NCBI GenBank assembly: GCA_950295325.1
Contig: OX485803.1
Coordinates: 1,612,001-1,676,000 of the forward strand
Direction of reading: 5' to 3'
DNA: 64,000 nt
Source: Polytrichum commune
Lineage: Eukaryota; Streptophyta; Polytrichopsida; Polytrichales; Polytrichaceae
A program made the translations under genes and the position numbers. The notes under the pieces are model-generated. The model did no database searches. It saw only the letters and a list, made by a program, of their open reading frames with translations, and was not told the DNA's origin. Shown one piece after another: positions 1-64,000 of this stretch; the first letter of the stretch is position 1, and each line of letters begins with the position of its first letter.

Positions 1-434
1 AAACATTCTCAAGAACTCTTCAAATAGGAGTCCAAAGATCTCTGGTGTTGCCTACCCAAGCTAGCAACTGTCATCTTATCTAAATTCCCTAGTAACTCTT
101 GAAAACTAATAATTTCATTCACACCCAAATATAAAGAGTTCTCTAATAAGAAAACTAAACAACAACGATGCATGACGTTTAGCAACATACTAGGCAGGAG
201 GCCACTCTAACCCTAACCATGTCCATTTTGCACTAGTAGCCCTGAACCTCATTAAGTTCCCAATGATAAGTGAAGTTCCCAAGTGGAAATCGATGTATTT
301 TAGGTGTACCAAAAACACAGATGAAAGGGATTTTAGCATTAACGACCTCTTTAGCATGACAAAACGGAGATTCTAAACGTTGCGTCATCGAGTGCCGGAG
401 TCGCCGTGTGAAAGAGGGAGTTTTGGACTAAGAA
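1..434. other. Unassigned AT-rich sequence
   Basis: No coding frame, RNA gene or repeat copy could be supported here. The stretch ends where a Tigger/pogo-type terminal sequence begins. Confidence 0.5.
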
Positions 435-514
435 GTTTGGTCGCACAAAAATGTGTCGTAATGTCAAAGGGTGTCGTATAAAACAAGCGTCGTATTAAGG
501 AGGTTATTAGACTG
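435..514 (+). mobile_element. Solo right end of a Tigger/pogo-type DNA transposon
   Basis: The segment ends in ATTAGACTG followed by TA, the mirror image of the CAGTCTAA start seen at the intact Tigger element (21240) and at the relic ending at 43318. It contains repeated GTGTCGTA-like words. Its inner part, GTTTGGTCG followed by a short spacer and GTCGTA, matches the inner part of the end at 43255-43318. No matching left end or transposase is visible nearby, so this is a truncated copy or a solo end. Confidence 0.6.
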
Positions 515-689
515 TAGTCGCGATACAGTAGGTCCGACCTTTTCCACCCACGGGAAGCCCGGGCAGAGCAGGAAAGGAAGGGAAAAAATGTATAGAAAAA
601 AGGAGGTCAATGGGTCCCACTGTAATTTGCATGGCAGGGGCTGGAGGTGCTCCTTTCCGTTGTGACTGCAAGCTGGCTCCCCAGCCGTT

Positions 690-965
690 TCTTTTCTTTT
701 TGCATTTTCTTTTCTCTTTTGTTCCAGTCTGTCTGTCTGCCTGCCTGCCTGCCTGCCTGACAGGCGGAGCAAAAGAAAAAGGAAAGAAAAAGCTCCAGCC
801 CAAAAGCTTGAGCCACACGGACTCCGCCTGCCTGCCTGCCTGCCTGCCCTCCAAATTTAGCCTCGCCCTCTCGCTCGCTCGCCTACTTCCTCTTAATAAC
901 AATAACAACAACAATAATCATCATCACCATCATCATCATAGTGCAACTGCTGCTGCTGCTGCCAT
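690..965. repeat. CT-rich tract with (CTGC)n and trinucleotide microsatellites
   Basis: Two tetranucleotide arrays of GCCT/CTGC type lie at about 726-759 and 825-850. They are followed by AAC, ATC and TGC trinucleotide runs at about 896-963. The whole stretch is strongly CT-rich on the plus strand, as some plant promoters and 5' leaders are, but no gene follows it. The open frames across it encode low-complexity runs of Cys-Leu-Pro-Ala, Asn and His and are products of the microsatellites. Confidence 0.75.
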
Positions 966-1023
966 CCGAACCTTCATGCTCATCAACTTTGTCAAACCTC
1001 CATGCCAAGGTAATAAGGCAACG

Positions 1024-1255
1024 TAAATGGCTCAAGCTCGATGGGTCTCCAACGGTCTCTTCTCCCCCGACTAGCGCCCTTCTCCAACAGTATGAAACAC
1101 ACAACTAGTTCAAGATGGTGACCAAATCTGAATTCGAGGTTGTAACTGCTTTCCTCGTAGTGTTTGGAGTTTGTGCACATACATGTGAAGTTTAGTTGTT
1201 TTTCTTTACCACAGTGATGATTCTCATGCTTATGAAATGGTCATATAGTTCACTC
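1024..1255 (+). repeat. Dispersed repeat family E, copy 1
   Basis: This ~200-bp segment shares an ordered series of words with copies at about 8012, 18592 and 22602, and in reverse at 25862 and 27446. The order is a CTTAAATGGTCACT-like start, CACTTCTC, AGTGCAAGATG, TCGAGGTTGTA, and a GAAGATTCTCGTGCTCA-like end. No long terminal inverted repeat is obvious, so its transposon class is unknown. Confidence 0.55.
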
Positions 1256-1394
1256 AGATTATCATGTTGATTATTGAGCCAAATCACTTTCGAAAACAGG
1301 GTTGGCGACCCCCAGATTACCCCAATGAGGTTAAATCGGGATGCACCAGCAACATTACCACCCCCCCCCCCTCCTTCCCCTTTGTAGGTGCAAA

Positions 1395-1560
1395 GAAACA
1401 AAATCCATTGGATCACCCTGAGATGATCTCATCCAATTCACAATTCATAAACATTTCGAACCATTGGATCGGCTCGAGAACCGCCTCGTCAAGTTTCACA
1501 ACTTGCAAATAGTTGCGACCATTGGATTAGCTCGAGAATCGCCTTGTCCACTTTCGCAAT
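1395..1560. repeat. Three-unit ~57-bp tandem repeat
   Basis: The word CCATTGGAT recurs at 1405, 1461 and 1519. Units 2 and 3 are clearly related (a CTCGAGAA block, then a CGCCT-TGTC block, then a TTTC-CAA block). The first unit is more diverged. Period is 56-58 bp. Confidence 0.6.
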
Positions 1561-1669
1561 CCACCTTCCACTTACCTACACATGATTTGGCCTCCCCTCC
1601 CTCTCTCTCTTCCTCCCATCGATCAGTCGCCAATTACAATTGGGAGAGAGGGGATTGTCGCACACAAGA

Positions 1670-1860
1670 GCGTACCTATCACTCCTCCAACATAAAAGCC
1701 TTGAAATAATATGCACACCAGCGATTACTATCTTTAGTTTATTTGACACTATAACTATCTTTAAAGACTCTGGATTAGTTGGCGAATCCAAGCCGTTGGA
1801 GATGAATAGGTCATGAACCTATGGGGTCAAAGTTTTCATGTTGGATGGAGAAGAGGTACG
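1670..1860. mobile_element. MITE family B, copy 1
   Basis: The 191-bp segment has imperfect inverted ends of about 30 bp. The left end reads GCGTACCTATCACTCCTCC then AACATAAAAG. The right end reads CATGTTGGATGG then AAGAGGTACG. Copies with the same ends lie at 13311-13500 and 61987-62175, and an array of related units lies at 55.4-56.3 kb. CT or GA dinucleotide runs flank several copies. It has no coding capacity. The superfamily is not assigned. Confidence 0.75.
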
Positions 1861-1864
1861 GAAT

Positions 1865-4629
1865 CTCTCTCTCTCTCCAGCTGTGCCTAATTCTGCCACC
1901 CGCACCTTCATAGTGAACTGTGTCAAATTCCGAGGCAATATTTAAGCAAATTTAGCGCTAATGCACACCATTTAGTGCTGAATTCTCTCAAAGATGGGGG
2001 CGGTGAAAGATTCTACCATGGTTTCATGAGGTCTTATTGTCACCACTAGAAGAAACAGTAGTGAAAGAATATGATTTACGTACCACGCTAATAGGCAGAA
2101 TCACAGTGGCAGAAGAGAATAGAATTGCAAGAGGCCATGGCTCCACTAAATCCTTCTTTCCAGTAGCTCAAAACCCATCAAATCTTACCACTTATAGTAA
2201 TTGCGGGTTACCGTTCGTAGTGACAGGGTGTCGTAATTTTTTACTCCGAACAATGTTTTTTTTAAGCAAGTAAAATATTTCTTGATCCTTTAAATCATTT
2301 GATACCTATTTGTGGTATGTTAGTAGAAGAATGATACCACTGCAAGCATCACGTTTGCTTATCATCAGTATAAACGTTAATTATCCCAATAAGTGAAGGA
2401 GGGCTAGTAGTGAGGGTCGGGAATTAGTGAAGGTGCTACTAAATCTCTTTAGGCTACGGAATTAGTGCCACCAAAAGATCTGGAAGTATTGTTCATCTCA
2501 ACACTATTCACTAAAAATTATTGAAACTACTGGCACTTGGCATTAAATTAATGGAAGTACATGCACTTAGTTTTATGCATTGAAAGTATCGGAACTTGGC
2601 ACTATTCATCGACAAGCATGTGTTTCCGTATAAATTTATTTCATCACTCTACAAACATCTTAGAGCACGTATTCATTTCTTGAATTTATGGTAAACGAGC
2701 ATGTATTTGTGAACTTTGTGTCATTCAGTAAAAAATTTCAAACCCTTGATCAATGACTTTGAGGTTAGGCTAAACAATGCGTGCTTTGGGAACTAGTACC
2801 ACCCTCACTTATTGGGATATAATCAACATAGGTGGTTGCAAAATCTACGAATGCAAATCTAGAATCTACCAATTTCATACTAGACCATAAAACCACATCA
2901 TAAAGTAAAAGAAGTGGTAAGACCATGCGATCGCACGATGTATTCTAAGTGCGAATGCATAGCATCGTGTAATTCCAAATAGTAATCCAAAAAGGTTTAC
3001 CGTTATCAGTGAAGCTCACTTTCACTAAACGGAATTATGATCTATAAGTATGGTAGATTCTAAATCTACATTCATAGAAAAGCATGACTATGTCCTAGAA
3101 GGAAACCAATGGGTAGCTCATGCAATTTCGTATTCACGTGCTCTCCATAGTGCCAAGTCTTTGCAGAGTCCACAACACGGGGAGGTCATATGTCAAAAAT
3201 TTATTGAAGCGCGTGAGGAAAAATATGGGGCACTTTTAATTCAAAAGAAAACAAATTTATGCAAATTTTGGAATTATTATAGCTTGGATGAAATGACCCA
3301 TTCAATATTTCATATAAAATAGGGTAGGTGGAAAATATAGGTAGTATCTAGTTCCTATTAATAAAGCATGGTCTGTTGTAATTGGAGGAACAAAGAATTC
3401 ATGTGAGGTTTAATGAATGTCTTTGAATTGAATGAGAAGTTGCCTCAATTAACTAAAAGTCATCAAATTTAGATGTTGGCAAGCTTGGGGTGGTCACTGA
3501 GAGTTTCAAGACAGTGTTGGATTGCTCCAAGATAGCGTTGCAATCATGAACCATGTCGTTTACTTTGCACATACCATTAGTGTATTTTTATTTTTATTTT
3601 ATGGATTATCGTCAAATTATGTCATAATTCCAATATTTTGATGAATGGTGTCATTTACAAATAAAATATACTTTATAAAATAAATTCACAATGTAAATTA
3701 TATATACATGTAGGGTCTTGAAAAATACCTCAAAGTATCATTTAATCTACCAGTAGGGTGCCAATTATTCAAGAAATGTAGATAAATAGCCCATCTTTGA
3801 TTAACCCCCTATTGCACATGGTTTACAAAAGTATATAGCTTGTGATCTCCCCATGGTCCACAATTCTTCTGCCACCCAAGCTACATGGTGTGAGAGTTTT
3901 GTTCTAAATATGCTCTACCCACCATAAACTACTTGATTTGCATGGTAACGCCACTATATCTCTTCCAATAGATATTAATAAAATCGATGATTGTGGATGT
4001 AAAATCTACCTTCATCGTAGAGCATAAAACCATTTAGTGGTACAGAACTACACAAATTATGGTAAATAATGTGGACACACTAATAACATGGAATGTACAC
4101 AAAATAGATTTGGAATAACATCGTGGGCACGCACACTAATTACCATCTCACATCATGTAACATCATATGTCCAAGAAAAAATGATAACTTCCTCTTTAGA
4201 TATTGTTGGTTTTCTACAAAAAGCAGTCTATCGTGTAGAGCTTCATATGCTCTATCTAAAAACATCAAGATTGTATCCTAACTCTCGCCTATTTGGCTAT
4301 AGTGATCATTCAAAAATCAATTGCATATACATGGAAGAAACACATGCATGTTGAATTTTGATATTTTCTCTCTTGATTCTTGAATTTAGAAAGTGTGCGT
4401 ATACATTTTGAATTCTCGTTCTCAATTTCTTTGAATTTGATACATTGCCCATGACTAGAAGTGGAAGAATGAAAACATAGTGAGTGACTAAAGATTTTGA
4501 GTGTAACTAGCATTGCACACTATTTTCATCCATGATGGTATCTATTAGTGTTCACACTATAGGGATGATAAGGGTAAGTCATGTCATAAGTATGCCCGCA
4601 TTAATTACCATAACCAGTGTGCATTGTTT
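1865..4629. other. Unassigned AT-rich sequence with diverged repeat scraps
   Basis: Frames such as 2037-2273 and 3050-3322 (90 codons) have no recognisable motif and no supporting context. Related scraps occur at 2838-2890, 3990-4030 and 62755-62815 (a GTTACAAAATCT-like word followed by AAAATCTACC), which points to another old dispersed repeat. No gene is supported. Confidence 0.45.
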
Positions 4630-4832
4630 ATGGTATTTAGAATCAATTATATTTTGAAATTACACAATACTATAACTTCTTGCTACGAATTTCATTTTAT
4701 GTAGCAATATACAAAGATTATATAGGTTGTATGGACATTGTACAACATAAATGACTTTGTTTGGCAATACTTTACAGTCTTCACAAAAACTTATAGCATT
4801 ACGTACTTCCAAATAGTAAGTAACACTAAAAC
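4630..4832. mobile_element. MITE family D, copy 1
   Basis: This ~200-bp segment has long, imperfect inverted ends. The left end contains ATTTTGAAATTACACAATAC and the right end contains ATTACGTACTTCCAAATAGT. Copies with the same ends lie at 8378-8556 and 33076-33276, with a partial one at about 11448. There is no coding capacity. Confidence 0.7.
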
Positions 4833-4839
4833 CATAAAT

Positions 4840-5955
4840 GGTGTAATAGTGAGAACACACAATCCTTGTAGCGAGATATTGTAGATGGCGGCATACTTCT
4901 ACTTTTATTAAATGCTTATTCTTAGACATTGGCCCCATTGAAGAAAGAAAAAAAAAATGTACTTTGGCAAAGCCGACATATCAATAGTCCGTTAGCCATT
5001 ATCATATCACCACCGTAAGGACATGACAAAGGAGAATAGAGTAATATTAGGTGGACCTAGTAATAGATATTGAGAAAGGCAAAAGTGACTTTTTGATAAT
5101 GGTATTGGGGACTGATGTTTCTCATGTTTCCGTTTGTTTAGGATCATGTATGTGAGGTATTTGATGGCGATACATGAAATGCTTCTCAGAAGTGATTTGA
5201 TAAACGAGGTAGGGATATTGAGGCCGGAAAGTTTATCGATGGAGCTTTTATGTATGATTTCATGAATGTCATATGTGAGAATAACAAGAGAAGCAATCAC
5301 TGCAATATTTAGATTCAATGAATTGAATGGCAAGGTTTAGAAGGGGCTGGAAGGGGTGAAATTCAATGCAAATGTTGTTGGGTGAGGTGCCTTCGATACA
5401 CATGATGTTGGGGCGAAGTCGTGCCAGATATTTGCATTTGGGAAGGTAACATATGCATGGGAGTAGTAGCCATGAGGGTAGTGTATTTTTCCGCACCGGG
5501 GGGGGGGGGGGATATATGATTCGTACCCGTGTGGATGTGTGAAGTGATGTGTCGATGAGTACATCTCAAATATCCCAATGTGGTACACTAAATGTCATCA
5601 TGTAAATAAATTTCCACTTCAGAAACCTACTTGTGTTGGCAAATAGTAATACATTGACAATTCACGGATGTGACACTTTTTGCCATCTAGTTTAGACCCT
5701 TTGCAAATAGTGTACGTGACACGGTGCACTGTACTACTGTGCTCCAAATTACAAAAACTCCATGATGCCTGAAAGAATTTCACCATAAATGTGTGTTATT
5801 TCCCCCACCGGATAATAGGAACGTGGTGACATTCCCCCGAACTTCATCATGCGGTTTTTTTGGTTTTTTTTTTTTTTTTTTTTTTTGAATACTGTTCACC
5901 ACCAGCAACCTTATCGTGAACCATTACAAGGAATTTTTGCCATAAATGACTCCCA
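4840..5955. other. Unassigned sequence with homopolymer tracts
   Basis: Minus-strand frames between 5007 and 5588 overlap one another without recognisable domains. The stretch holds a 14-base G tract (5498-5511) and a 23-base T tract (5864-5886). The T tract could be a retroposon A-tail on the minus strand, but no retroposon body is recognisable beside it. Confidence 0.45.
5498..5511. repeat. G homopolymer, 14 bases
   Basis: An uninterrupted run of 14 G. It is one of at least eight G or C runs of 10 or more bases in the window. Confidence 0.95.
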
Positions 5956-5959
5956 ACTG

Positions 5960-6262
5960 GCCTGTGACCAAGAAGCTCTTGGATGGCTGGTGGACTTTGT
6001 GAATGCGGATGTAGGCCAACTACCAGTCTCAATGGAGATTTTTGGGGCATAATCGGTCAACATCCTCGTGTTTCCAACTCCAACCGGTTCCATGTTGTCA
6101 TCGTTTGGTATTTCTTCAATAAATGGACGTGTATTCCCATACATTCTTCTAAAATGTCCAGTAGTAATCCTGAACTCTTGAACTTCAACCGGTTATTTCT
6201 CAAACTCAACCAGTTCACCGGTAACTACATTGTTTTGTCTCATGAGTGTCGGTTACCGTTCC
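5960..6262 (-). repeat. Dispersed repeat family F (AACCGGTT-rich), copy 1
   Basis: Read on the minus strand, this copy matches segments at 32405-32820 and 63236-63460. Shared landmarks in order are ACCGGTNAACTGGTTGAG-like words, AACCGGTTGAAG, a GGAATAyACCTC-like word, ACATGGAACCGGTTGGA, and ATCTTGACCGATTATG-like words. The palindrome AACCGGTT recurs several times. A 77-codon minus-strand frame (5911-6144) contains NMEPVGVGNTRMLTDYAPK. A related string occurs in the 32.4-kb copy, so the repeat may derive from a coding sequence. Confidence 0.6.
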
Positions 6263-6311
6263 GAGTTATGTGTTGCTAGGACATTTTGCCGAGAGCATCC
6301 TTTCTTAACCC

Positions 6312-6635
6312 CAAATAACATACTAAACAAGATATTTAGTGTTTGATGCACTAAATACGAACACATACACTAAATATCAATAACCCTATGAAAGAAAGTA
6401 ACATAATATGTAAATTCAAACACTAAATATCAACTATGGTAATATGTGGAAGTTACATGTTTGAATTTAGTGTCAGTAAGGATACGAAAAAAGAATAGAA
6501 AAAAATGATAAAAGGAGAATTCCAGCATATCTTCTAACACTAAGTAACAAAGATGAGAATATTGGTGTTGAGTAGGGTAGGGTGGTAACAACATTAAATA
6601 TAATCAAACACTAAATACCTTATTTAGTGTAATTA
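6312..6635. mobile_element. MITE family C, copy 1
   Basis: This ~324-bp segment is rich in ACTAAATA and its complement. It is the inverted counterpart of 28097-28430: the blocks around GTTTGATGCACTAAATACGA, CAATAACCCTATGAAAG and CCATAGTTGATATTTAGTG (in either orientation) occur in both, in reverse order. Its ends carry GATATTTAGTG-like inverted repeats. Confidence 0.75.
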
Positions 6636-6639
6636 GTTT

Positions 6640-6983
6640 GCACACATAAGAATATGATACAACTTAGATGATAAAATAATGATAATGTCGGTAGAAAGTT
6701 ATAGAACAACACATAACTCCAAATGGTAACCCACAGTAGTTAGACAAAACAATGTAGTAGTCGGTTCTTCCGTTCAATGAAAGCGAGAATTTCACCACAA
6801 TTTATGTCACTGGCAATGAAATCGTCACATTGTTTTAATTTTTAAAAAATTCCCCTCACCGACTTTATCACATGGATGACTCCAAGCCCCGTGCATGCTT
6901 CCAACCCCCACACGGTCACTACATATATAGTTTCTTCCCCTCACTTCCATCAAATTTTTCTCCCCATCGGAAACGTGTTCTCG
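6640..6983. other. Unassigned sequence
   Basis: A partial inverted counterpart of family D words (ACATAACTCCAAATGGTAAC, about 6711-6731) is present. No gene is visible. Confidence 0.4.
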
Positions 6984-6996
6984 TCTCTGAATTTCA
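6984..6996. repeat. SINE target-site duplication, 5' copy
   Basis: The 13 bases TCTCTGAATTTCA recur exactly at 7368-7380, immediately after the SINE tail. Confidence 0.85.
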
Positions 6997-7367
6997 GGCA
7001 CCTTGGGCCTTGGCTTGGTGGTTAGGGCTCATGGTTTAGGGCCCCCAATGAGGAGGTTGTGGGTTCTATTCCCCATGCATGCATGGTGCTCACCACCTTA
7101 GTCCACCCAACTATGGTGGGGGGTCCTTGGACCTTGTTGTATGGGTACCTCAAAGCCCTTTGGGTGGATACCATGTCCGGTATCTTCAAGGCACTAGTGG
7201 CTAGCTAGGAAGTAGTATAGTGTGTCACTATAGTGTCCATCCTCGAAAGGGGAGAGTAGTATTGTCCCAATGTCCCCTTGTCCGGTGGGCATCGGGTCAT
7301 TGGCATTACGAACGGACACTTTATTCACGCCGGCCCCTTAAAAGGGACCGGAGTTTCTATCTATCTA
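6997..7367 (+). mobile_element. tRNA-derived SINE with intact target-site duplication
   Basis: A 371-bp element sits between exact 13-bp direct repeats. Near its 5' end it carries a polymerase III A box (TGGCTTGGTGG, 7011-7021) and B box (GGTTCTATTCC, 7062-7072), the internal promoter of tRNA-derived SINEs. The 3' part ends in a hairpin (CCGGCCCCTT, loop, then AAGGGACCGG with one mismatch, about 7331-7352) and a short CTAT-repeat tail. From about 7228 to its end it is homologous to the 3' region of the LINE at 44762-45514: 26 of 30 bases match across 7306-7335. This suggests it borrows that LINE's retrotransposition machinery. It has no coding capacity. The exact flanking repeats suggest a fairly recent insertion. 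Confidence 0.87.
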
Positions 7368-7380
7368 TCTCTGAATTTCA
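7368..7380. repeat. SINE target-site duplication, 3' copy
   Basis: Identical to the 13 bases at 6984-6996. It directly follows the CTATCTATC tail. Confidence 0.85.
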
Positions 7381-8011
7381 TGGTGAAAGGAATTTGCCAG
7401 CTCTTTCCACTTAAGGGAACATCTTAAGTGGAAAGATTTGGGACACCCACCATGTGGGAGGGCGAAAACGTAGAGAAGCATGGCATAATTCACCCGTGGT
7501 CTCTTATTTCTTTTTATTTTACCGTTGACCTCCAAAACGGGGTCAAAGACCCGATTTAGTTGTGGGATCCAAGTAGGATAAATCACGCCCCAACTTGGAA
7601 GGGGCATATTGTTACCGGATCCCATGGTGGTCAAAATCCTCCAAAGCTTCTTCGTGAAGGCTTTTTTTAGCCCGGTCGTGTTTCGTTCCACCAAAACTCA
7701 CAGTTCATGTCTGAATTGTTCAACAATCTCACCTCCGTTTAGACTTGCTGAGTAAGCTAAACCTGGCACCCGGAAACTTCGAAGCTTCATTGCCACAGCT
7801 AGCATTCTCAATGACCTTGTGCTAGATGTACCCTAAACTTCTTCTGCCACCTGAAACTCCATGATGAAATTCGCGAGGCCCCTCATGGTGACAGAATTAC
7901 AACATAAATTTCGTAAGTGGTACTGCCACCAGAAGCTTCATGATGACGACTCACTCTCCCCCTGACACCCACTAAAGCTTTGGTGTGGGAAAAACTTCAC
8001 AATAACGTCGA
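7381..8011. other. Unassigned sequence with a recurring CTGCCACC word
   Basis: The word CTGCCACC followed by a GAA-CTTCATGATGA-like block appears at about 7848 and 7931, with weaker relatives at about 1895 and 5757. This looks like an old repeat. The 109-codon minus-strand frame at 7365-7694 has no recognisable motif. Confidence 0.4.
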
Positions 8012-8220
8012 CGGGTCTTAAATGGTCACGTTTCCCCCACTTCTCCTACGATGTGAAACATGCAATTAGTGCAAGATAATTAGCAAACTTTGAAATCGAG
8101 GTTGTAGCCAAATAAAATATCTTATTCATAATCACAGCGACGATTTTCGTACTCATTCGATTGGTTATTTATGTTCTCCCGATCGTGTGGACTATTGAAC
8201 TTGGAATGGTCATCATGTTT
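8012..8220 (+). repeat. Dispersed repeat family E, copy 2
   Basis: It carries the same ordered words as the other family E copies: CTTAAATGGTCAC, CCCACTTCTCC, TTAGTGCAAGAT, ATCGAGGTTGTAGCC and a GCGACGATTTTCGTACTCA-like end. Confidence 0.6.
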
Positions 8221-8377
8221 TGAGCATGTAGTCTATTTTTATTTCTGTAAACTCTTTTTGGTATCTATCATTGGAGTCACAACAACTACGTGCCATTCAA
8301 TTGTAGGTGTCCGATTAAGATAAGTGATTGAGTTAGGCACATCTACCTTACGTCTATAGGTAAATTATTTTATTTAT

Positions 8378-8556
8378 AGTATATAGTGTTACTTGCTATT
8401 TGGAATCACACAATGCGATAACTTCTTATTCTATAGTCCATGATTTACTAGCAAAAGTTGAATAGGTTGTTCAAACATTATGCTTGGTGAAATATTACAT
8501 TTTCAGTAAATAGTTATACCATTGTGTAACTCCGAATAGAAAGTGACACTAAATAT
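8378..8556. mobile_element. MITE family D, copy 2
   Basis: The inverted ends are clear. The left one reads AGTGTTACTTGCTATTTGG then AATCACACAATG. The right one reads ATTGTGTAACTCCGAATAG then AAAGTGACACTA. Length is about 180 bp, with no coding capacity. Confidence 0.75.
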
Positions 8557-8739
8557 TACCCGAAATGGTGTACAATTTTATTAACAACCTGCCACCTCGT
8601 AATGGCACTTGATATCATGAGTTACATGACAACAAATGATAAGAATTTGTTGGGTTTTCCAATACAAATGTGGCAGAGATTTTCATTGTAGAATACTTCC
8701 CTAAAAGGTGTGAATTTGGCAAGAATTTTGGTAAAATAA

Positions 8740-8740
8740 A

Positions 8741-8771
<31 letters not shown>
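8740..8771. repeat. (TC)n-(AC)n compound microsatellite
   Basis: A TC run passes directly into an AC run. Confidence 0.95.
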
Positions 8772-8780
8772 TTATTATTC

Positions 8781-8858
8781 AAAAAAATATGGTCACCGTG
8801 AAATCAACACCCTACCCAAAATCAACACCCTACCCAAAAAAATATGGTCACCGTGAAA
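8781..8858. repeat. Nested local duplication
   Basis: The 23-base block beginning AAAAAAATATGGTCACCG occurs exactly at 8781-8803 and 8836-8858. Between the copies, TCAACACCCTACCC occurs twice (8804 and 8822). This looks like a recent local duplication. Confidence 0.85.
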
Positions 8859-8869
8859 GAATTGCACCA

Positions 8870-10041
8870 TGAATATTGCAGTGGCAGAATAAGGAAGTGA
8901 AGGAGGTTGTGCCTGCCATCATGCAAGGTTTATGCATAAATTAAGTCAACATTTTAGCCAAACCATCCAATGTTTAGTCTAAGTCAAAAGGGGGATAAGT
9001 ATTGTCTTTGAGTCAAAGAACCCACAACAAGAAATCAATTGTTCCAATGCACATTGGGTGGTCTTTCGCCACCTTTGCAACCTACCGCATTGTGACTCAC
9101 CACCCAATATATAAATATCATAGCACTTTCATGAGTCGTCTTCAAAGGGGACCGTTGATTTCTAGGTGAGGAACCCATATAATGACATTGCTTCCATGAC
9201 AAGATAGAATGAGTCCACCAACCATGTAGAAAAGAAAAGAAAGGAAAAATGAAATGGTAAAAGTCGACATGAATTTGAACTCATTGGCCCTAATCTACTT
9301 AGGACTCTTCTTGGTGCAAGATGGGGTATATTGCCTACCTTGTGGTAGGTGCGCTTTGTTAATGAAGGGGCTACACAAAAATTGATCTACACAAACCTTT
9401 GAGGATGGTCTAAGATGACCAAAAATATGCTTGTATACAACATTTTCCTTCCACTGTCTAAGATGACATGCTTCATGATTATTAAAGTCATCTCTTCATA
9501 CATTAAATCATCATAAATGACTAAAAAAAAATGTCCATATGGTTGGAAATTGTATTCATGCATTAGTATGGACGAATCAACATTTTATGAATCATGAAAT
9601 TGCATACAAGAATCAGTCTATGTTTAGCACGCCATTCCATAAGAACTGAGAAAAAGAAATGTGACAATACATGCCATTGGAGACCAAACACCCCGTACAA
9701 TACGTACAAAGAAACATTGTTCATTTATTGAATTGGATTCTCATTTAAGACATGTGTTACATTGATTGGACATTGAACCAATGATGAAATTCTTGGAATG
9801 AGTTTTGGAGAATCCTTACAAGATGTTTTCATGCAAGAAAATAAATATTTCGTCACTCCAATAATGTTCTAGTCTCACTCATACAATAGCTATGAAGACC
9901 CAATTGCGATGTTTCAAACCCTAAACCGACAAGGACATGTGTTTTACTTCGGTGTTTGGATGCACGGGGAGTGGCAAGCCTGTAGGCAATAATTCCCCAT
10001 TGGCTGGGCTTCCTTCAATGTTCTGAGTTTCAGGATGGCTA
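8870..10041. other. Unassigned AT-rich sequence
   Basis: No coding frame of interest is visible. A small palindrome (CCTACCTTGTGGTAGG, about 9336-9351) recurs with one change at about 41092. Confidence 0.4.
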
Positions 10042-10546
10042 AAGGCCACTTCACACACAAGCCAAGAGCCGTGACCATGAAATTGTGAGAGCCCAAAAGA
10101 AAGTGTCCAAAGGCCGTCCCAACACACCTCCAAAACCATGTAGTGTAGTCACCAACCCTCAAGTGTAGTGTGAAGTCATATGTGACCGGGTCCTCAACCG
10201 AATGCTATTTCAATGAATTTCTATTCATACAGGTCCTCACACACGATAAAATAGAATAAATCATCGATTATGAGCGTTTGGAGTGCCATGGTCTTCCGGT
10301 TTTGTATTAGGCCTACCTCTGAAAGGTGGGTTTTGAAAACAGTCCAAGCGACCATGAAACATGATCCATTCGATGCCATGTAGGAATCCATGTAGACTTT
10401 TACATCCATCGTGCATTCACATACTGCGTTGGTCCCTCAAGCGTAGTGTGAAGCGAGCTTGGACCGGCGCCGCCTTTTCCACCAATGAGAGTGCTTGAAG
10501 TGCAATGGCGTCACGGGCTCTCAATCTCGTGTGCGGAGTGGCCCTT
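10042..10546 (-). mobile_element. Non-autonomous DNA transposon family A, copy 1
   Basis: A 505-bp element with inverted ends: the left starts AAGGCCACTTCACACACAAG, and the right complement starts AAGGGCCACTCCGCACACGA. It is nearly collinear, in reverse, with 15589-16087 and 44175-44678. Shared internal landmarks include AAGTGTCCAAAGGC, GAATCCATGTAGACTTT, AAACATGATCCATT and CTCAAGCGTAGTGTGAAGC. The short open frames inside differ between copies, so it is non-coding. Confidence 0.85.
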
Positions 10547-10615
10547 ATTACCCTGCCCATATCTTCAAAGAGCCTGGCTTTTTGAAGCTGATTTGATACT
10601 GCACCGTTTCATCTA

Positions 10616-11061
10616 CAGTCTACCCTCTATAAATGTTAACCCTCGGGAGTGGATCAAAGTTAACATTTATAGAGGTGTTAACAATTAACAATTATAAAAT
10701 TACCTTTTTGAGCAATATACAAATCTTAACATTTATAAATATAAGCAATTGTGAAGAGTCCTTGTGAGAGAATACCATTCATAAAATTGCAAACCCAATC
10801 AAAACTTTATTCAATATCAAGTTTACAAATCACGGGTGAAGTATGAATCAATAATATGGATGTGTAGTTTTTATCATCCATATTATGGTTGTATTTCATT
10901 CGTTAACATTTATAGAGTCAAATTTACAAAGAAGGGAGTACCATTTTGTTAACAGTTAACACGTTTAACATTTATAGTGTGCAATATGTGGGGAGTAGAA
11001 GAAAGTTAACATTTAGAGAGGGTTAACACTTATAGGTGTAACATTTATAGAGGGTGGACTG
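10616..11061. mobile_element. Pogo/Tigger-type MITE with subterminal repeats
   Basis: A 446-bp element flanked by TA on both sides (10614-10615 and 11062-11063). Its terminal inverted repeats match at 22 of 23 positions: the left starts CAGTCTACCCTCTATAAATG, and the right complement starts CAGTCCACCCTCTATAAATG. The word TTAACATTTATAGAG and close variants recur at least six times, mostly near the ends, as expected of clustered transposase-binding sites. It has no transposase reading frame. TA targets and a CAGTC start place it with pogo-like elements, and it resembles the Tigger element at 21240. Confidence 0.88.
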
Positions 11062-11118
11062 TAGATATAGAAATGGTGAATGGAGAGTTATCCACTAATG
11101 GCCGAGAGCGAGAATTGA

Positions 11119-11403
11119 AGCTTCGTTTTATCTGCGAGAGATGCGCCAAACTTGGCAACTTTGGAGATGCTCTGGGCTTTAAATAAGACCTCAAAGTCTT
11201 CTCCTGCGTATAGAACTGTTCTAGCTTACATCATACACATATACCCGACACAAGTTGACTCACAATTTGCAGACCCTAGATTGTGGAAGGAATTTAAGCG
11301 TAAAATGAGAGTCACAAAATTTGAAGAAGTTGCATCTTTTGGTTACAATATCTCCACCCAAACTGCCGAGGTGTGGGTGAAGCCGGAGTTGTTGCCGGTT
11401 TAG
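11119..11403 (+). CDS. Uncertain open frame, possibly an exon or gene fragment
   Basis: The frame is open for about 94 codons from a stop at 11116. The first ATG is at 11167, giving about 78 residues, and it ends at the TAG at 11401. The predicted C-terminal part (for example WKEFKRKMRVTKFEEV, then FGYNISTQTAEVWVKPELL) has a balanced composition unlike the low-complexity frames elsewhere. I do not recognise a family. It begins just downstream of the pogo-type MITE, and a family D fragment follows at 11448. No upstream exon or promoter is visible. It may be a captured exon, a pseudogene fragment or chance. Confidence 0.22.
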   Translation, partial: SFVLSARDAPNLATLEMLWALNKTSKSSPAYRTVLAYIIHIYPTQVDSQFADPRLWKEFKRKMRVTKFEEVASFGYNISTQTAEVWVKPELLPV

Positions 11404-11447
11404 TAGAGGTTTCCACAAGATATCCCCGCTACTAGGATTGTGGGTAC

Positions 11448-11610
11448 TACACTAAATATGATGTTTAATGTCACTTGCTATTTGGAATTACGCAACACCA
11501 TAATTGTTTACTGTGCATCTCATTTTTTTTTTCACCACCAAAGGTCGAACTGGTTGTTCGGACATTATAGAAGATGAACATCTCTTACTTGATAAAAAGG
11601 TTGCGTTAAT
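11448..11610. mobile_element. MITE family D, partial copy
   Basis: The left end is clear: CACTAAATATGATGTTTAAT then GTCACTTGCTATTTGGAATT, then ACGCAACACC. The right end has decayed, with only a TTGCGTTA-like word near 11607. Confidence 0.55.
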
Positions 11611-12179
11611 CGTAAAAAGATATAGGAATGTGTACCTTTGAAGAGTTAGTGAAAGTATACATCATGTTTAGTGTACCACACACTTGCCTTTGACACGATG
11701 GTTTTTTGTGTTGAAGTAGCCATTTGCCAAATGGTCACTTTCACACCAAAGAACCATTGTGTTAGTTGCAGGCGTATGTTTGAACTCACCACCATTACTA
11801 GGATTGAGGGTCAAGGTGATATCAATTTTGACTTCATTTTTTACTTAAAATGGCTAATATGAGTATAGTCAATATAGTAACCGGATTTGACATGTCCAAT
11901 CAAATAGACGTCGTTTGAGTCATGTCGCAATGACTGTGGTCATTTTCACACATTTTATGTAATAAGTATAATAATATATTGTAGATATTTGGATAACGTG
12001 TGGTTCAGGATCCGCATCCTTTTTATTGCTAATTTTGATTACATTACACATATTCCGACAACTTGTGCCGCATGACCCACTTCCCTTATTTTCGTTTTGA
12101 TTTTAGTAAGGTGATTTTCACAATAATTTTTTTATTGTTTAAAAATTATGTGCACAAGAATTAGTCAAATGTACTAATA
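11611..12179. other. Unassigned AT-rich sequence
   Basis: Only a 63-codon frame at 11671-11862 without recognisable features. Nothing else is supported. Confidence 0.4.
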
Positions 12180-12310
12180 GGTAGGGCCCAACATGGCATT
12201 CCCAAGATCTAGGGTGCTAATCTAGGAGAAGTGGGTTAAACCCAAGACCTCACGGATTCCCAACCCAGCCCTTAGACTTCAACTCCGCTCACATCACAAT
12301 GTGCACCTAA
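12180..12310 (-). mobile_element. Possible SINE relic (B-box region only)
   Basis: On the minus strand GAGGTCTTGGGTTTAACCCA resembles the B-box neighbourhood of the SINE at 7 kb (GAGGTTGTGGGTTCTATTCC). No convincing A box or tail was found. Confidence 0.3.
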
Positions 12311-12379
12311 CTAGCACATAATGTAGTTATTTGGCAAAGGAGTTACTCACCTAGTTATTGCGCATAATTATTCCACATA

Positions 12380-12850
12380 CTTATTGTACACAATTTCTAC
12401 ATGGTCACTACATAGAGTTAATGTATACTTTGTGAATTTTTGTAGGTTGCATATGAATTTTTTATTTTGAAAATAATTTTGTAGACAAATCATAAGTTTC
12501 CAAATCGATGAAATTATTTGGGAATTATTTTCAAGCTATTTAACATGCTTACAAGGATCATTTCTTAAAATAACTTTGGAATTTATTAAGGTTGCATGTG
12601 AATTAATTTTCTTGAGAATAATTATGTCAACTCTTTATAGGTTTTGAATTCCAAGGAGTACTTTCAGATTTTATTTAAAATATTTAACTTGCTTAAAAGT
12701 CTTATTTTTCAAAATACTTTGCAATTTTTTGTAGGTTGCATATGGATTGTTTATTTCTAAAAATGTAGACTTCTTAGCCTTTACCAAATATATATATATA
12801 GGAAAATTTTGAAGATATCTAACATGCTGGTAAGTCTGTTTTAGGCTTTT
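12380..12850. repeat. ~145-bp tandem repeat, about three units
   Basis: The word GGTTGCAT recurs at 12445, 12590 and 12734 (periods 145 and 144). Each is followed by a TTTATTTT-AAAAAT block and an ATTTAACATGCTTA-like block. Units are AT-rich and diverged. Confidence 0.7.
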
Positions 12851-12859
12851 AGTTCTCAT

Positions 12860-13310
12860 TTCTATCTTAGCCTTTGCAGGTCTGCCATGATCACGGGACT
12901 AGACGACAAGGAGCTTACAAAGTGTCCATATATATGTGCATGAGTGGGCAAATATTTTTATAACTAGGTACCAAGTAGTAGACTCTACCTAACTACTAAT
13001 AAATTCGACTATTTCTTGTTTATTCATTTTTGAAATATTAAATGCTTTACAATGAAATGCACCTTACAAAAAAAATGTGTATAGCTATAGGTTGTACCTT
13101 GAACTCCTTGGACTTTCAAGGTTGAAAGTTGTGGGTATTGAGAACCTCGATAAGCCTTAAAAAGGACGAACAATGGAAGATCAAGCTACCCAAGGCATAA
13201 GAATGAGTCTAGTTCATATTTGAAGAATGGAGCATGCAAATGAGAAGACTATTCAATTCATGTTAGTGTTGGCAAACATAGACTTTATCGGATAGGGAAT
13301 CATCACATAC
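12860..13310. other. Unassigned sequence
   Basis: No gene or repeat copy is recognised. Confidence 0.4.
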
Positions 13311-13500
13311 GAGCATATCTCACATCCATCCAACATAAAGTCTTGGAAATAGAATGCAGTGGAGGTTAATTTTTTAATTATTTGATTTTAAATTGGAATT
13401 GACTTCGAAACCCAAATTAGTCTAGTCCAAGTCATTGATATCAATAGGTCACAAGGTTAGAGGGTCATCTTTTTATGTTGGATGGATGAGAGGTACGCTC
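13311..13500. mobile_element. MITE family B, copy 2
   Basis: The inverted ends are ATCTCACATCCATCCAACAT on the left and ATGTTGGATGGATGAGAGG on the right, about 190 bp apart. A (CT)n run (13504-13535) follows directly, as at copy 1. Confidence 0.8.

Positions 13501-13503
<3 letters not shown>

Positions 13504-13535
<32 letters not shown>
13504..13535. repeat. (CT)n microsatellite
   Basis: An uninterrupted CT run beside the family B element. Confidence 0.95.
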
Positions 13536-13536
<1 letters not shown>

Positions 13537-13660
13537 ACATTCTCCTTTTTGTTTTGTTTTTGCTTGTGAGTGCATGAGAGTACACATTTTGACACCAAAA
13601 AGCAAACTCTGCAACATTTTCAATCACAAATTCAAGATTTGTAGGTCAAAAAACTATAGG

Positions 13661-14031
13661 CGGTCATGAAGATGAGGGCCAACACACGAGCCAAGGATTG
13701 TGACCATGTATTTGTGAGGGCCTTTGATTCTCATCCAAAGGTTGTACCATGAGCTACCATGAATTTACAATTATTTGATTTAAGATGGTCTACCGGAATT
13801 TGCGTCAAGCCTACCTCTTGCACAACAAAATCCAACAGACCATACAACAAAAATCATAGTCTGCCATGTAAGAATCCATGTAGACTTTTCATCCATGATA
13901 ATTTTCTTTGGACCATTGGGCCTTCACCTTCTAATGTGAAGTGAACTTGAACGGTCTCAACCTTTCCAACCAACGAGAGATCTTAGAATGCAATGGTCAC
14001 AAGCCTTCAGTCCTGTGTGTGAAAGTGGCCC
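13661..14031 (-). mobile_element. Family A, diverged copy 2
   Basis: It is collinear with the 10042 copy in the same orientation but shorter: ACACGAGCCAAGGATTGTG, then GAATCCATGTAGACTTTTCA, then AACGAGAGATC, then TGTGAAAGTGGCCC. It is bracketed by ~27-bp near-direct repeats (CGGTCATGAAGATGAGG at about 13661 and AGGTCATGAAGTTGAGG at about 14047). These could be a local duplication. Confidence 0.65.
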
Positions 14032-14034
14032 ATA

Positions 14035-15588
14035 GAAAACTGTAGGAGGTCATGAAGTTGAGGTCGATGCATGTCTGAATTGTGAACACATTACATCTAA
14101 TAATAGACAATCAAAATGAAATGAAATGAAACTTTCAAAGCCAGACCGTAGGCTCCGTCATTTTGGACTAGCATAGAACGCTCTCCTATATGATTTGAAG
14201 AGACATGAGGTAGGTACTCCATGATGCCTTAAGGTAGAGGGTGCTTAAACCAACACTTTAAGCTTTTGCACATACATATGGCTACATGGTTGATATTAAA
14301 AGAAATAAAGAATGAAAGCATATTAGTCTTTTGTTCTAAACATAGGTATAAAGAAAGAAAACATATTTTTAACCTCAATTAGATATTTGATGAATATTCA
14401 AAGCCAAAATCACTAGTTTCCTTAAACCGATATATAGGCCCCATGTATGACGACCTTGGATATGATGAGGACCCCCACCTTCATTGCCTAGAACCAACAC
14501 AACATAGTTGGGTACTAGACCCAAGTTGGATCAAAGACCAATTAGTACAGTGCGCAGAGCCACATGGCCGCCTCCATGATCCCACCTAGTTCGCTTACAA
14601 AACCATCACCTTGCATCATGGGTACCAACCCCCTTTGTGCTTTGTGGGCCTACCTTCGTGACTTTGTGAATAGAATGGCTAGAATAGGCACTGACAAGCC
14701 ACCCTAAACCCACCTTTCACCAACCCGAAATAGAGTGCAGCCCGTTACCTACCCTACATGAAGGTAGTGGAGGTCGCTTTGAGGTGGCACCACTAAGGGC
14801 ATCCCCAGGAGAGATAGTAAGCAACCCGCCAAAAATAATGTATTATATGGTGTTTAGGGTGTTTGGGGAGCCCTCCATCTTGGGCGGGGCCGCTCATCTT
14901 GAGTCAGAGCCCACCAAAGCCTAGGCATACCCCCGGTATAATTAGGAAGCAATCAATAAGACAACGACACCTATTATCTGACATGGGATAAAGTAGGATA
15001 TCGGAGTATCTGATATTAAAGTAATCTCTTGGCGGGCCGCCATATGAACCATTTATGGCGTTGGAAGGCCTTTACTATACCCGGGCCGCTTCTAAATTAT
15101 GCCGGACCGGACATTGGTGGGGATCAATTTATGCCGGTACCGCCACCTAAGAACCCGGGATGCCCCATTTTTGGCGTTGGCATGCCCTATGGCGAGGCTG
15201 CTGGGGACGCCCTAATGACACCTAAAAACGTCACTTTATGGGGCCATACACTCCTACACCATGGGGAACGCTTCAAGGTAGTAGAGTGTTGGTGATTGGG
15301 AGGCATTTATAAGTGTTGATTTAGGGTAGGGTGTTGATTTTAGCACCCTTATATATGTTATGTAACATGAATATTGGGTGGCTGAAATTGCCAAGGGATG
15401 CCAACTGTGAAGATGCGGCTTCTGAATTATGGAAGAACTTGGAGTTAATCATGAAGTAGAAACACTTAAATAACAACTTGTGTTAGTAAGTCGTACAGCA
15501 CCTTGATTTGCATGCAAAACTGTTCCATGCATGTTCAGTAAGTACCCACTTTGTACACGGTTGAGCAAGTTAAAGAAGTAAGGATTAC
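14035..15588. other. Unassigned stretch with a GC-richer pocket (14.8-15.3 kb)
   Basis: From about 14798 the sequence becomes GC-rich. It starts GGGCATCCCCAGGAG, and at about 15260 it ends in ATGGGGAACGC, a weak inverted counterpart, so a ~470-bp non-autonomous element is possible. The 88-codon frame at 15029-15295 matches no family I know. Confidence 0.35.
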
Positions 15589-16087
15589 GGGCCACTTCAC
15601 ACACGAGACTGAGAGCCCGTGACCATTACACTTCAAGCACTCTCGTTGGTGGAAAAGGCGCGGCCGGTCCAAGTTCGCTTCGCACTACGCTTGAGGGACC
15701 AACAAAGTATGTGAATGCAAGATGGATGGAAAGTCTACATGGATTCTTACATGGCATCGAATGGATCATGTTTCATGGTCACTTGAACTATTTTCATAAA
15801 CCACCTCTCGGAGGTAGGCCTAACACTAAATCGGGAGACCATGGCACTCCAAACACTCACAACCATTGATTTATTCTATTTTATTGTGTGTGAGGACTCG
15901 CATGAATAGACATTCATTGAAATAGCATTTTGTTGAGGGTCCGACCACATATGACTTCACACTACACTTGAGGGCCCGTGACCGCACTACATGATTTTGG
16001 AGGTGTGTTGGGATAGCCTTTGGACACTTTCTTTTGGGCTCTCACAATTTCATGGTCACGGCTCTTGGGTCATGTGTGAAGTGACCC
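15589..16087 (+). mobile_element. Family A, copy 3
   Basis: A 499-bp copy. The left end is GGGCCACTTCACACACGAGA, and the complement of the right end is GGGTCACTTCACACATGACC. It is nearly collinear with the copies at 10042 (reversed) and 44175. A target-site duplication could not be fixed. Confidence 0.87.
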
Positions 16088-16089
16088 TA

Positions 16090-18591
16090 AGGAGCTTGCC
16101 AAGAGGATAACAACTAGGTGGTGGCACCCTCTTGGAGTTGGTCAGGAGATAAGTTGTCGTTATAAACTCATCTTCTACGAGTATCTTGGTTCAATGTTCG
16201 CAAGAGTTCAATTAATCCAAATTGGAGCTTTGATATAACAAGCTTTGAAACTTATATAATCTCATGCGGTTCACATCCTGCTTGATTCGAAGAGCCCGTT
16301 TGGAAACTCTTGCCAACGTTTTTGCAACATACAATCGACCATCAAATGTCTAGTGGTCTTCATGCATGACAAGTGTCACTACAAGCATATGAATGTTGGG
16401 TAGTTGCCTTGTATTATTAGAATATTGTCTTCCATCACTTAATATTTTGAAAATCTACCATTATGGTAGAGTCGTATATTTCTCTCACTAACACATGACA
16501 ATTACTTAGGACTCATATGTTGGTAGGGTGTCATGTTATATGACTTGCTTGTAGGTTTTGAAGGTTTTGAAGGTCCCAAGTACACTAATTATGGTAAGTA
16601 ATATGGGCACCAATACTGAGGAATTTACACTAGCAACATTGGGGATAATGATATTATGGGTGCACATTATTTACCAACCCACAATATATAACATCGGAGG
16701 TTCGAGAAACAAATGATAATGTTTTTATTAAAGATTGTTCATTCTCCACATACCTCCCAAAACAAAAGGAAACAAGGAAAAAAAGGAACAATCTTATAAA
16801 TCTTCTTGGGCTCTATCTATAGACACCAATGTTGCCTCTTAACTCTTAGCCATTCAGTTGCATATACCTTCAAGAAACATTTGCATGTCAATATTTGATG
16901 TTTTATCCATCAATTCTTGGACTTTGGAAATGAGTGTATGCTCTTTGGAATTTTGGATTTTGCATCTCAATTGCTTTCAATTGATGCCTTACCCACCAAT
17001 AGACGTGAGATAACGAGAACCTAGTGAGTGCAACTAGCATTGTGCGCTATTTTCCTACTAGTGGTGTATACTATGGCCCACACTCTATGAATGTGAAGTG
17101 TAAGTTGCATTGTACATATGCCCACAATTTTTCCGATAATTAGTGCAGTGGAAGACAACTATGCCTTCCTTTTTGTAAGCTCAACCTATAGAGGAGAGGG
17201 GGAAGTGGGGGAGGGGGAATATGTGCTAATAACATTGGTTGCAACTATAGATAAGGATGTTGTTTCTTTTGTCAAAGGATAGGTGCAAGAAATAGTTGGT
17301 AGATGTTTTGTTGATGGTGGTTATTAATTTTTAACACTTAATTAAGGAGGAGTATTGTAATTATTTTGTATTTATAAAAAATCATATTTTGAATGGTTTC
17401 ATAATCTCTTGCCATAAGATTTATGATTCATTTGAGAATACAACCTTGAAAACAATTTTAACCATGGGAATTGCGTGGTCTTACCACTAAATTTCTCGTC
17501 CACTAGAGTGTTATAAGAGTCTAAAAATATAAAGATTGAATCAATCTCTTTCATGGATCATAAAACCAAGCAATGTCAGAAAACCATAACATGCCAAATG
17601 TAATATCTAGTGAGATATAATATTTAAAATCATAAACTTGCAAACTTTCAAATTTCATAAATATAAAATTTAACAAACAAAGTGCACGTCTAGATAATAG
17701 TTGAATTGAGGTCATAGGCAAATTGAGGTCCGGAACTATAGTTGGATTGAGGGGTTGCCATGTTTGAGCCATCTTAAATTAAATTAGGGGTTCTAAGTCC
17801 TTGGAATCTTATTTAGGCACAAGAACATTTCCTCCCCACCCTTGCACTAACTCTAGCTAGGGGCCGGAAACCACCCCATTCTGTCTCTATGAGAGCTCTT
17901 CATCCACGCTTTGTTGCATTGACGGTCTAGCCAAATGTTGGGCAATTGCAAGACCATAGATGTACATTTGCATTGCTTTGTGACATGCATTGATGGGTCC
18001 CAATGGGATGGGCTCTATAGATAGTGGGTTGGGCAGTTTGTAGAGGATGGGATGGGCTACATAAGTGGGGACGGGTTGGGCAGAATATATGTGGTGGCAG
18101 GGCAATCAAGGGTGGATGTCTCGATGTCAACACATTGTTGGCATGCTATATCAAGCATATATGAGCCTAACCCCAACTAGGGATGTCATTACAAGTATGC
18201 TCTGATTAACTATTTCAAGGGGTGTTGAAATCCAATTGAACCCCTTGCAAATAAATTCAATATAAAAGACTTTGTCTTATGAAACTTACATTCCACACAA
18301 AACATTGTATGCATTGTGTAACTTTAAAGAGTAAATGACTTTAGCAATGCATAAACCTGGTTTATTGTGGCCCATACTATTGACCATCAAGCCACATGAA
18401 TTGTCTTGCAATCACTAGGTGACAACTAGAGAGGGTGTAACATGACACTTGGTCTTACATGACAAGTCAAGAAGGCCACTCTAATCAACCAGTTTTTCAA
18501 TCCACACTAATTTAATTGTTTAGTGCATGTTAAACTTCATAGAGGTAAGACCGTGTGATTTGCATAAGTAAGCTTAGTGTAAGGTATGCGA
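16090..18591. other. Unassigned AT-rich sequence
   Basis: Overlapping minus-strand frames at 17551-18133 show no recognisable domain. The stretch around 18405-18485 shares words with 63865-63905 (ACATGACACTTGGT, then TACATGACAA), which suggests another dispersed repeat. Confidence 0.4.
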
Positions 18592-18775
18592 TTCTTAAAT
18601 GGTTAGTGCTTCCAACTAGCCCACTTCTCTTGGGATATGACACACATGATTAGTACGAGATGACTTAGCAAAATTCAAATCGAGGTTATAACTACTCTCC
18701 TCATCATTTATGAAACTCATGTGAATATCTTATTCATTATGAAAGCGAAGATTCTCGTGCTCAGTGAGGGTGAGC
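18592..18775 (+). repeat. Dispersed repeat family E, copy 3
   Basis: It carries CTTAAATGGTTAGTG, CCCACTTCTCTTGGGATATG, AATCGAGGTTATAAC and GCGAAGATTCTCGTGCTCAG in family order. Confidence 0.65.
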
Positions 18776-18779
18776 TTCC

Positions 18780-20171
18780 ATGTAGGCCGCTCGCCCACCA
18801 GATTCTAGTGTGAATAAGGACAAACTTGCCCAAATGTAGAGGGAATTGGTGGAGTAGGGTTTGTGTGTGCCAACTAGCTACTCCATCTTCTCAAATCCGG
18901 CCCCACCTACTAACCTCCTCCTCCCCGTTACAAAGGGTGGAGTTCTAGACTAACATTTGTTCTCTTGAGTCTTCAATTGGGTCTTGATCCTTTGGTCACC
19001 GGCACTTGTAGGTTTAATATTCTTCAATGGATGCATGGAAGTCTAGCGGCATGTGTTCATGGCCCTCCACTTTCTAGCAGACCGCCATAATGTGGTTTGA
19101 TGGCGCCTTGTGCTTAACTACATGCGAACACCTCCAACCCACTATTATCTATAATGCAGTGGGCAAGCGGCCTACATGGAAACTCACCCTAAGTGGCTAT
19201 ATAGTCCCACCCCCCCCCCCCTCCCGCCCCATTTATGTTGACTGTTGAATCTAAAATGGTTAACATATGTTGAGCGGATACTCCAATCTCTTTAAACCAC
19301 AGCTATTTAGGGGATTGATTCTTGAAGCCGCAACTAACCACAAACCACTCAAATATACGTGTTTGATTAAGAAAAAGTAACCAAATTATGCACATCTAGC
19401 TTAGCATATGAGGAATGTCTTGCAACCAGCTTCACCCACAGTTTCAATTTCCTGACATGGGGGGTGGCGGTGGCTCATTGCTTCTTGAACACTTGTGAGA
19501 AGCCGAATGGGAGGTAGTTACTTGAGTGGAGTTATGTATAAGAAACGGCAAGGCTGTTGCAACTCAATGGCAAGGCTGAAAGGAGATGGCTCGGGATTCG
19601 TGGCGTCTACACAAACTCATCGTTTAGCAAGGTCAAGATCGCAACGATTCATTTTGTGGTTTGAAAACAACCATTTTCCGATCATTTGGTCATGGAAAAG
19701 TTATCAAAAGACTCCGAATCAGGCTAGTGGGCTCAAAGTCAGAATGAATCGGTCCTCAACCTTGTCGAGAAGAAGTCTATGGGCGATGAAAGCAGTTTCT
19801 GGCTTCTGGTGAGGCCACGTTGCCTGTACTTTCTCGACCGTCGGATTTGACCGATGTAACCCTCCTCCCCTGATCTCCTCCGTTCCTGCCACCACTCATC
19901 CACTGTAGGTGACTTGGTGTTACTAGAGCCCCTCCATCCACAATAGACGAGTTTACAAAGACGCCACAAACCCCAACCTCAAAGAAGACGACAATAGGTC
20001 ACCGGCTAAGTACTTGTGACAATCAACTTGGAATGGGCAACTTTTGTGCTCTTTTTAAAAGTTTTAAAAATGAGAAACATACCTAATACGATTTCCAACA
20101 AACAGATGGGTGAATAGTTTCCAAAAGCTGATTAAGAATATCTCCCATATTTCTAAACATAAAACCGCACA
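18780..20171. other. Unassigned sequence with a C homopolymer
   Basis: A C run of about 12 bases lies at 19210-19221. The 105-codon plus-strand frame at 19495-19812 is open but shows no domain and no supporting context. No gene is supported. Confidence 0.35.
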
Positions 20172-20327
20172 CAAGGTGACCCTTCCACTTTCACTTTACA
20201 CTAAGCTTGAAGGCCCATCAATTACAATATCGAATTTCTACATCCGAGATACTGCCTTTGGAAGAATTTGGAGCACCCTTAGAATTTTCATGGTCACAGG
20301 TCTTGGTCGGTGTGTAATGCTGCCGTA
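20172..20327 (+). mobile_element. Family A, fragment
   Basis: It contains GTGACCCTTCCACTTTCAC, then ACACTAAGCTTGAAGGCCC, then TTTCATGGTCACAGGTCTTGG. These are words from the two ends of family A with most of the middle missing. Confidence 0.5.
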
Positions 20328-20329
20328 AA

Positions 20330-21237
20330 TTGTTCGGCTAGCCTTACGTTATCAATACTCCACGGTGACCAAATTTTCCTAGTTAGGGCTATTTTTACCA
20401 CATACGGTAACTTATCACTAAGTAAAACCACGTACAATGGTGGATGAGTGAGGTTAAGTTAGTTTTACTCCCACGGGGAAAACGGGGCCCATGATAAGCA
20501 TGCGAGCCTACACTTTTCCAGTCACAAAGTTATTAGTGCGAAGTTGGAGGTGTTTCTGCAGCCACTGTCGCTGTGACCTGGAAGGAAACAACTACTAAAA
20601 TATCACACCACAAGTATCACAAATAGTGTATCAAAATGGGCACAAAGGTCAACGGGCGAGATGCACCCACTTGGTGCTGCCAGCCTCAAACTGAATCTCC
20701 ACCGTTGGATCGTCGGGACTTTCCCCAAATGCATGACGGCATCTCCGTAGATTTGAAGTATTCCATATTGCATTATTTGTAACTCTCGATCAGCCTCCGT
20801 GTTCGCGTTGGGTAGTAATAACTTAAGGCGCATCATGCATGCTAACTTTTTCCCCACAAAAACGTATGAATCACCCCTACTTTAAAAAAATTATTCCCAC
20901 TTAAAGTATTCTCGCCCCCGAAAGGCTAATGTGGTTCACAGTGGAGGTGAGGTGAGTTTCAAGGGTTTTGGGGTCCCATTATTGTGCTTAAAATACTTGT
21001 GAAGCGACAGTTGGGTTATTTTTGTAAAAGCGGTTGGGTGTTATTCCACACGACTCACTCTCCGATGCCACCTTTGTGATTGATTGGTGGATAATCAAAC
21101 CCCCACTTACAGTAAGTTGCGACTCACTCACAGTTTTTAGCCTTTTCTTGTGGTGTTTATCATTGTCCTCCATAATTACGAATCTCAACTAGTATGTGGC
21201 CTAGGCGAGATTCTTAATTAGAGAATATACAGCCGAC
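20330..21237. other. Unassigned sequence
   Basis: No gene or recognisable repeat copy. Short minus-strand frames at 20603-20857 and 20988-21188 lack recognisable motifs. Confidence 0.35.
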
Positions 21238-21239
21238 TA

Positions 21240-21262
21240 CAGTCTAACCTTGATAATGTCAC
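21240..21262. repeat. Tigger left terminal inverted repeat
   Basis: 23 bases starting CAGTCTAACCTTG. It is identical to the complement of 22508-22530. Confidence 0.95.
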
Positions 21263-21505
21263 CCTTGTTAATAGAACACCTTGATATTGCCACCTAAAAG
21301 TTTGAAACCGATTTTCATAGTGTAAAACTCCCTCGTTATTATCCCTATCACCCTTGGTAATGTCACTATTTTTTTCCAAAATCCGTAGTGTAAATGTGAT
21401 AATACCAAGTATGGATGGATTGTATGTGATGGTTGGATGGACAGATTATTAGGCATTTTTGCAACTGTGATAGTGAAAGTTATAGATGGGTTTAATGCTT
21501 TTGTA

Positions 21506-22294
21506 CTCTCCCATATCACTATCTTGTTCCTTCCACCAAATGTGACTTCAGTTGTTTAGCCTTTGGATCAAGGAGTGATTGCAACATTCAAAATGTGCTA
21601 TAAGCGCAAGCTTGTTGCCTGGACTTTGCAACAAATTAATAACAACTCAAATGAAGTTTTGGGGAAACTGAATGTTGATCTATTTCAAGCTATGCTATGG
21701 TGTGTGGCGGCATGGCATGAATTAGATGATCAAACCATTAGAAATTGTTGGAGAAAGTCCGCCATATTGCCTACATAGTGGAATGCAAATATCAACAATT
21801 TTGATGAACGTATGAAGTCCAAAATGGAGGAAGCAACTTTGGAATTGGGCAATCTCATCGCCGCATTGAATTTGGGTTTGGATGTCGAAGGCAAGCCTGT
21901 AGAAAAGCTTTGTCCTTTGGAGTACATAAACATGGAAGGTGAAGATGATTTTGAGGTGGAATATTCTACTGAGGAGCTTGTGCAATTAGTGCAAGATGGC
22001 GAATAGGTTCTTGATTCCATGGAAGTAGACCCATTGATTGTTGATAGCAATGATGACGAGTCTAAAGTAGTGAAGCTAAGCGATGCACAAAAATATGCTA
22101 AAGATGTTTTGAATTTTATGGCTAGCCAGGGTGTTCAGATTTTCAACACTCTGGAGTTGTTAGGAATGGAAAAAATCCATGACAAACTCATTAGAATTGG
22201 TGTTGCACATTTAACATCAACAAAACAATGTGACATTAGAAGCTTCTTTGTCTCTAGTGAGAGGTCTTTACCTGATCTCAATGACACATTATGA
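21506..22294 (+). pseudogene. Tigger/pogo transposase, C-terminal part with three in-frame stops
   Basis: One reading frame runs from 21506 to the TGA at 22292-22294, broken only by TAG at 21557, 21776 and 22004. It opens with LSHITILFLPPNVTSVV, a stop, then PLDQGVIATFK. This is the signature of the DDE_1 endonuclease family, and the Asp in PLDQG is the third catalytic residue of pogo-type DD30D enzymes. The next segment, WHELDDQTIRNCWRKSAIL, fits the region after the catalytic core. An acidic segment (EGEDDFEVEYSTEE) follows. Near the end lies KQCDIRSFF, a PCNA-binding PIP-box pattern (QxxIxxFF). The DNA-binding domains and the first two catalytic Asp are absent. The first stop replaces the Gln normally found before PLDQG, a CAG-to-TAG change. 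Confidence 0.92.
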
Positions 22295-22507
22295 TGTGCT
22301 CTTGTTGTTATTCATAATTTTAAATTAGATTTTACATTCAAAAACATTGAAGTCTCATATTTTTTATTTTCTTTTTTACATTGTAATTTTATTTTAATTT
22401 TCTACCTATTTTTTGATAATATCACATTATGCACAAATCTTCAAAATGTGACATTATCAAATATGTCACACCTTGTTTATATCACTCTTTTGGGTGAAAC
22501 GGATGGT

Positions 22508-22530
22508 GTGACATTATCAAGGTTAGACTG
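22508..22530. repeat. Tigger right terminal inverted repeat
   Basis: Ends GGTTAGACTG and is followed by TA. It is the exact complement of 21240-21262. Confidence 0.95.
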
Positions 22531-22601
22531 TAATAAGAGTCCCGACTCAAGAGTTACATACCCAGCATGTTACACGGGAACCAAATTGTCACACGAAGGT
22601 A

Positions 22602-22798
22602 GAGGGGTCTTAAAATGGTCACTTTTTTCCAACTAGTGCACTTCTATTAGGGATTGAGATACGGGATTTGTAGAAGACGGTTAGCAAATCTAAATGGAGG
22701 TTGTAGCCACTATCCTCATAAGTTTTGGAGCTCATATGAATATCTTACTCATCATCAAAGTGAAGATTCTCATTCTCACTGAATGGTCATGTAGTCTT
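22602..22798 (+). repeat. Dispersed repeat family E, copy 4
   Basis: It carries TCTTAAAATGGTCACTTTTT, CCAACTAGTGCACTTCT, GGTTAGCAAATCTAAATGG, GTTGTAGCCACTATCCTCAT and AGTGAAGATTCTCATTCTCA. This is the best-preserved copy of the family. Confidence 0.7.
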
Positions 22799-22807
22799 TC
22801 TCCTCCA

Positions 22808-22827
22808 CCCCCCCCCCCAAAAAAAAA
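22808..22827. repeat. C11-A9 homopolymer pair
   Basis: Eleven C directly followed by nine A. Confidence 0.95.
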
Positions 22828-22829
22828 GA

Positions 22830-24237
22830 GAGAAAGAAAGACTTCCTAGGTTAATGTTACATTGTCGGTGAGCGCCACCATTGGAAGTTGTATCTATCCA
22901 CTACATTGCACCACATAATACTTCAAAAGTAGACTAGTTATATGCTCCATTTCTAACTTCTAAACTGGTCAAGGTGCTAGTGATTTGACCATGTAAATTC
23001 TTGTAATGTGGTTAACTTTGTTGTGGAGGATTTTGATAAAAACCACTAACCACCTTTATAGGTCATATATATGGAATCCAAGTGGAGCGACCAATTTGAC
23101 ATGTGAGACCCAATCCACATACTCAAATGTGGAGAAACTCCAAGAGTTTGATGCACCCTAAGGTATCATTATGTCTCATATGAACAATAGCTTGAATGCA
23201 TTTGTATGTGATCAAGTTTGAAATGTTCTCGAGGGTACGAGTAATCCTAACAAACATGGTTCATAAAAATCTATGATTAAGGCTTCAATATTCTAGAAGA
23301 CAATCGTATGGCTCCAAGAATTGAAATCTCAACTTTCTATGTTCCTCATTTTCAATTTAAGTTCATAAGGGTTAAATCCTCCATTCTATAATCCCTATAC
23401 GTGTTGAAATGCAAGAAGCAGCCATTATAAGATTGCCTACATTACTCAAAGAGAAAGAGATACGCTTTGAACCCTCCATAAGAAGGTCGGGACATGGCAA
23501 GACACTTCGTCAACTGTTGCTTCACAGTAGTGTTTTCATCGAGTCATTCGAAAAGATTCGTAAACGCTGCGCTCTTTGGATCATTGTTAGTTGAATAGCT
23601 GCCATGTGTCCTTTCGAATATCGAAGGGAGAACAATCTTATAACACGTTTAAGTGAACACCTTTCAAGAAAACGGATGATTGCACGAGCAAGACAAAGTG
23701 GGTTATATGTACGTATATGCCCAATGAAACCGTGGCAACGGCGGCCCAATGTGAAGAGTGCATATGATAGATCGAGTGAGAAACGAAGGCTTGAAACGAG
23801 CGACCTATTGGTTTGGGGTCCACAACGCACAAGCTTGAATGGGTGGCCACCCCCAACCACACTTCAATCTTTTTGTCCCAAAATACTTAGTTGTAATCTA
23901 TATATAGATTATCATAGCATCTTTGGAATCTCAAGGTAAATGCTTGCACCTAAAGTCTCCAAAACCGAAGATGCATGGGACCACTCATCACACTCCACAC
24001 AAGACTTAAGCTTGTTGAAATTATTCCTCAAAATTAACACGAGCTCTATAGGTGAACAAGTCAACGCTACCTTTGAGCCCATCATTGGAACAGCCATTCA
24101 CTAACTTAGTGCATGGAACCTCATAAAGTGTTTGCACTTGCACTTGAGAAGCCAATTCCGGGTTCCTTTGGGTACCTCCACAAGTTGATACACTTTTGTG
24201 GATGATGATGACGATGATGATGATAACTAACCACTAT
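22830..24237. other. Unassigned sequence
   Basis: Two frames of 111-112 codons overlap on opposite strands (23604-23939 plus, 23522-23860 minus). Neither shows a recognisable domain, and at most one could be real. A GATGATGAC-like run lies at about 24200-24223. Confidence 0.35.
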
Positions 24238-24605
24238 TACACTAAATAGTCCTATTAATGTGGGTGGAAAATTAGTGTGGTAATAATCAACATGGGTTAC
24301 ACTATTTTTTTTAGTCAAGGTGGATTAACGTGGGTCTAAGATCCCAGGTGTTCCCTTAAGTCTTCATAAAGACTTTCAGCCATCACATTGAATATTACTT
24401 GTACGAAAAAAGTAGCATAAAATAAAATAACCATCCACATTAATTTTTTAGGAAAATAATTACTTTTGGTTCATGCTGTTTTTTTTATTATAAATTTAGC
24501 ATGGGTTACAAATGAATGTGATGCACACTAATTTTCACCATGAGAATGAGAGTAGACTCTAGAAGATTGCAGTGGTCTACACTAATAATAGGACTATTTA
24601 GTGTA
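24238..24605. mobile_element. MITE family G with TACACTAAATAG ends
   Basis: A 368-bp element (terminal TA included). The left end TACACTAAATAGTCCTATTA is matched exactly by the complement of the right end (24586-24605). The word AATTAGTGTG near the left and CACACTAATTTTC near the right add a second inverted pair. It has no coding capacity. The start after TA reads CACTAAATA, which is compatible with either a TA-targeting mariner-type MITE or a CACTA-like end. Confidence 0.82.
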
Positions 24606-24609
24606 GTTG

Positions 24610-25861
24610 CTTCCTCTAAACACTTAGGACATAGGAAACATTACGGAATACTCCTCCGTAAAGAGTTCTTTGGACAAAAGAATGTGGGAAAAGTCGTTGG
24701 CAGTGATGAAAAGCGGGAATAAAATCTTTGGGAGTGGATGAAAAACATCCTGGTCACATTGGTGCCATTGATGAGTTGTGAGCCTTTTTTGCATGCAAAG
24801 TAATACTACTTATATCGTTACCGTACTTGGCATCTGGTTTGGTGGAAAATAACTTTAAAAGTCTTAAAAAAAAGGAGAAAAATAACTTTAAAAGCTACCG
24901 TACCCAGTATTAAACAATGCCTACATTCCCTTGCCACGGAATGTGAAGAAGTTTTCTACCACTATATTGTTGACATGGCCTTGTTTTAATGAAGCGAAAA
25001 GTATAAAATATTTTGTTTAATAAAAAAATCCATAAAATTTCAATTTTCAAATTAGATGATCAAGTTCATGTTCCATCAATAATTATTTGTTTCAACTACA
25101 GTAAGCCGTACCAAATGGCAATGCAGGGTTTAACCCTTAAGCGTTTGAGAGGCCTAGACCGTGCCTCCACAAGTACACAATAACATATTTGAACTACATA
25201 CTTTCAATTTTGTCTAATTGTGGCAAGAGTGACCCAATCTATTGTTAACCTTGTCTTCAAACACATTATTCAAATATGTTGAATATCTTAATGTTATTGA
25301 AGATTTAAGTTAACATACGCAATTTGAGTGCCTTTGGATGGACATACAAATGTTGTATCTTGATCACATGTTCTTATGTGGCAAAAAACAATGTCTGAAA
25401 TAGGGTTTCAGACCCATAAATATATAACATATCATTTTTGAACTTGACGAGGCATGTATTCATTGTATATTTGGTTGTACACCGAGACCCTATGTCCTTT
25501 AAGGGTTAAGTATGAGCCAACTCATAATCCAAAGTCCAAGTCTTTCAACCACATAATTTTTTCATGCATGTTCCTAGATCCACATCGAACCACAGTCTCC
25601 ACACTGCTCAATTACATATGAATTCAATCAAGATAAGGATTTGAGTTAGGTTGCATAACCTCACACCCAAGTAATCAACATTTGAGGTCAAGGATAAAGT
25701 CTTTAATCATGTGGGCTCCAATGAATTAAAGCACTTTGGCTCATATGTTTCACATGTAAGATGCGCCTAAATCCAACACAAAAATAATTTGAACACTTAT
25801 ATTTGAGCGGTATGTGGTTAGGTGTGGATCTAAGAACCGTCACTACAAAACATGACCTTTG
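24610..25861. other. Unassigned AT-rich sequence
   Basis: Beyond the MITE at 24.2-24.6 kb nothing is recognisable. A local duplication (AAAATAACTTTAAAAG twice, about 24847 and 24879) is present. Confidence 0.4.
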
Positions 25862-25893
25862 AATGAGCATGGAATTTTCCACTTTGATAAATT

Positions 25894-25928
<35 letters not shown>

Positions 25929-26085
25929 CACACACACACATGAACTCCAAAAATTATGACAAAAATGACTACGGTCACGATTTGGATTCAATTTTTAATC
26001 ATCTCACACAAAGTGCATGTTTCATATCCTATGAGAAGTGGGTGCCAAGGGAAAAAATATCCATCTAAGACATGTCTACCTTAAC
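25862..26085 (-). repeat. Dispersed repeat family E, copy 5, invaded by a microsatellite
   Basis: Reverse-oriented family words remain: GAGCATGGAATTTTCCACTTT, then GAACTCCAAAAATTATGAC, then CCTATGAGAAGTGGGTGCC. A TAGA/GATA run and a CA run (25895-25940) interrupt them. Confidence 0.5.
25895..25940. repeat. (TAGA)n-(CA)n compound microsatellite
   Basis: About eight GATA-type units followed by a CA run. Confidence 0.95.
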
Positions 26086-26089
26086 CCTT

Positions 26090-27445
26090 AATTTGTTGGA
26101 GCATATTGCGGTTTCATTAGATCATCTAAAAACTAAAGCTTTCTAAACCTCAATTTTTATCGTACCAAAACGAAAAGTTGTTTCTAATGATTTTAAGATC
26201 ACATCAATACAATAGCAATATTGATATTTTTCATTATTTTTTATGATCGATTTAGAATCATCAAACTATAAAATATTGTGATAAATATATGCAATAAAAT
26301 CATAGTCCAATTTTCCCAAAATATATTAATAATAGATTTACACTTTGAAGTAAGAAAAAAAGTCCACAAAAAATTGATGATTCTTAGTAATTACCCAAAA
26401 ACTATATATAGAAACATATAAACAAGGAGATGACTTAGTTTAGTCTTGACTTTAAAAATATCTTGTAAACAACCATCTTCTCATACTGGAATGGGATTGT
26501 CACCATTGACAAGAAAATTTCACGAGCGACATAATGATGAGACCTATTGTAAATTTTCTAACACCTTCCTTTTGGATGAATTTGCCTCAAGAGTCATTCA
26601 TCAAGCCCGAATATGGCCTCTTAGAAAGCTAGGGTTAAGTGGATTCCAAGCACCTGACCAAGGTTCCATTTGTGGTGATTTGTGCTTGCTACCAAAGGGG
26701 ATACGATGAAGTTGACATATCATAGATTGTCAAAGATTGTAGTTGAAACCGCACACGAATTAAAGTGGTAAGAAAGGCTTCTTACATCATGTAGCAATGT
26801 GGGTGCCAGGTAGGATATTTCTTTAGCATCTCCAAGAGATAGAGAGCTAGATGCGAGCACACAAAACTCTAAAAGCAAAAAAAACACTTAAAAAGTATTG
26901 AAACGTTGGTACTTTCAATGTCGGTATGGATTTGTAAGCGCTTACCCATGTCGACATGGAGCCGGAAATTGGTTTTGTGGCCTTGGAGTGCATGCATGGG
27001 CTTTAGGCTCTTTTGTTTCCAAGCATGTGGGATCGTCCCAAAAACCTACTAGTACTTCACGAGAGTTTGGACAAGTGCATGGAACACGGCGGGTGAACCT
27101 CCACTCGTGAGTCTTATTGTTTATTGAGTTGTTGACATGCAATTGTCACCAACAATTCATACATCTTTGGCTTACATTCCCAAGTAACAAGAGTGGGTGG
27201 AGCAAATCTCAAGAAAAAGGTACCATGCTCTTTGTGGGTCTCCGTAAGGTGGACGCCGCTTATTCGGTTACTATTATGATTAGGAAACCTATAGTTGAGT
27301 GGTATGCGGTTTGTCGTGGTCTCAAGAATGGATAAGAAATAGATGCGTGTTTTAGAAGAGATTGGACTCTGTGCTCAAGATATGATAACTATCATAGGTT
27401 TTGTTATTTTACATACTTGGGGGCTGGGGGAGGGAGGGTGTTCAT
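26090..27445. other. Unassigned sequence
   Basis: Frames at 26446-26709, 26898-27110 and 27117-27335 are short and lack recognisable domains. No gene is supported. Confidence 0.35.
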
Positions 27446-27635
27446 TTGACCACTTCACAAGCACGAGAATCTTCACTTTGACAATGAACATAAGATAGTC
27501 ATATTAGCTCCAAAAAACAATGGTTACAACCTTGGTTTTGCTAACCATCTTATACTAATCGTGGGTTTCATATCTTGAGAGAAGTGGGGTAGTCGGTACA
27601 AGTAAGCGTTTGAGATCCATCTACCTTGGGTCTAC
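27446..27635 (-). repeat. Dispersed repeat family E, copy 6
   Basis: In reverse orientation it contains GCACGAGAATCTTCACTTTG, TAGCTCCAAAAAACAATGG, TTACAACCTTGGTTTTGCTA and TATCTTGAGAGAAGTGGGG. Confidence 0.65.
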
Positions 27636-28096
27636 CTTGAATGAGAATACTCCATCAGTGTGCACTTGAAGTACAATGATTTGTCCAAGAAGCTTGTGTG
27701 ATTATTCCCATTATAAAGAATCTAGAAAATTGTCATCCTAATCTTCTAGAACGATTGATCGAGCGAGTCGTATCAAACCTATTTTGAGGAAAAATACCAA
27801 AATTGTCATTATGAAAATACAAGACCTAATATTTTGTCATTTTTCATATGAAATCACTGCATAACATTATTCAGACTGAATGTGAGAAATATCTGGAAAT
27901 CTTCTGTGGAATATTGTCAGTCCCATAAAACACTGCTATGAATCTGAATAATGTTATGTTGCAACATCCAGTAAAATAATAAAATTCTACATAAAATTCT
28001 CCAAAGTATGGATGAATATGACTATATTTGAATGAAAATATGGAGTTCATAGACACAATTTTTGTAGGTTCTGCACCAAATTTCTTGCTCAGTGTC

Positions 28097-28430
28097 AACT
28101 ACACTAAATATGATATTTAGTTTTTGATTATATTTAGTGTTGTTAGCACCCTACCATGCTCAACGCTAATTTTCAATTCTTTGACAATTAGTGTTAGACA
28201 TAAATGTGCCGCTACCTTCCCTACTGCCACCTTCCTTATTATATATATATATATTTTTTCATATCCTTACTAACACTAAATTCAAACATGTAACTTCCAC
28301 ATATTACCATAGTTGATATTTAGTGTTTGAGTTTACATTTAATGTTACTTACTTTCATAGGGTTATTGATATTTAGTGCATGTGTTCGTATTTAGTGTAT
28401 CAAACACTAAATATCATATTTTTTGTAGTT
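28097..28430. mobile_element. MITE family C, copy 2 (inverted relative to copy 1)
   Basis: A 334-bp element. The left end is AACTACACTAAATATGATAT, and the complement of the right end is AACTACAAAAAATATGATAT. The two ends continue to match over about 30 bp. It is collinear in reverse with 6312-6635, including the block around ATATTACCATAGTTGATATT. Confidence 0.8.
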
Positions 28431-28434
28431 ATCT

Positions 28435-31400
28435 ACGATAGCATGACTTTTCCCCGGAGAAACCTGGACAGCTAAATTAAACTCTTGTAATAACCAATAC
28501 CCATGTGGTGATTCATCGACTTAAATTGGGCTTTGTTTATTATGCATATCAAGGCATCATGATCGAAATGATAAAGGCTCCTTCCGCTATCACAATTTTA
28601 TGTTCACAAATTTTTGTTGCAACGCTTCTCAAACCCCTGTATGTCCAAGTAAAATCTTTGATGTTTCTTCTGAAGAAGTACCCCCAATATGTCCACTTAA
28701 CAAAACACATCCAAAAAATATGGTTCTCAATACAAACTCAAGATGAACATGAGTCTTACAAGTTTGGATTGTCACATTAGAGAACTTGACGAAATCTTAG
28801 GTCATGATTTTCTTAATATGGTTGCTATTAAAAAAGGACATAAAATTTAGTACGATAGGAAGATGAAAACAAAAGCATCAAGGATAATGATATGGTTTTG
28901 TTATAGGATAGTCAGTTTTAGTTAGTGTTTCATCTAGAAGTAGGCCTAGATTATTAGAGCGGTTTATCAACAATGTAAGCAATTGAGGATAAGATGAGCA
29001 AAATCTTCTTTCATGTATTGGATGTTGAGGTTTGCTTTGAATCCTAGTCAATTTACAAACCTCGTTTATGTAAAAGTGTCAATGCATGTGAGAGAACACA
29101 TGCAAACATATGAGTCTAATTTGAGAGTTGTTGGATTGTGGAAGTTTTTGAGTGACATCAAAAATTTTGGCCCATGGCCTATGGTTTATCCGAGCTTCTG
29201 GGTATGAGTGTATTTACATGCTATAGGTAGATTTCCGTGCAAGACAAACCTACTACTTTTCAGTAGAGGCTACAACCAAAACGCCCTCCTTACCTTGCAT
29301 AGGATGAGCATTGATGAGTGATGTTGCATTGCATATTCACTCCAAACAATGGGCATTTGTGTTTGAAGGAGGCAATGCTGCTTTTGTCGACGAAGCACAA
29401 GGTTGGTGTTGGTGAGAGCATTGCCCTTGTAGAAGGGTTGGTTGATTTTGGTGTAGCAACGGCTCCAATTAGGTGAAGCCGATGGAGTGTTGGAGCATTG
29501 TTTCTTGTGTACAACATTAACAAACTCATGAAAGGTAGTTCGCTACAATTGGGTGGAGGAGCCCTACAACAATATCAGTGGTGAGTTGGAGCGTAAGTAA
29601 TATAAAAGACTTGTGTCTTTGCATTGTGTTGGTTACTTGATTGGTCTATCAATAAGCTATCATTATCGATCCAAATTAGAGCATCATAGGTTGACAATCC
29701 TTTTATAAAGAAATTAAATCTAGTGTCAAATTTTTTTATGAAGGGTTGTTTAAGCTATAGTATGAAAATACTAGAAACTCAACCAAGTTCACCAAACCTT
29801 AGTTAGTCCCATTATGAGGAGCTTTGTGTGAAGCTTGAGAGGGTCTCTATAGTACGGATGTGGGAATTTGGTGATAGAATTATTGGTTAGAGGAGGTGTG
29901 AAGTCAATGATCATTTTTGCACTTTCCTCAATATAGATAATATTGGAGTTAGGATTCTTCAATGTTATACACAACTAGAAATCACCCTAAGTCATAGGCG
30001 TCATCAAAAAAAGGTAGTGTCTATTCATCTTACTCGTGTCATAATCCTAGAATTCTGGAACCAAGGTGTACACACCACTATGTCAGTTCTACAAAGTTGG
30101 TGGGCATAAATTTTAAGGTTGAAAGTAAGGTTTTAGGAGGACATTTACCATTGAGAAGCTATTGATTCTAGTTCAATGAGGTTGGCCATACTAAATAAGA
30201 TAGATTTGGATCCAAGGCAATATCACTTGAAATTTGATCAACTTCTCAAGAGATTGTCCAAGTTAAGATATATCTTATGGCAAGGTATTAGGATCGAAGA
30301 GATATTCAATAATCGTGCTATATTCTTCAACTCCCATCCCAATTGGTGCAGATGGCCTTCAATTCAACCAAAAGATCTTCGATTTCACCCTTAGCCCATC
30401 AATACTTGGGTGATTATGAGACATTTTTTTGATGCAAGCATCGAGCAACCAATTCCCAGATGGAAGGCACTTGTTTGGATGGATACTTGAAGATGTTGGA
30501 CTATCAAGGTAAGCAAAGACTAACCCGAAACAATCTCACAATCAAGTATATTGTGGTGGTTGAAGTCACACTCCACCCTTTGGTATGACAAATAGTCCAA
30601 AGTTCTTCCATTGCTTGCATAGGTACAAGTGGCCAAACAATGCTCTCATCGATAGTTCGGAGTACAACTAGCTAATCGTATCCGAAAGAATTGTGACCCC
30701 AAGGGACTGCTTTGAGTCGTACACTCAATTTCCCTTGATACCATCACCAACATCTCTACCCATGTTGTTCGGAATACAATTTCAAGTACATTGTGAATCT
30801 TTAAAGATATGGAAACAAAAAGGTTCTTTTTTGACAAAGATTATTTACAAAGCCGCAAGATGGTTGTGGTGTACCATGGGTTACGTGTTCAACATACGCT
30901 ATGTGAGCATCCTTACATATTCATTAAATTTTGTTTTTGTTTTATGTGGAATTTTGCAAGTATCTTAATTATGTTTCAAATTTGTGTCTCAACTTGTTCT
31001 TAATGTTAAGACATCACTGTCAATGGCGATTGGGTGTCAGTAGAGTCAAGTTTGTTGTCATAGGATGTTATATCATGTTAGAAGGTTAATAAAGAAGAAG
31101 TGACCTCTCGCTCATGTGCGCTCTTGCTCATAGAGTTTTACCCATCATTACTCTCTCATCTTCTTTTAATATTTGTAACTTGTTATCGACATGGAGATCT
31201 AAAAAATGTGGTTGTTGTTGTTGTTGTGGTGGTGGATTTTTGTAAGAGTGGTTTTGTTTAGTTGGTGCGAGGTGAAAGAGAGAAAGGTGTAGTGGTTGCG
31301 AGATGGTGTAGCAAACGTGGAGCATGTGCGGTGTTTTTGTGTATAAGTTCCACGAAGTTTACTGCATTGCATTGTATTAGTATTAGTGTTTCTTGGGGTA

Positions 31401-31487
31401 TATTAGTGATTTGAGTGACGAGAATTTACTTAAGAGGGAGGTACACAATATAGGCTTGTGATTCTAAAAAGAAAAAATGTTAGATGG
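28435..31487. other. Unassigned sequence upstream of the copia relic
   Basis: Several frames of 60-90 codons (28505-28780, 29013-29207, 30176-30394, 30693-30968) have no motif I can name. Parts could be decayed retroelement or LTR sequence in front of the gag relic, but I could not define an LTR boundary or a primer-binding site. Confidence 0.35.
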
Positions 31488-32092
31488 AAAAATTAAAATT
31501 TTCTCCTCTTGAAGTTGGTGGGAAGAATTACTTAATTTGGGCCCTTCATGCCAAATTGCAACTACAAGTGTACAACCTTCCTTAGAAAGTTGAGGAATCA
31601 TCTTCAAAAATTTCTACAAATTGTTTTGACGCCCAAACACAATCTAAATGTGACATCACCTTAATTGAACATTGTAGTTCCAGTAACCCACCGCAACTTC
31701 AGCTTGTGCTTTGTGGGCAAAACTTCAAAATCAATTTAATCACCAAAAAATAATATTCTAACCAAAGGCACACTATAATTGGATACATCTATGAGTTCAT
31801 GATTATCCAACCATAGCCGTTTAATATCGATATGTATAAGATAACATCTTAGCTATCTTTGTGTGATGAACCAATTAATGATGCATAAATAAAAGAAAAG
31901 ATCTATCTACACTTCATACTACCAATATTGTATTGGCTCAGCAGTATTGAAACGTGCATCATACAAAATATTATGATCTCATGTTAGTATTATTAGTGGT
32001 AGAGAAGCAACTTGTAGAACTCTTGTAGAACAATTGTGGAGAACGTCCGACTAGAATACTTCCCATGCAAAGTCATGCAACATAAGTGTTGA
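31488..32092 (+). pseudogene. Ty1-copia retrotransposon gag relic
   Basis: The translated segment begins EKLKFSPLEVGGKNYLIWAL, the diagnostic start of plant Ty1-copia Gag (a PLxxxGKNYLxW core). Further downstream, after frame changes, AHYNWIHL then a stop then VHDYPT fits the RYDWMHL region. Then TLHTTNIVLAQQY and NVHHTKYYDLMLVLLVVEKQ fit the segment between the Gag core and the zinc knuckle, and NNCGERPTR follows. Several stops and frameshifts interrupt it. The CCHC zinc knuckle, protease, integrase and reverse transcriptase are not seen downstream. The relic is therefore truncated and inactive. Its 3' neighbour is the family F palindrome at 32405. Confidence 0.85.
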
Positions 32093-32404
32093 CATCGCAC
32101 TTCACATCTCAATCATGTCACATGTTTCTCCCATATATCACATGGTTTGACATTAAAATAATCCACCAAAATTTTTTGAACCATGTGCTTGCAGGCATCA
32201 CGTTGTCATCATTATAATTAATGGCATTATCGCAATGTTGACATTGTGTTATAACATGCTGTCACATGCTACACCATTTCTCTATTATCATACATCCATG
32301 TTAACACTACATACCTCCTCAATACCACATGTACTTTGATTGCCACAAGCATGATATTAGGGAAATTAGAGTGTAATTACATGATAAAATTATGTAACAA
32401 TAAC
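32093..32404. other. Unassigned sequence after the gag relic
   Basis: Rich in TCACATG-like and TGACAT-like words. No pol-like frame could be seen. Confidence 0.4.
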
Positions 32405-32820
32405 ACTACATAGTGGTATGGTGCAGTGTCCAGGAGATTTTTGGCCATAATCAGTCAAAGTCTCAGTGTTTTCAAATCCGATTAGTTGCATGTTGTGAAC
32501 TTCCGGGGTTCCTTTATTAATTTGAAGTATATTCCACAGATTCCCCCCAAATGATCCATAATTTTCCTGAAGTTTTGAACTTGAACCAGTTATTTCCAAA
32601 CTCAGCCGGTTCATATGTAATAGGGCTCAGGGAGAACCGGTGGTTAGTTTACAGTTGAACCGGTTGAAGTTGGAGACTTCAAGAGGATTACATATCATTT
32701 TGGAAGAATCTATAGGAGAATATACCTCAAAGGAATAGAGCAAAACCGGAAGATGTCAACATGTAACCGGTTGGATTTAGAATCACTAGCATCTTGACCG
32801 ATTTTTTATTTTTATTTTTA
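32405..32820. repeat. Dispersed repeat family F, two copies in a palindrome
   Basis: The left half (about 32405-32630) reads as family F on the minus strand and the right half (about 32631-32820) reads as family F on the plus strand, forming a large imperfect inverted repeat. Left-half words include CAAAGTCTCAGTGTTTTC and CTCAGCCGGTTCAT. Right-half words include TTGAACCGGTTGAAGTTGG, GAATATACCTCAAA and CATGTAACCGGTTGGATTT. The left half keeps a 74-codon minus-strand frame with NMQLIGFENTETLTDYGQK, similar to a string in the 6-kb copy. Confidence 0.7.
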
Positions 32821-33075
32821 TTTTTTGGTATTTCCAAATTGAAATTCACAAGTTACTACTCTGACAATATACTTATTTACGAGATTTCTTGATCACAAAG
32901 CTATAGCGATTAATCCACACAGAGTGGACAAGATTGAATCATTCCATCCTATCTCCATGCCTTTGCATGCATTTTTGACATGCAAAGTACAGCTATAAGC
33001 TTTAGTCCTTGCATGTGTGCAGAAGCACATTACTTGGCTTGTGGACAAATGCCTTGTAAAGTACTACCACTAGAT

Positions 33076-33276
33076 ACTATGTATTTAGTGTCACTTACTA
33101 TTTGGAGTTACACAACGCTATACTTTTATTCTTATTCATGTAATTTCTTACGAAGTGAAGATGTGAATGTTCTATAGTGTCCAAACAACCACTTTGACTT
33201 TTGTTGGTAAAAGAGTAAGATATATGGTAAATAGTTATAGTGTTGTGAGATTTCAAATAGTAAGTGATATTAAATG
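33076..33276. mobile_element. MITE family D, copy 3
   Basis: The left end reads TTTAGTGTCACTTACTATTT then GGAGTTACACAACGC. The right end reads TTGTGAGATTTCAAATAGTA then AGTGATATTAAAT. About 200 bp, non-coding. Confidence 0.75.
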
Positions 33277-33279
33277 CAA

Positions 33280-36200
33280 CATTCACTGCAGTCACCCTAG
33301 AAGAGGGCTTGTCCTTTCCAATCACCCATTGCAACTTGTTTCTTGCAATTTATGGTGAGAGAATGCATAAAATGGTTGTCCACTAAAGGTTTTTGATTGT
33401 CAAATGCAATCAAAAAGTTCCTATTGATGACCAAAATGATTAATTATGTATTTTCTTGTCATGATTTGCAATGGACAAGTTTCCTTCTAGTGTTGACTTA
33501 CTTCCATGTCATAACTCTATCACTAGCAAAAGACTTGTATGTTTGAATGTGAATTGCGTCACATCTTCAAAGTGCATGATATGTGGTCTTTTGGAGTGGT
33601 CAAATTAAACATAGGTGTGTGTAAAGTGGTTAGTGTTGAAATTTGAGCCGGTGTTGAGCATAGATTTTTCAGGTATCCCAACCAATAGGTTGTCATATCT
33701 TGGAGGGTGCACTCCTCAGTAGCATAAATAATGTGTGTGCATCACCAAGTTCAATATTGACGCTCCAATATACAAAAAGATTCTTGCAATAAAAACAAGT
33801 ATACACATTCAAATATATAGCTTCAAATATGTACAAGTCCATGATATATGCACGCACTCATGACTAGATTCCCAATGTTTCAACTCCTACATGGATCGTG
33901 GGACTTTAGTCATTATATTGAATGGAAACCTCACATAAGAACCCCATATATGCATACAAATGCTACCTTCAACAATATATCTTTAGCCTCATTTGTGCAC
34001 GATGTATGGGACATGCTTGATGAATTTCCCTCTTGTGTATTCACACGTGTAAGTAGTGCAACGTAGATTGCACCCACATACATATATTAACCCTAAACAT
34101 CTATCTATTGGTCATTCTAGGGTCCCTATGAACATCAAAACCTTAAAAAAAAATCATACCCATATTCGTGTTTGAAGCATGTCATAACATTAATCAACAA
34201 TGATGTCTTGTACTTGTGGGATCTTGCATCCACATAACATTATTCTTATAGGGTTCCTTTGAGATAATTTAGTTCTAGAACCAATCTCAGATGGAATCTT
34301 GAGTTTTATTATCATAGTGAGCAATGGCAATTGCATATGTGATGGCATGAACCTTGGGGAAATTGTTAGGCAACCCTCCCCACTTGCTCCCCACCAATTA
34401 AACTATTATTCAATACCAAATTGGAAATGCAAACATCTTGTTGTGGTTGGATAATGTCATGGTAGTTGAGGAGCACTTCAAATCTTTTTTAGTTGCCCAA
34501 GTATCTCCAACGAGGATATTATCCTATGCTTTGTATGATGAAATATAATAAAAAAGTGAGTTTTTTTTCACCTTGATTTCTTATTGGAATCCATGTTTTT
34601 TTTGGTTGTTTTGTTTGGCGTTTGGTGATCAAAAGGTAACAAAATAATACTACATGCAACATACAAAATCCCTCAAATGCCACAATTTGCTTTTATGAGG
34701 ACCCTTCATATAGAAATTGGACATTGTTGAATCGAATCCCAACATTACAGTAGAGGTATTTGTGGATCTCAAAATTGAAATTCCAATGGAAAATGAAGTA
34801 TTAAAATCCTAATAAAAAACCAAAAACATTTGGTAGATAATTCCAAATTAGAGGGAGATATGCCCCCCAACCTAAACCCCTTAAACCAACTGGAAGGGGG
34901 GGGGGGGCGGGGAAGGAATACACCAAAATCCCCAACTAGAGATATTTTCAAAATAAATTACAAATCTCAAAGCCCATGGTAGAACAAAATAAAAGATAAA
35001 ATAAAATAAAATAAAAGAAAACACCAACACACACACACACAACAACAACAACAACAACAACAACAAGAAGTCATTGGATAAAATTAACTTACCCAATCTT
35101 TATAAAGCACTCTCATTTTGGTCAATTATGAACTCTCATGCATGTAGAGTTGATCTTTAATATAATACTAGAGGTGTTTGTTTAGGAGAGCATGAATCAT
35201 TTTTAACCCCAAAGTAAATATTTGGATAAGGTTGGTGTGTGAATAAGACATGCATACATACCCTATGTTCAGTTGTAATGGGGTACGGCACCCTTTCGTC
35301 TAACGCATACATGTGGTAAAGTGTGTGACTATATTGGACATCAATTCCAAATTAATCACAATCATTAATATGTAGCACATAGGTATCTCGGGGAGGTGAC
35401 TATCAGAAATTTTAGAAAACCACATGAGATACAAAAAAAGGTCAATTTAATTCATTTAGGGTAAAACATTTATAATTTCGCTAGATCTACCATAGCATTG
35501 GAAATATGTCCCCAGTCGTGAATAATTCCTTCATTTTAGTAATCAATAAAAAAAAATAAGGTCATAGACATAGGATCCCCCTAAAATTATGTAGTAAGAG
35601 CAGTAAAATAATTATGGGTTTGACTACTTGAACGAAGAAGTGTGTAGTTTTTGTCCAAATTTGAATCAAGCACGTTAATACGAAGGTAAATGTCATGGGA
35701 TTCTTTTGGAGGAAGGAATGTGTTGGTGCTCCTCCACTGTCTCAATGTGCACAATTGTTTTTTACCCTTCACATTGTAATTGTTTGTTACAAGGTTTAAA
35801 TGGGATTATAGTTGAATGGTGTTTGTGAACATAATTAAAATAAATGTTTTTATTTTATTTTATTTACCTTTCTTGTATTTGAATGCAACCTTTTTTTTTG
35901 GAGTAGGTAATTATGCAAAATTTACTGTCTTGTCATAACTAGTTGTATTTCTTGTTTTGTTCTATCCATGTTTAAAACTTGTTTATTTCAACTTGTATAT
36001 TTTCTTATCTCCATGTTATTGGTAACCGTTTAATTGGTATCCAAGTGCTATCGGTTTGTGTTTTGAATGGTACTTTGAATGATTTAGGATTGGTATTACT
36101 AATAAAAACCAAATGAATGACAATTTGAATGGTATGGAGTGTTTGTTGCTCACATAATCGGTTTCGCAATGCTACAGTATTTCATCCACTATTTGGTACT

Positions 36201-38347
36201 TGTACAACTCATTTTTTTAAATGCTAAAAATTAGCCTCTCTAAAAAATTGCAAATAAATGTAGGGTGCTAATTTTTTTGTTGTCAAAGTAGCTTTTTATC
36301 TACAAATAGGGAGGGATAAAAATATTAAGAGATACATAAATATCCCCCCCATTAAAGACCCCATTATCACACGTGGTTACGAAACGTAAGGGGTGTGATC
36401 GCCCTAAGATAAGTATTCAATGTGAATTGCATGACTATCATACATTAGTGGCCGTATTCAATCACCTATTAGGACATCAAGTCATAGAATGGTCACAAGT
36501 TCCAATTACTTGTATTGTGGCTTAATCAACACACACATCACCTAGGTGGTCACCATCAAGGTATGACATGGGGTACTTCTTGAGCTTATCCTTACATTGG
36601 AGAACATTCATCAAATTGCATGTTGTGAGAGGAAAGTGAGGTCATTGATGCTAATCTCAAGGTCAATTGAGCTTGACGAAACAACCTCTAGATTATAAGA
36701 AGTTAAGCACCATGTCCGATAGGTAATTAGGAGTATTCATAAAACCTTGCTAAACTAACTACACTCTGTTACAGTCTAAGGTTAGATTTCAACACAACCA
36801 TTATTTTATTTTATTTTATTTCCAGAATGTGAAAATAAATAAAAAAACATTTGATATCCCAAAACTACATATCAAGATGTTTTAAATTGCTTTATTCAAA
36901 TACTAACATGACCCAACAAAGATTGAGATAAGAATACACTATTATCATAAAAACAACATCACGCTATCCATAGGAGAAAATGTTCAGGCATGCGTATGTG
37001 AAATATGTGTAGATAAAAATATAGATCTTGGCTCGTTTAAAAGTCTTGAATTTATCAAACACGAAATTGAATTTGACAAAATACCAAAAGAAATTGCTTT
37101 TGGACACACACTCTAGAAAGAGGTGACCTTATCATAAGACTAGTACAATTCAACATAAACATATACAATACATGTTTAATTTTTAATAAATTATGGTACA
37201 TCTATCTCTTTCTTAGTGAACCACAATAAATTATAGGCTATTTTTGTGATAGAAAAATGAAAATGAAAATGAAATAATAGTCAAGTAATTTTAGGGTCAC
37301 AAATCCCAATTTAGTATGAAAGGACCCAATTGAAAGCAATATTCAAGGAAGACATGGTGGTGGTGAGGCCCAACACTCCATCATTCCCCATTGTTTCGGA
37401 AAGGCAGATGGACCATGTCGGGACCATGTTACTGAATCCAATTAAATGTGTTTTCTAAGTTACATGATCAATCGATATATGAGAAAAGACATAGTGGTGG
37501 TAATGGCATGTTGTTTTACCATTCTCCACTAAAATGGTAGGGGGGCATGTTAGAGTGATGTATTATTATGCACATGAAGGGTTGGAACGACATGGACCCA
37601 TACTACACCTGATTATCCCAACTAGTGCACGTGGCACCAATTCCCAAAGCATGCACTATTTTGCTAAATCTCATAATTAGTGACAATTGAATTTTTTACC
37701 AAGTGATATTAAATGTTTGAATACATGCTCATTCAACATACATTCCAAGAAAATTAGCGCGTGTTCTAAGGTGTTTGCAGAGCGCATAATTTGGTGTGTT
37801 GAGCTCAAAGAATCTTCTTCTTCTTTCAATTGGTGCCACTTACTCTTGAGGCATCTCCTAACACTAAGAATCCGAAGAGAGCTTGCATGAGAGTTTCTAG
37901 TACTTTAACACTTTTGGCTCCCAATCTTTTGGTGACACTAATTTCGAAGCATGAAAAAATTCAATATCATCTTCATTGATTCCCCACATGCACTACTAGC
38001 CCACCCTCACTAAATGGGATAATCAATGAAGTGAAACAACAATACACTTGGGAGGAACATGTTTTTCCATCACCCACCATGGTAGGTGTTCTGAACCGAA
38101 ATAGACATTAAAATATCATAAAGAATAAAGTTTCTCAAAAGGCACTGAACAAACGAGATAATTGCAACTGGAATATCCAGGACCGTGGAGTAAAGTACTT
38201 ACTACGATTTTGTCAATGAAAAGAAACGATATATACTTAATTACTAAAAATACTACTTTTCTTTATAACAGTGCTGTTATAATATATTACAATATCAAGA
38301 CAAATGTTATAATATTATGGTGAGCTTCCATGGTTATTTAATCAATT
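33280..38347. other. Long unassigned AT-rich stretch
   Basis: No gene, RNA or well-defined repeat copy was recognised in about 5 kb. It contains a 12-base G tract (34896-34907), AC and AAC microsatellites at about 35027-35070, and many A/T-rich runs such as repeated TTTTATTTTA. Frames at 33848-34066, 37687-37890 and elsewhere have no recognisable features. Confidence 0.4.
35027..35070. repeat. (AC)n-(AAC)n microsatellite
   Basis: An AC run passes into an AAC run of about nine units. Confidence 0.95.
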
Positions 38348-39755
38348 TGAAACAAAAGGCCAACAAGCCAACACCAAAATGCATTGATTATAGAAGAAGG
38401 ACGCGCCCACTTCAAAGGGAGGCGGAGCCCCTTGAATGTGTCACATTGCCACGTGAAGAGTAACAAGAAGATCTGGATCTTACTAAGGACAACCCGCCAA
38501 TCCATCCAACCAAGGACCAGCCCCACCCCACCAACCAAAGACAAACCCCAAGCCACCAAGTTACCACAGTCTCAAGTTAACCTACATACATTGTCTTTTT
38601 CAATTGTTCATGTCTACAAAGGACATGCCTATTGCCCCAAGTTTGATTGAACCCTTTGAGGAGGGCTTTGGTTGGATAGGTGCTAATCTTAACATAATTA
38701 AACAACCTTAGCCCATGTCACCTATGTGTACGAAATGAGGTTGTCCCAAATAAGGTGTTTAAACTTGGATTTGTGCCATCGTTCTAGGTTGAACACCCTA
38801 TCGTTGCGCTCAATCCAGATTGTGCATAGCCTAAATGTCAAGGAGGAGGTGCCAAATCTTAACTTTTTGGCAAACTATCTTGAAATCCTTTCAACAAAGA
38901 GGGTTTGTTTCCATTGAAAGCTTTCATAATTGCCGAACCTAATCATGTATAGTTCATGCATGATGAAGGTGGCCCACCGCCAAGCACGCCTAGCTCATAT
39001 ACAATCCCAACACTTGTGCTTAAACAATTCACTCGTGTTAGAAGGCAATAAAACACATTGTTCAGAAATGGACGCCGGAGCGATGTGTGCCCTCCATTCA
39101 TTGACCACAACTGCCTTTTGCCAAATGAAGCAAATGAGGTTATTTCCTTATGGAGGCGAAGGGGGTCCCAAACTTGTGACAAACAAAATCTATAGTTCCG
39201 AGGGAGGTACCCTTGCCATTTGTCCACCACTCTTGACTCATTGGGAATCGTGTTATTGGCTGCAACGCTACCAAACTTGGTGGTGTAGTTAAGGAAACGG
39301 GAATCATCCATCCATTGTCACTAGTTCGGGTCCCAACTGAGGGTGGGCGTCTTGCCATAAAAGAAGGTAATCTCTTCCTTCCTCAGGCCTCTAGTGGTAC
39401 AAATTATTTTAACTCTTATGGAAAAAACCAACCACCTCACCGCTGGGTTTTTCCCATTCACTAAGGCAACGAGAATGGGTACCCATCGTGTGACATTTAA
39501 GGTAAGGTAAGGTAAGGCAATGTTGGTGCATGCATGAGGGAGAGAAAGTACTCGTTCTTTACATGATAAATTCCAGGTCCTCCTCTCCATCCTTCTAGAG
39601 TCCCACCCATTGGCTAGGATGGATGACATTCGTGTCATCGTCAAGTAACTATGCCAACCCTCAAGAATTTTGGAAGTGAGAGTGACCCAGTCACGAGATG
39701 GCTCAAGAAAAAACTTAGTTTGAGCTTCATCCCATGAAATGCATTGGGTTCTCAT
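38348..39755 (-). pseudogene. LINE relic: C-terminal RT-associated region and 3' end (LINE type 1)
   Basis: On the minus strand a 144-codon frame (39755 to 39321) and the same frame continued (39311 to 38943) contain ITFFYGKTPTLSWDPN and LPRNYRFCLSQVWDPLRLHK. A frameshift near 39140 leads to a frame with three stops. It reads FIWQKAVVVNEWRAHIAPAS, then HKCWDCI, a stop, ARRAWRW, then RLCTIWIERNDRVFN and WHKSKFKHLIWD. This resembles the zinc-binding region (zf-RVT type) that follows the reverse transcriptase in plant LINEs. A non-coding part then runs to a sequence whose complement contains GTGTTGGCTTGTTGGCC near 38353-38370. The reverse transcriptase and endonuclease domains are missing. The strings AARRAW-like and WIERND are my main evidence. 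I assign the family from memory of such proteins. Confidence 0.75.
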
Positions 39756-39805
39756 GAGAAGATATCATTTTAACCTTCTAAACTTCTAATCCGCATTAAG
39801 AGGTC

Positions 39806-39870
39806 CCTTTTTCTTTTTCTTTTGAGACAGAAGGCCAACAAAGCCAACACCACGCATTGAGAGGTTCCAA
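39806..39870 (-). mobile_element. 3' end of a second LINE type 1 copy with A-rich tail
   Basis: Read on the minus strand, GTGTTGGCTTTGTTGGCCTT then CTGTCTC is followed by an A-rich tail (AAAAGAAAAAGAAAAAGGG). The same words end the relic at 38348. The copy begins just upstream of the first relic's 5' break, so two minus-strand LINE insertions lie in series. Confidence 0.65.
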
Positions 39871-41439
39871 CTCAAAGTCCTAAAAGACCATTTGACACCA
39901 AAGTACATGCACCAACGGTACACCGGTTTAAATTTGACGACAATAGAATAAGGTGGAAAAACCTAGAATATGCTAGAAGTTTGGCTCAATCTGGCATTTC
40001 TTAGAAAAACAATTGGGAACTCACTATAGCTGTTTAAACTTCTTTATTAAAGTGGCTAGAAAGTATGTTCTCGCGTTCGGAGCGGGGACTGAGGACACAC
40101 ATGATTCCAAAACACATGCATTTCATCAGTTTGTAGGAATATGATTTTGTAAGTTACAATTATTACTAATCTCATCGAAAATCTTGCATTATTACAAGAA
40201 ATATCTATCACTTTAAATATTCCACTTCTGATATGCATTGAACGGTTCCAAACCAAAGTGTAGATAGCCTATGTTAAAACAAGCGGCAAATAACTCCCTG
40301 CAAAATACATGCCTCTCATCAGCTAATAAAAAAACATTTGTTACAGTAACATTTTAGCTCCTGACATGCATGGATCGGGAGACTCCAAATTAAAGTGCTG
40401 AGCAACTTTGTTAACCGAAAACACATAACTCCAAAATACATGCACTTCATCAAGTGGAGCGACAAAGCTTTTCACATGGAATGTGGATGCTTCACAAACA
40501 CGTGCAGCTTGAGGCCAAAGCCTCCGAACACACAACACAACACAAAACAAAACAAACAAGAGGCCACTCTGTCTTCCTAGTCCATTCATGTCTTTTCACA
40601 TTGTCGCCCTTGCTTTTTAAATACACCCTTCTCCTTGGATGTCAACTTTGTTGCTTTGTTGCGGGGAGAAGAGGAGCATGTCGGCTCGAAGAATTTTTAC
40701 ATGTCTCGAATTCCTAAACTCCTTGACTCAACATTGAGGCAATGTGGTTTCGATGAGATAAACACCATCATAGACAACGACGACTACCACATCTAATGAA
40801 AGACGACCACTCCGTTTGTTTGCAATAACGTGGGCGTCGGGGTAGTTTGGAAAAAGAAGGGATCAATTATCCACTGTTTAGAAATTAAAGTGGATCGTGT
40901 TGAATGTTGTTCAAGTGGTATGGTGTGATGTTCATTGATGACAACATTGATGTCACATGACACATGGACAAGAATAGAAAAGAACATAGAAGAAAAATAA
41001 CGAAGTTTTGTTTCACCAATGTGCATGTGAGTTCGCCAACCTAATGTTGTACTGGGGTGGTCCAAGTAGCGACATGAAGTCTTGTGTATTGCCTACCTTC
41101 TGGTAGGTGGGTTCAATGGGCCATGGACAAGACATTCATATTGAATAATAATAAAATCTCATACCAAGTGGGTTATTGTGATGCACACTAACAATAAAGG
41201 TGGTGCCACATGACACATATACAAAAATGTTCACATGGATTGACTTCAATGTGTACCTAAATTTGGAACCTCAAAATGTCTTGTGCGATACACACTAATA
41301 CACACCAATTGTTCATGGACATTTAAAACAAAATTACATTTGAATCACATTAATTTTAAGTAGTTTGATGCTTCAAATAGGGCAAATTTACACAAAAAGC
41401 AACAACCACAACCAGAAAATCTAAGACTGTCAAAAATCA
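39871..41439. other. Unassigned sequence
   Basis: The stretch around 40056-40450 has recurring AAATACATGC and CATCA blocks (AAAACACATGCATTTCATCA at about 40110, ATACATGCCTCTCATCA at about 40305, ATACATGCACTTCATCA at about 40436). That suggests a ~130-200-bp degenerate tandem repeat. No gene is supported. Confidence 0.45.
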
Positions 41440-41860
41440 TCCAAAGGCCATACCTATGGGAATGGAAATCAAGTTTCGCAATTCATGGGCCCTCAAGCTT
41501 AGTGTATAGTGAATGTGGACCATGTTGAGGGACCTTAACATTTGTTCAGATTTAGGTGCCCACCATGGCAATATAATATACTTAAAATCCAATGGCAATT
41601 TCATTGATTGCCTTGGCCCCTAATTTTGTGTTAGTGCCACCGCTTTCTTATGGGGCCTACGGCAATATTTGGTAGGACCATGAAATATTATATGCTTGTT
41701 GCCATGTAAGTTGCCATGTAAATATTTCATCCATTAAAAAAAAACAATTGGTCCCTTAGGCCTTCAAGGTCTAGTGTAGAGTGTAATTAGACCATCTCCA
41801 ACTTCCCAACCAATCACATAATTTGCATATCACAGGTCAAGGACTAGTGTAAAGTGACCC
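41440..41860 (-). mobile_element. Family A, diverged copy 4
   Basis: In the orientation of the 10042 copy it retains CATCCAAAGGCCATAC, CCTCAAGCTTAGTGTATAGT, GCCATGTAAATATTTCATCC, GGTCCCTTAGGCCTTCAAGG and AGTGTAAAGTGACCC. Confidence 0.6.
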
Positions 41861-41899
41861 ATATTTGAAATATTGTTCTCCCCCTTTTAATATGACATG

Positions 41900-43318
41900 T
41901 TTGGTCGCGCAAGAAAGTATCATATTATCCAAATGTCGTACTATTGAGGTTTTTCAAGAAAGTGGCGTATTTCAATGGAAACTGTCATTTTGTATACACA
42001 ATGCATATACATAAGTATGAAATGAACATTTTTATTAGAGAATTATGTTCACATATCACACAAGATGAAGTTGAAAGAATTTGTAGTCCCGTGATGATGT
42101 CTTCACCTATCATATACTACGAAAGTAAGAATCTATTGTCTTCTGCTGATGTTTGTTGCTCAAGTCCTCGTGAGTAGTAGAAGAATCAAATTGAGGAAGG
42201 AAACATTCCAAAAGCTTCTTCTCAAATTGAACTTTGAATAAAGCAATTATTCCTTGATCCAAGGGTTGTACCACACTTGTAACATTAGGTGGTAAGCAAG
42301 CAATTATAGTAATATTGCTTAATTGCAAGGTTAAAAATCAAATGATTTCACCCCTATGTACCAACATGCTTAAAGCAATGAGTACCATATTTGTTCATAT
42401 TTAAAAGTACCTCCGCTTTTGAGATTTGAAATGTACATCGAGGCTCATCATCCACTATCAAATACATCTGATGTCATGCCATTTGGTTTCCAAACCACCA
42501 CACATGCTACCTATTGTAAATGATTACATGTTTCAACTTGTTAGAGTTTGTCGTGTTTATAGCAAGAGCAAGATTTAGATGCTCCTTCTAAATTTTGCGC
42601 TCACAAACTTTTCCCTGCACTAGTGTCTTGTTTGGTTGGGCACAATAATTAAACCAATCGCATCCATATTGTAAACATCTTCTGTTGCCATAACCAATGC
42701 GGAGGAGGTCAGTGCTTACCAAATTGTATGCAAGCCTTTTTGTGTGGAGATGTGGTCATCGACACTGAATTGTTGGAATTATGACTAAAATGAAAAGCAT
42801 CCATCACTAAAGACTATTGTCACCTTTGGAGCCAAGAAATTGAAGAGTGGCATGGACAAATCTAGGAGCATAAGTTGGCGGGCATTGAAATTTCCAATTT
42901 AAAAGACGTGAGATTCAAGTGTGAGGACAAATTTCCAATCAAGAAGAGAAATCAACAATTTCAGAATTCTAGTTTGCAAATTCAACAATCCCTAATTCCT
43001 TCAACCTCCATCCAAACCCAAAGAATCAAAAATGTAATGTACGTTTTGAAACCAAGGTTCAAAACAACTAACTTGAGTTTAACTTAGTTAACCCATTCAC
43101 GAATTCACCATATACTCCCTGATCCCAAGGCAAATCACAAGGTGGACCCCACCACATGTACGCATTAATTTACCTATACTATATGACAAATCGACCCTAA
43201 AAATTGTCATAGTTATGAGTGTCATAGTTGTATTATCGAGGTAAGTTAACACTAGAAAGTTTGGTCGATGGAAAATGCGTCGTATAATCGAGACGTTGTA
43301 TTATTGTGGATTAGACTG
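41900..43318 (-). mobile_element. Tigger/pogo DNA transposon relic 2
   Basis: The right boundary is clear: GTGGATTAGACTG at 43306-43318 followed by TA, the complement of a CAGTCTAATCCAC start. A partial Tigger end (GTTTGGTCGCGCAAG at about 41909, then AATGTCGTACTATTGAGG) lies at the left, but in the same orientation as the right end and without the terminal ATTAGACTG. The left boundary is therefore uncertain and may be a different truncated element. A minus-strand transposase relic lies inside. Confidence 0.7.
42110..42690 (-). pseudogene. Tigger/pogo transposase relic with catalytic-core and PIP-box remnants
   Basis: The upstream part (minus strand, about 42680-42650) reads DVYNMDAIGL, matching the conserved DxYNMDETGL that holds the first catalytic Asp. 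A decayed middle (WMMSLDVHFKSQKRR at about 42440) follows. The last 72 codons (42328-42110) are open: LPPNVTSVVQPLDQGIIALFK, the end of the DDE_1 core with the third catalytic Asp, then a short HEDLSNKH and QQKTIDSYF. The last string fits the PIP-box pattern QxxIxxYF. The segment between catalytic core and C-terminus is far shorter than in the 21.5-kb relic, so an in-frame deletion joined them. Stops and frameshifts upstream make it non-functional. Confidence 0.85.
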
Positions 43319-44174
43319 TATATGGTTTAGTGGTAAAGAGCCCTTGACTTCCTAGCTAGTGACAGGCTTTTGCCATGAAGACCACGTGATGTCACCAAGT
43401 TTTTGAACTCTAGTTAGTTTTCTTTTCTTTTGTATACCCAATTATTGGATATTTTGGGGTTTAAATACATATTAAATAAGCTGCAGGGGCTGTGTGGTTC
43501 ACAGGTGCCTCCATGTTTTCCATGCAGGAGTTAAATGTGAGTCTCTATTGGCTTCCCTTTGAGGGTTCAAAGCCTGGGAGACGTGGCCCAAGGATGATGA
43601 GTCCATGCAATCTTTGGATGATAAGTCTCGTGCACTTAGCTTGGTTAGATTGGGAAGTCTTCAATGCAATGTTCAAGATTGAAGTCTTCAATGCCCTTCA
43701 AAATATACCTCTCTCAAAATAGCTTTTCAAAACGCAACCCCAAATTGAAAATGAAGACATCACTTGAAGTCCTCAATACAATCTGCTCGTCACAAGAACC
43801 AACAAGCGTAGGGCATTGTCACTACAAAAAGTGGAGTTAGATGGTTGATTCTTAATTCTTCACATTGTATTAGAAACATGTACTATATAATTCATGCACA
43901 AGTTTAACATGAGTTTTGTAGTTCATTTCTATATTCTTGGATTGACGTCTTGGATTTGAACCAATGTTTCAACTGAAGGATTGGAATTTGAGGACCCTTC
44001 AAAATGAAACTCATATGAGGGCTTCAATCTTGAACACTGCTTGAATGGGATTATTGCCTTCCCTAGTGCCAATAGGTTGGATATGAGTTCGATGTCATTA
44101 AAATAGAGGAATTAAGAGTAGTCAAGTTTGTAAAACAAAAACATTGGTGATCACTTAAGGGTGTTGCACTCTTC
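43319..44174. other. Unassigned sequence with polymerase III-like boxes
   Basis: Directly after the Tigger right end lies TGGTTTAGTGGTAAAGAGCC (43323-43342), an A-box-like sequence. A B-box-like GGTTCAAAGCC lies at about 43565. The spacing (about 240 bp) is too long for a tRNA, so a SINE split by an insertion is possible. The 76-codon frame at 43492-43722 is unrecognised. Confidence 0.35.
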
Positions 44175-44678
44175 GGGCCACTTCACACACGAGACTGCCA
44201 GCCCATGACCATTACACTTCAAGCACTCTCGTTGGTGGAAAAGGCGGAGCCGGTCCAAGTTCGCTTCACACTACGCTTGAGGGACCAATGGAGTATGTGA
44301 ATGCAAGATGGATGTAAAGTCCACATGGATTCCTACATGGCCTCAAATGGATCATGTTTCATGGTCACTTGGACTATTTCCCAAAACCACCTCTTGGAGG
44401 TAGGCATAACACAAAACTGGGAGACCATGGCACTCTGAACGCTCACAATCATTGATTTATTCTATTTTGTCATGTGTGAGGATCCGCATGAACAAAATTT
44501 CATTGAAATAAACATTTGGTTGAGGGTCCAGTCACATATGGCTTCATGGTACACTTGAGGGTTTATGACAACACTACATGATTTTGGAGGTGCCTTGGGA
44601 TGGCCTTTGGACACTTTCTTTTGGGCTCTCACAATTTCATGGTCATGGCTCTTGGCTCTTGGCTCGTGTGTGAAGTCA
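44175..44678 (+). mobile_element. Family A, copy 5
   Basis: A ~504-bp copy starting GGGCCACTTCACACACGAGA, nearly collinear with 15589-16087. At the 3' end CTCTTGGCTCTTGGCTCG carries a small duplication, and the last few terminal bases have changed. Confidence 0.85.
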
Positions 44679-44761
44679 TGCAACAATCATTCCTCACTTA
44701 TGTTGGGTCATTCTTGCAAAATGTACAGTTTCAACATGAATATTGTTCACTTTGCAAGAGT

Positions 44762-45013
44762 GAAGAAGAAGAAGAACTCCGGCCTCAGTAGAGGCCGGAG
44801 TGAATAGAGTGTCTATTCGTAAAACATCCTTGGCCACACCCTAGGGCAATGGCATTAGATGTAAAACTACTTCACCCTTTGCAGGGAGTAGACACTACAT
44901 TAGTGATTAATAATCTTTACCAGTAGCCGGTAACATGTGCCTTTAATAGTGGTAGTTATCGTGGCACTACTACGGGGGGGGGGGGGGGTATATAAGGTTT
45001 GTGAGTGTTTAAG
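44762..45013 (-). mobile_element. LINE type 2 3' untranslated region with terminal hairpin and (TTC)n tail
   Basis: Downstream of the minus-strand LINE frame lies a 3' region of about 250 bp. It ends in a hairpin whose arms, CTCCGGCCTC (44777-44786) and GAGGCCGGAG (44791-44800), pair perfectly around a four-base loop. A (TTC)5 tail (GAA units at 44762-44776 on the plus strand) follows. Its last 140 bp are homologous to the SINE at 7228-7367. A 15-base C tract (G on plus, 44974-44988) lies near its 5' side. Confidence 0.8.
44974..44988. repeat. G homopolymer, 15 bases
   Basis: The longest G/C run seen in the window. Confidence 0.95.
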
Positions 45014-45514
45014 TTATGCTAGGTCATGTAGGTCTGTGATAGGTTGTCTATTTTCTAGCTGCCTTTTATGAGTTAATATCGAGTGTGCATATTGTATGGC
45101 AATTATGTTGATTTGTTTAAATGTATTTTTTTTTAATTTCGTGGTAGGGAGTTTAAGTTTTGTTTCTAGTTCTTTCATCGATGGGATATGAGTTGTGACT
45201 CTTGCACCTGCGGCTAATATCATAAGTGGTGCTACATTCCATCCTCTTGCTATGACATTGTTGATGAGCGGTTGATATTTTGTGGTTTCCCTCTCTCGAG
45301 TTTTTGCAGTAAATTTGTCGTTAGAATATGTAAATTCTACGCAAGAGTGAAAATATAGGTGGGTTAGACTTGAGGTTCTGTTACCAAAAGTAATCCAGAA
45401 AATCATGACAATCTTTGCTGGCATGCTTGCCATGTGGGGCCTGACACTAGTTGGGCAAGTCAACACATGTGGAAAAATTGTGTAAGGAATCCTCCTATCA
45501 TGATTCATAGCCAT
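45014..45514 (-). pseudogene. C-terminal fragment of a LINE ORF (LINE type 2, endonuclease-like tail)
   Basis: This is the longest open frame in the window, 166 codons, uninterrupted. The predicted protein contains CVEFTYSNDKFTAKTR, then ERETTKYQPLINNVIARGW, then NVAPLMILAAGARVTTHIPS and NTFKQINIIAIQYAHSIL. From memory, this pattern (a K-x-Y-x-x-L core, then GW and a hydrophobic strand ending in GA) resembles the C-terminal region after the reverse transcriptase in plant LINE-like proteins. It could be a restriction-like endonuclease of the kind R2-type LINEs carry, where a Lys followed by Tyr is conserved. No reverse transcriptase is present upstream: the copy is 5'-truncated near 45515-45540. 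Its 3' region and tail follow at 44762-45013. Confidence 0.62.
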
Positions 45515-45539
45515 CTAGTAGGCCTTTCCCTTTTAGAAA

Positions 45540-48500
45540 GGAAAATCAACCTACAGGCTACGTGATGTTCTAAACATTACATTTCATAATTTAACGTGGG
45601 CTCAAATTCCATGGCAATACCCAATGCAATGTATATGTTATGGTACTATTCATGGACTTGGTAAGTAAGTAAAGATCGTGGTTCGTAGACTTCAAGCATA
45701 TGAAACTATTCGACCTATAGGTACCCAATTCTATCATGAAGGGCTTAGCCATCACCTACTACCAGGTGCCCTTCTTCATCTCCCCATTCAACTATAGACC
45801 ACAACACAATAAGTCACTCACACTACACACAATATGCCCCTTCAGGTTGAGGCATTATTCATGAGCGAATTCCATAGACTTAGAGATGTATCAAATCATA
45901 AGATGTGAGTGCCCTATGGAACAATATTGGTTGTTGAGTGATGTTATGCCTGCAAGTACACACCTAAAGGCATAAAATAATTTAATACTCACTATTCATG
46001 ACAAACAATGACATCATCAAGGCATAACAAACCTTAAATTGAGTTTCCTTTAGAGATATTGCTCACTTTGAGACTTAGTTGTGATTGTGTGTAAGGAGTG
46101 ATGGTAAGACAATGGTAGTGGAATCCCACACAATGATGCACACCGCAAACAACAATTATTTTATTGAGCCACTCTATTTCATAAAAGCTTCATTTAAAGT
46201 GGGGCACCTTGATTCAATGACATATTATTTAAGTACCCACACTAGATAGAAGAAAGAGTATGGATGATAAAAGCTTTGTGAAGCAATTTAGTAATTGCAA
46301 CATTATAAATTTATGATTCTCAAAACAATTTACAAGGAATGACAAATAATGTTGGGTTAACATTTAGTGTTGGTGACACTAAACATCATATTTAGTGTAG
46401 TTGAAACATTTTAAGCTATCACATTCATGTAGCTGGTGTCCCCCAAATAACTTAGTAACCTCCATGTAAGCATTTAAAAATCTAAGATCAATGATTCTTC
46501 ATATATAAATAAGTTCACATAGCTTTAGGTCCAAACTCTTTGGGTGGTTTGAGTGGATGTAGATTAGTGAAGTAACAAAAGATGAGACTTGAACGTGACT
46601 ATTTATTAATGGGTGATACGTAAAATGTTAGTTCATATGGGAGGTAGCATTGATTTACGAAATTAATGTGTCAACATTTTATGTGATATACACAATGATG
46701 ATGAATGTCTATGTGCTAGGTTTCATTTACTTATGATTTGATGTGCATTTCTTATGAATCATGAGTGATTAAATTAATCAAAGTAAAATTGGGACATAAT
46801 TACAACATTCAAACCATGTACCGAATGCATGTATTTATTCTACAAAAGCTTATATACAACAACATTTTCTTCAGAGAAGTGACATGTGGACATGGGAACC
46901 TCTTTGATTCTCATTGTAATTAGCCGATGAGAAACTGATTGCACATGAATATGGAGCATATATGTCATTAGTAAAATAAATCAATGACCTCCTTTTGATG
47001 TTTTAAATTCATGCATCCATTGTCATAACATTTTTTTAGCAAAAATGGTTTTATTTGCATCCCCATTTCAAATGTCTAGTATGGCCAAAAACACATGTAG
47101 GGGACATTATTGATTGCTCCCTTCTTCACTTGAAATCTGTATTCATGGTGGCGGACCCCATGTGCAAACCCTAATCTAGATCCTAAATTTTCTCAAATTT
47201 TTTAAAACTACAAGAGAAAGATCAAGGAGTTTCACCCAACTTTTAAAATAGGTTTCAAAACATGACGAGTTGAACTCTTCATAGAAAATTCTTTCAATGA
47301 TGGATCAAATGCACGATTTCGTCTCTCTTTGAGGGACCTTACACATCATACGCTTGAAGTACCCAACGCAATCACATCCAAAAAGATTCGGCCATGCCAC
47401 TTAAACAAGAGATACACCCAAAATGAACAACACTGCTTAAAAAGACCCCTCATACAATCACACATACAAGTACAAATAGGTACAGAGGGAGGTTGGTGCC
47501 TTCAAGGACCACCAATGCGTTCCACTTAGAAACTTGAACTCTGGTGTCTAAATTCTTAAACTTTGCTACAAACATAAAGTGGCGTCATTAATGATTATTA
47601 GCATATGGTAACATTTGATGACGTGGATTGGATAAAACTAACACAAGTTCTATTGTCGAATTTTCCTTTTAAACTTTAAAACCCCCTTTTGTACGTCTAC
47701 CTTAACTTCAAAATCCTTGAAAGCCTTTTAGAATGTGTAAACTTAAAAAAAAAAAAAACTCTCCCTATGTATATTATGTACGCTAATGCCTCATATAATA
47801 CCCCTACCTACTTATGCTCATGTTAGTCATACCTTGTATGAAGAGTCCACCCCCAGGCCATTAGGTAAGGTTAAGGCTAAAGATGAAGATGGGGTCTAGA
47901 GGTTCACATTGGTCTTTGATGAATCGGAAAAATATCCTCGGGGTTTTGCCAGTGGTCCATAGTTAAGTGATTGGCATGAAGTTTAAGTGGAGGGAGGTTT
48001 GGGGTTTTGAGTAGTTTTGCATGCAAAATATTGGACCCTACTTTCCAAACATCATTAATTAATTAATTAAATTTTTGGTACTAGTATGGGGATAATTTAC
48101 AAGGCGCCCCAGCTTAGCTATCTCCTTGTAATTGTAGACATGTCGCCCAATGAGTTCACGCTTCATTAAAATAAAATATATAGGGGATAATTTAATTTGA
48201 AGGTAAAGCGCGCATCAAATAGTTTTATTTTCATACATGTGTTTGGACCATCTAAAGTTTCATACTGGGCTTAAAGAAATGTAATCTTGTTCATAGTTTA
48301 TATATAGAGGATATCAAATAAGAATTGGATGAAACCTAACCTATAGACATTTATCATCATTATGTAAAGCATTCAAAGTACTTAATTATGAGACTCTTTA
48401 AGTAATATAATTTCCATTTGTATTGACATATTTTTGGTAATATCCATAAATCTCATCAACTCTCATCTCCTAATACATTATCGACTCACGTGTGCTCCAA

Positions 48501-49100
48501 CAAAGTTTTGACCCAAAGCAATGTAATTTGATTTTTGAGGATTTATTTGATGTTAAATATAAATATACTGACATGAAGTTCACTAAGTTATTTGAAGACA
48601 CCAACTATATGAATGCAATTGTTAAAATGCTATCAACAAGTTCTTTACACAAAGGTTTTACACCCTTCATGTCATAGCCCTGTTATCGCACATGAATAAG
48701 ATGTCTTACTATGTGAAAAAGGCTTGGATTTACATGGGTTAAGAGTCCCAACCGTTGGAAATGTTAGTTCCATGTTGTTACACATCAAGCATACCATATG
48801 GACATTTCCAAATAGTCCAACATATATAGAGGTGTGTGAATGACACAAATTGAAATCACAGGAGCACATGAGCAAATGCTGCAAATGCAAATGAAGAAGA
48901 TGAAAATCGATCTTGCTATATTTGGAGTGAATGTGAGTATCTCTTGAATTCTTGAAAGTGAACACATATTAGATGACCTAGAAATAGTTTCCTTATCAGA
49001 CATGTACATTCCAGACTTGGATATGGAACTCTATGATAGAAACTATGTAAAGTCCACTGTCCATTGTACTGTAGGTTGGTGAAATATCACCTTTGTCCTT
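45540..49100. other. Unassigned AT-rich sequence
   Basis: A family C terminal fragment lies at about 46355-46410 (CATTTAGTGTTGGTGACACT, then ATCATATTTAGTGTAGTTG). Nothing else is recognised. Frames at 47329-47529 and 48492-48677 have no motif. Confidence 0.4.
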
Positions 49101-52100
49101 GCTGGAGATTGAAGTGTTCATACGTTCACACCGACATGTGAAACATTTCAACTGCAGCGACGCTTCTAAATTGAGCAAGAGTTATTGGATTTCTGATGTG
49201 GAGTGCTGCAGAAGTGAACATGTCTTGATCACATAGTGTTTTAATTTAAAAGTTTCATCGCCAAATTAGCCCTAAGATGCAACATTCCACCTACGTAAGG
49301 GAGGCTCTCAAGAAATGAACCCACCAGATGCTTTTAATCTGACGAAAAGATAAGGCAGAGCTCAGGCTAAGTTAAATCTCATGAAAACGAAGTTCTTGCT
49401 TGCAGATCGATTCACAGCCTGTTGCTTCATTCAAAATTTACTTATGTTCGATCCTCTTCCGTCGCAAAGGAACGAGAGCGTGATGCCAAACGTGCTACAA
49501 ATGCATCGGCCAGTTTAATGATGCCATGTCGATGCACACTACTGTTCTGATGGAAAGTCTATTGAATCCGAAACCTCACTGATTTGCCATTGTGCAGGTA
49601 TCAGGGTAAGTAATTAAGATGGCAGGATTGAAGACAATACCGTTCAGAAGAGGAGTGCAGCCTGGCTAGCTTGAATTAAAAGGTGCAGGAGAAGATTTGG
49701 ATTGCTGCATTAATCTTAGGGTTTCGCTTTCCACAGTACACCGTCGACTCTGATGGATTGATTCTATACTTAACAAGGGACTTAAAAAGGTTGAGAGTAG
49801 CCGCTGAATTCACAGAAACTTAAGTTGAGCCTCTTGTTAAGGGTGGTTATCAAGCTTTTGGATGTTGTGTAAGCCTTGTGGTGTTCGCCTTGGATTAAAA
49901 TTGCACGTCAAGAATGAAACTTGCACGCGTCAACCCGTCAACCCTAATCATAACATGTCGTCTGTGTGCAAGCTGCACTTTGAAGAGATCAATGACGGAA
50001 GGTTAAGTGTAACAATCACAATTTAGCTTGAAACTTACCCCATTAAGACACACATGCAGCAGCTTGGGATAACGTGATGATCAGTATGATGACATGAAGA
50101 AGAGGCGGGGGTGTAATCTTGTGGTGGCAGTAAGAGATTGAAGAAGCCTTAGCTAAGGTGAAGGGGGATTGGTGTTGGGAAGAATAAAAGCTTCCGTTCG
50201 GACGAAAGCAAGTTGGTCGAATGAGACAGATGTGAAAGGCTGCCACTGCGCTCGCAAAAGCCTGGCAGCTTCAAGACTGATTCTTCTTCTATAAGCTCGT
50301 ACGCTGTCAGGCATGTCCCGATAGGTCGGTGCCGGGAAGTAGTACATCTCTGCCATCAAAGTTACTTATACCGTCCCACCTACCTACCCCAAAAAGGGTT
50401 TATTCTCCCCAAAAGGCCATGCGGCACTTAATTACTTACCACCAGCAGGTCTGCTGTAACGTTGCAGCTCACTGGGAGAGTTCAAGGTGGCTGGCCATGG
50501 GGTAATTGGGTGCATGGCGATGGCGGGGATCTCCGTGTTTGTCGACCTCCTTTATTTGGCACCCTTTATTCATGTATTCCAAGCCTTTTCTGATGAAATT
50601 ATTCACCGCTGGTATCATTTCGGCGAGCAATATTGTTTACCAGAAGCTCCTTGTGTTGCTTGTCTGGGTGTTATGGTGTTGTCAGACTAGGGTTAATGCT
50701 CGCTTCAATGCCTGTTTGCTTGTGACGCACTGTCCTTTCGCACTCGATCGAGATGCAATTTATAATTACTACTGCTACTGCGGTTCTACTCACTATGATT
50801 TAAATTTAATTCCATGGCTAAAACAATGTGACTTCACGTAATTCCGTAATGGAAGTTGCTGAAGGGGATATCAGAAAGTGGAGTTGGTGTGAATCAACCC
50901 CATCGCCTTCACCCTCGCTGCAACTAGCTGTGCACCACCTTCTTGTGATTGCGAATAGACGCAAGTTGGCGACGCCGCAGCAGCGCCTTCAACACTTGGC
51001 GTGAATCCACACTAGGGCAATTTAATGATCGAGCTGTGCAGCTGCAACTACGATGGTGAAATGCACCTAATAAAATGATCGGAGCTGTCACATCTAATAG
51101 CAACCTCGAGAACAATTTCCTGTCGTTACCTTCGACAGTTTCTGCCCACGGCAATCATGATATTAGACTAGGTTCCAAGGAGTAAGTAGAGAATTATCAT
51201 CTGCGGCATGCATCTGCATGCATATGGAACCGCAACATTCTTTCTGCTGTGGAAATTGGTTAAATCTGGGCAAGTAGTACTGCACGCTCTGAACACGAGA
51301 CTCTGATGATTAAAGTTGTGCTTAGGCTAATTTTCCGCTCTGAAAATATCTCCGTCCACCATAAAAACGTGTCCACTTGCAGTTATCGCCATGTGTTCTT
51401 GAAGTTTTGGAGCATTCAAAGTAAACAGTGAACTGGAAACATCATTAATATCTAGGAAAGGTTAACGAAATCTGTAATTTTTTCCTTCTTAAAATCTGAA
51501 GTTTAGATACGGACATGGGCAATTAGGGTGAGAAGAGTCCTTAAAGCTACTCTTGTTTTGCGGCCATCATCGTCCTGTACTGTAATCCCAAATTCGCGAG
51601 GCAACAGTGAACGCATGGAAATTGGAATTAGCTCCGGGACGGAACGGGTAAAATGGTGAGACAGGCTGGGAGATTCGAAAGCCACGGTGGCGGAACCGTA
51701 ACGTAGCATGCGCAGCTCCGCAGCCCCTGACGCAGGATATACAAGTGGGAATCCAAAGCCTAAGTATAGAGAAGCGAAAATCTATAAATAGTTAGAAAAT
51801 GCACCCGACATACTTAATATTAAAACCTCCGGGAAGTCGGAGAATATGCATCTCGTTTCCCTGAACATGCCCTGGGCAGCCAATCCCAGGTCGCCAGCGG
51901 GACTAGAGGGCACTTCTTTTCCACGTTTTGTAATGCTTTTTCCTTTCCGAAAGATCTTGATCGCACTTACTAAACTTGACCAACCTGCTCCGGGAAGTTT
52001 TGACCTCCGGATTACATTAAACAAATTTAGGTGCCTTTGGACACATTGATGAAAGGCCCTCCCCTGCAGGCTCATCCCCTCTTTAATTCACCTAAGTATA

Positions 52101-52260
52101 GCTGCAATGCTTTCGATTCCGTTGATTCCGACCGACCATTTGAAGTCCCGGAGGAGGTCCGCCTACAGATCTGATCCTTGTGTACCTTCTGCTGCATAAA
52201 CTACGCTTCATTACTGCTGCTGCTTCACTCTGGTATAAAGAGCATTTTGCAAGAATTGAG
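49100..52260. other. Left part of a GC-richer island, no identifiable gene
   Basis: From about 49 kb the sequence is visibly richer in G and C, and family A to G copies disappear. Minus-strand frames at 50153-50359 (MPDSVRAYRRRISLEAARLL is part of it), 50924-51154 and 51503-51709 have plausible composition. They share no recognisable family, and I see no convincing splice links. A host gene or a non-coding transcript is possible but unproven. Confidence 0.35.
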
Positions 52261-52261
52261 G

Positions 52262-52603
52262 TACAGAGTCAATCTCCATAAGTGACATTAAAGTGGTAAA
52301 TAAGTGCCGTGGATGCAGTGATTCTTGTTTTACCGACTCTGATTGTTTCATCGAAGAAAGTGAGATTCGCAACGACTGTGTCAAACAAAGGGGGTCTAAG
52401 AATCTCTTCGACCAGAGTATCGTCATCGGTACTTGGACTTGAACTTCTTGGGATACACACAGGGCATGGAATTTCGGGATCATTGTTGGTGGATTCGCAG
52501 TCGGTTGTGGAACTTTTGACTTCCTGGCTGACCGGTCATATGCACACACGGACAGGGCATGGCGTAAAAGTATTCTGGAAGAATGCAGATTCGGCAAACT
52601 GAA
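52262..52603 (+). other. Possible coding remnant with one in-frame stop
   Basis: One plus-strand frame runs from 52262 to a TAA at 52601-52603 and is broken only by TGA at 52440. The part after the stop reads WNFGIIVGGFAVGCGTF then DFLADRSYAHTDRAWRKSI. It looks like a hydrophobic segment followed by a charged tail, but I do not recognise a family. Frames on the minus strand across the same DNA are equally long, so the strand is uncertain. Confidence 0.2.
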
Positions 52604-53298
52604 GTAATTTAATTATACACTAATGGGCATTCTGGGGCTCAGTATCCTGACTCACTCGTTAATGTATGTTAAAGAAGAGTTTTCTTTTCTAAAAGCCTGC
52701 AACTAACTGACATTCATCCAGGATAATTCAATATCGACGTCGCAAAGGTGTAACCATATTTCGTTGCTGCAGCGGGAACTGCAACAAAAGGTAAATCAAA
52801 TCCAGTGTTAGGTCACCGGAGTCACAAAATCAAGCTAAGGGGTGATAGCGTCCATCCATAATCTAGCCTGAGTGACAAACTTGGGGTCAGAGCGAGCAAT
52901 CATGAGTCGTTGCCGAAGATTACATAAACAAAATTGAATTTGAGTGTTTTGTCCACAAATGTAAGGTAGCACCACAATGAGACACTATAATCCCTCCGTT
53001 TTGTGCAGCTAGAGCTTTCCCGAGTACCGATGAAACTCGTGGAGTCTGTGCAGGTGAATAACAACACACTTTTGTTTCTATCTTGCATATTAGATCTGTA
53101 TTGCCAAGGTAGCCGGTAATCATATGCCTGCTGCATGCCCATTATTTTGGCTCCTAGTCGTTTTGAAATCACGTGTTGTTCACACATTTTGTTTTTATGC
53201 CTGTTCATCACTCAGGCACCACCAAGAAGTGTACCATCATCATAACAAATTTTCAGCGCTTTCCGATATCCCTTTCCTCCCACACCTGAGGTGCCTTA

Positions 53299-53340
53299 CC
53301 TAAACCCTGAACCCTAAAACCCTAAAACCCTAAAACTCTG
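53299..53340. repeat. Telomere-like interstitial motif
   Basis: Several CCCTAAA/CCCTAAAA units stand in a row (AAACCCTGAACCCTAAAACC is part of it). Units are seven to eight bases, mixing TTTAGGG and TTTTAGGG types. Confidence 0.8.
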
Positions 53341-53419
53341 AGCCATAAACAAATTTCATTTCCAGCAACTTTGTAGCCCTCAGAATCATTAATATCCTCC
53401 TGTTGTTCTCTATCTCCGA

Positions 53420-53930
53420 ACATGTGAGTGGTGATCAACTTCGGGTGAATCACATCCTGCATTTGAGCGCCTAACCCTAAATTTGAAACTCTAGTCACCA
53501 TAGTGACAAATATCACCTATAATAATGATGCAGTGAACCATGCAATGCTTTCCTCGCATTCTTTGATGTGGCGGTGGATCACATGATCTTATATCGTACA
53601 TCCCAGGCACCTCTGTAACGGATTTTGTCTCTCAATTCCGATGACATGAATATAATCAAGTTCTACAGAATCTTTCCTCTCATCTTTAATATGGTGGTGA
53701 ACTTCTGCTGAATCACAAATGCTCAAAGATAAGTCACATTACAGTGTTTTTTTTGAGCGCTTGAACTCTGAACCCGTACCTTAAGACCTGGGCAGCTCCG
53801 GAACAAATTATCAATTTTCAATCATTTCGTAAAATTCGTTTTCAAGTACTTACGTCGTAAATACAAGAATAGTCCTTGTTTTCGTGCCAGGTTTCAAGAA
53901 GGTGGTGGTCAACTTCTGTAGCGAGTTAGT
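53420..53930. repeat. Degenerate repeat with a GTGGTGATCAACTTC word
   Basis: GTGGTGATCAACTTCGGGTG (about 53429), GTGGCGGTGGATCACATG (about 53568), GTGGTGAACTTCTGCTGAAT (about 53693) and GTGGTGGTCAACTTCTGTAG (about 53902) are spaced 120-210 bp apart. A TTGAGCGC word occurs at 53464 and 53754. This is an old, irregular tandem array. Confidence 0.5.
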
Positions 53931-53999
53931 GCCAAGTTTACTTGGAGAAATTCGAGATTCGGAGCCCCTCACCAAGTTACTTCATCGTAACATCTGGGC

Positions 54000-55399
54000 A
54001 CCATTGTGTTAATGCTTTTTATCTCTGATTTTTCCCCTAACAACTCCGCAGTCGTAAGAGTCCCACAACATGTTTTCCTTCTATCTGTAGTGATCTGCAA
54101 TGTTTGGCCCACAGAATATCATCAGAGCACACCATAGACGATGACTACCGCTGCTTAATTGCCGTTGTAATAAATTCCCAACAACTCTCGACAATTGCCA
54201 AGCACCCTTCAAATCAGTAAGTTAGAAGTTAGATTCACGCAACATCCATCCATGTTTTAGAGTGACAATATATACGCTGGTGATTCAGTTGTTGGATCAG
54301 AAAACAAGTTTTATTGCTCCCAGAAGCTACATTTACACATACTACTTATTAGACTAATTAGCTAACTTAAGTTTCCTCTGGGTGCCTTGAAGACCGCTTC
54401 AACCGACGACTATGACGAGGAAGGCCGGCACTAAGAGACAAACCCAAAAAGCAAGCACTGTCTGCTCCTCCTCCACTTTAATTTCCTCCCCTTCGCTCAT
54501 TCATCCTCCTCCTCGATCATCATCACTTTGTCGGTGTGACCGCCAGACGCCGGTGGCTCTTCGGAGTCGGTGACCCTACCCAAACAAAAAAAACACCAGC
54601 CTATCATCCATCCATGCAATGTGCATGCGTGGATGCGCCAGGCCAGCTCCGACCTCAACATCCAGCAATGCATCCATCCATGGTCCTGGCCGCTTGCGTA
54701 TGTAATAATGTATATGGGTGTTGCTCGGTTCGTTTCTCATGTTCTCCGACTTCTACCGATTAGATTCACACAACAAAATCTGCTTTGCATTAGCAAATCC
54801 ACGATCAACGCATGAACAAAAGCCGGATTGAAAATTTGGCCCTCCTCTGATTTAGTTATGGTTATCGGAAGTGCATGTCTGTTGATTATTCCTTCGCTGA
54901 ACACATAGGTCTTCTTGATTGTGTGCAGTAATGAGTGTGGAGTAGTTATCAAAACATGAAGACATCGTACAATCTCTTTTAAACATGCGTCTTTATGGCG
55001 TTTTGTTCTTTGATTTTCACCTAACACACACCAATCAAGTGTAGGTGGCCGATTAAGGCCGACTAACACTGACCCGATTACCTTAATTACTTACTCCTTC
55101 TGCAGAAGTTAATTACAGGAATGACGTTGATGAGCACACCTGCCATTCAGGATGGCTATCACGCCCGCATCCGCGTTCGTTCGATCGCCCATTCGCCTCG
55201 ATGAGTCTCCTCAGTGTGCAGCAGCGTGCTCATGGATGGCGTTATCGTACCCAGCGACCCACCAATTCAATCCCCGTGCTTGCAATTGGCCTGTTGCACG
55301 AAACCGGCTCGAATGGCCGGGCACCATCATGGTGGATGCGAAAAGTGGTGGAATGATCATCACCCCCACCACCCCAACGTCAATGCTGGACGGATGGAG
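54000..55399. other. Unassigned GC-richer sequence with CT-rich and CATC-rich stretches
   Basis: CTCCTCC-rich (about 54460-54520) and CATCCATCCATG-like (about 54605 and 54668) stretches resemble plant leader or promoter sequence, but no gene follows. The 111-codon frame at 55152-55487 overlaps minus-strand frames of similar length and has no recognised domain. Confidence 0.35.
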
Positions 55400-55419
55400 G
55401 GGGGGATGTGAGGCCAGAG

Positions 55420-56275
55420 GGAATTGTCGCATCCGGCATTTGTACCTCCCATCCATCCAACGTCATAAAACACTTGACCCTCCATAGATTCATTTGTGGT
55501 TAACTCATCGTCTCCAATTACTCTGCCTAAACCAATTCGGCGGGTTTCATTAGAGCCCATTCCAGTGGCCAGACAACTATATATAAATATATAAAGAGTA
55601 ACTTCTGTGCATGTAATGATTTCGGGAATTTTTATGTTGGATGAATGAGAGGCACGCTTCTATGCGATGATTCTCACTCAGCGAGGAGGAATGGTCGCAA
55701 ATGAGTGTACCTAGATCATCCTTCCAACGTCGTAACAACTTGACCCCCCTACTTAGGTTTGTGGCTAATTCATCTCAAATGGTTTTGCCTAGAGTAATTT
55801 GAGGTCTTTAGAAATGATTCTGGTGTCAGAAACAACTCCAAAACGGTAACCTTGGATTGCATATTGTTTGGGCCCTTTATGTTGGATGATTTAGAGGTAT
55901 GCTTGTAATATGCGGTGATCCCCACAAGCCGGATTGGACAAGGGGGAACTATCACATGTATCTCATCCATCATGAAAACTTGACGCCCTAAAGGTTTAAG
56001 GCTGATTCGTCTCAAATGACTTCGGCCAAATTCATTGGGGGTCTTTGAAACTGATTCCGGTGTCAATTTTTTTGGCAAAACTATTGGACAACACATTGTT
56101 TTCAACCGTTTGTGTTGAATGAATACATGCGAGAGGGGATTGTCGCATGTGAGCATACCTCTTATCCATCCAACATAAAAACCTTGACCCCTATAGGTTT
56201 GTGGCTGCTTCGTCTCAAATGACTGTGACTAAACTAATTCGAGGTCTTTGAAGCTGGTTCCAGGGTCCAAATATT
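55420..56275. repeat. Tandem array of family B-like MITE units
   Basis: At least four partial to near-complete units lie head to tail. The block AGGTTTGTGGCT with TCTCAAATG after it recurs at 55755, 55992 and 56195, with a diverged relative near 55486, so spacing is 203-269 bp. Each unit also contains ATGTTGGATGAATGAGAGG or a variant, and a CATCCATCCAACAT-like end. Elsewhere family B occurs as single ~190-bp elements. Confidence 0.75.
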
Positions 56276-56514
56276 TTCCAAAAAAAAAAGGGGCCAGGGG
56301 CAGGCCAGGGAAGAGTCACACTCTGCCATGGCTGGCTGGCCGGCCGGCCTGCCTACGGTTGCAGTGGAACAGGAGCTTTAGGAAGCTTGTGTGGCTTGTC
56401 TTGTTGGGCCCCGCCGGGGGAGCTCTCAACCCTCGTGCTGTCCGCTTGCGCTTTAGATTCTTGCGTTGTAAGGCACATTGACAGCGGCAGCCTGGTGGTG
56501 CACGGCCGGGACTA

Positions 56515-56575
56515 GTAGACGATGATGATGATGATGAGGAAGGAGGAGGAGGGGGCAGCAGCAGCAGGATGGTGA
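56515..56575. repeat. GAT and GCA trinucleotide runs
   Basis: GATGATGATGATGATGAGG then GGAGGAGG and GCAGCAGCAGCAGG. They underlie the Ser-rich minus-strand frame at 56316-56678, which is not a gene. Confidence 0.85.
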
Positions 56576-56849
56576 GCTCAGTAAACCCCTTTTTGGGATG
56601 AATCACCAGGCTTCCCTCCTCCTTTTGCTTGCCTTGCCTTTGGATGTACGCTAGCGAACGTTTTTGCACTGATTTCACCCCCTCTGACAGATTCGCTCAA
56701 CCATCGCTCTTCCCTTCATGGAAACTTAAGTTACATCTGCTTGCAGGCCCTGGTCCTTCCCAACGCAATCATCGCCCCCATCTATTACTGCACTCTCCCC
56801 GGTCACAACTTCATCCTCCACATGTAAAAGCCTCTCGCTTATTATATCA

Positions 56850-58045
56850 AGTGGACCACCTCACTCTGGTTACAGGTATCCTCAATTTCCCCCCCAAAGC
56901 TTAGACTCAGTGTCGAAGGTTTGGGGTGTAGGGTCTATTGCCAGGGTCTCCACTCTAATGAAGGATAAATCATTTCCGGAATCCTTGTGCATCTCCCAAA
57001 TATAAGTCACCAACATTTGAACATCATTTTACTTCTTGCTTAACAATCAATAGTAGCACCTCACTCTGCTTTCAAGTATCCTTGAGTCCCACAAATGTTA
57101 GACTGAGGGTTTAAGTTTAGGACTAATTAACACTCCACTCATGCAAAATAAATCAATTTCGGAATCCTTGTGCATCTCCTAAACATAAGCCATCAACACT
57201 TGAACGTGGATTTACTTATCGATTAACAATCAATTGCAGCACCTCGCTCCGCTTACAAGCATCCGTGATCCTTCGAACCTCAGACTGAGGGTTTAGGGTT
57301 CAGGGTTTATCAACAGGTTGTCCACTCTGATGCAAGATAATTCATTTTCTGAATCCTTACGCATCTCCTAATAACTCATCAACATTCAAACATAGAGATA
57401 CAACTCCTCACTCTGCTTACAAGCATCCGCAATCCTCCGAATCTCAGACTGAGGGTTTAAGGGTTCAGGTCTATTATCAGGGTGTCCACTCTGAATCATG
57501 ATAAATGATTTCCTGATTCCTTATGCCTCTCGCGATAACTCATCCACATGCAAATGTGAATTTATTTCTCGCTTATGAACCGATTTGCACCGCCTCACTC
57601 TGCGTACAAGCATCCTCGATCCTCCGGAGCTAGACTGATGTTAGTTTAGGGTTCAGAGTTTATTGCCAGGGTCTCCCGCATTGTTCATGATAAATGATTT
57701 CCAGAATCCTAGTTGTGCATCTTCCAGTAACTCATCAGCATCCAAACATAAATTTAAACCTCTCGGTTATACATTCACTGCACCACCTCAATCTCATGGC
57801 AACCGTCCTCGATCCTCTGAAGCTCTAATGGTTTAGGGCTCAGAATTTATTAACTTAACAGGTCTCCAATCCGATTCACTATAAATCCTTATGCACATCT
57901 TAATACCTCATCAACATCAAACATTCACTTTAACTCAACCACTAATTCAAGCGCACTACGCATCTCCAAATTCCAATCCGTCCGAATCTGTGCTGAATCA
58001 GGGCCAGGGTCTCTGGTCTGCAATCGTGCTTGAACAGACATAAAC
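56850..58045. repeat. ~185-bp tandem array with telomere-like cores
   Basis: The word CACCTCACTCTG or a close variant recurs at 56857, 57057, 57240, 57404, 57591 and 57784, with a decayed seventh near 57953. Spacings are 200, 183, 164, 187 and 193 bp. Each unit continues with ACAAGCATCCTCGATCCTCC-like sequence, then a GACTGAGGGTTTAGGGTTCA-like core, then GTCTCCACTCTG and GATAAATCATTTCC, then TTGTGCATCTCC and CTCATCAACATTC-like blocks. The core resembles the plant telomere repeat. No open frame is conserved between units, so it is a satellite-like array. Confidence 0.85.
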
Positions 58046-58049
58046 TCAG

Positions 58050-59480
58050 AGTATCGTACCCAAAACCACTTAACCTCAATCACTTTAAAAAAAAACCAAT
58101 TAACTCATTGACTGAATCCTCGGATAGGCTGAACCACCGGGGGGTTAGGGTTGATTGGACGATACAATTCCAGAATTCTTATAACCCACTTAATTGCACT
58201 GTGATATCATGAAAAAACCACGGATTCACTTGTGGAAACAGATGAAACATATTGTGGTTACAAGAGGGAGTTGCAAATGGTAGCTGGTACTCAAGATGAA
58301 GTGGTTGCAGTTACTGTTCCGCATCATTGTCACACTTGTCGTTAATCACAAGGCAGGGGGGAGAAGACGAAACAAAGGGCATTTGGAGAGAGAGGGCCAG
58401 CAGGGCAGTACAGACAAGAGGAGGCTGGTCATATCCTTCCGACCGTAAGTCTGTGACGTGGGTGTAGCATAGTACTACAACTCTGGCATGATGATCATGA
58501 GAGCAATCAAATGCAAGAGCCGGGCACGCAGACAAGTACTCTCTACTTACTGAGATAGATGTTGTTGGGGGAGCAGCTCCTCCGTGCGGACGCGGAAGAA
58601 TTTGCACATAAACAACTCCCCTCTTGTGAACGCCTCTCCATTAGATCTGTACTTCGGATTGAAGGCGGAAACAGATTGTGTACTTATTCTTGATCATTTG
58701 GAGGCGGCAGCCACGGCAGATCATCCATTGCCAAACTTTGCAAATTCTGCATTTCTCAGCAACCATTTAGCATACAAACAACATGTGTGAATTGACATTC
58801 AAGTAGGTAAAAACTACGCACTGGATATTGTACCCACCTGCTCAAGCTGGTTTATCAGTCATCACCGATCAGCTCATGGATAAAATATGAGAATTATGGA
58901 TGATATGATGTCTCCATGAATTAACAACAATGTTGAGCTGTGATAACCTTTCTACTCTTGGATGAGATATTGTTTATGCACTACATATTATACGCAAGGA
59001 ACCCCTACGGATTTTAGCAAGGCATCCTTGTGCCACCGTCCATAGCAAGGTTGCACATGTATAATAGTAGATGTAGCGTTGACCATGTCACGAGGGCATT
59101 GTGCTACAGTTGATGTTCGTCAGTGTTGTCTCCAATGAGGACAAGACACATCAACAAAGTTTGCGATGGTCAACACTACGTACTTGCAAGTTGTAGGTAT
59201 GGTTGGGGCCATGGATACAATTGATAGGATCATTACTAGGGTAAGTACAATTGATAGACACATTTGCTGCACCAACTTTCAAAAGGAAAAAAAAGGTTGA
59301 AAAAACAATGCCATGCGTGGATTAAGAATCTAGAGAAGATGCGTCCACTTGGAGGAGAGGCAAGGTCCTTTTGATATACAAACTTGGTTGATTGCTTATG
59401 GGGCTCAACCTCATCTCATGTCCTTAATTTTAAAAAGGTAGAATATCAAGTTGATCTTAAAAATATTTTGCTTTGCTTCT
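58050..59480. other. Right edge of the GC-richer island, no gene recognised
   Basis: Frames at 58030-58212, 58311-58607 and 58584-58790 are short and unrecognised. From about 58.9 kb the sequence becomes AT-rich again. Confidence 0.4.
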
Positions 59481-59910
59481 CTATGCACTTTGTGACATAC
59501 GAGGGTGCAATTCTCTCTTCCTCTCCCTATCAAATGTTATAAGGTTGGGGAAGTATGCAAGTCTTTACAAGATTGGTCCAAGCCACCGCCCAATTTTCAC
59601 AAGGTGAGATTGGTTGGTGCCACTAGGGGACAAACACATTTGAAGGTTTCCTTCTATGGCAAGGTGGCCACTCTCATGTGGCATGAGAAGACCTCCTTCC
59701 TTGACTATTCCGCCAAGTTTTGGAAGAAACCTTCTTACAGGGCAAGCTCTGAGGGTTCTTTTTCGCCACCAATAAATGGGAGGGACTCTTCCCTAATCCA
59801 TATAGATTATGTTTGTCACATGTTTGGGATCCCAAAAAGGTTTGGTAAAGTTTGGCTTTCAAATTCAACTACGTTTTTAAATAACTCTAGACGTATGCAT
59901 AGATTATAGA
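59480..59910 (+). pseudogene. LINE type 1 relic, second copy (plus strand)
   Basis: The 134-codon frame at 59505-59909 contains KVSFYGKVATLMWHE, then FLDYSAKFWKKP and SPPINGRDSSLIHIDYVCHM then FGIP. The relic at 39.3 kb encodes TFFYGKTPTLSWDPN, RFLNYTTKFG and, in another frame, GTSLGTIDFVCHKFGTP. The two DNA segments are therefore homologous and belong to the same LINE family, in the part just before the zinc-binding-like domain. The rest of the element is not found directly downstream. Confidence 0.7.
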
Positions 59911-59914
59911 CATG

Positions 59915-61009
59915 ATGGAATTTTATGTGTGCAATTCTGTTGGCAAACCTATGATAGAAATGACAACTAGTCATAGATGTGGATTGTACCACTTGTCAAA
60001 TAGCACGTGTTAGTTTCATGCACACTGTGTTATTTGTAAAGATACAATAATAAAAATAAAAACACACCTAGAAGGAATATTTGACCATATTGTATTTATA
60101 GTATGTAGGATAAACAAATTCATCATATTTTCTAGTTTCTTTCTCCAAATAATTTATTTGCAACGTGCATGTTTGAATTGTGCAAAATATACTCTCATAT
60201 GCATTATTAATTTTGTTCATAGTAATTTAACTCCTAGTTTAATTCTAGTCCACATGGCACCAAGCGGTGATAGTATATGCATTGTGCATTGGCATCACTT
60301 CCACCACACATGCCATTGGCAACCTAAGGGTGCATCTCATTTCCACCTAGTGCATTTTTGCCTTTCCAACATCCAAGTTTTGGTTCAGATGAGTATTTTG
60401 GGACTAAAACCAACCCAAGAGAGTGGTTTGGGGTTGATCCACTTTCATCACATGGGAAGGTGGGTTGAGAGGGAGTCCTTATATTCAACAAGGCTAATCC
60501 TTTCTCATAAGAGGCCCATTTTAGTGGCTTCAACCAATCTTGGCGTGCCAAGGGGATTGATGAAATGGAATTGGAAGCTTCTAGGTGGATGAAGGGTTGG
60601 TATCGGGCAAATTCTAAGTTTTTGATCCTTTTTTGGGGGGGGGGGGGGATTGTGTACAATAATTTTCTTCTAAAAGTAAATTGCTTTGAACAATTATATG
60701 TATGGGCTTCATTCCCATGAGTGATGACATCAAAAAATAAGACCCCTTATATAAGAAGCCTTAGGGGAGTCTTACTATACACTTATTACATCCCTATGAT
60801 TCATACTGTTTTTTCTTTTAATTTCTACAAAACTTAGATGGAACAATACATATCTCCCATTTATACGCTAGATTCTCATTAAAAGACTTTTTGTACACTC
60901 ACATGATATAGTACGAGCTAGCCCCCACCTCCCCCCCCTCAAAACAAAAAAGTCTTTTGGAAGCCCAAGGTTGTCTTGCTTTCTAGTCGCTTGATTCCAC
61001 GATTTTTTA
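59915..61009. other. Unassigned sequence
   Basis: Contains the 144-codon plus-strand frame 60158-60592, which has no recognised domain and may be part of the interrupted LINE. A 14-base G tract lies at 60635-60648. Confidence 0.4.
60635..60648. repeat. G homopolymer, 14 bases
   Basis: Uninterrupted run of 14 G. Confidence 0.95.
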
Positions 61010-61075
61010 ACGTGATGGTGTGGCATGCTTGAGGGGCTCCACCCCCCTCAAAGTGGGTATGTCTTTGTGGTTCTT
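61010..61075 (+). mobile_element. LINE type 1 3' region fragment
   Basis: GAGGGGCTCCACCCCCCTCA then AAGTGGGTATGTCTTTGTGG matches, on the same strand sense, the region just upstream of the 3' end of the 38.4-kb relic (complement of about 38395-38435: AAGGGGCTCCGCCTCCCTTT then GAAGTGGGCGCGTCC). It may be the 3' part of the 59.5-kb copy. Confidence 0.55.
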
Positions 61076-61986
61076 AATTTACTGTTGCTGAATCCTTTTG
61101 CCTTGGGTCTCAAAAAGTAAAAATTTAATGATGAACTCGATGCGGCAATGATAAAACAAAGACAAACATGGTCGTGAGCTATCCACAAAATATTATGGTC
61201 TATGAAATTGCACCCCCTATAGAACTAGACTTACTAAAGCACACAAAAGTTTGAGCGAGACTCGAGGAATTGGTAGTGGCCTCAAATTCATGGTTGACAT
61301 GCGCAGATGCTTCTATCACTTCGAAGAAGATAAAGTTTCAAAGCAAGATCAGTTTTTCTTGGATCTTTGGCTAAACTACGCGGAGTTCAAAGAAGCCAGA
61401 CTTGGTAAGACATAAGAACAAAATGTCCATTTTCACAAGAAATCCTCCTGCCAGCAGTGTGTATGTTTGACAAAATTCATTTGACGTTCAACTTCAAATC
61501 TACACTGTCACATGACGTTTTCAAAAAACAAAAAGAATGTCAATTGACAACTACATTTTCTTTTAAAATGTCACCTTTACGTCACATGTCTAGTAGTGCG
61601 TGTTATTCCAATTTCTAACGTGTCAATTGACGTGTAGTTTTTTTTCTTCACAAGTCACACTACATGTGAAATTCTAATTGCGCATCTCAGTTGATGTGAA
61701 TTTTTTGGTTGGTGCAAGTTTTTGCATGTCAGATGTCAAATTAATTGCAAAAGCTTTGTTAAAAGCACACATTGTTTGCCAAGTCGGGAGACATAAAATT
61801 GTGCAAATTAGGCTTCTTCCAAACTCTTGGGAGTAGTTAAGTCAGCAAGGAATGGATACAAGAAATTGTGCACTAATTTCATTCATTGAGTCCAAACAAT
61901 TTGCAGCTTTGTTGTAAGTTACTATCTGCCTCTTGACTTGGTTTGAGCTGCCAAGAGGGAAGAAGAGAGAGAGTTATTGCAAATTA
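61076..61986. other. Sequence rich in TGACGT-like and GTCAATTGAC palindromes
   Basis: Between about 61480 and 61740 the words TTGACGTTCAAC, CATGACGTTTTC, TTACGTCACATG and ATTGACGTGTAG occur, and the palindrome GTCAATTGAC occurs twice (61540 and 61622). It may be a small inverted-repeat element or a cluster of bZIP-type sites. No gene is nearby. Confidence 0.4.
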
Positions 61987-62175
61987 GCGTACCTCTCATC
62001 CACCTAACATCAAAACTTGACTCCCTATAGGTTTTTTTGTTGATTCATCTCCAATGACTTGGACTAATTAATTCAGGGTCTTCAAGGCTAATTTGGGTGT
62101 CCGATTGCCTAAACATAGTAGATTGTGGGTTGCATTTTCTTTTGGGGCTTTTATGTTGGATGAATGAGGCGTACG
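61987..62175. mobile_element. MITE family B, copy 3
   Basis: The left end is GCGTACCTCTCATCCACCTA then ACATCAAAA. The right end is CTTTTATGTTGGATGAATGA then GGCGTACG. About 189 bp, with GA runs just upstream (61970). Confidence 0.8.
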
Positions 62176-63235
62176 TCCGTATGCAATGATTCCCTCTCTT
62201 CATGGGAACGGTGTCTACATAAAGTTATTCATTAAGAGCATGAAAATGCAATGAACTATTTTATAGCATGAAAATGACTATTTTGTAGACAATCTAATTT
62301 CAAAGTCGACATTAAAGATCCCAAATGAATTTTGTGAAATCTAGTTGGAATGAATTGGCCCTCAACCTTGTAGGGAACTTGTTTTTACTAGAGCCCATGT
62401 TTCATAAAGATTAAATAAGTTTACATAGACACCTTTGTCTCCCAATCCTAAAATGAAAGAAGTTAGGTAAAACACATACAATCTGTAGGTATTTTTTCAA
62501 ATCTTCTCAACTATGTCCCATCAAATGCATTCACAATCTCTAGATTTCTACACTCAATGTCATTTCAGAACTTAAAGTTGTTATACACTTCCTCTAATGT
62601 TTCCACCATTCTAAGAATTAAGTTCACATACCCAATGACAAACTTTTACTTATGAATGAACCTAAATTTCCTATTTACTTTATTTATGGTAGACGAGCTT
62701 TGATTGAACCACTACAAGATCTATAAGATCTTACCACTCATTCCCTCCCACTAGATGGTTACAAAATCTGAGAATCGTGGTTTCAAAACCTACCAGTTTC
62801 GTAAGTCATACACATAACTTCACATACTGCGTCATCAAAGAACAAGAAAGTGAGCATGAAACGAGTGATGATAAGCTACTGGATTTCAGCAAGAAATGGT
62901 TGTCGGAATGCAGATCTAAGGGCATTTCGTGACTCAGAGGCATTTGCAAACTCTAGTATTTGAGATTAGTATTCACCGCGCTGATTTGATCTTGTCGCAT
63001 CATAGCCCACGTGTTGCATCTCCAAAAGCTGCTATGACAAGCCATCCTGCTTTCTCATATTGCGATGCACCTACCATTTAATAGTGATGATTGTATTGGA
63101 ACTCATGAATGGGAAGTCCATTCACTCTCACCCGCTGCTGTTGACAAACATCACTTGCGGATGGAAAAAGCAGCAAAAGCTAGAGGCCGGCCAAGCCATG
63201 GCCAATGTGGGTGAAGCTTCGTGACGCCTACAATG
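62176..63235. other. Unassigned sequence
   Basis: No gene or copy of families A to G is recognised. The words around 62755-62815 relate to the repeat scraps at 2.8 and 4.0 kb. Confidence 0.4.
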
Positions 63236-63460
63236 AACGTGGAGAACCGGTCACTAGTTACAGATGAACTGGTTGAGTTTGAGAAACAACCGGTTGAAGG
63301 TCAAAATTTTGGAGAATTGCCCCTCATTTTAGAGGAATCTATGGAATATACCTCGAATTAGTGAAGAAAATTTGAAAGATGTCAACATGTAACCGGTTGG
63401 ACTCATAAACATTAGGATCTTGACTGGTTATGTATAAAATCCTTCCTGGACACTGGACAC
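63236..63460 (+). repeat. Dispersed repeat family F, copy 4
   Basis: GAGAACCGGTCACTAGTTAC, then AACAACCGGTTGAAGG, then ATGGAATATACCTCGAATTA, then ACATGTAACCGGTTGGACTC and AGGATCTTGACTGGTTATG follow the family order. The first 40 codons are open (ELVEFEKQPVEGQNF is part of the reading). Confidence 0.7.
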
Positions 63461-64000
63461 CTACTTGGGGGGAGGAGGGTGAAAGCACATTGAAACGTTG
63501 CATACTCCCTTTTCTTTTCTCTTTTAGCCGAAGAAATCCCTAATTTGGAGTTAGATTTGTTGATTCAGTCTAATGAGACCCAAATGAATCATAAGAAAGT
63601 TGGGAGGGGCAAGTTTTTATCCTCTTCTCCCGTTCCCAACGGACAAGTGTTATGAACGGGCATTTGTCTGTTACGAGCTACATGGAACACAAATAAAGGG
63701 GGAAAATTACATGTATATTAAACATGTACGTACACAATCGCATAGGTGTTGCATGGATCACTACATTATACATATGATTTGGTATGAGCCCACACTTTTA
63801 TAATTTCATCATTGATTTGTTGTTAATTTTCTTGGAATCATTAGATGGCAACTTGAACCAAGTCGGTGGCCACATGACACTTGGTGCTACATGACAAATC
63901 ATGCCAGCCACTTAATATTTTTTCATGTATACAATTAAATGGGGGGGGGGTAAGATTGGTGCACAATATTATTTTTGCACCCCTTCAATTATATCAAAAC
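63461..64000. other. Unassigned sequence to the window end
   Basis: Includes a 10-base G tract at 63941-63950 and a short segment shared with about 18.4 kb (ACATGACACTTGGT). No gene is supported. Confidence 0.4.

Follow-up and report, generated by a model that had tools for sequence, protein, structure and literature searches.

A window of 64,000 nt from Polytrichum commune, by which we mean the whole stretch of DNA analysed, contains a SINE and a LINE fragment, and the first-pass annotation proposed that both end in the same 3' tail and hairpin, through which the SINE could use the reverse transcriptase of the LINE. The locus thus raises the questions of whether the two tails are homologous, to which element each of them belongs, and which LINE of this genome would be the partner of the SINE. 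These points were addressed by comparing both elements with their relatives in the genome, which comprises 408 Mb and includes seven large contigs measuring 42-78 Mb. An rbcL-type frame on contig C8 shows the plant to be photosynthetic, and its translation looks moss-like.

The SINE and the LINE copy in the window

The SINE and its flanks comprise the following features.

6984-6996: 5' copy of the target site duplication (TSD) of the SINE, exact 13-nt direct repeat of 7368-7380
6997-7367, plus strand: full-length SINE, 95.6% identical to the consensus of the 39 top-scoring copies
7011-7021, plus strand: box A-like motif TGGCTTGGTGG, read by eye
7062-7072, plus strand: box B-like motif GGTTCTATTCC, read by eye
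7227-7356, plus strand: LINE-derived structured 3' tail of the SINE (covariance model match 7226-7356, E 2.4e-13)
7357-7367, plus strand: (CTAT)n terminal repeat of the SINE
7368-7380: 3' copy of the TSD, exact 13-nt direct repeat of 6984-6996

The 13-bp flanking repeats are exact, as annotated, and both read TCTCTGAATTTCA. The annotated polymerase III boxes stand in approximate form: motifs resembling both boxes can be read by eye, GGTTCTATTCC with about one mismatch (10/11) and TGGCTTGGTGG with about two mismatches to what we take to be the tRNA-type consensus, but neither the strict box A nor the strict box B pattern matched the SINE consensus, in which only GGTTC was found, at position 58 (39-copy consensus). 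ARAGORN detected no tRNA in the SINE consensus or in any of five SINE copies. Genome matches of the SINE had identities of 94-100% (best 40 of 1,810 candidates, the window's own copy included), and the 39 top-scored copies were on average 98.8% identical to their 353-nt consensus; since identities come from the best ~40 matches scored per DNA search, copy similarity is biased upward in these figures. The copy in the window is the most divergent of the 39 and carries a 7-nt insertion absent from the consensus. Flanking TSDs (exact, at least 8) were found at 45 of the 50 SINE loci scored, four of the 54 loci remaining unscored. Within the 64-kb window no Rfam family reached its gathering score, and the tail was on this ground rejected as a known Rfam RNA. 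Just 3' of the SINE, at 7403-7435, lies a perfect 13-bp inverted repeat (CTTTCCACTTAAG...CTTAAGTGGAAAG) seen in 0/100 shuffles.

The LINE copy is resolved as follows.

44754-44764: 3' copy of the LINE TSD, overlapping the tail repeat
44762-45340, minus strand: 5'-truncated LINE copy of lineage A1 (TTC class)
44774-44902, minus strand: structured 3' tail of the LINE (151 bits with the covariance model, of whose training set it is a member)
45014-45340, minus strand: C-terminal end of ORF2 (longer copies encode RNase H upstream)
45341-45351: 5' copy of the LINE TSD, 11-bp repeat

The 11-bp repeat TTCACTCTTGC at 45341-45351 and 44754-44764 bounds the copy, which is truncated at about 45340; position 45514, previously taken as the end of the fragment, is the end of an ORF-finder call lying outside the element. 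Among the matches listed (40 scored places), relatives of this LINE start at query position 181-184 in 36 of 42 rows, and homology is unbroken through the ORF end, the UTR and the tail, with 32 of the 42 rows spanning query 181-184 to 745-751. A single TSD encloses both the frame and the tail, and in relatives the tail accompanies ORF2; the tail at 44.8 kb thus belongs to the LINE copy and not to a neighbouring SINE. The window LINE is a truncated relic of a related, TTC-tailed class. Its 3' UTR contains a run of 15 C at 44974-44988, 5' of the structured tail, and similar C runs just upstream of the tail were seen in L016 and other copies of lineage A2 that were read.

Homology and genomic distribution of the 3' tail

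The SINE and the window LINE have a 3' end of about 130 nt in common (7227-7356 and 44774-44902), close to the ~140 bp of homology first described. The 26 identities in 30 positions reported within it were recovered after a one-base shift (7306-7335 versus 44793-44822; 8/30 otherwise), and the simple-repeat ends, (CTAT)n in the SINE and (TTC)n in the window LINE, were confirmed. Local alignment of the two 160-nt ends gave a score of 45, compared to 25 for the best of 2,000 dinucleotide shuffles, which led us to reject a chance match.

Since MAFFT aligns one arm of the predicted fold (P3, see below) poorly between tail classes, RNAalifold on the mixed alignment understates this arm, and a LINE-only covariance model was therefore used. 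The model was trained on 17 TTC-type LINE tails, including the one in the window and no SINE. Applied to the whole window, it yielded 151 bits for the LINE tail and 66.9 bits for the SINE tail (E 2.4e-13), and the sole other match up to E 1 (E 0.061) overlaps the LINE tail on the opposite strand. The model also detected all of the 11 tested SINE, A3 and A4 loci with E-values of 1.8e-9 or better, A3 and A4 being two further LINE lineages; it did not detect the LINE family B (L014, L015).

Majority consensus tails were built from 53 SINE, 15 A3, 13 A4, 19 A2 and 10 A1 copies. The consensus SINE tail is identical to that of A3 at 118/133 and to that of A4 at 119/133 positions, compared to 85/135 for A2 and 77/135 for A1. 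The consensus 3' ends, whose comparison had been proposed as a check, thus agree between the SINE and these two lineages. The homology to A3 and A4 begins at ACTATAGTG, and of the 23 columns 5' of it only 8 agree with A3 and 3 with A4, which marks a sharp boundary. Mean identity to the class consensus was 97.4-98.9% in the SINE, A2, A3 and A4 (98.8% for the 19 A2 tails) and 92.3% in A1, by which A1 looks older. In a FastTree phylogeny of the tails, the SINE (with the truncated copy L091), A3 and A4 were grouped with a support of 0.791; the SINE was joined to L091 with 0.726 and A3 to A4 with 0.639, a weak nearest relation, and the divergent CTAT-type copy L080 attached beside this group (0.743). 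Judged by these comparisons, the (TTC)n lineage A1 of the window is a cousin of the SINE tail, with A2 belonging to the same class as A1, and the partner that matches best is to be found outside the window, in the CTAT-tailed A3/A4 group of this genome. The different hairpin arms described earlier apply to the pair in the window but not to the best-matching LINE lineages, which have nearly the same arms as the SINE and the same CTAT repeat. As A3 and A4 are both ~11% apart from the SINE tail, its exact source may be another or an extinct lineage.

The tail motif CACTYTATTCACKCCGG has 745 exact copies on the forward and 743 on the reverse strand of the genome, and the reversed-pattern control has none on either; these counts are a lower bound for the number of tails because in 8/10 A3 ends with long frames the linker reads CATTCAC and not TATTCAC. 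We fetched 40 loci, i.e. the first 44 listed motif sites, all on contig C1, minus four already obtained. A SINE head was found upstream of the tail in 14 of them, LINE UTR or ORF upstream of a (CTAT)n tail in nine (eight by BLAST, of which L078 and L079 rest on a 37-bp piece, and L094 by alignment) and LINE sequence upstream of (TTC)n in five; the loci with no recognised upstream sequence comprised six (TTC)n and six (CTAT)n ends. This sorting indicates that two LINE tail classes exist. Genome matches to A3 had 94-100% identity in 40/40 cases (best 40 of 1,784 candidates), and those to A4 96-100% in 24 of 41 rows, five of which cover the query only partly, among the matches listed. A3-like ORF2 included three open frames of 2,625 aa (best 66 of 3,798 candidates), and A3-type LINE ends picked for long open frames, these three included, carried the tail plus (CTAT)n in 10/10 cases; the four A3/A4 copies fetched at length contained no intact ORF2. 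For A2, the TTC-type tail was complete at 17 of 20 ends. RVT_1 was found in L013 and L016 and in part in L119, and the ends of all three carry the tail.

Some individual loci showed further peculiarities. L103 and L112 are tail-only insertions with TSDs of their own whose starting points, at ...GGGCATC inside P3, lie no more than about two bases apart, possibly reflecting a repeated reverse-transcription stop or a template jump. The 3' flank of L058, an A2 LINE copy, is by eye reverse-complement SINE sequence, which suggests insertion of the LINE into a SINE. L078 and L079, two A4 copies at ~728,500 and ~828,500 of C1, are near-identical including their flanks although 100 kb apart, which points to a duplicated region, whether genuine or an assembly artefact.

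Predicted fold of the tail

The predicted elements of the SINE tail, all on the plus strand, are listed below.

7232-7320: three-way junction closed by P1 (7232-7238 with 7314-7320)
7240-7253: P2 hairpin with a GAAA (GNRA) loop
7256-7309: P3 arm (GTAG ... TTAC base)
7321-7328: conserved linker TTATTCAC, the last two bases of which may pair in P4
7327-7354: terminal hairpin P4

Single-sequence folds of the SINE, A2, A3, A4 and the window A1 tail gave one plan in 5/5 cases, with z-scores of -2.8 to -5.7: P1 (AGUGUCY/RGACACU) around P2 and P3, then UUAUUCAC, P4, GUU and the repeat. For a broader survey we used 119 tails, i.e. 135 loci minus 18 without a full tail by pattern plus the two tails of the window. 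P1, multiloop and P4 were predicted together in 107/119 tails compared to 47/595 dinucleotide shuffles, and a GNRA-capped P2 in 108/119 compared to 4/595. The full fold was predicted in 51/53 SINE, 13/13 A4, 13/15 A3 and 18/19 A2 tails, in 6/8 others, in the single L091 and in only 5/10 of A1.

Across the 17 tails of TTC type, 91.1% of cells are paired under the named structure, compared to 34.6-48.9% when it is slid. These tails contain 15 changes on both sides of a pair, compared to 7.0 +/- 2.2 in shuffles, and a covariation score of 0.153 compared to 0.128 +/- 0.008, both values being reached by 3/500 shuffles; further pair types were not in excess (388/500 shuffles reach the observed value), and pair 6 of P1 is broken in 9/17 tails. 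Between the classes, pair 7 of P1 is C-G in 46/53 SINE, 12/15 A3 and 13/13 A4 tails and U-A in 18/19 A2 and 8/10 A1 tails, and pair 5 of P3 is swapped inside the CTAT class, with C-G in 15/15 A3 and U-A in 46/53 SINE and 12/13 A4 tails, the remainders for both pairs being other letters or unread by pattern. The P2 loop is GCAA in 26/29 A1/A2 and GAAA in 79/81 SINE/A3/A4 tails. Exceptions to these class rules occur among the eight unassigned tails, where L076 is a TTC tail with a GAAA loop and L080 a CTAT-type tail with U-A at pair 7 of P1. The proposed check for hairpin covariation across copies thus turned up predicted compensatory changes between the classes, and on the strength of prediction and covariation the shared tail has a conserved RNA structure. 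The 5' arm of P1 is altered to a mispairing form in some SINE tails, AGTGTTC in 2/53 and AGTGCCC in 10/53. The ten copies with AGTGCCC for AGTGTCC, in which one base is mispaired (L020, L021, L023, L026, L042, L093, L100, L104, L106 and L109), are possibly a sub-lineage.

The LINE lineage and its relation to the SINE

In longer copies (L001-L012) an ORF2 containing RNase H is present (L001, PF00075, 4.1e-9), and A2 is a sub-lineage with many long frames of up to 2,169 aa. The domain order in L013 (482-6988, minus strand) is endonuclease (PF14529, 5.3e-7), reverse transcriptase (PF00078, 2.5e-26), a PCIF1_WW-like domain (PF12237, 1.6e-9) and RNase H (8.3e-15), the PCIF1_WW-like domain between reverse transcriptase (RT) and RNase H lying at about aa 1410-1525 of ORF2. 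PCIF1_WW, which we take to be the family of the cap m6Am methyltransferase, exceeded the Pfam cut-off in L013, L016, L119 (A3) and L015 (family B) and fell short of it in L014 and L002. Family B and A2 share 43% identity along 2,166 aa, and the ends of family B, read by eye (L014 ~9600-9670, L015 9251-9300), consist of ATTTACGC or ATTCACGC, a hairpin, GCGTTA and T-rich repeats; going by these letters, the linker and the hairpin position seem to be kept.

The same genome contains LINEs with a zf-RVT domain, L139 (44.3 bits, above the cut-off) and L138 (26.1, cut-off 27.5), the latter with an A-rich end. Like these conventional plant L1 elements, the tail-bearing LINEs have endonuclease-type and RT domains, but L138 and L139 are only 21-25% identical to A2 and family B around the RT, and zf-RVT was absent from L013 and L014 (E to 0.1) and L016 (E to 1). 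Based on these differences and on the (TTC)n or (CTAT)n ends, membership of the plant L1 clade was rejected. The best PDB match of the RT was an R2 protein (1.8e-25), and 8c8j, presumably human L1, followed with 6.9e-14, values that are insufficient to settle the clade. By its domains and ends, the tail-bearing LINE would thus be of the type endonuclease-RT-PCIF1-like-RNase H and neither L1 nor RTE.

Insertion sites were compared between the two kinds of element. TSDs of LINE or tail-only copies were sought at 47 loci, 40 of which had a pattern-read tail, and 17 acceptable ones were picked by eye. The first base of the TSD was T in 42/45 SINEs and in 17/17 LINE or tail-only copies, a preference partly favoured by the longest-match rule because the tail itself is T-rich. 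C at -1 was found at 0/45 SINE and 0/17 LINE or tail-only sites. At LINE sites there is a preference for AT ahead of the junction (82% at both -3 and -2), which was not clear in SINE sites. No T stretch was seen ~10 nt upstream of the TSD, T amounting to 22-36% at -13 to -10 in SINEs. An Au-like/RTE system was rejected on account of the absence of this stretch and of LINE ends that are (TTC)n or (CTAT)n and not (GTT)n.

The SINE and the LINEs thus share sequence, predicted fold, class of terminal repeat, TSDs and T at the junction, and in the LINEs the tail is linked to ORF2. Tail, fold, repeat and junction base together support the use of A3/A4-type LINE machinery by the SINE and, as far as sequence can tell, suggest that it borrows the copying enzyme of these LINEs. 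The idea of a partnership through the shared tail is therefore well supported, but not the partner originally named, the TTC LINE of the window being only a cousin and A3/A4 matching best. We consider it very likely that the SINE, as a non-autonomous retroposon, carries in its last ~130 nt the entire 3' domain of an A3/A4-type LINE of the same genome and is mobilised in trans. According to this mechanism, the SINE RNA would be transcribed by polymerase III and would display the folded 3' end of the LINE, i.e. the three-way junction with GNRA-capped P2 and with P3, the UAUUCAC linker, P4 and the CUAU repeats. The ORF2 protein (endonuclease, reverse transcriptase, PCIF1-like domain, RNase H) would bind this tail and nick the target DNA such that the duplicated site begins with T, and reverse transcription would be primed on the terminal repeat, giving TSDs of 9-15 bp.

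Three other explanations were weighed against this one. The (TTC)n LINEs of A1/A2 could mobilise the SINE as well as or instead of A3/A4 if the fold and not the sequence were recognised, in keeping with the one architecture common to both tail classes, with the detection of SINE tails by the model of TTC-type LINEs, and with the many long open frames and homogeneous tails (19, averaging 98.8% to consensus) of A2. We regard this as unlikely, since the SINE tail follows A3/A4 in sequence, GAAA loop and CTAT repeat and not A2 (GCAA, TTC), and since stringent LINEs are described, in the accessible part of the published work, as discriminating cognate loops (PMC4176376). Much less likely still is a tail acquired long ago and now irrelevant, with the SINE being copied by another enzyme, e.g. 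that of a conventional L1-type LINE. Although zf-RVT LINEs (L138, L139) are present and the end of L138 is A-rich, the SINE ends read have TCTA-type repeats and no poly(A), the 39 top-scored SINE copies, averaging 98.8% to consensus, retain both tail and repeat, and the junction base is the same as in the LINEs. Finally, the tail at 44.8 kb might be a SINE fragment inserted beside the LINE frame, one of the two findings that the first-pass annotation had named as fatal to its proposal. The genome does contain insertions of the tail alone, flanked by TSDs of their own (e.g. L103, L112), but here homology is continuous through ORF end, UTR and tail, a single TSD flanks the whole and the TTC tail differs from that of the SINE, so that this reading can be given practically no weight.

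Partnerships of this kind are known. In the accessible text of a 2013 review, 58 SINEs with a partner LINE are counted, with three pairs in flowering plants; tobacco TS SINE and an RTE LINE have ~100 bases and a TTG repeat in common, and maize ZmSINE2/3 and an L1 LINE a 3' hairpin with compensatory changes (PMC3747384). Legume SINEs paired with RTE LINEs were reported later (PMC13295347, in part), and the partners in the plant pairs on record in these sources are L1 or RTE (PMC3747384, PMC13295347). Land-plant LINEs listed in the accessible part of a 2022 review are likewise L1 and RTE (PMC9033089). As in the stringent-type tobacco and maize pairs, to the extent described there, the 3' end of the SINE derives from a LINE; unlike in these pairs, it comprises ~130 nt predicted to fold into a three-way junction followed by a terminal hairpin, the LINE resembles neither L1 nor RTE in domains and end, and one genome holds two tail classes. 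The TSDs start with T as do those of the Au-like and Sauria SINEs, for which, in the portion of the report consulted, a link between the terminal repeat and the first TSD base was proposed and the RTE signature Tn-TA includes a T stretch about ten bases upstream (PMC13295347). In contrast to those systems, the elements studied here lack the upstream T stretch, and the LINE encodes RNase H and terminates in (CTAT)n or (TTC)n instead of (GTT)n. The ORF2 proteins of zebrafish ZfL2-1 and ZfL2-2 recognise a 3' stem-loop, the stem generally and the loop specifically (PMC4176376, accessible part); that stem-loop was studied with binding assays, whereas the GAAA/GCAA difference here lies in P2 of a predicted junction. 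Our literature search, which mostly covered papers outside subscription, gave no bryophyte SINE/LINE pair and no PCIF1-domain LINE among the matches listed. While the principle of sharing is known, three features appear to be new within the literature searched: a partner from this LINE lineage, a tail with a three-way junction, and two tail classes in a single genome.

More tentatively, and with the balance of our judgement somewhat against it, the two tail classes, GCAA-loop/(TTC)n and GAAA-loop/(CTAT)n, may represent parallel classes of RNA recognition within a single unusual LINE lineage; one fold would have been kept while its arms were rewritten, and the SINE would have captured the whole domain of one class. 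If true, this would amount to two naturally orthogonal RNA-protein specificities in target-primed reverse transcription. Few SINE/LINE pairs of land plants are on record, and the pair in P. commune adds a different LINE lineage to them. With its numerous similar copies, its long open frames and a large structured tail in which compensatory variants occur naturally, it would allow the recognition of RNA by the LINE protein to be tested by means of sequence swaps already made in evolution.
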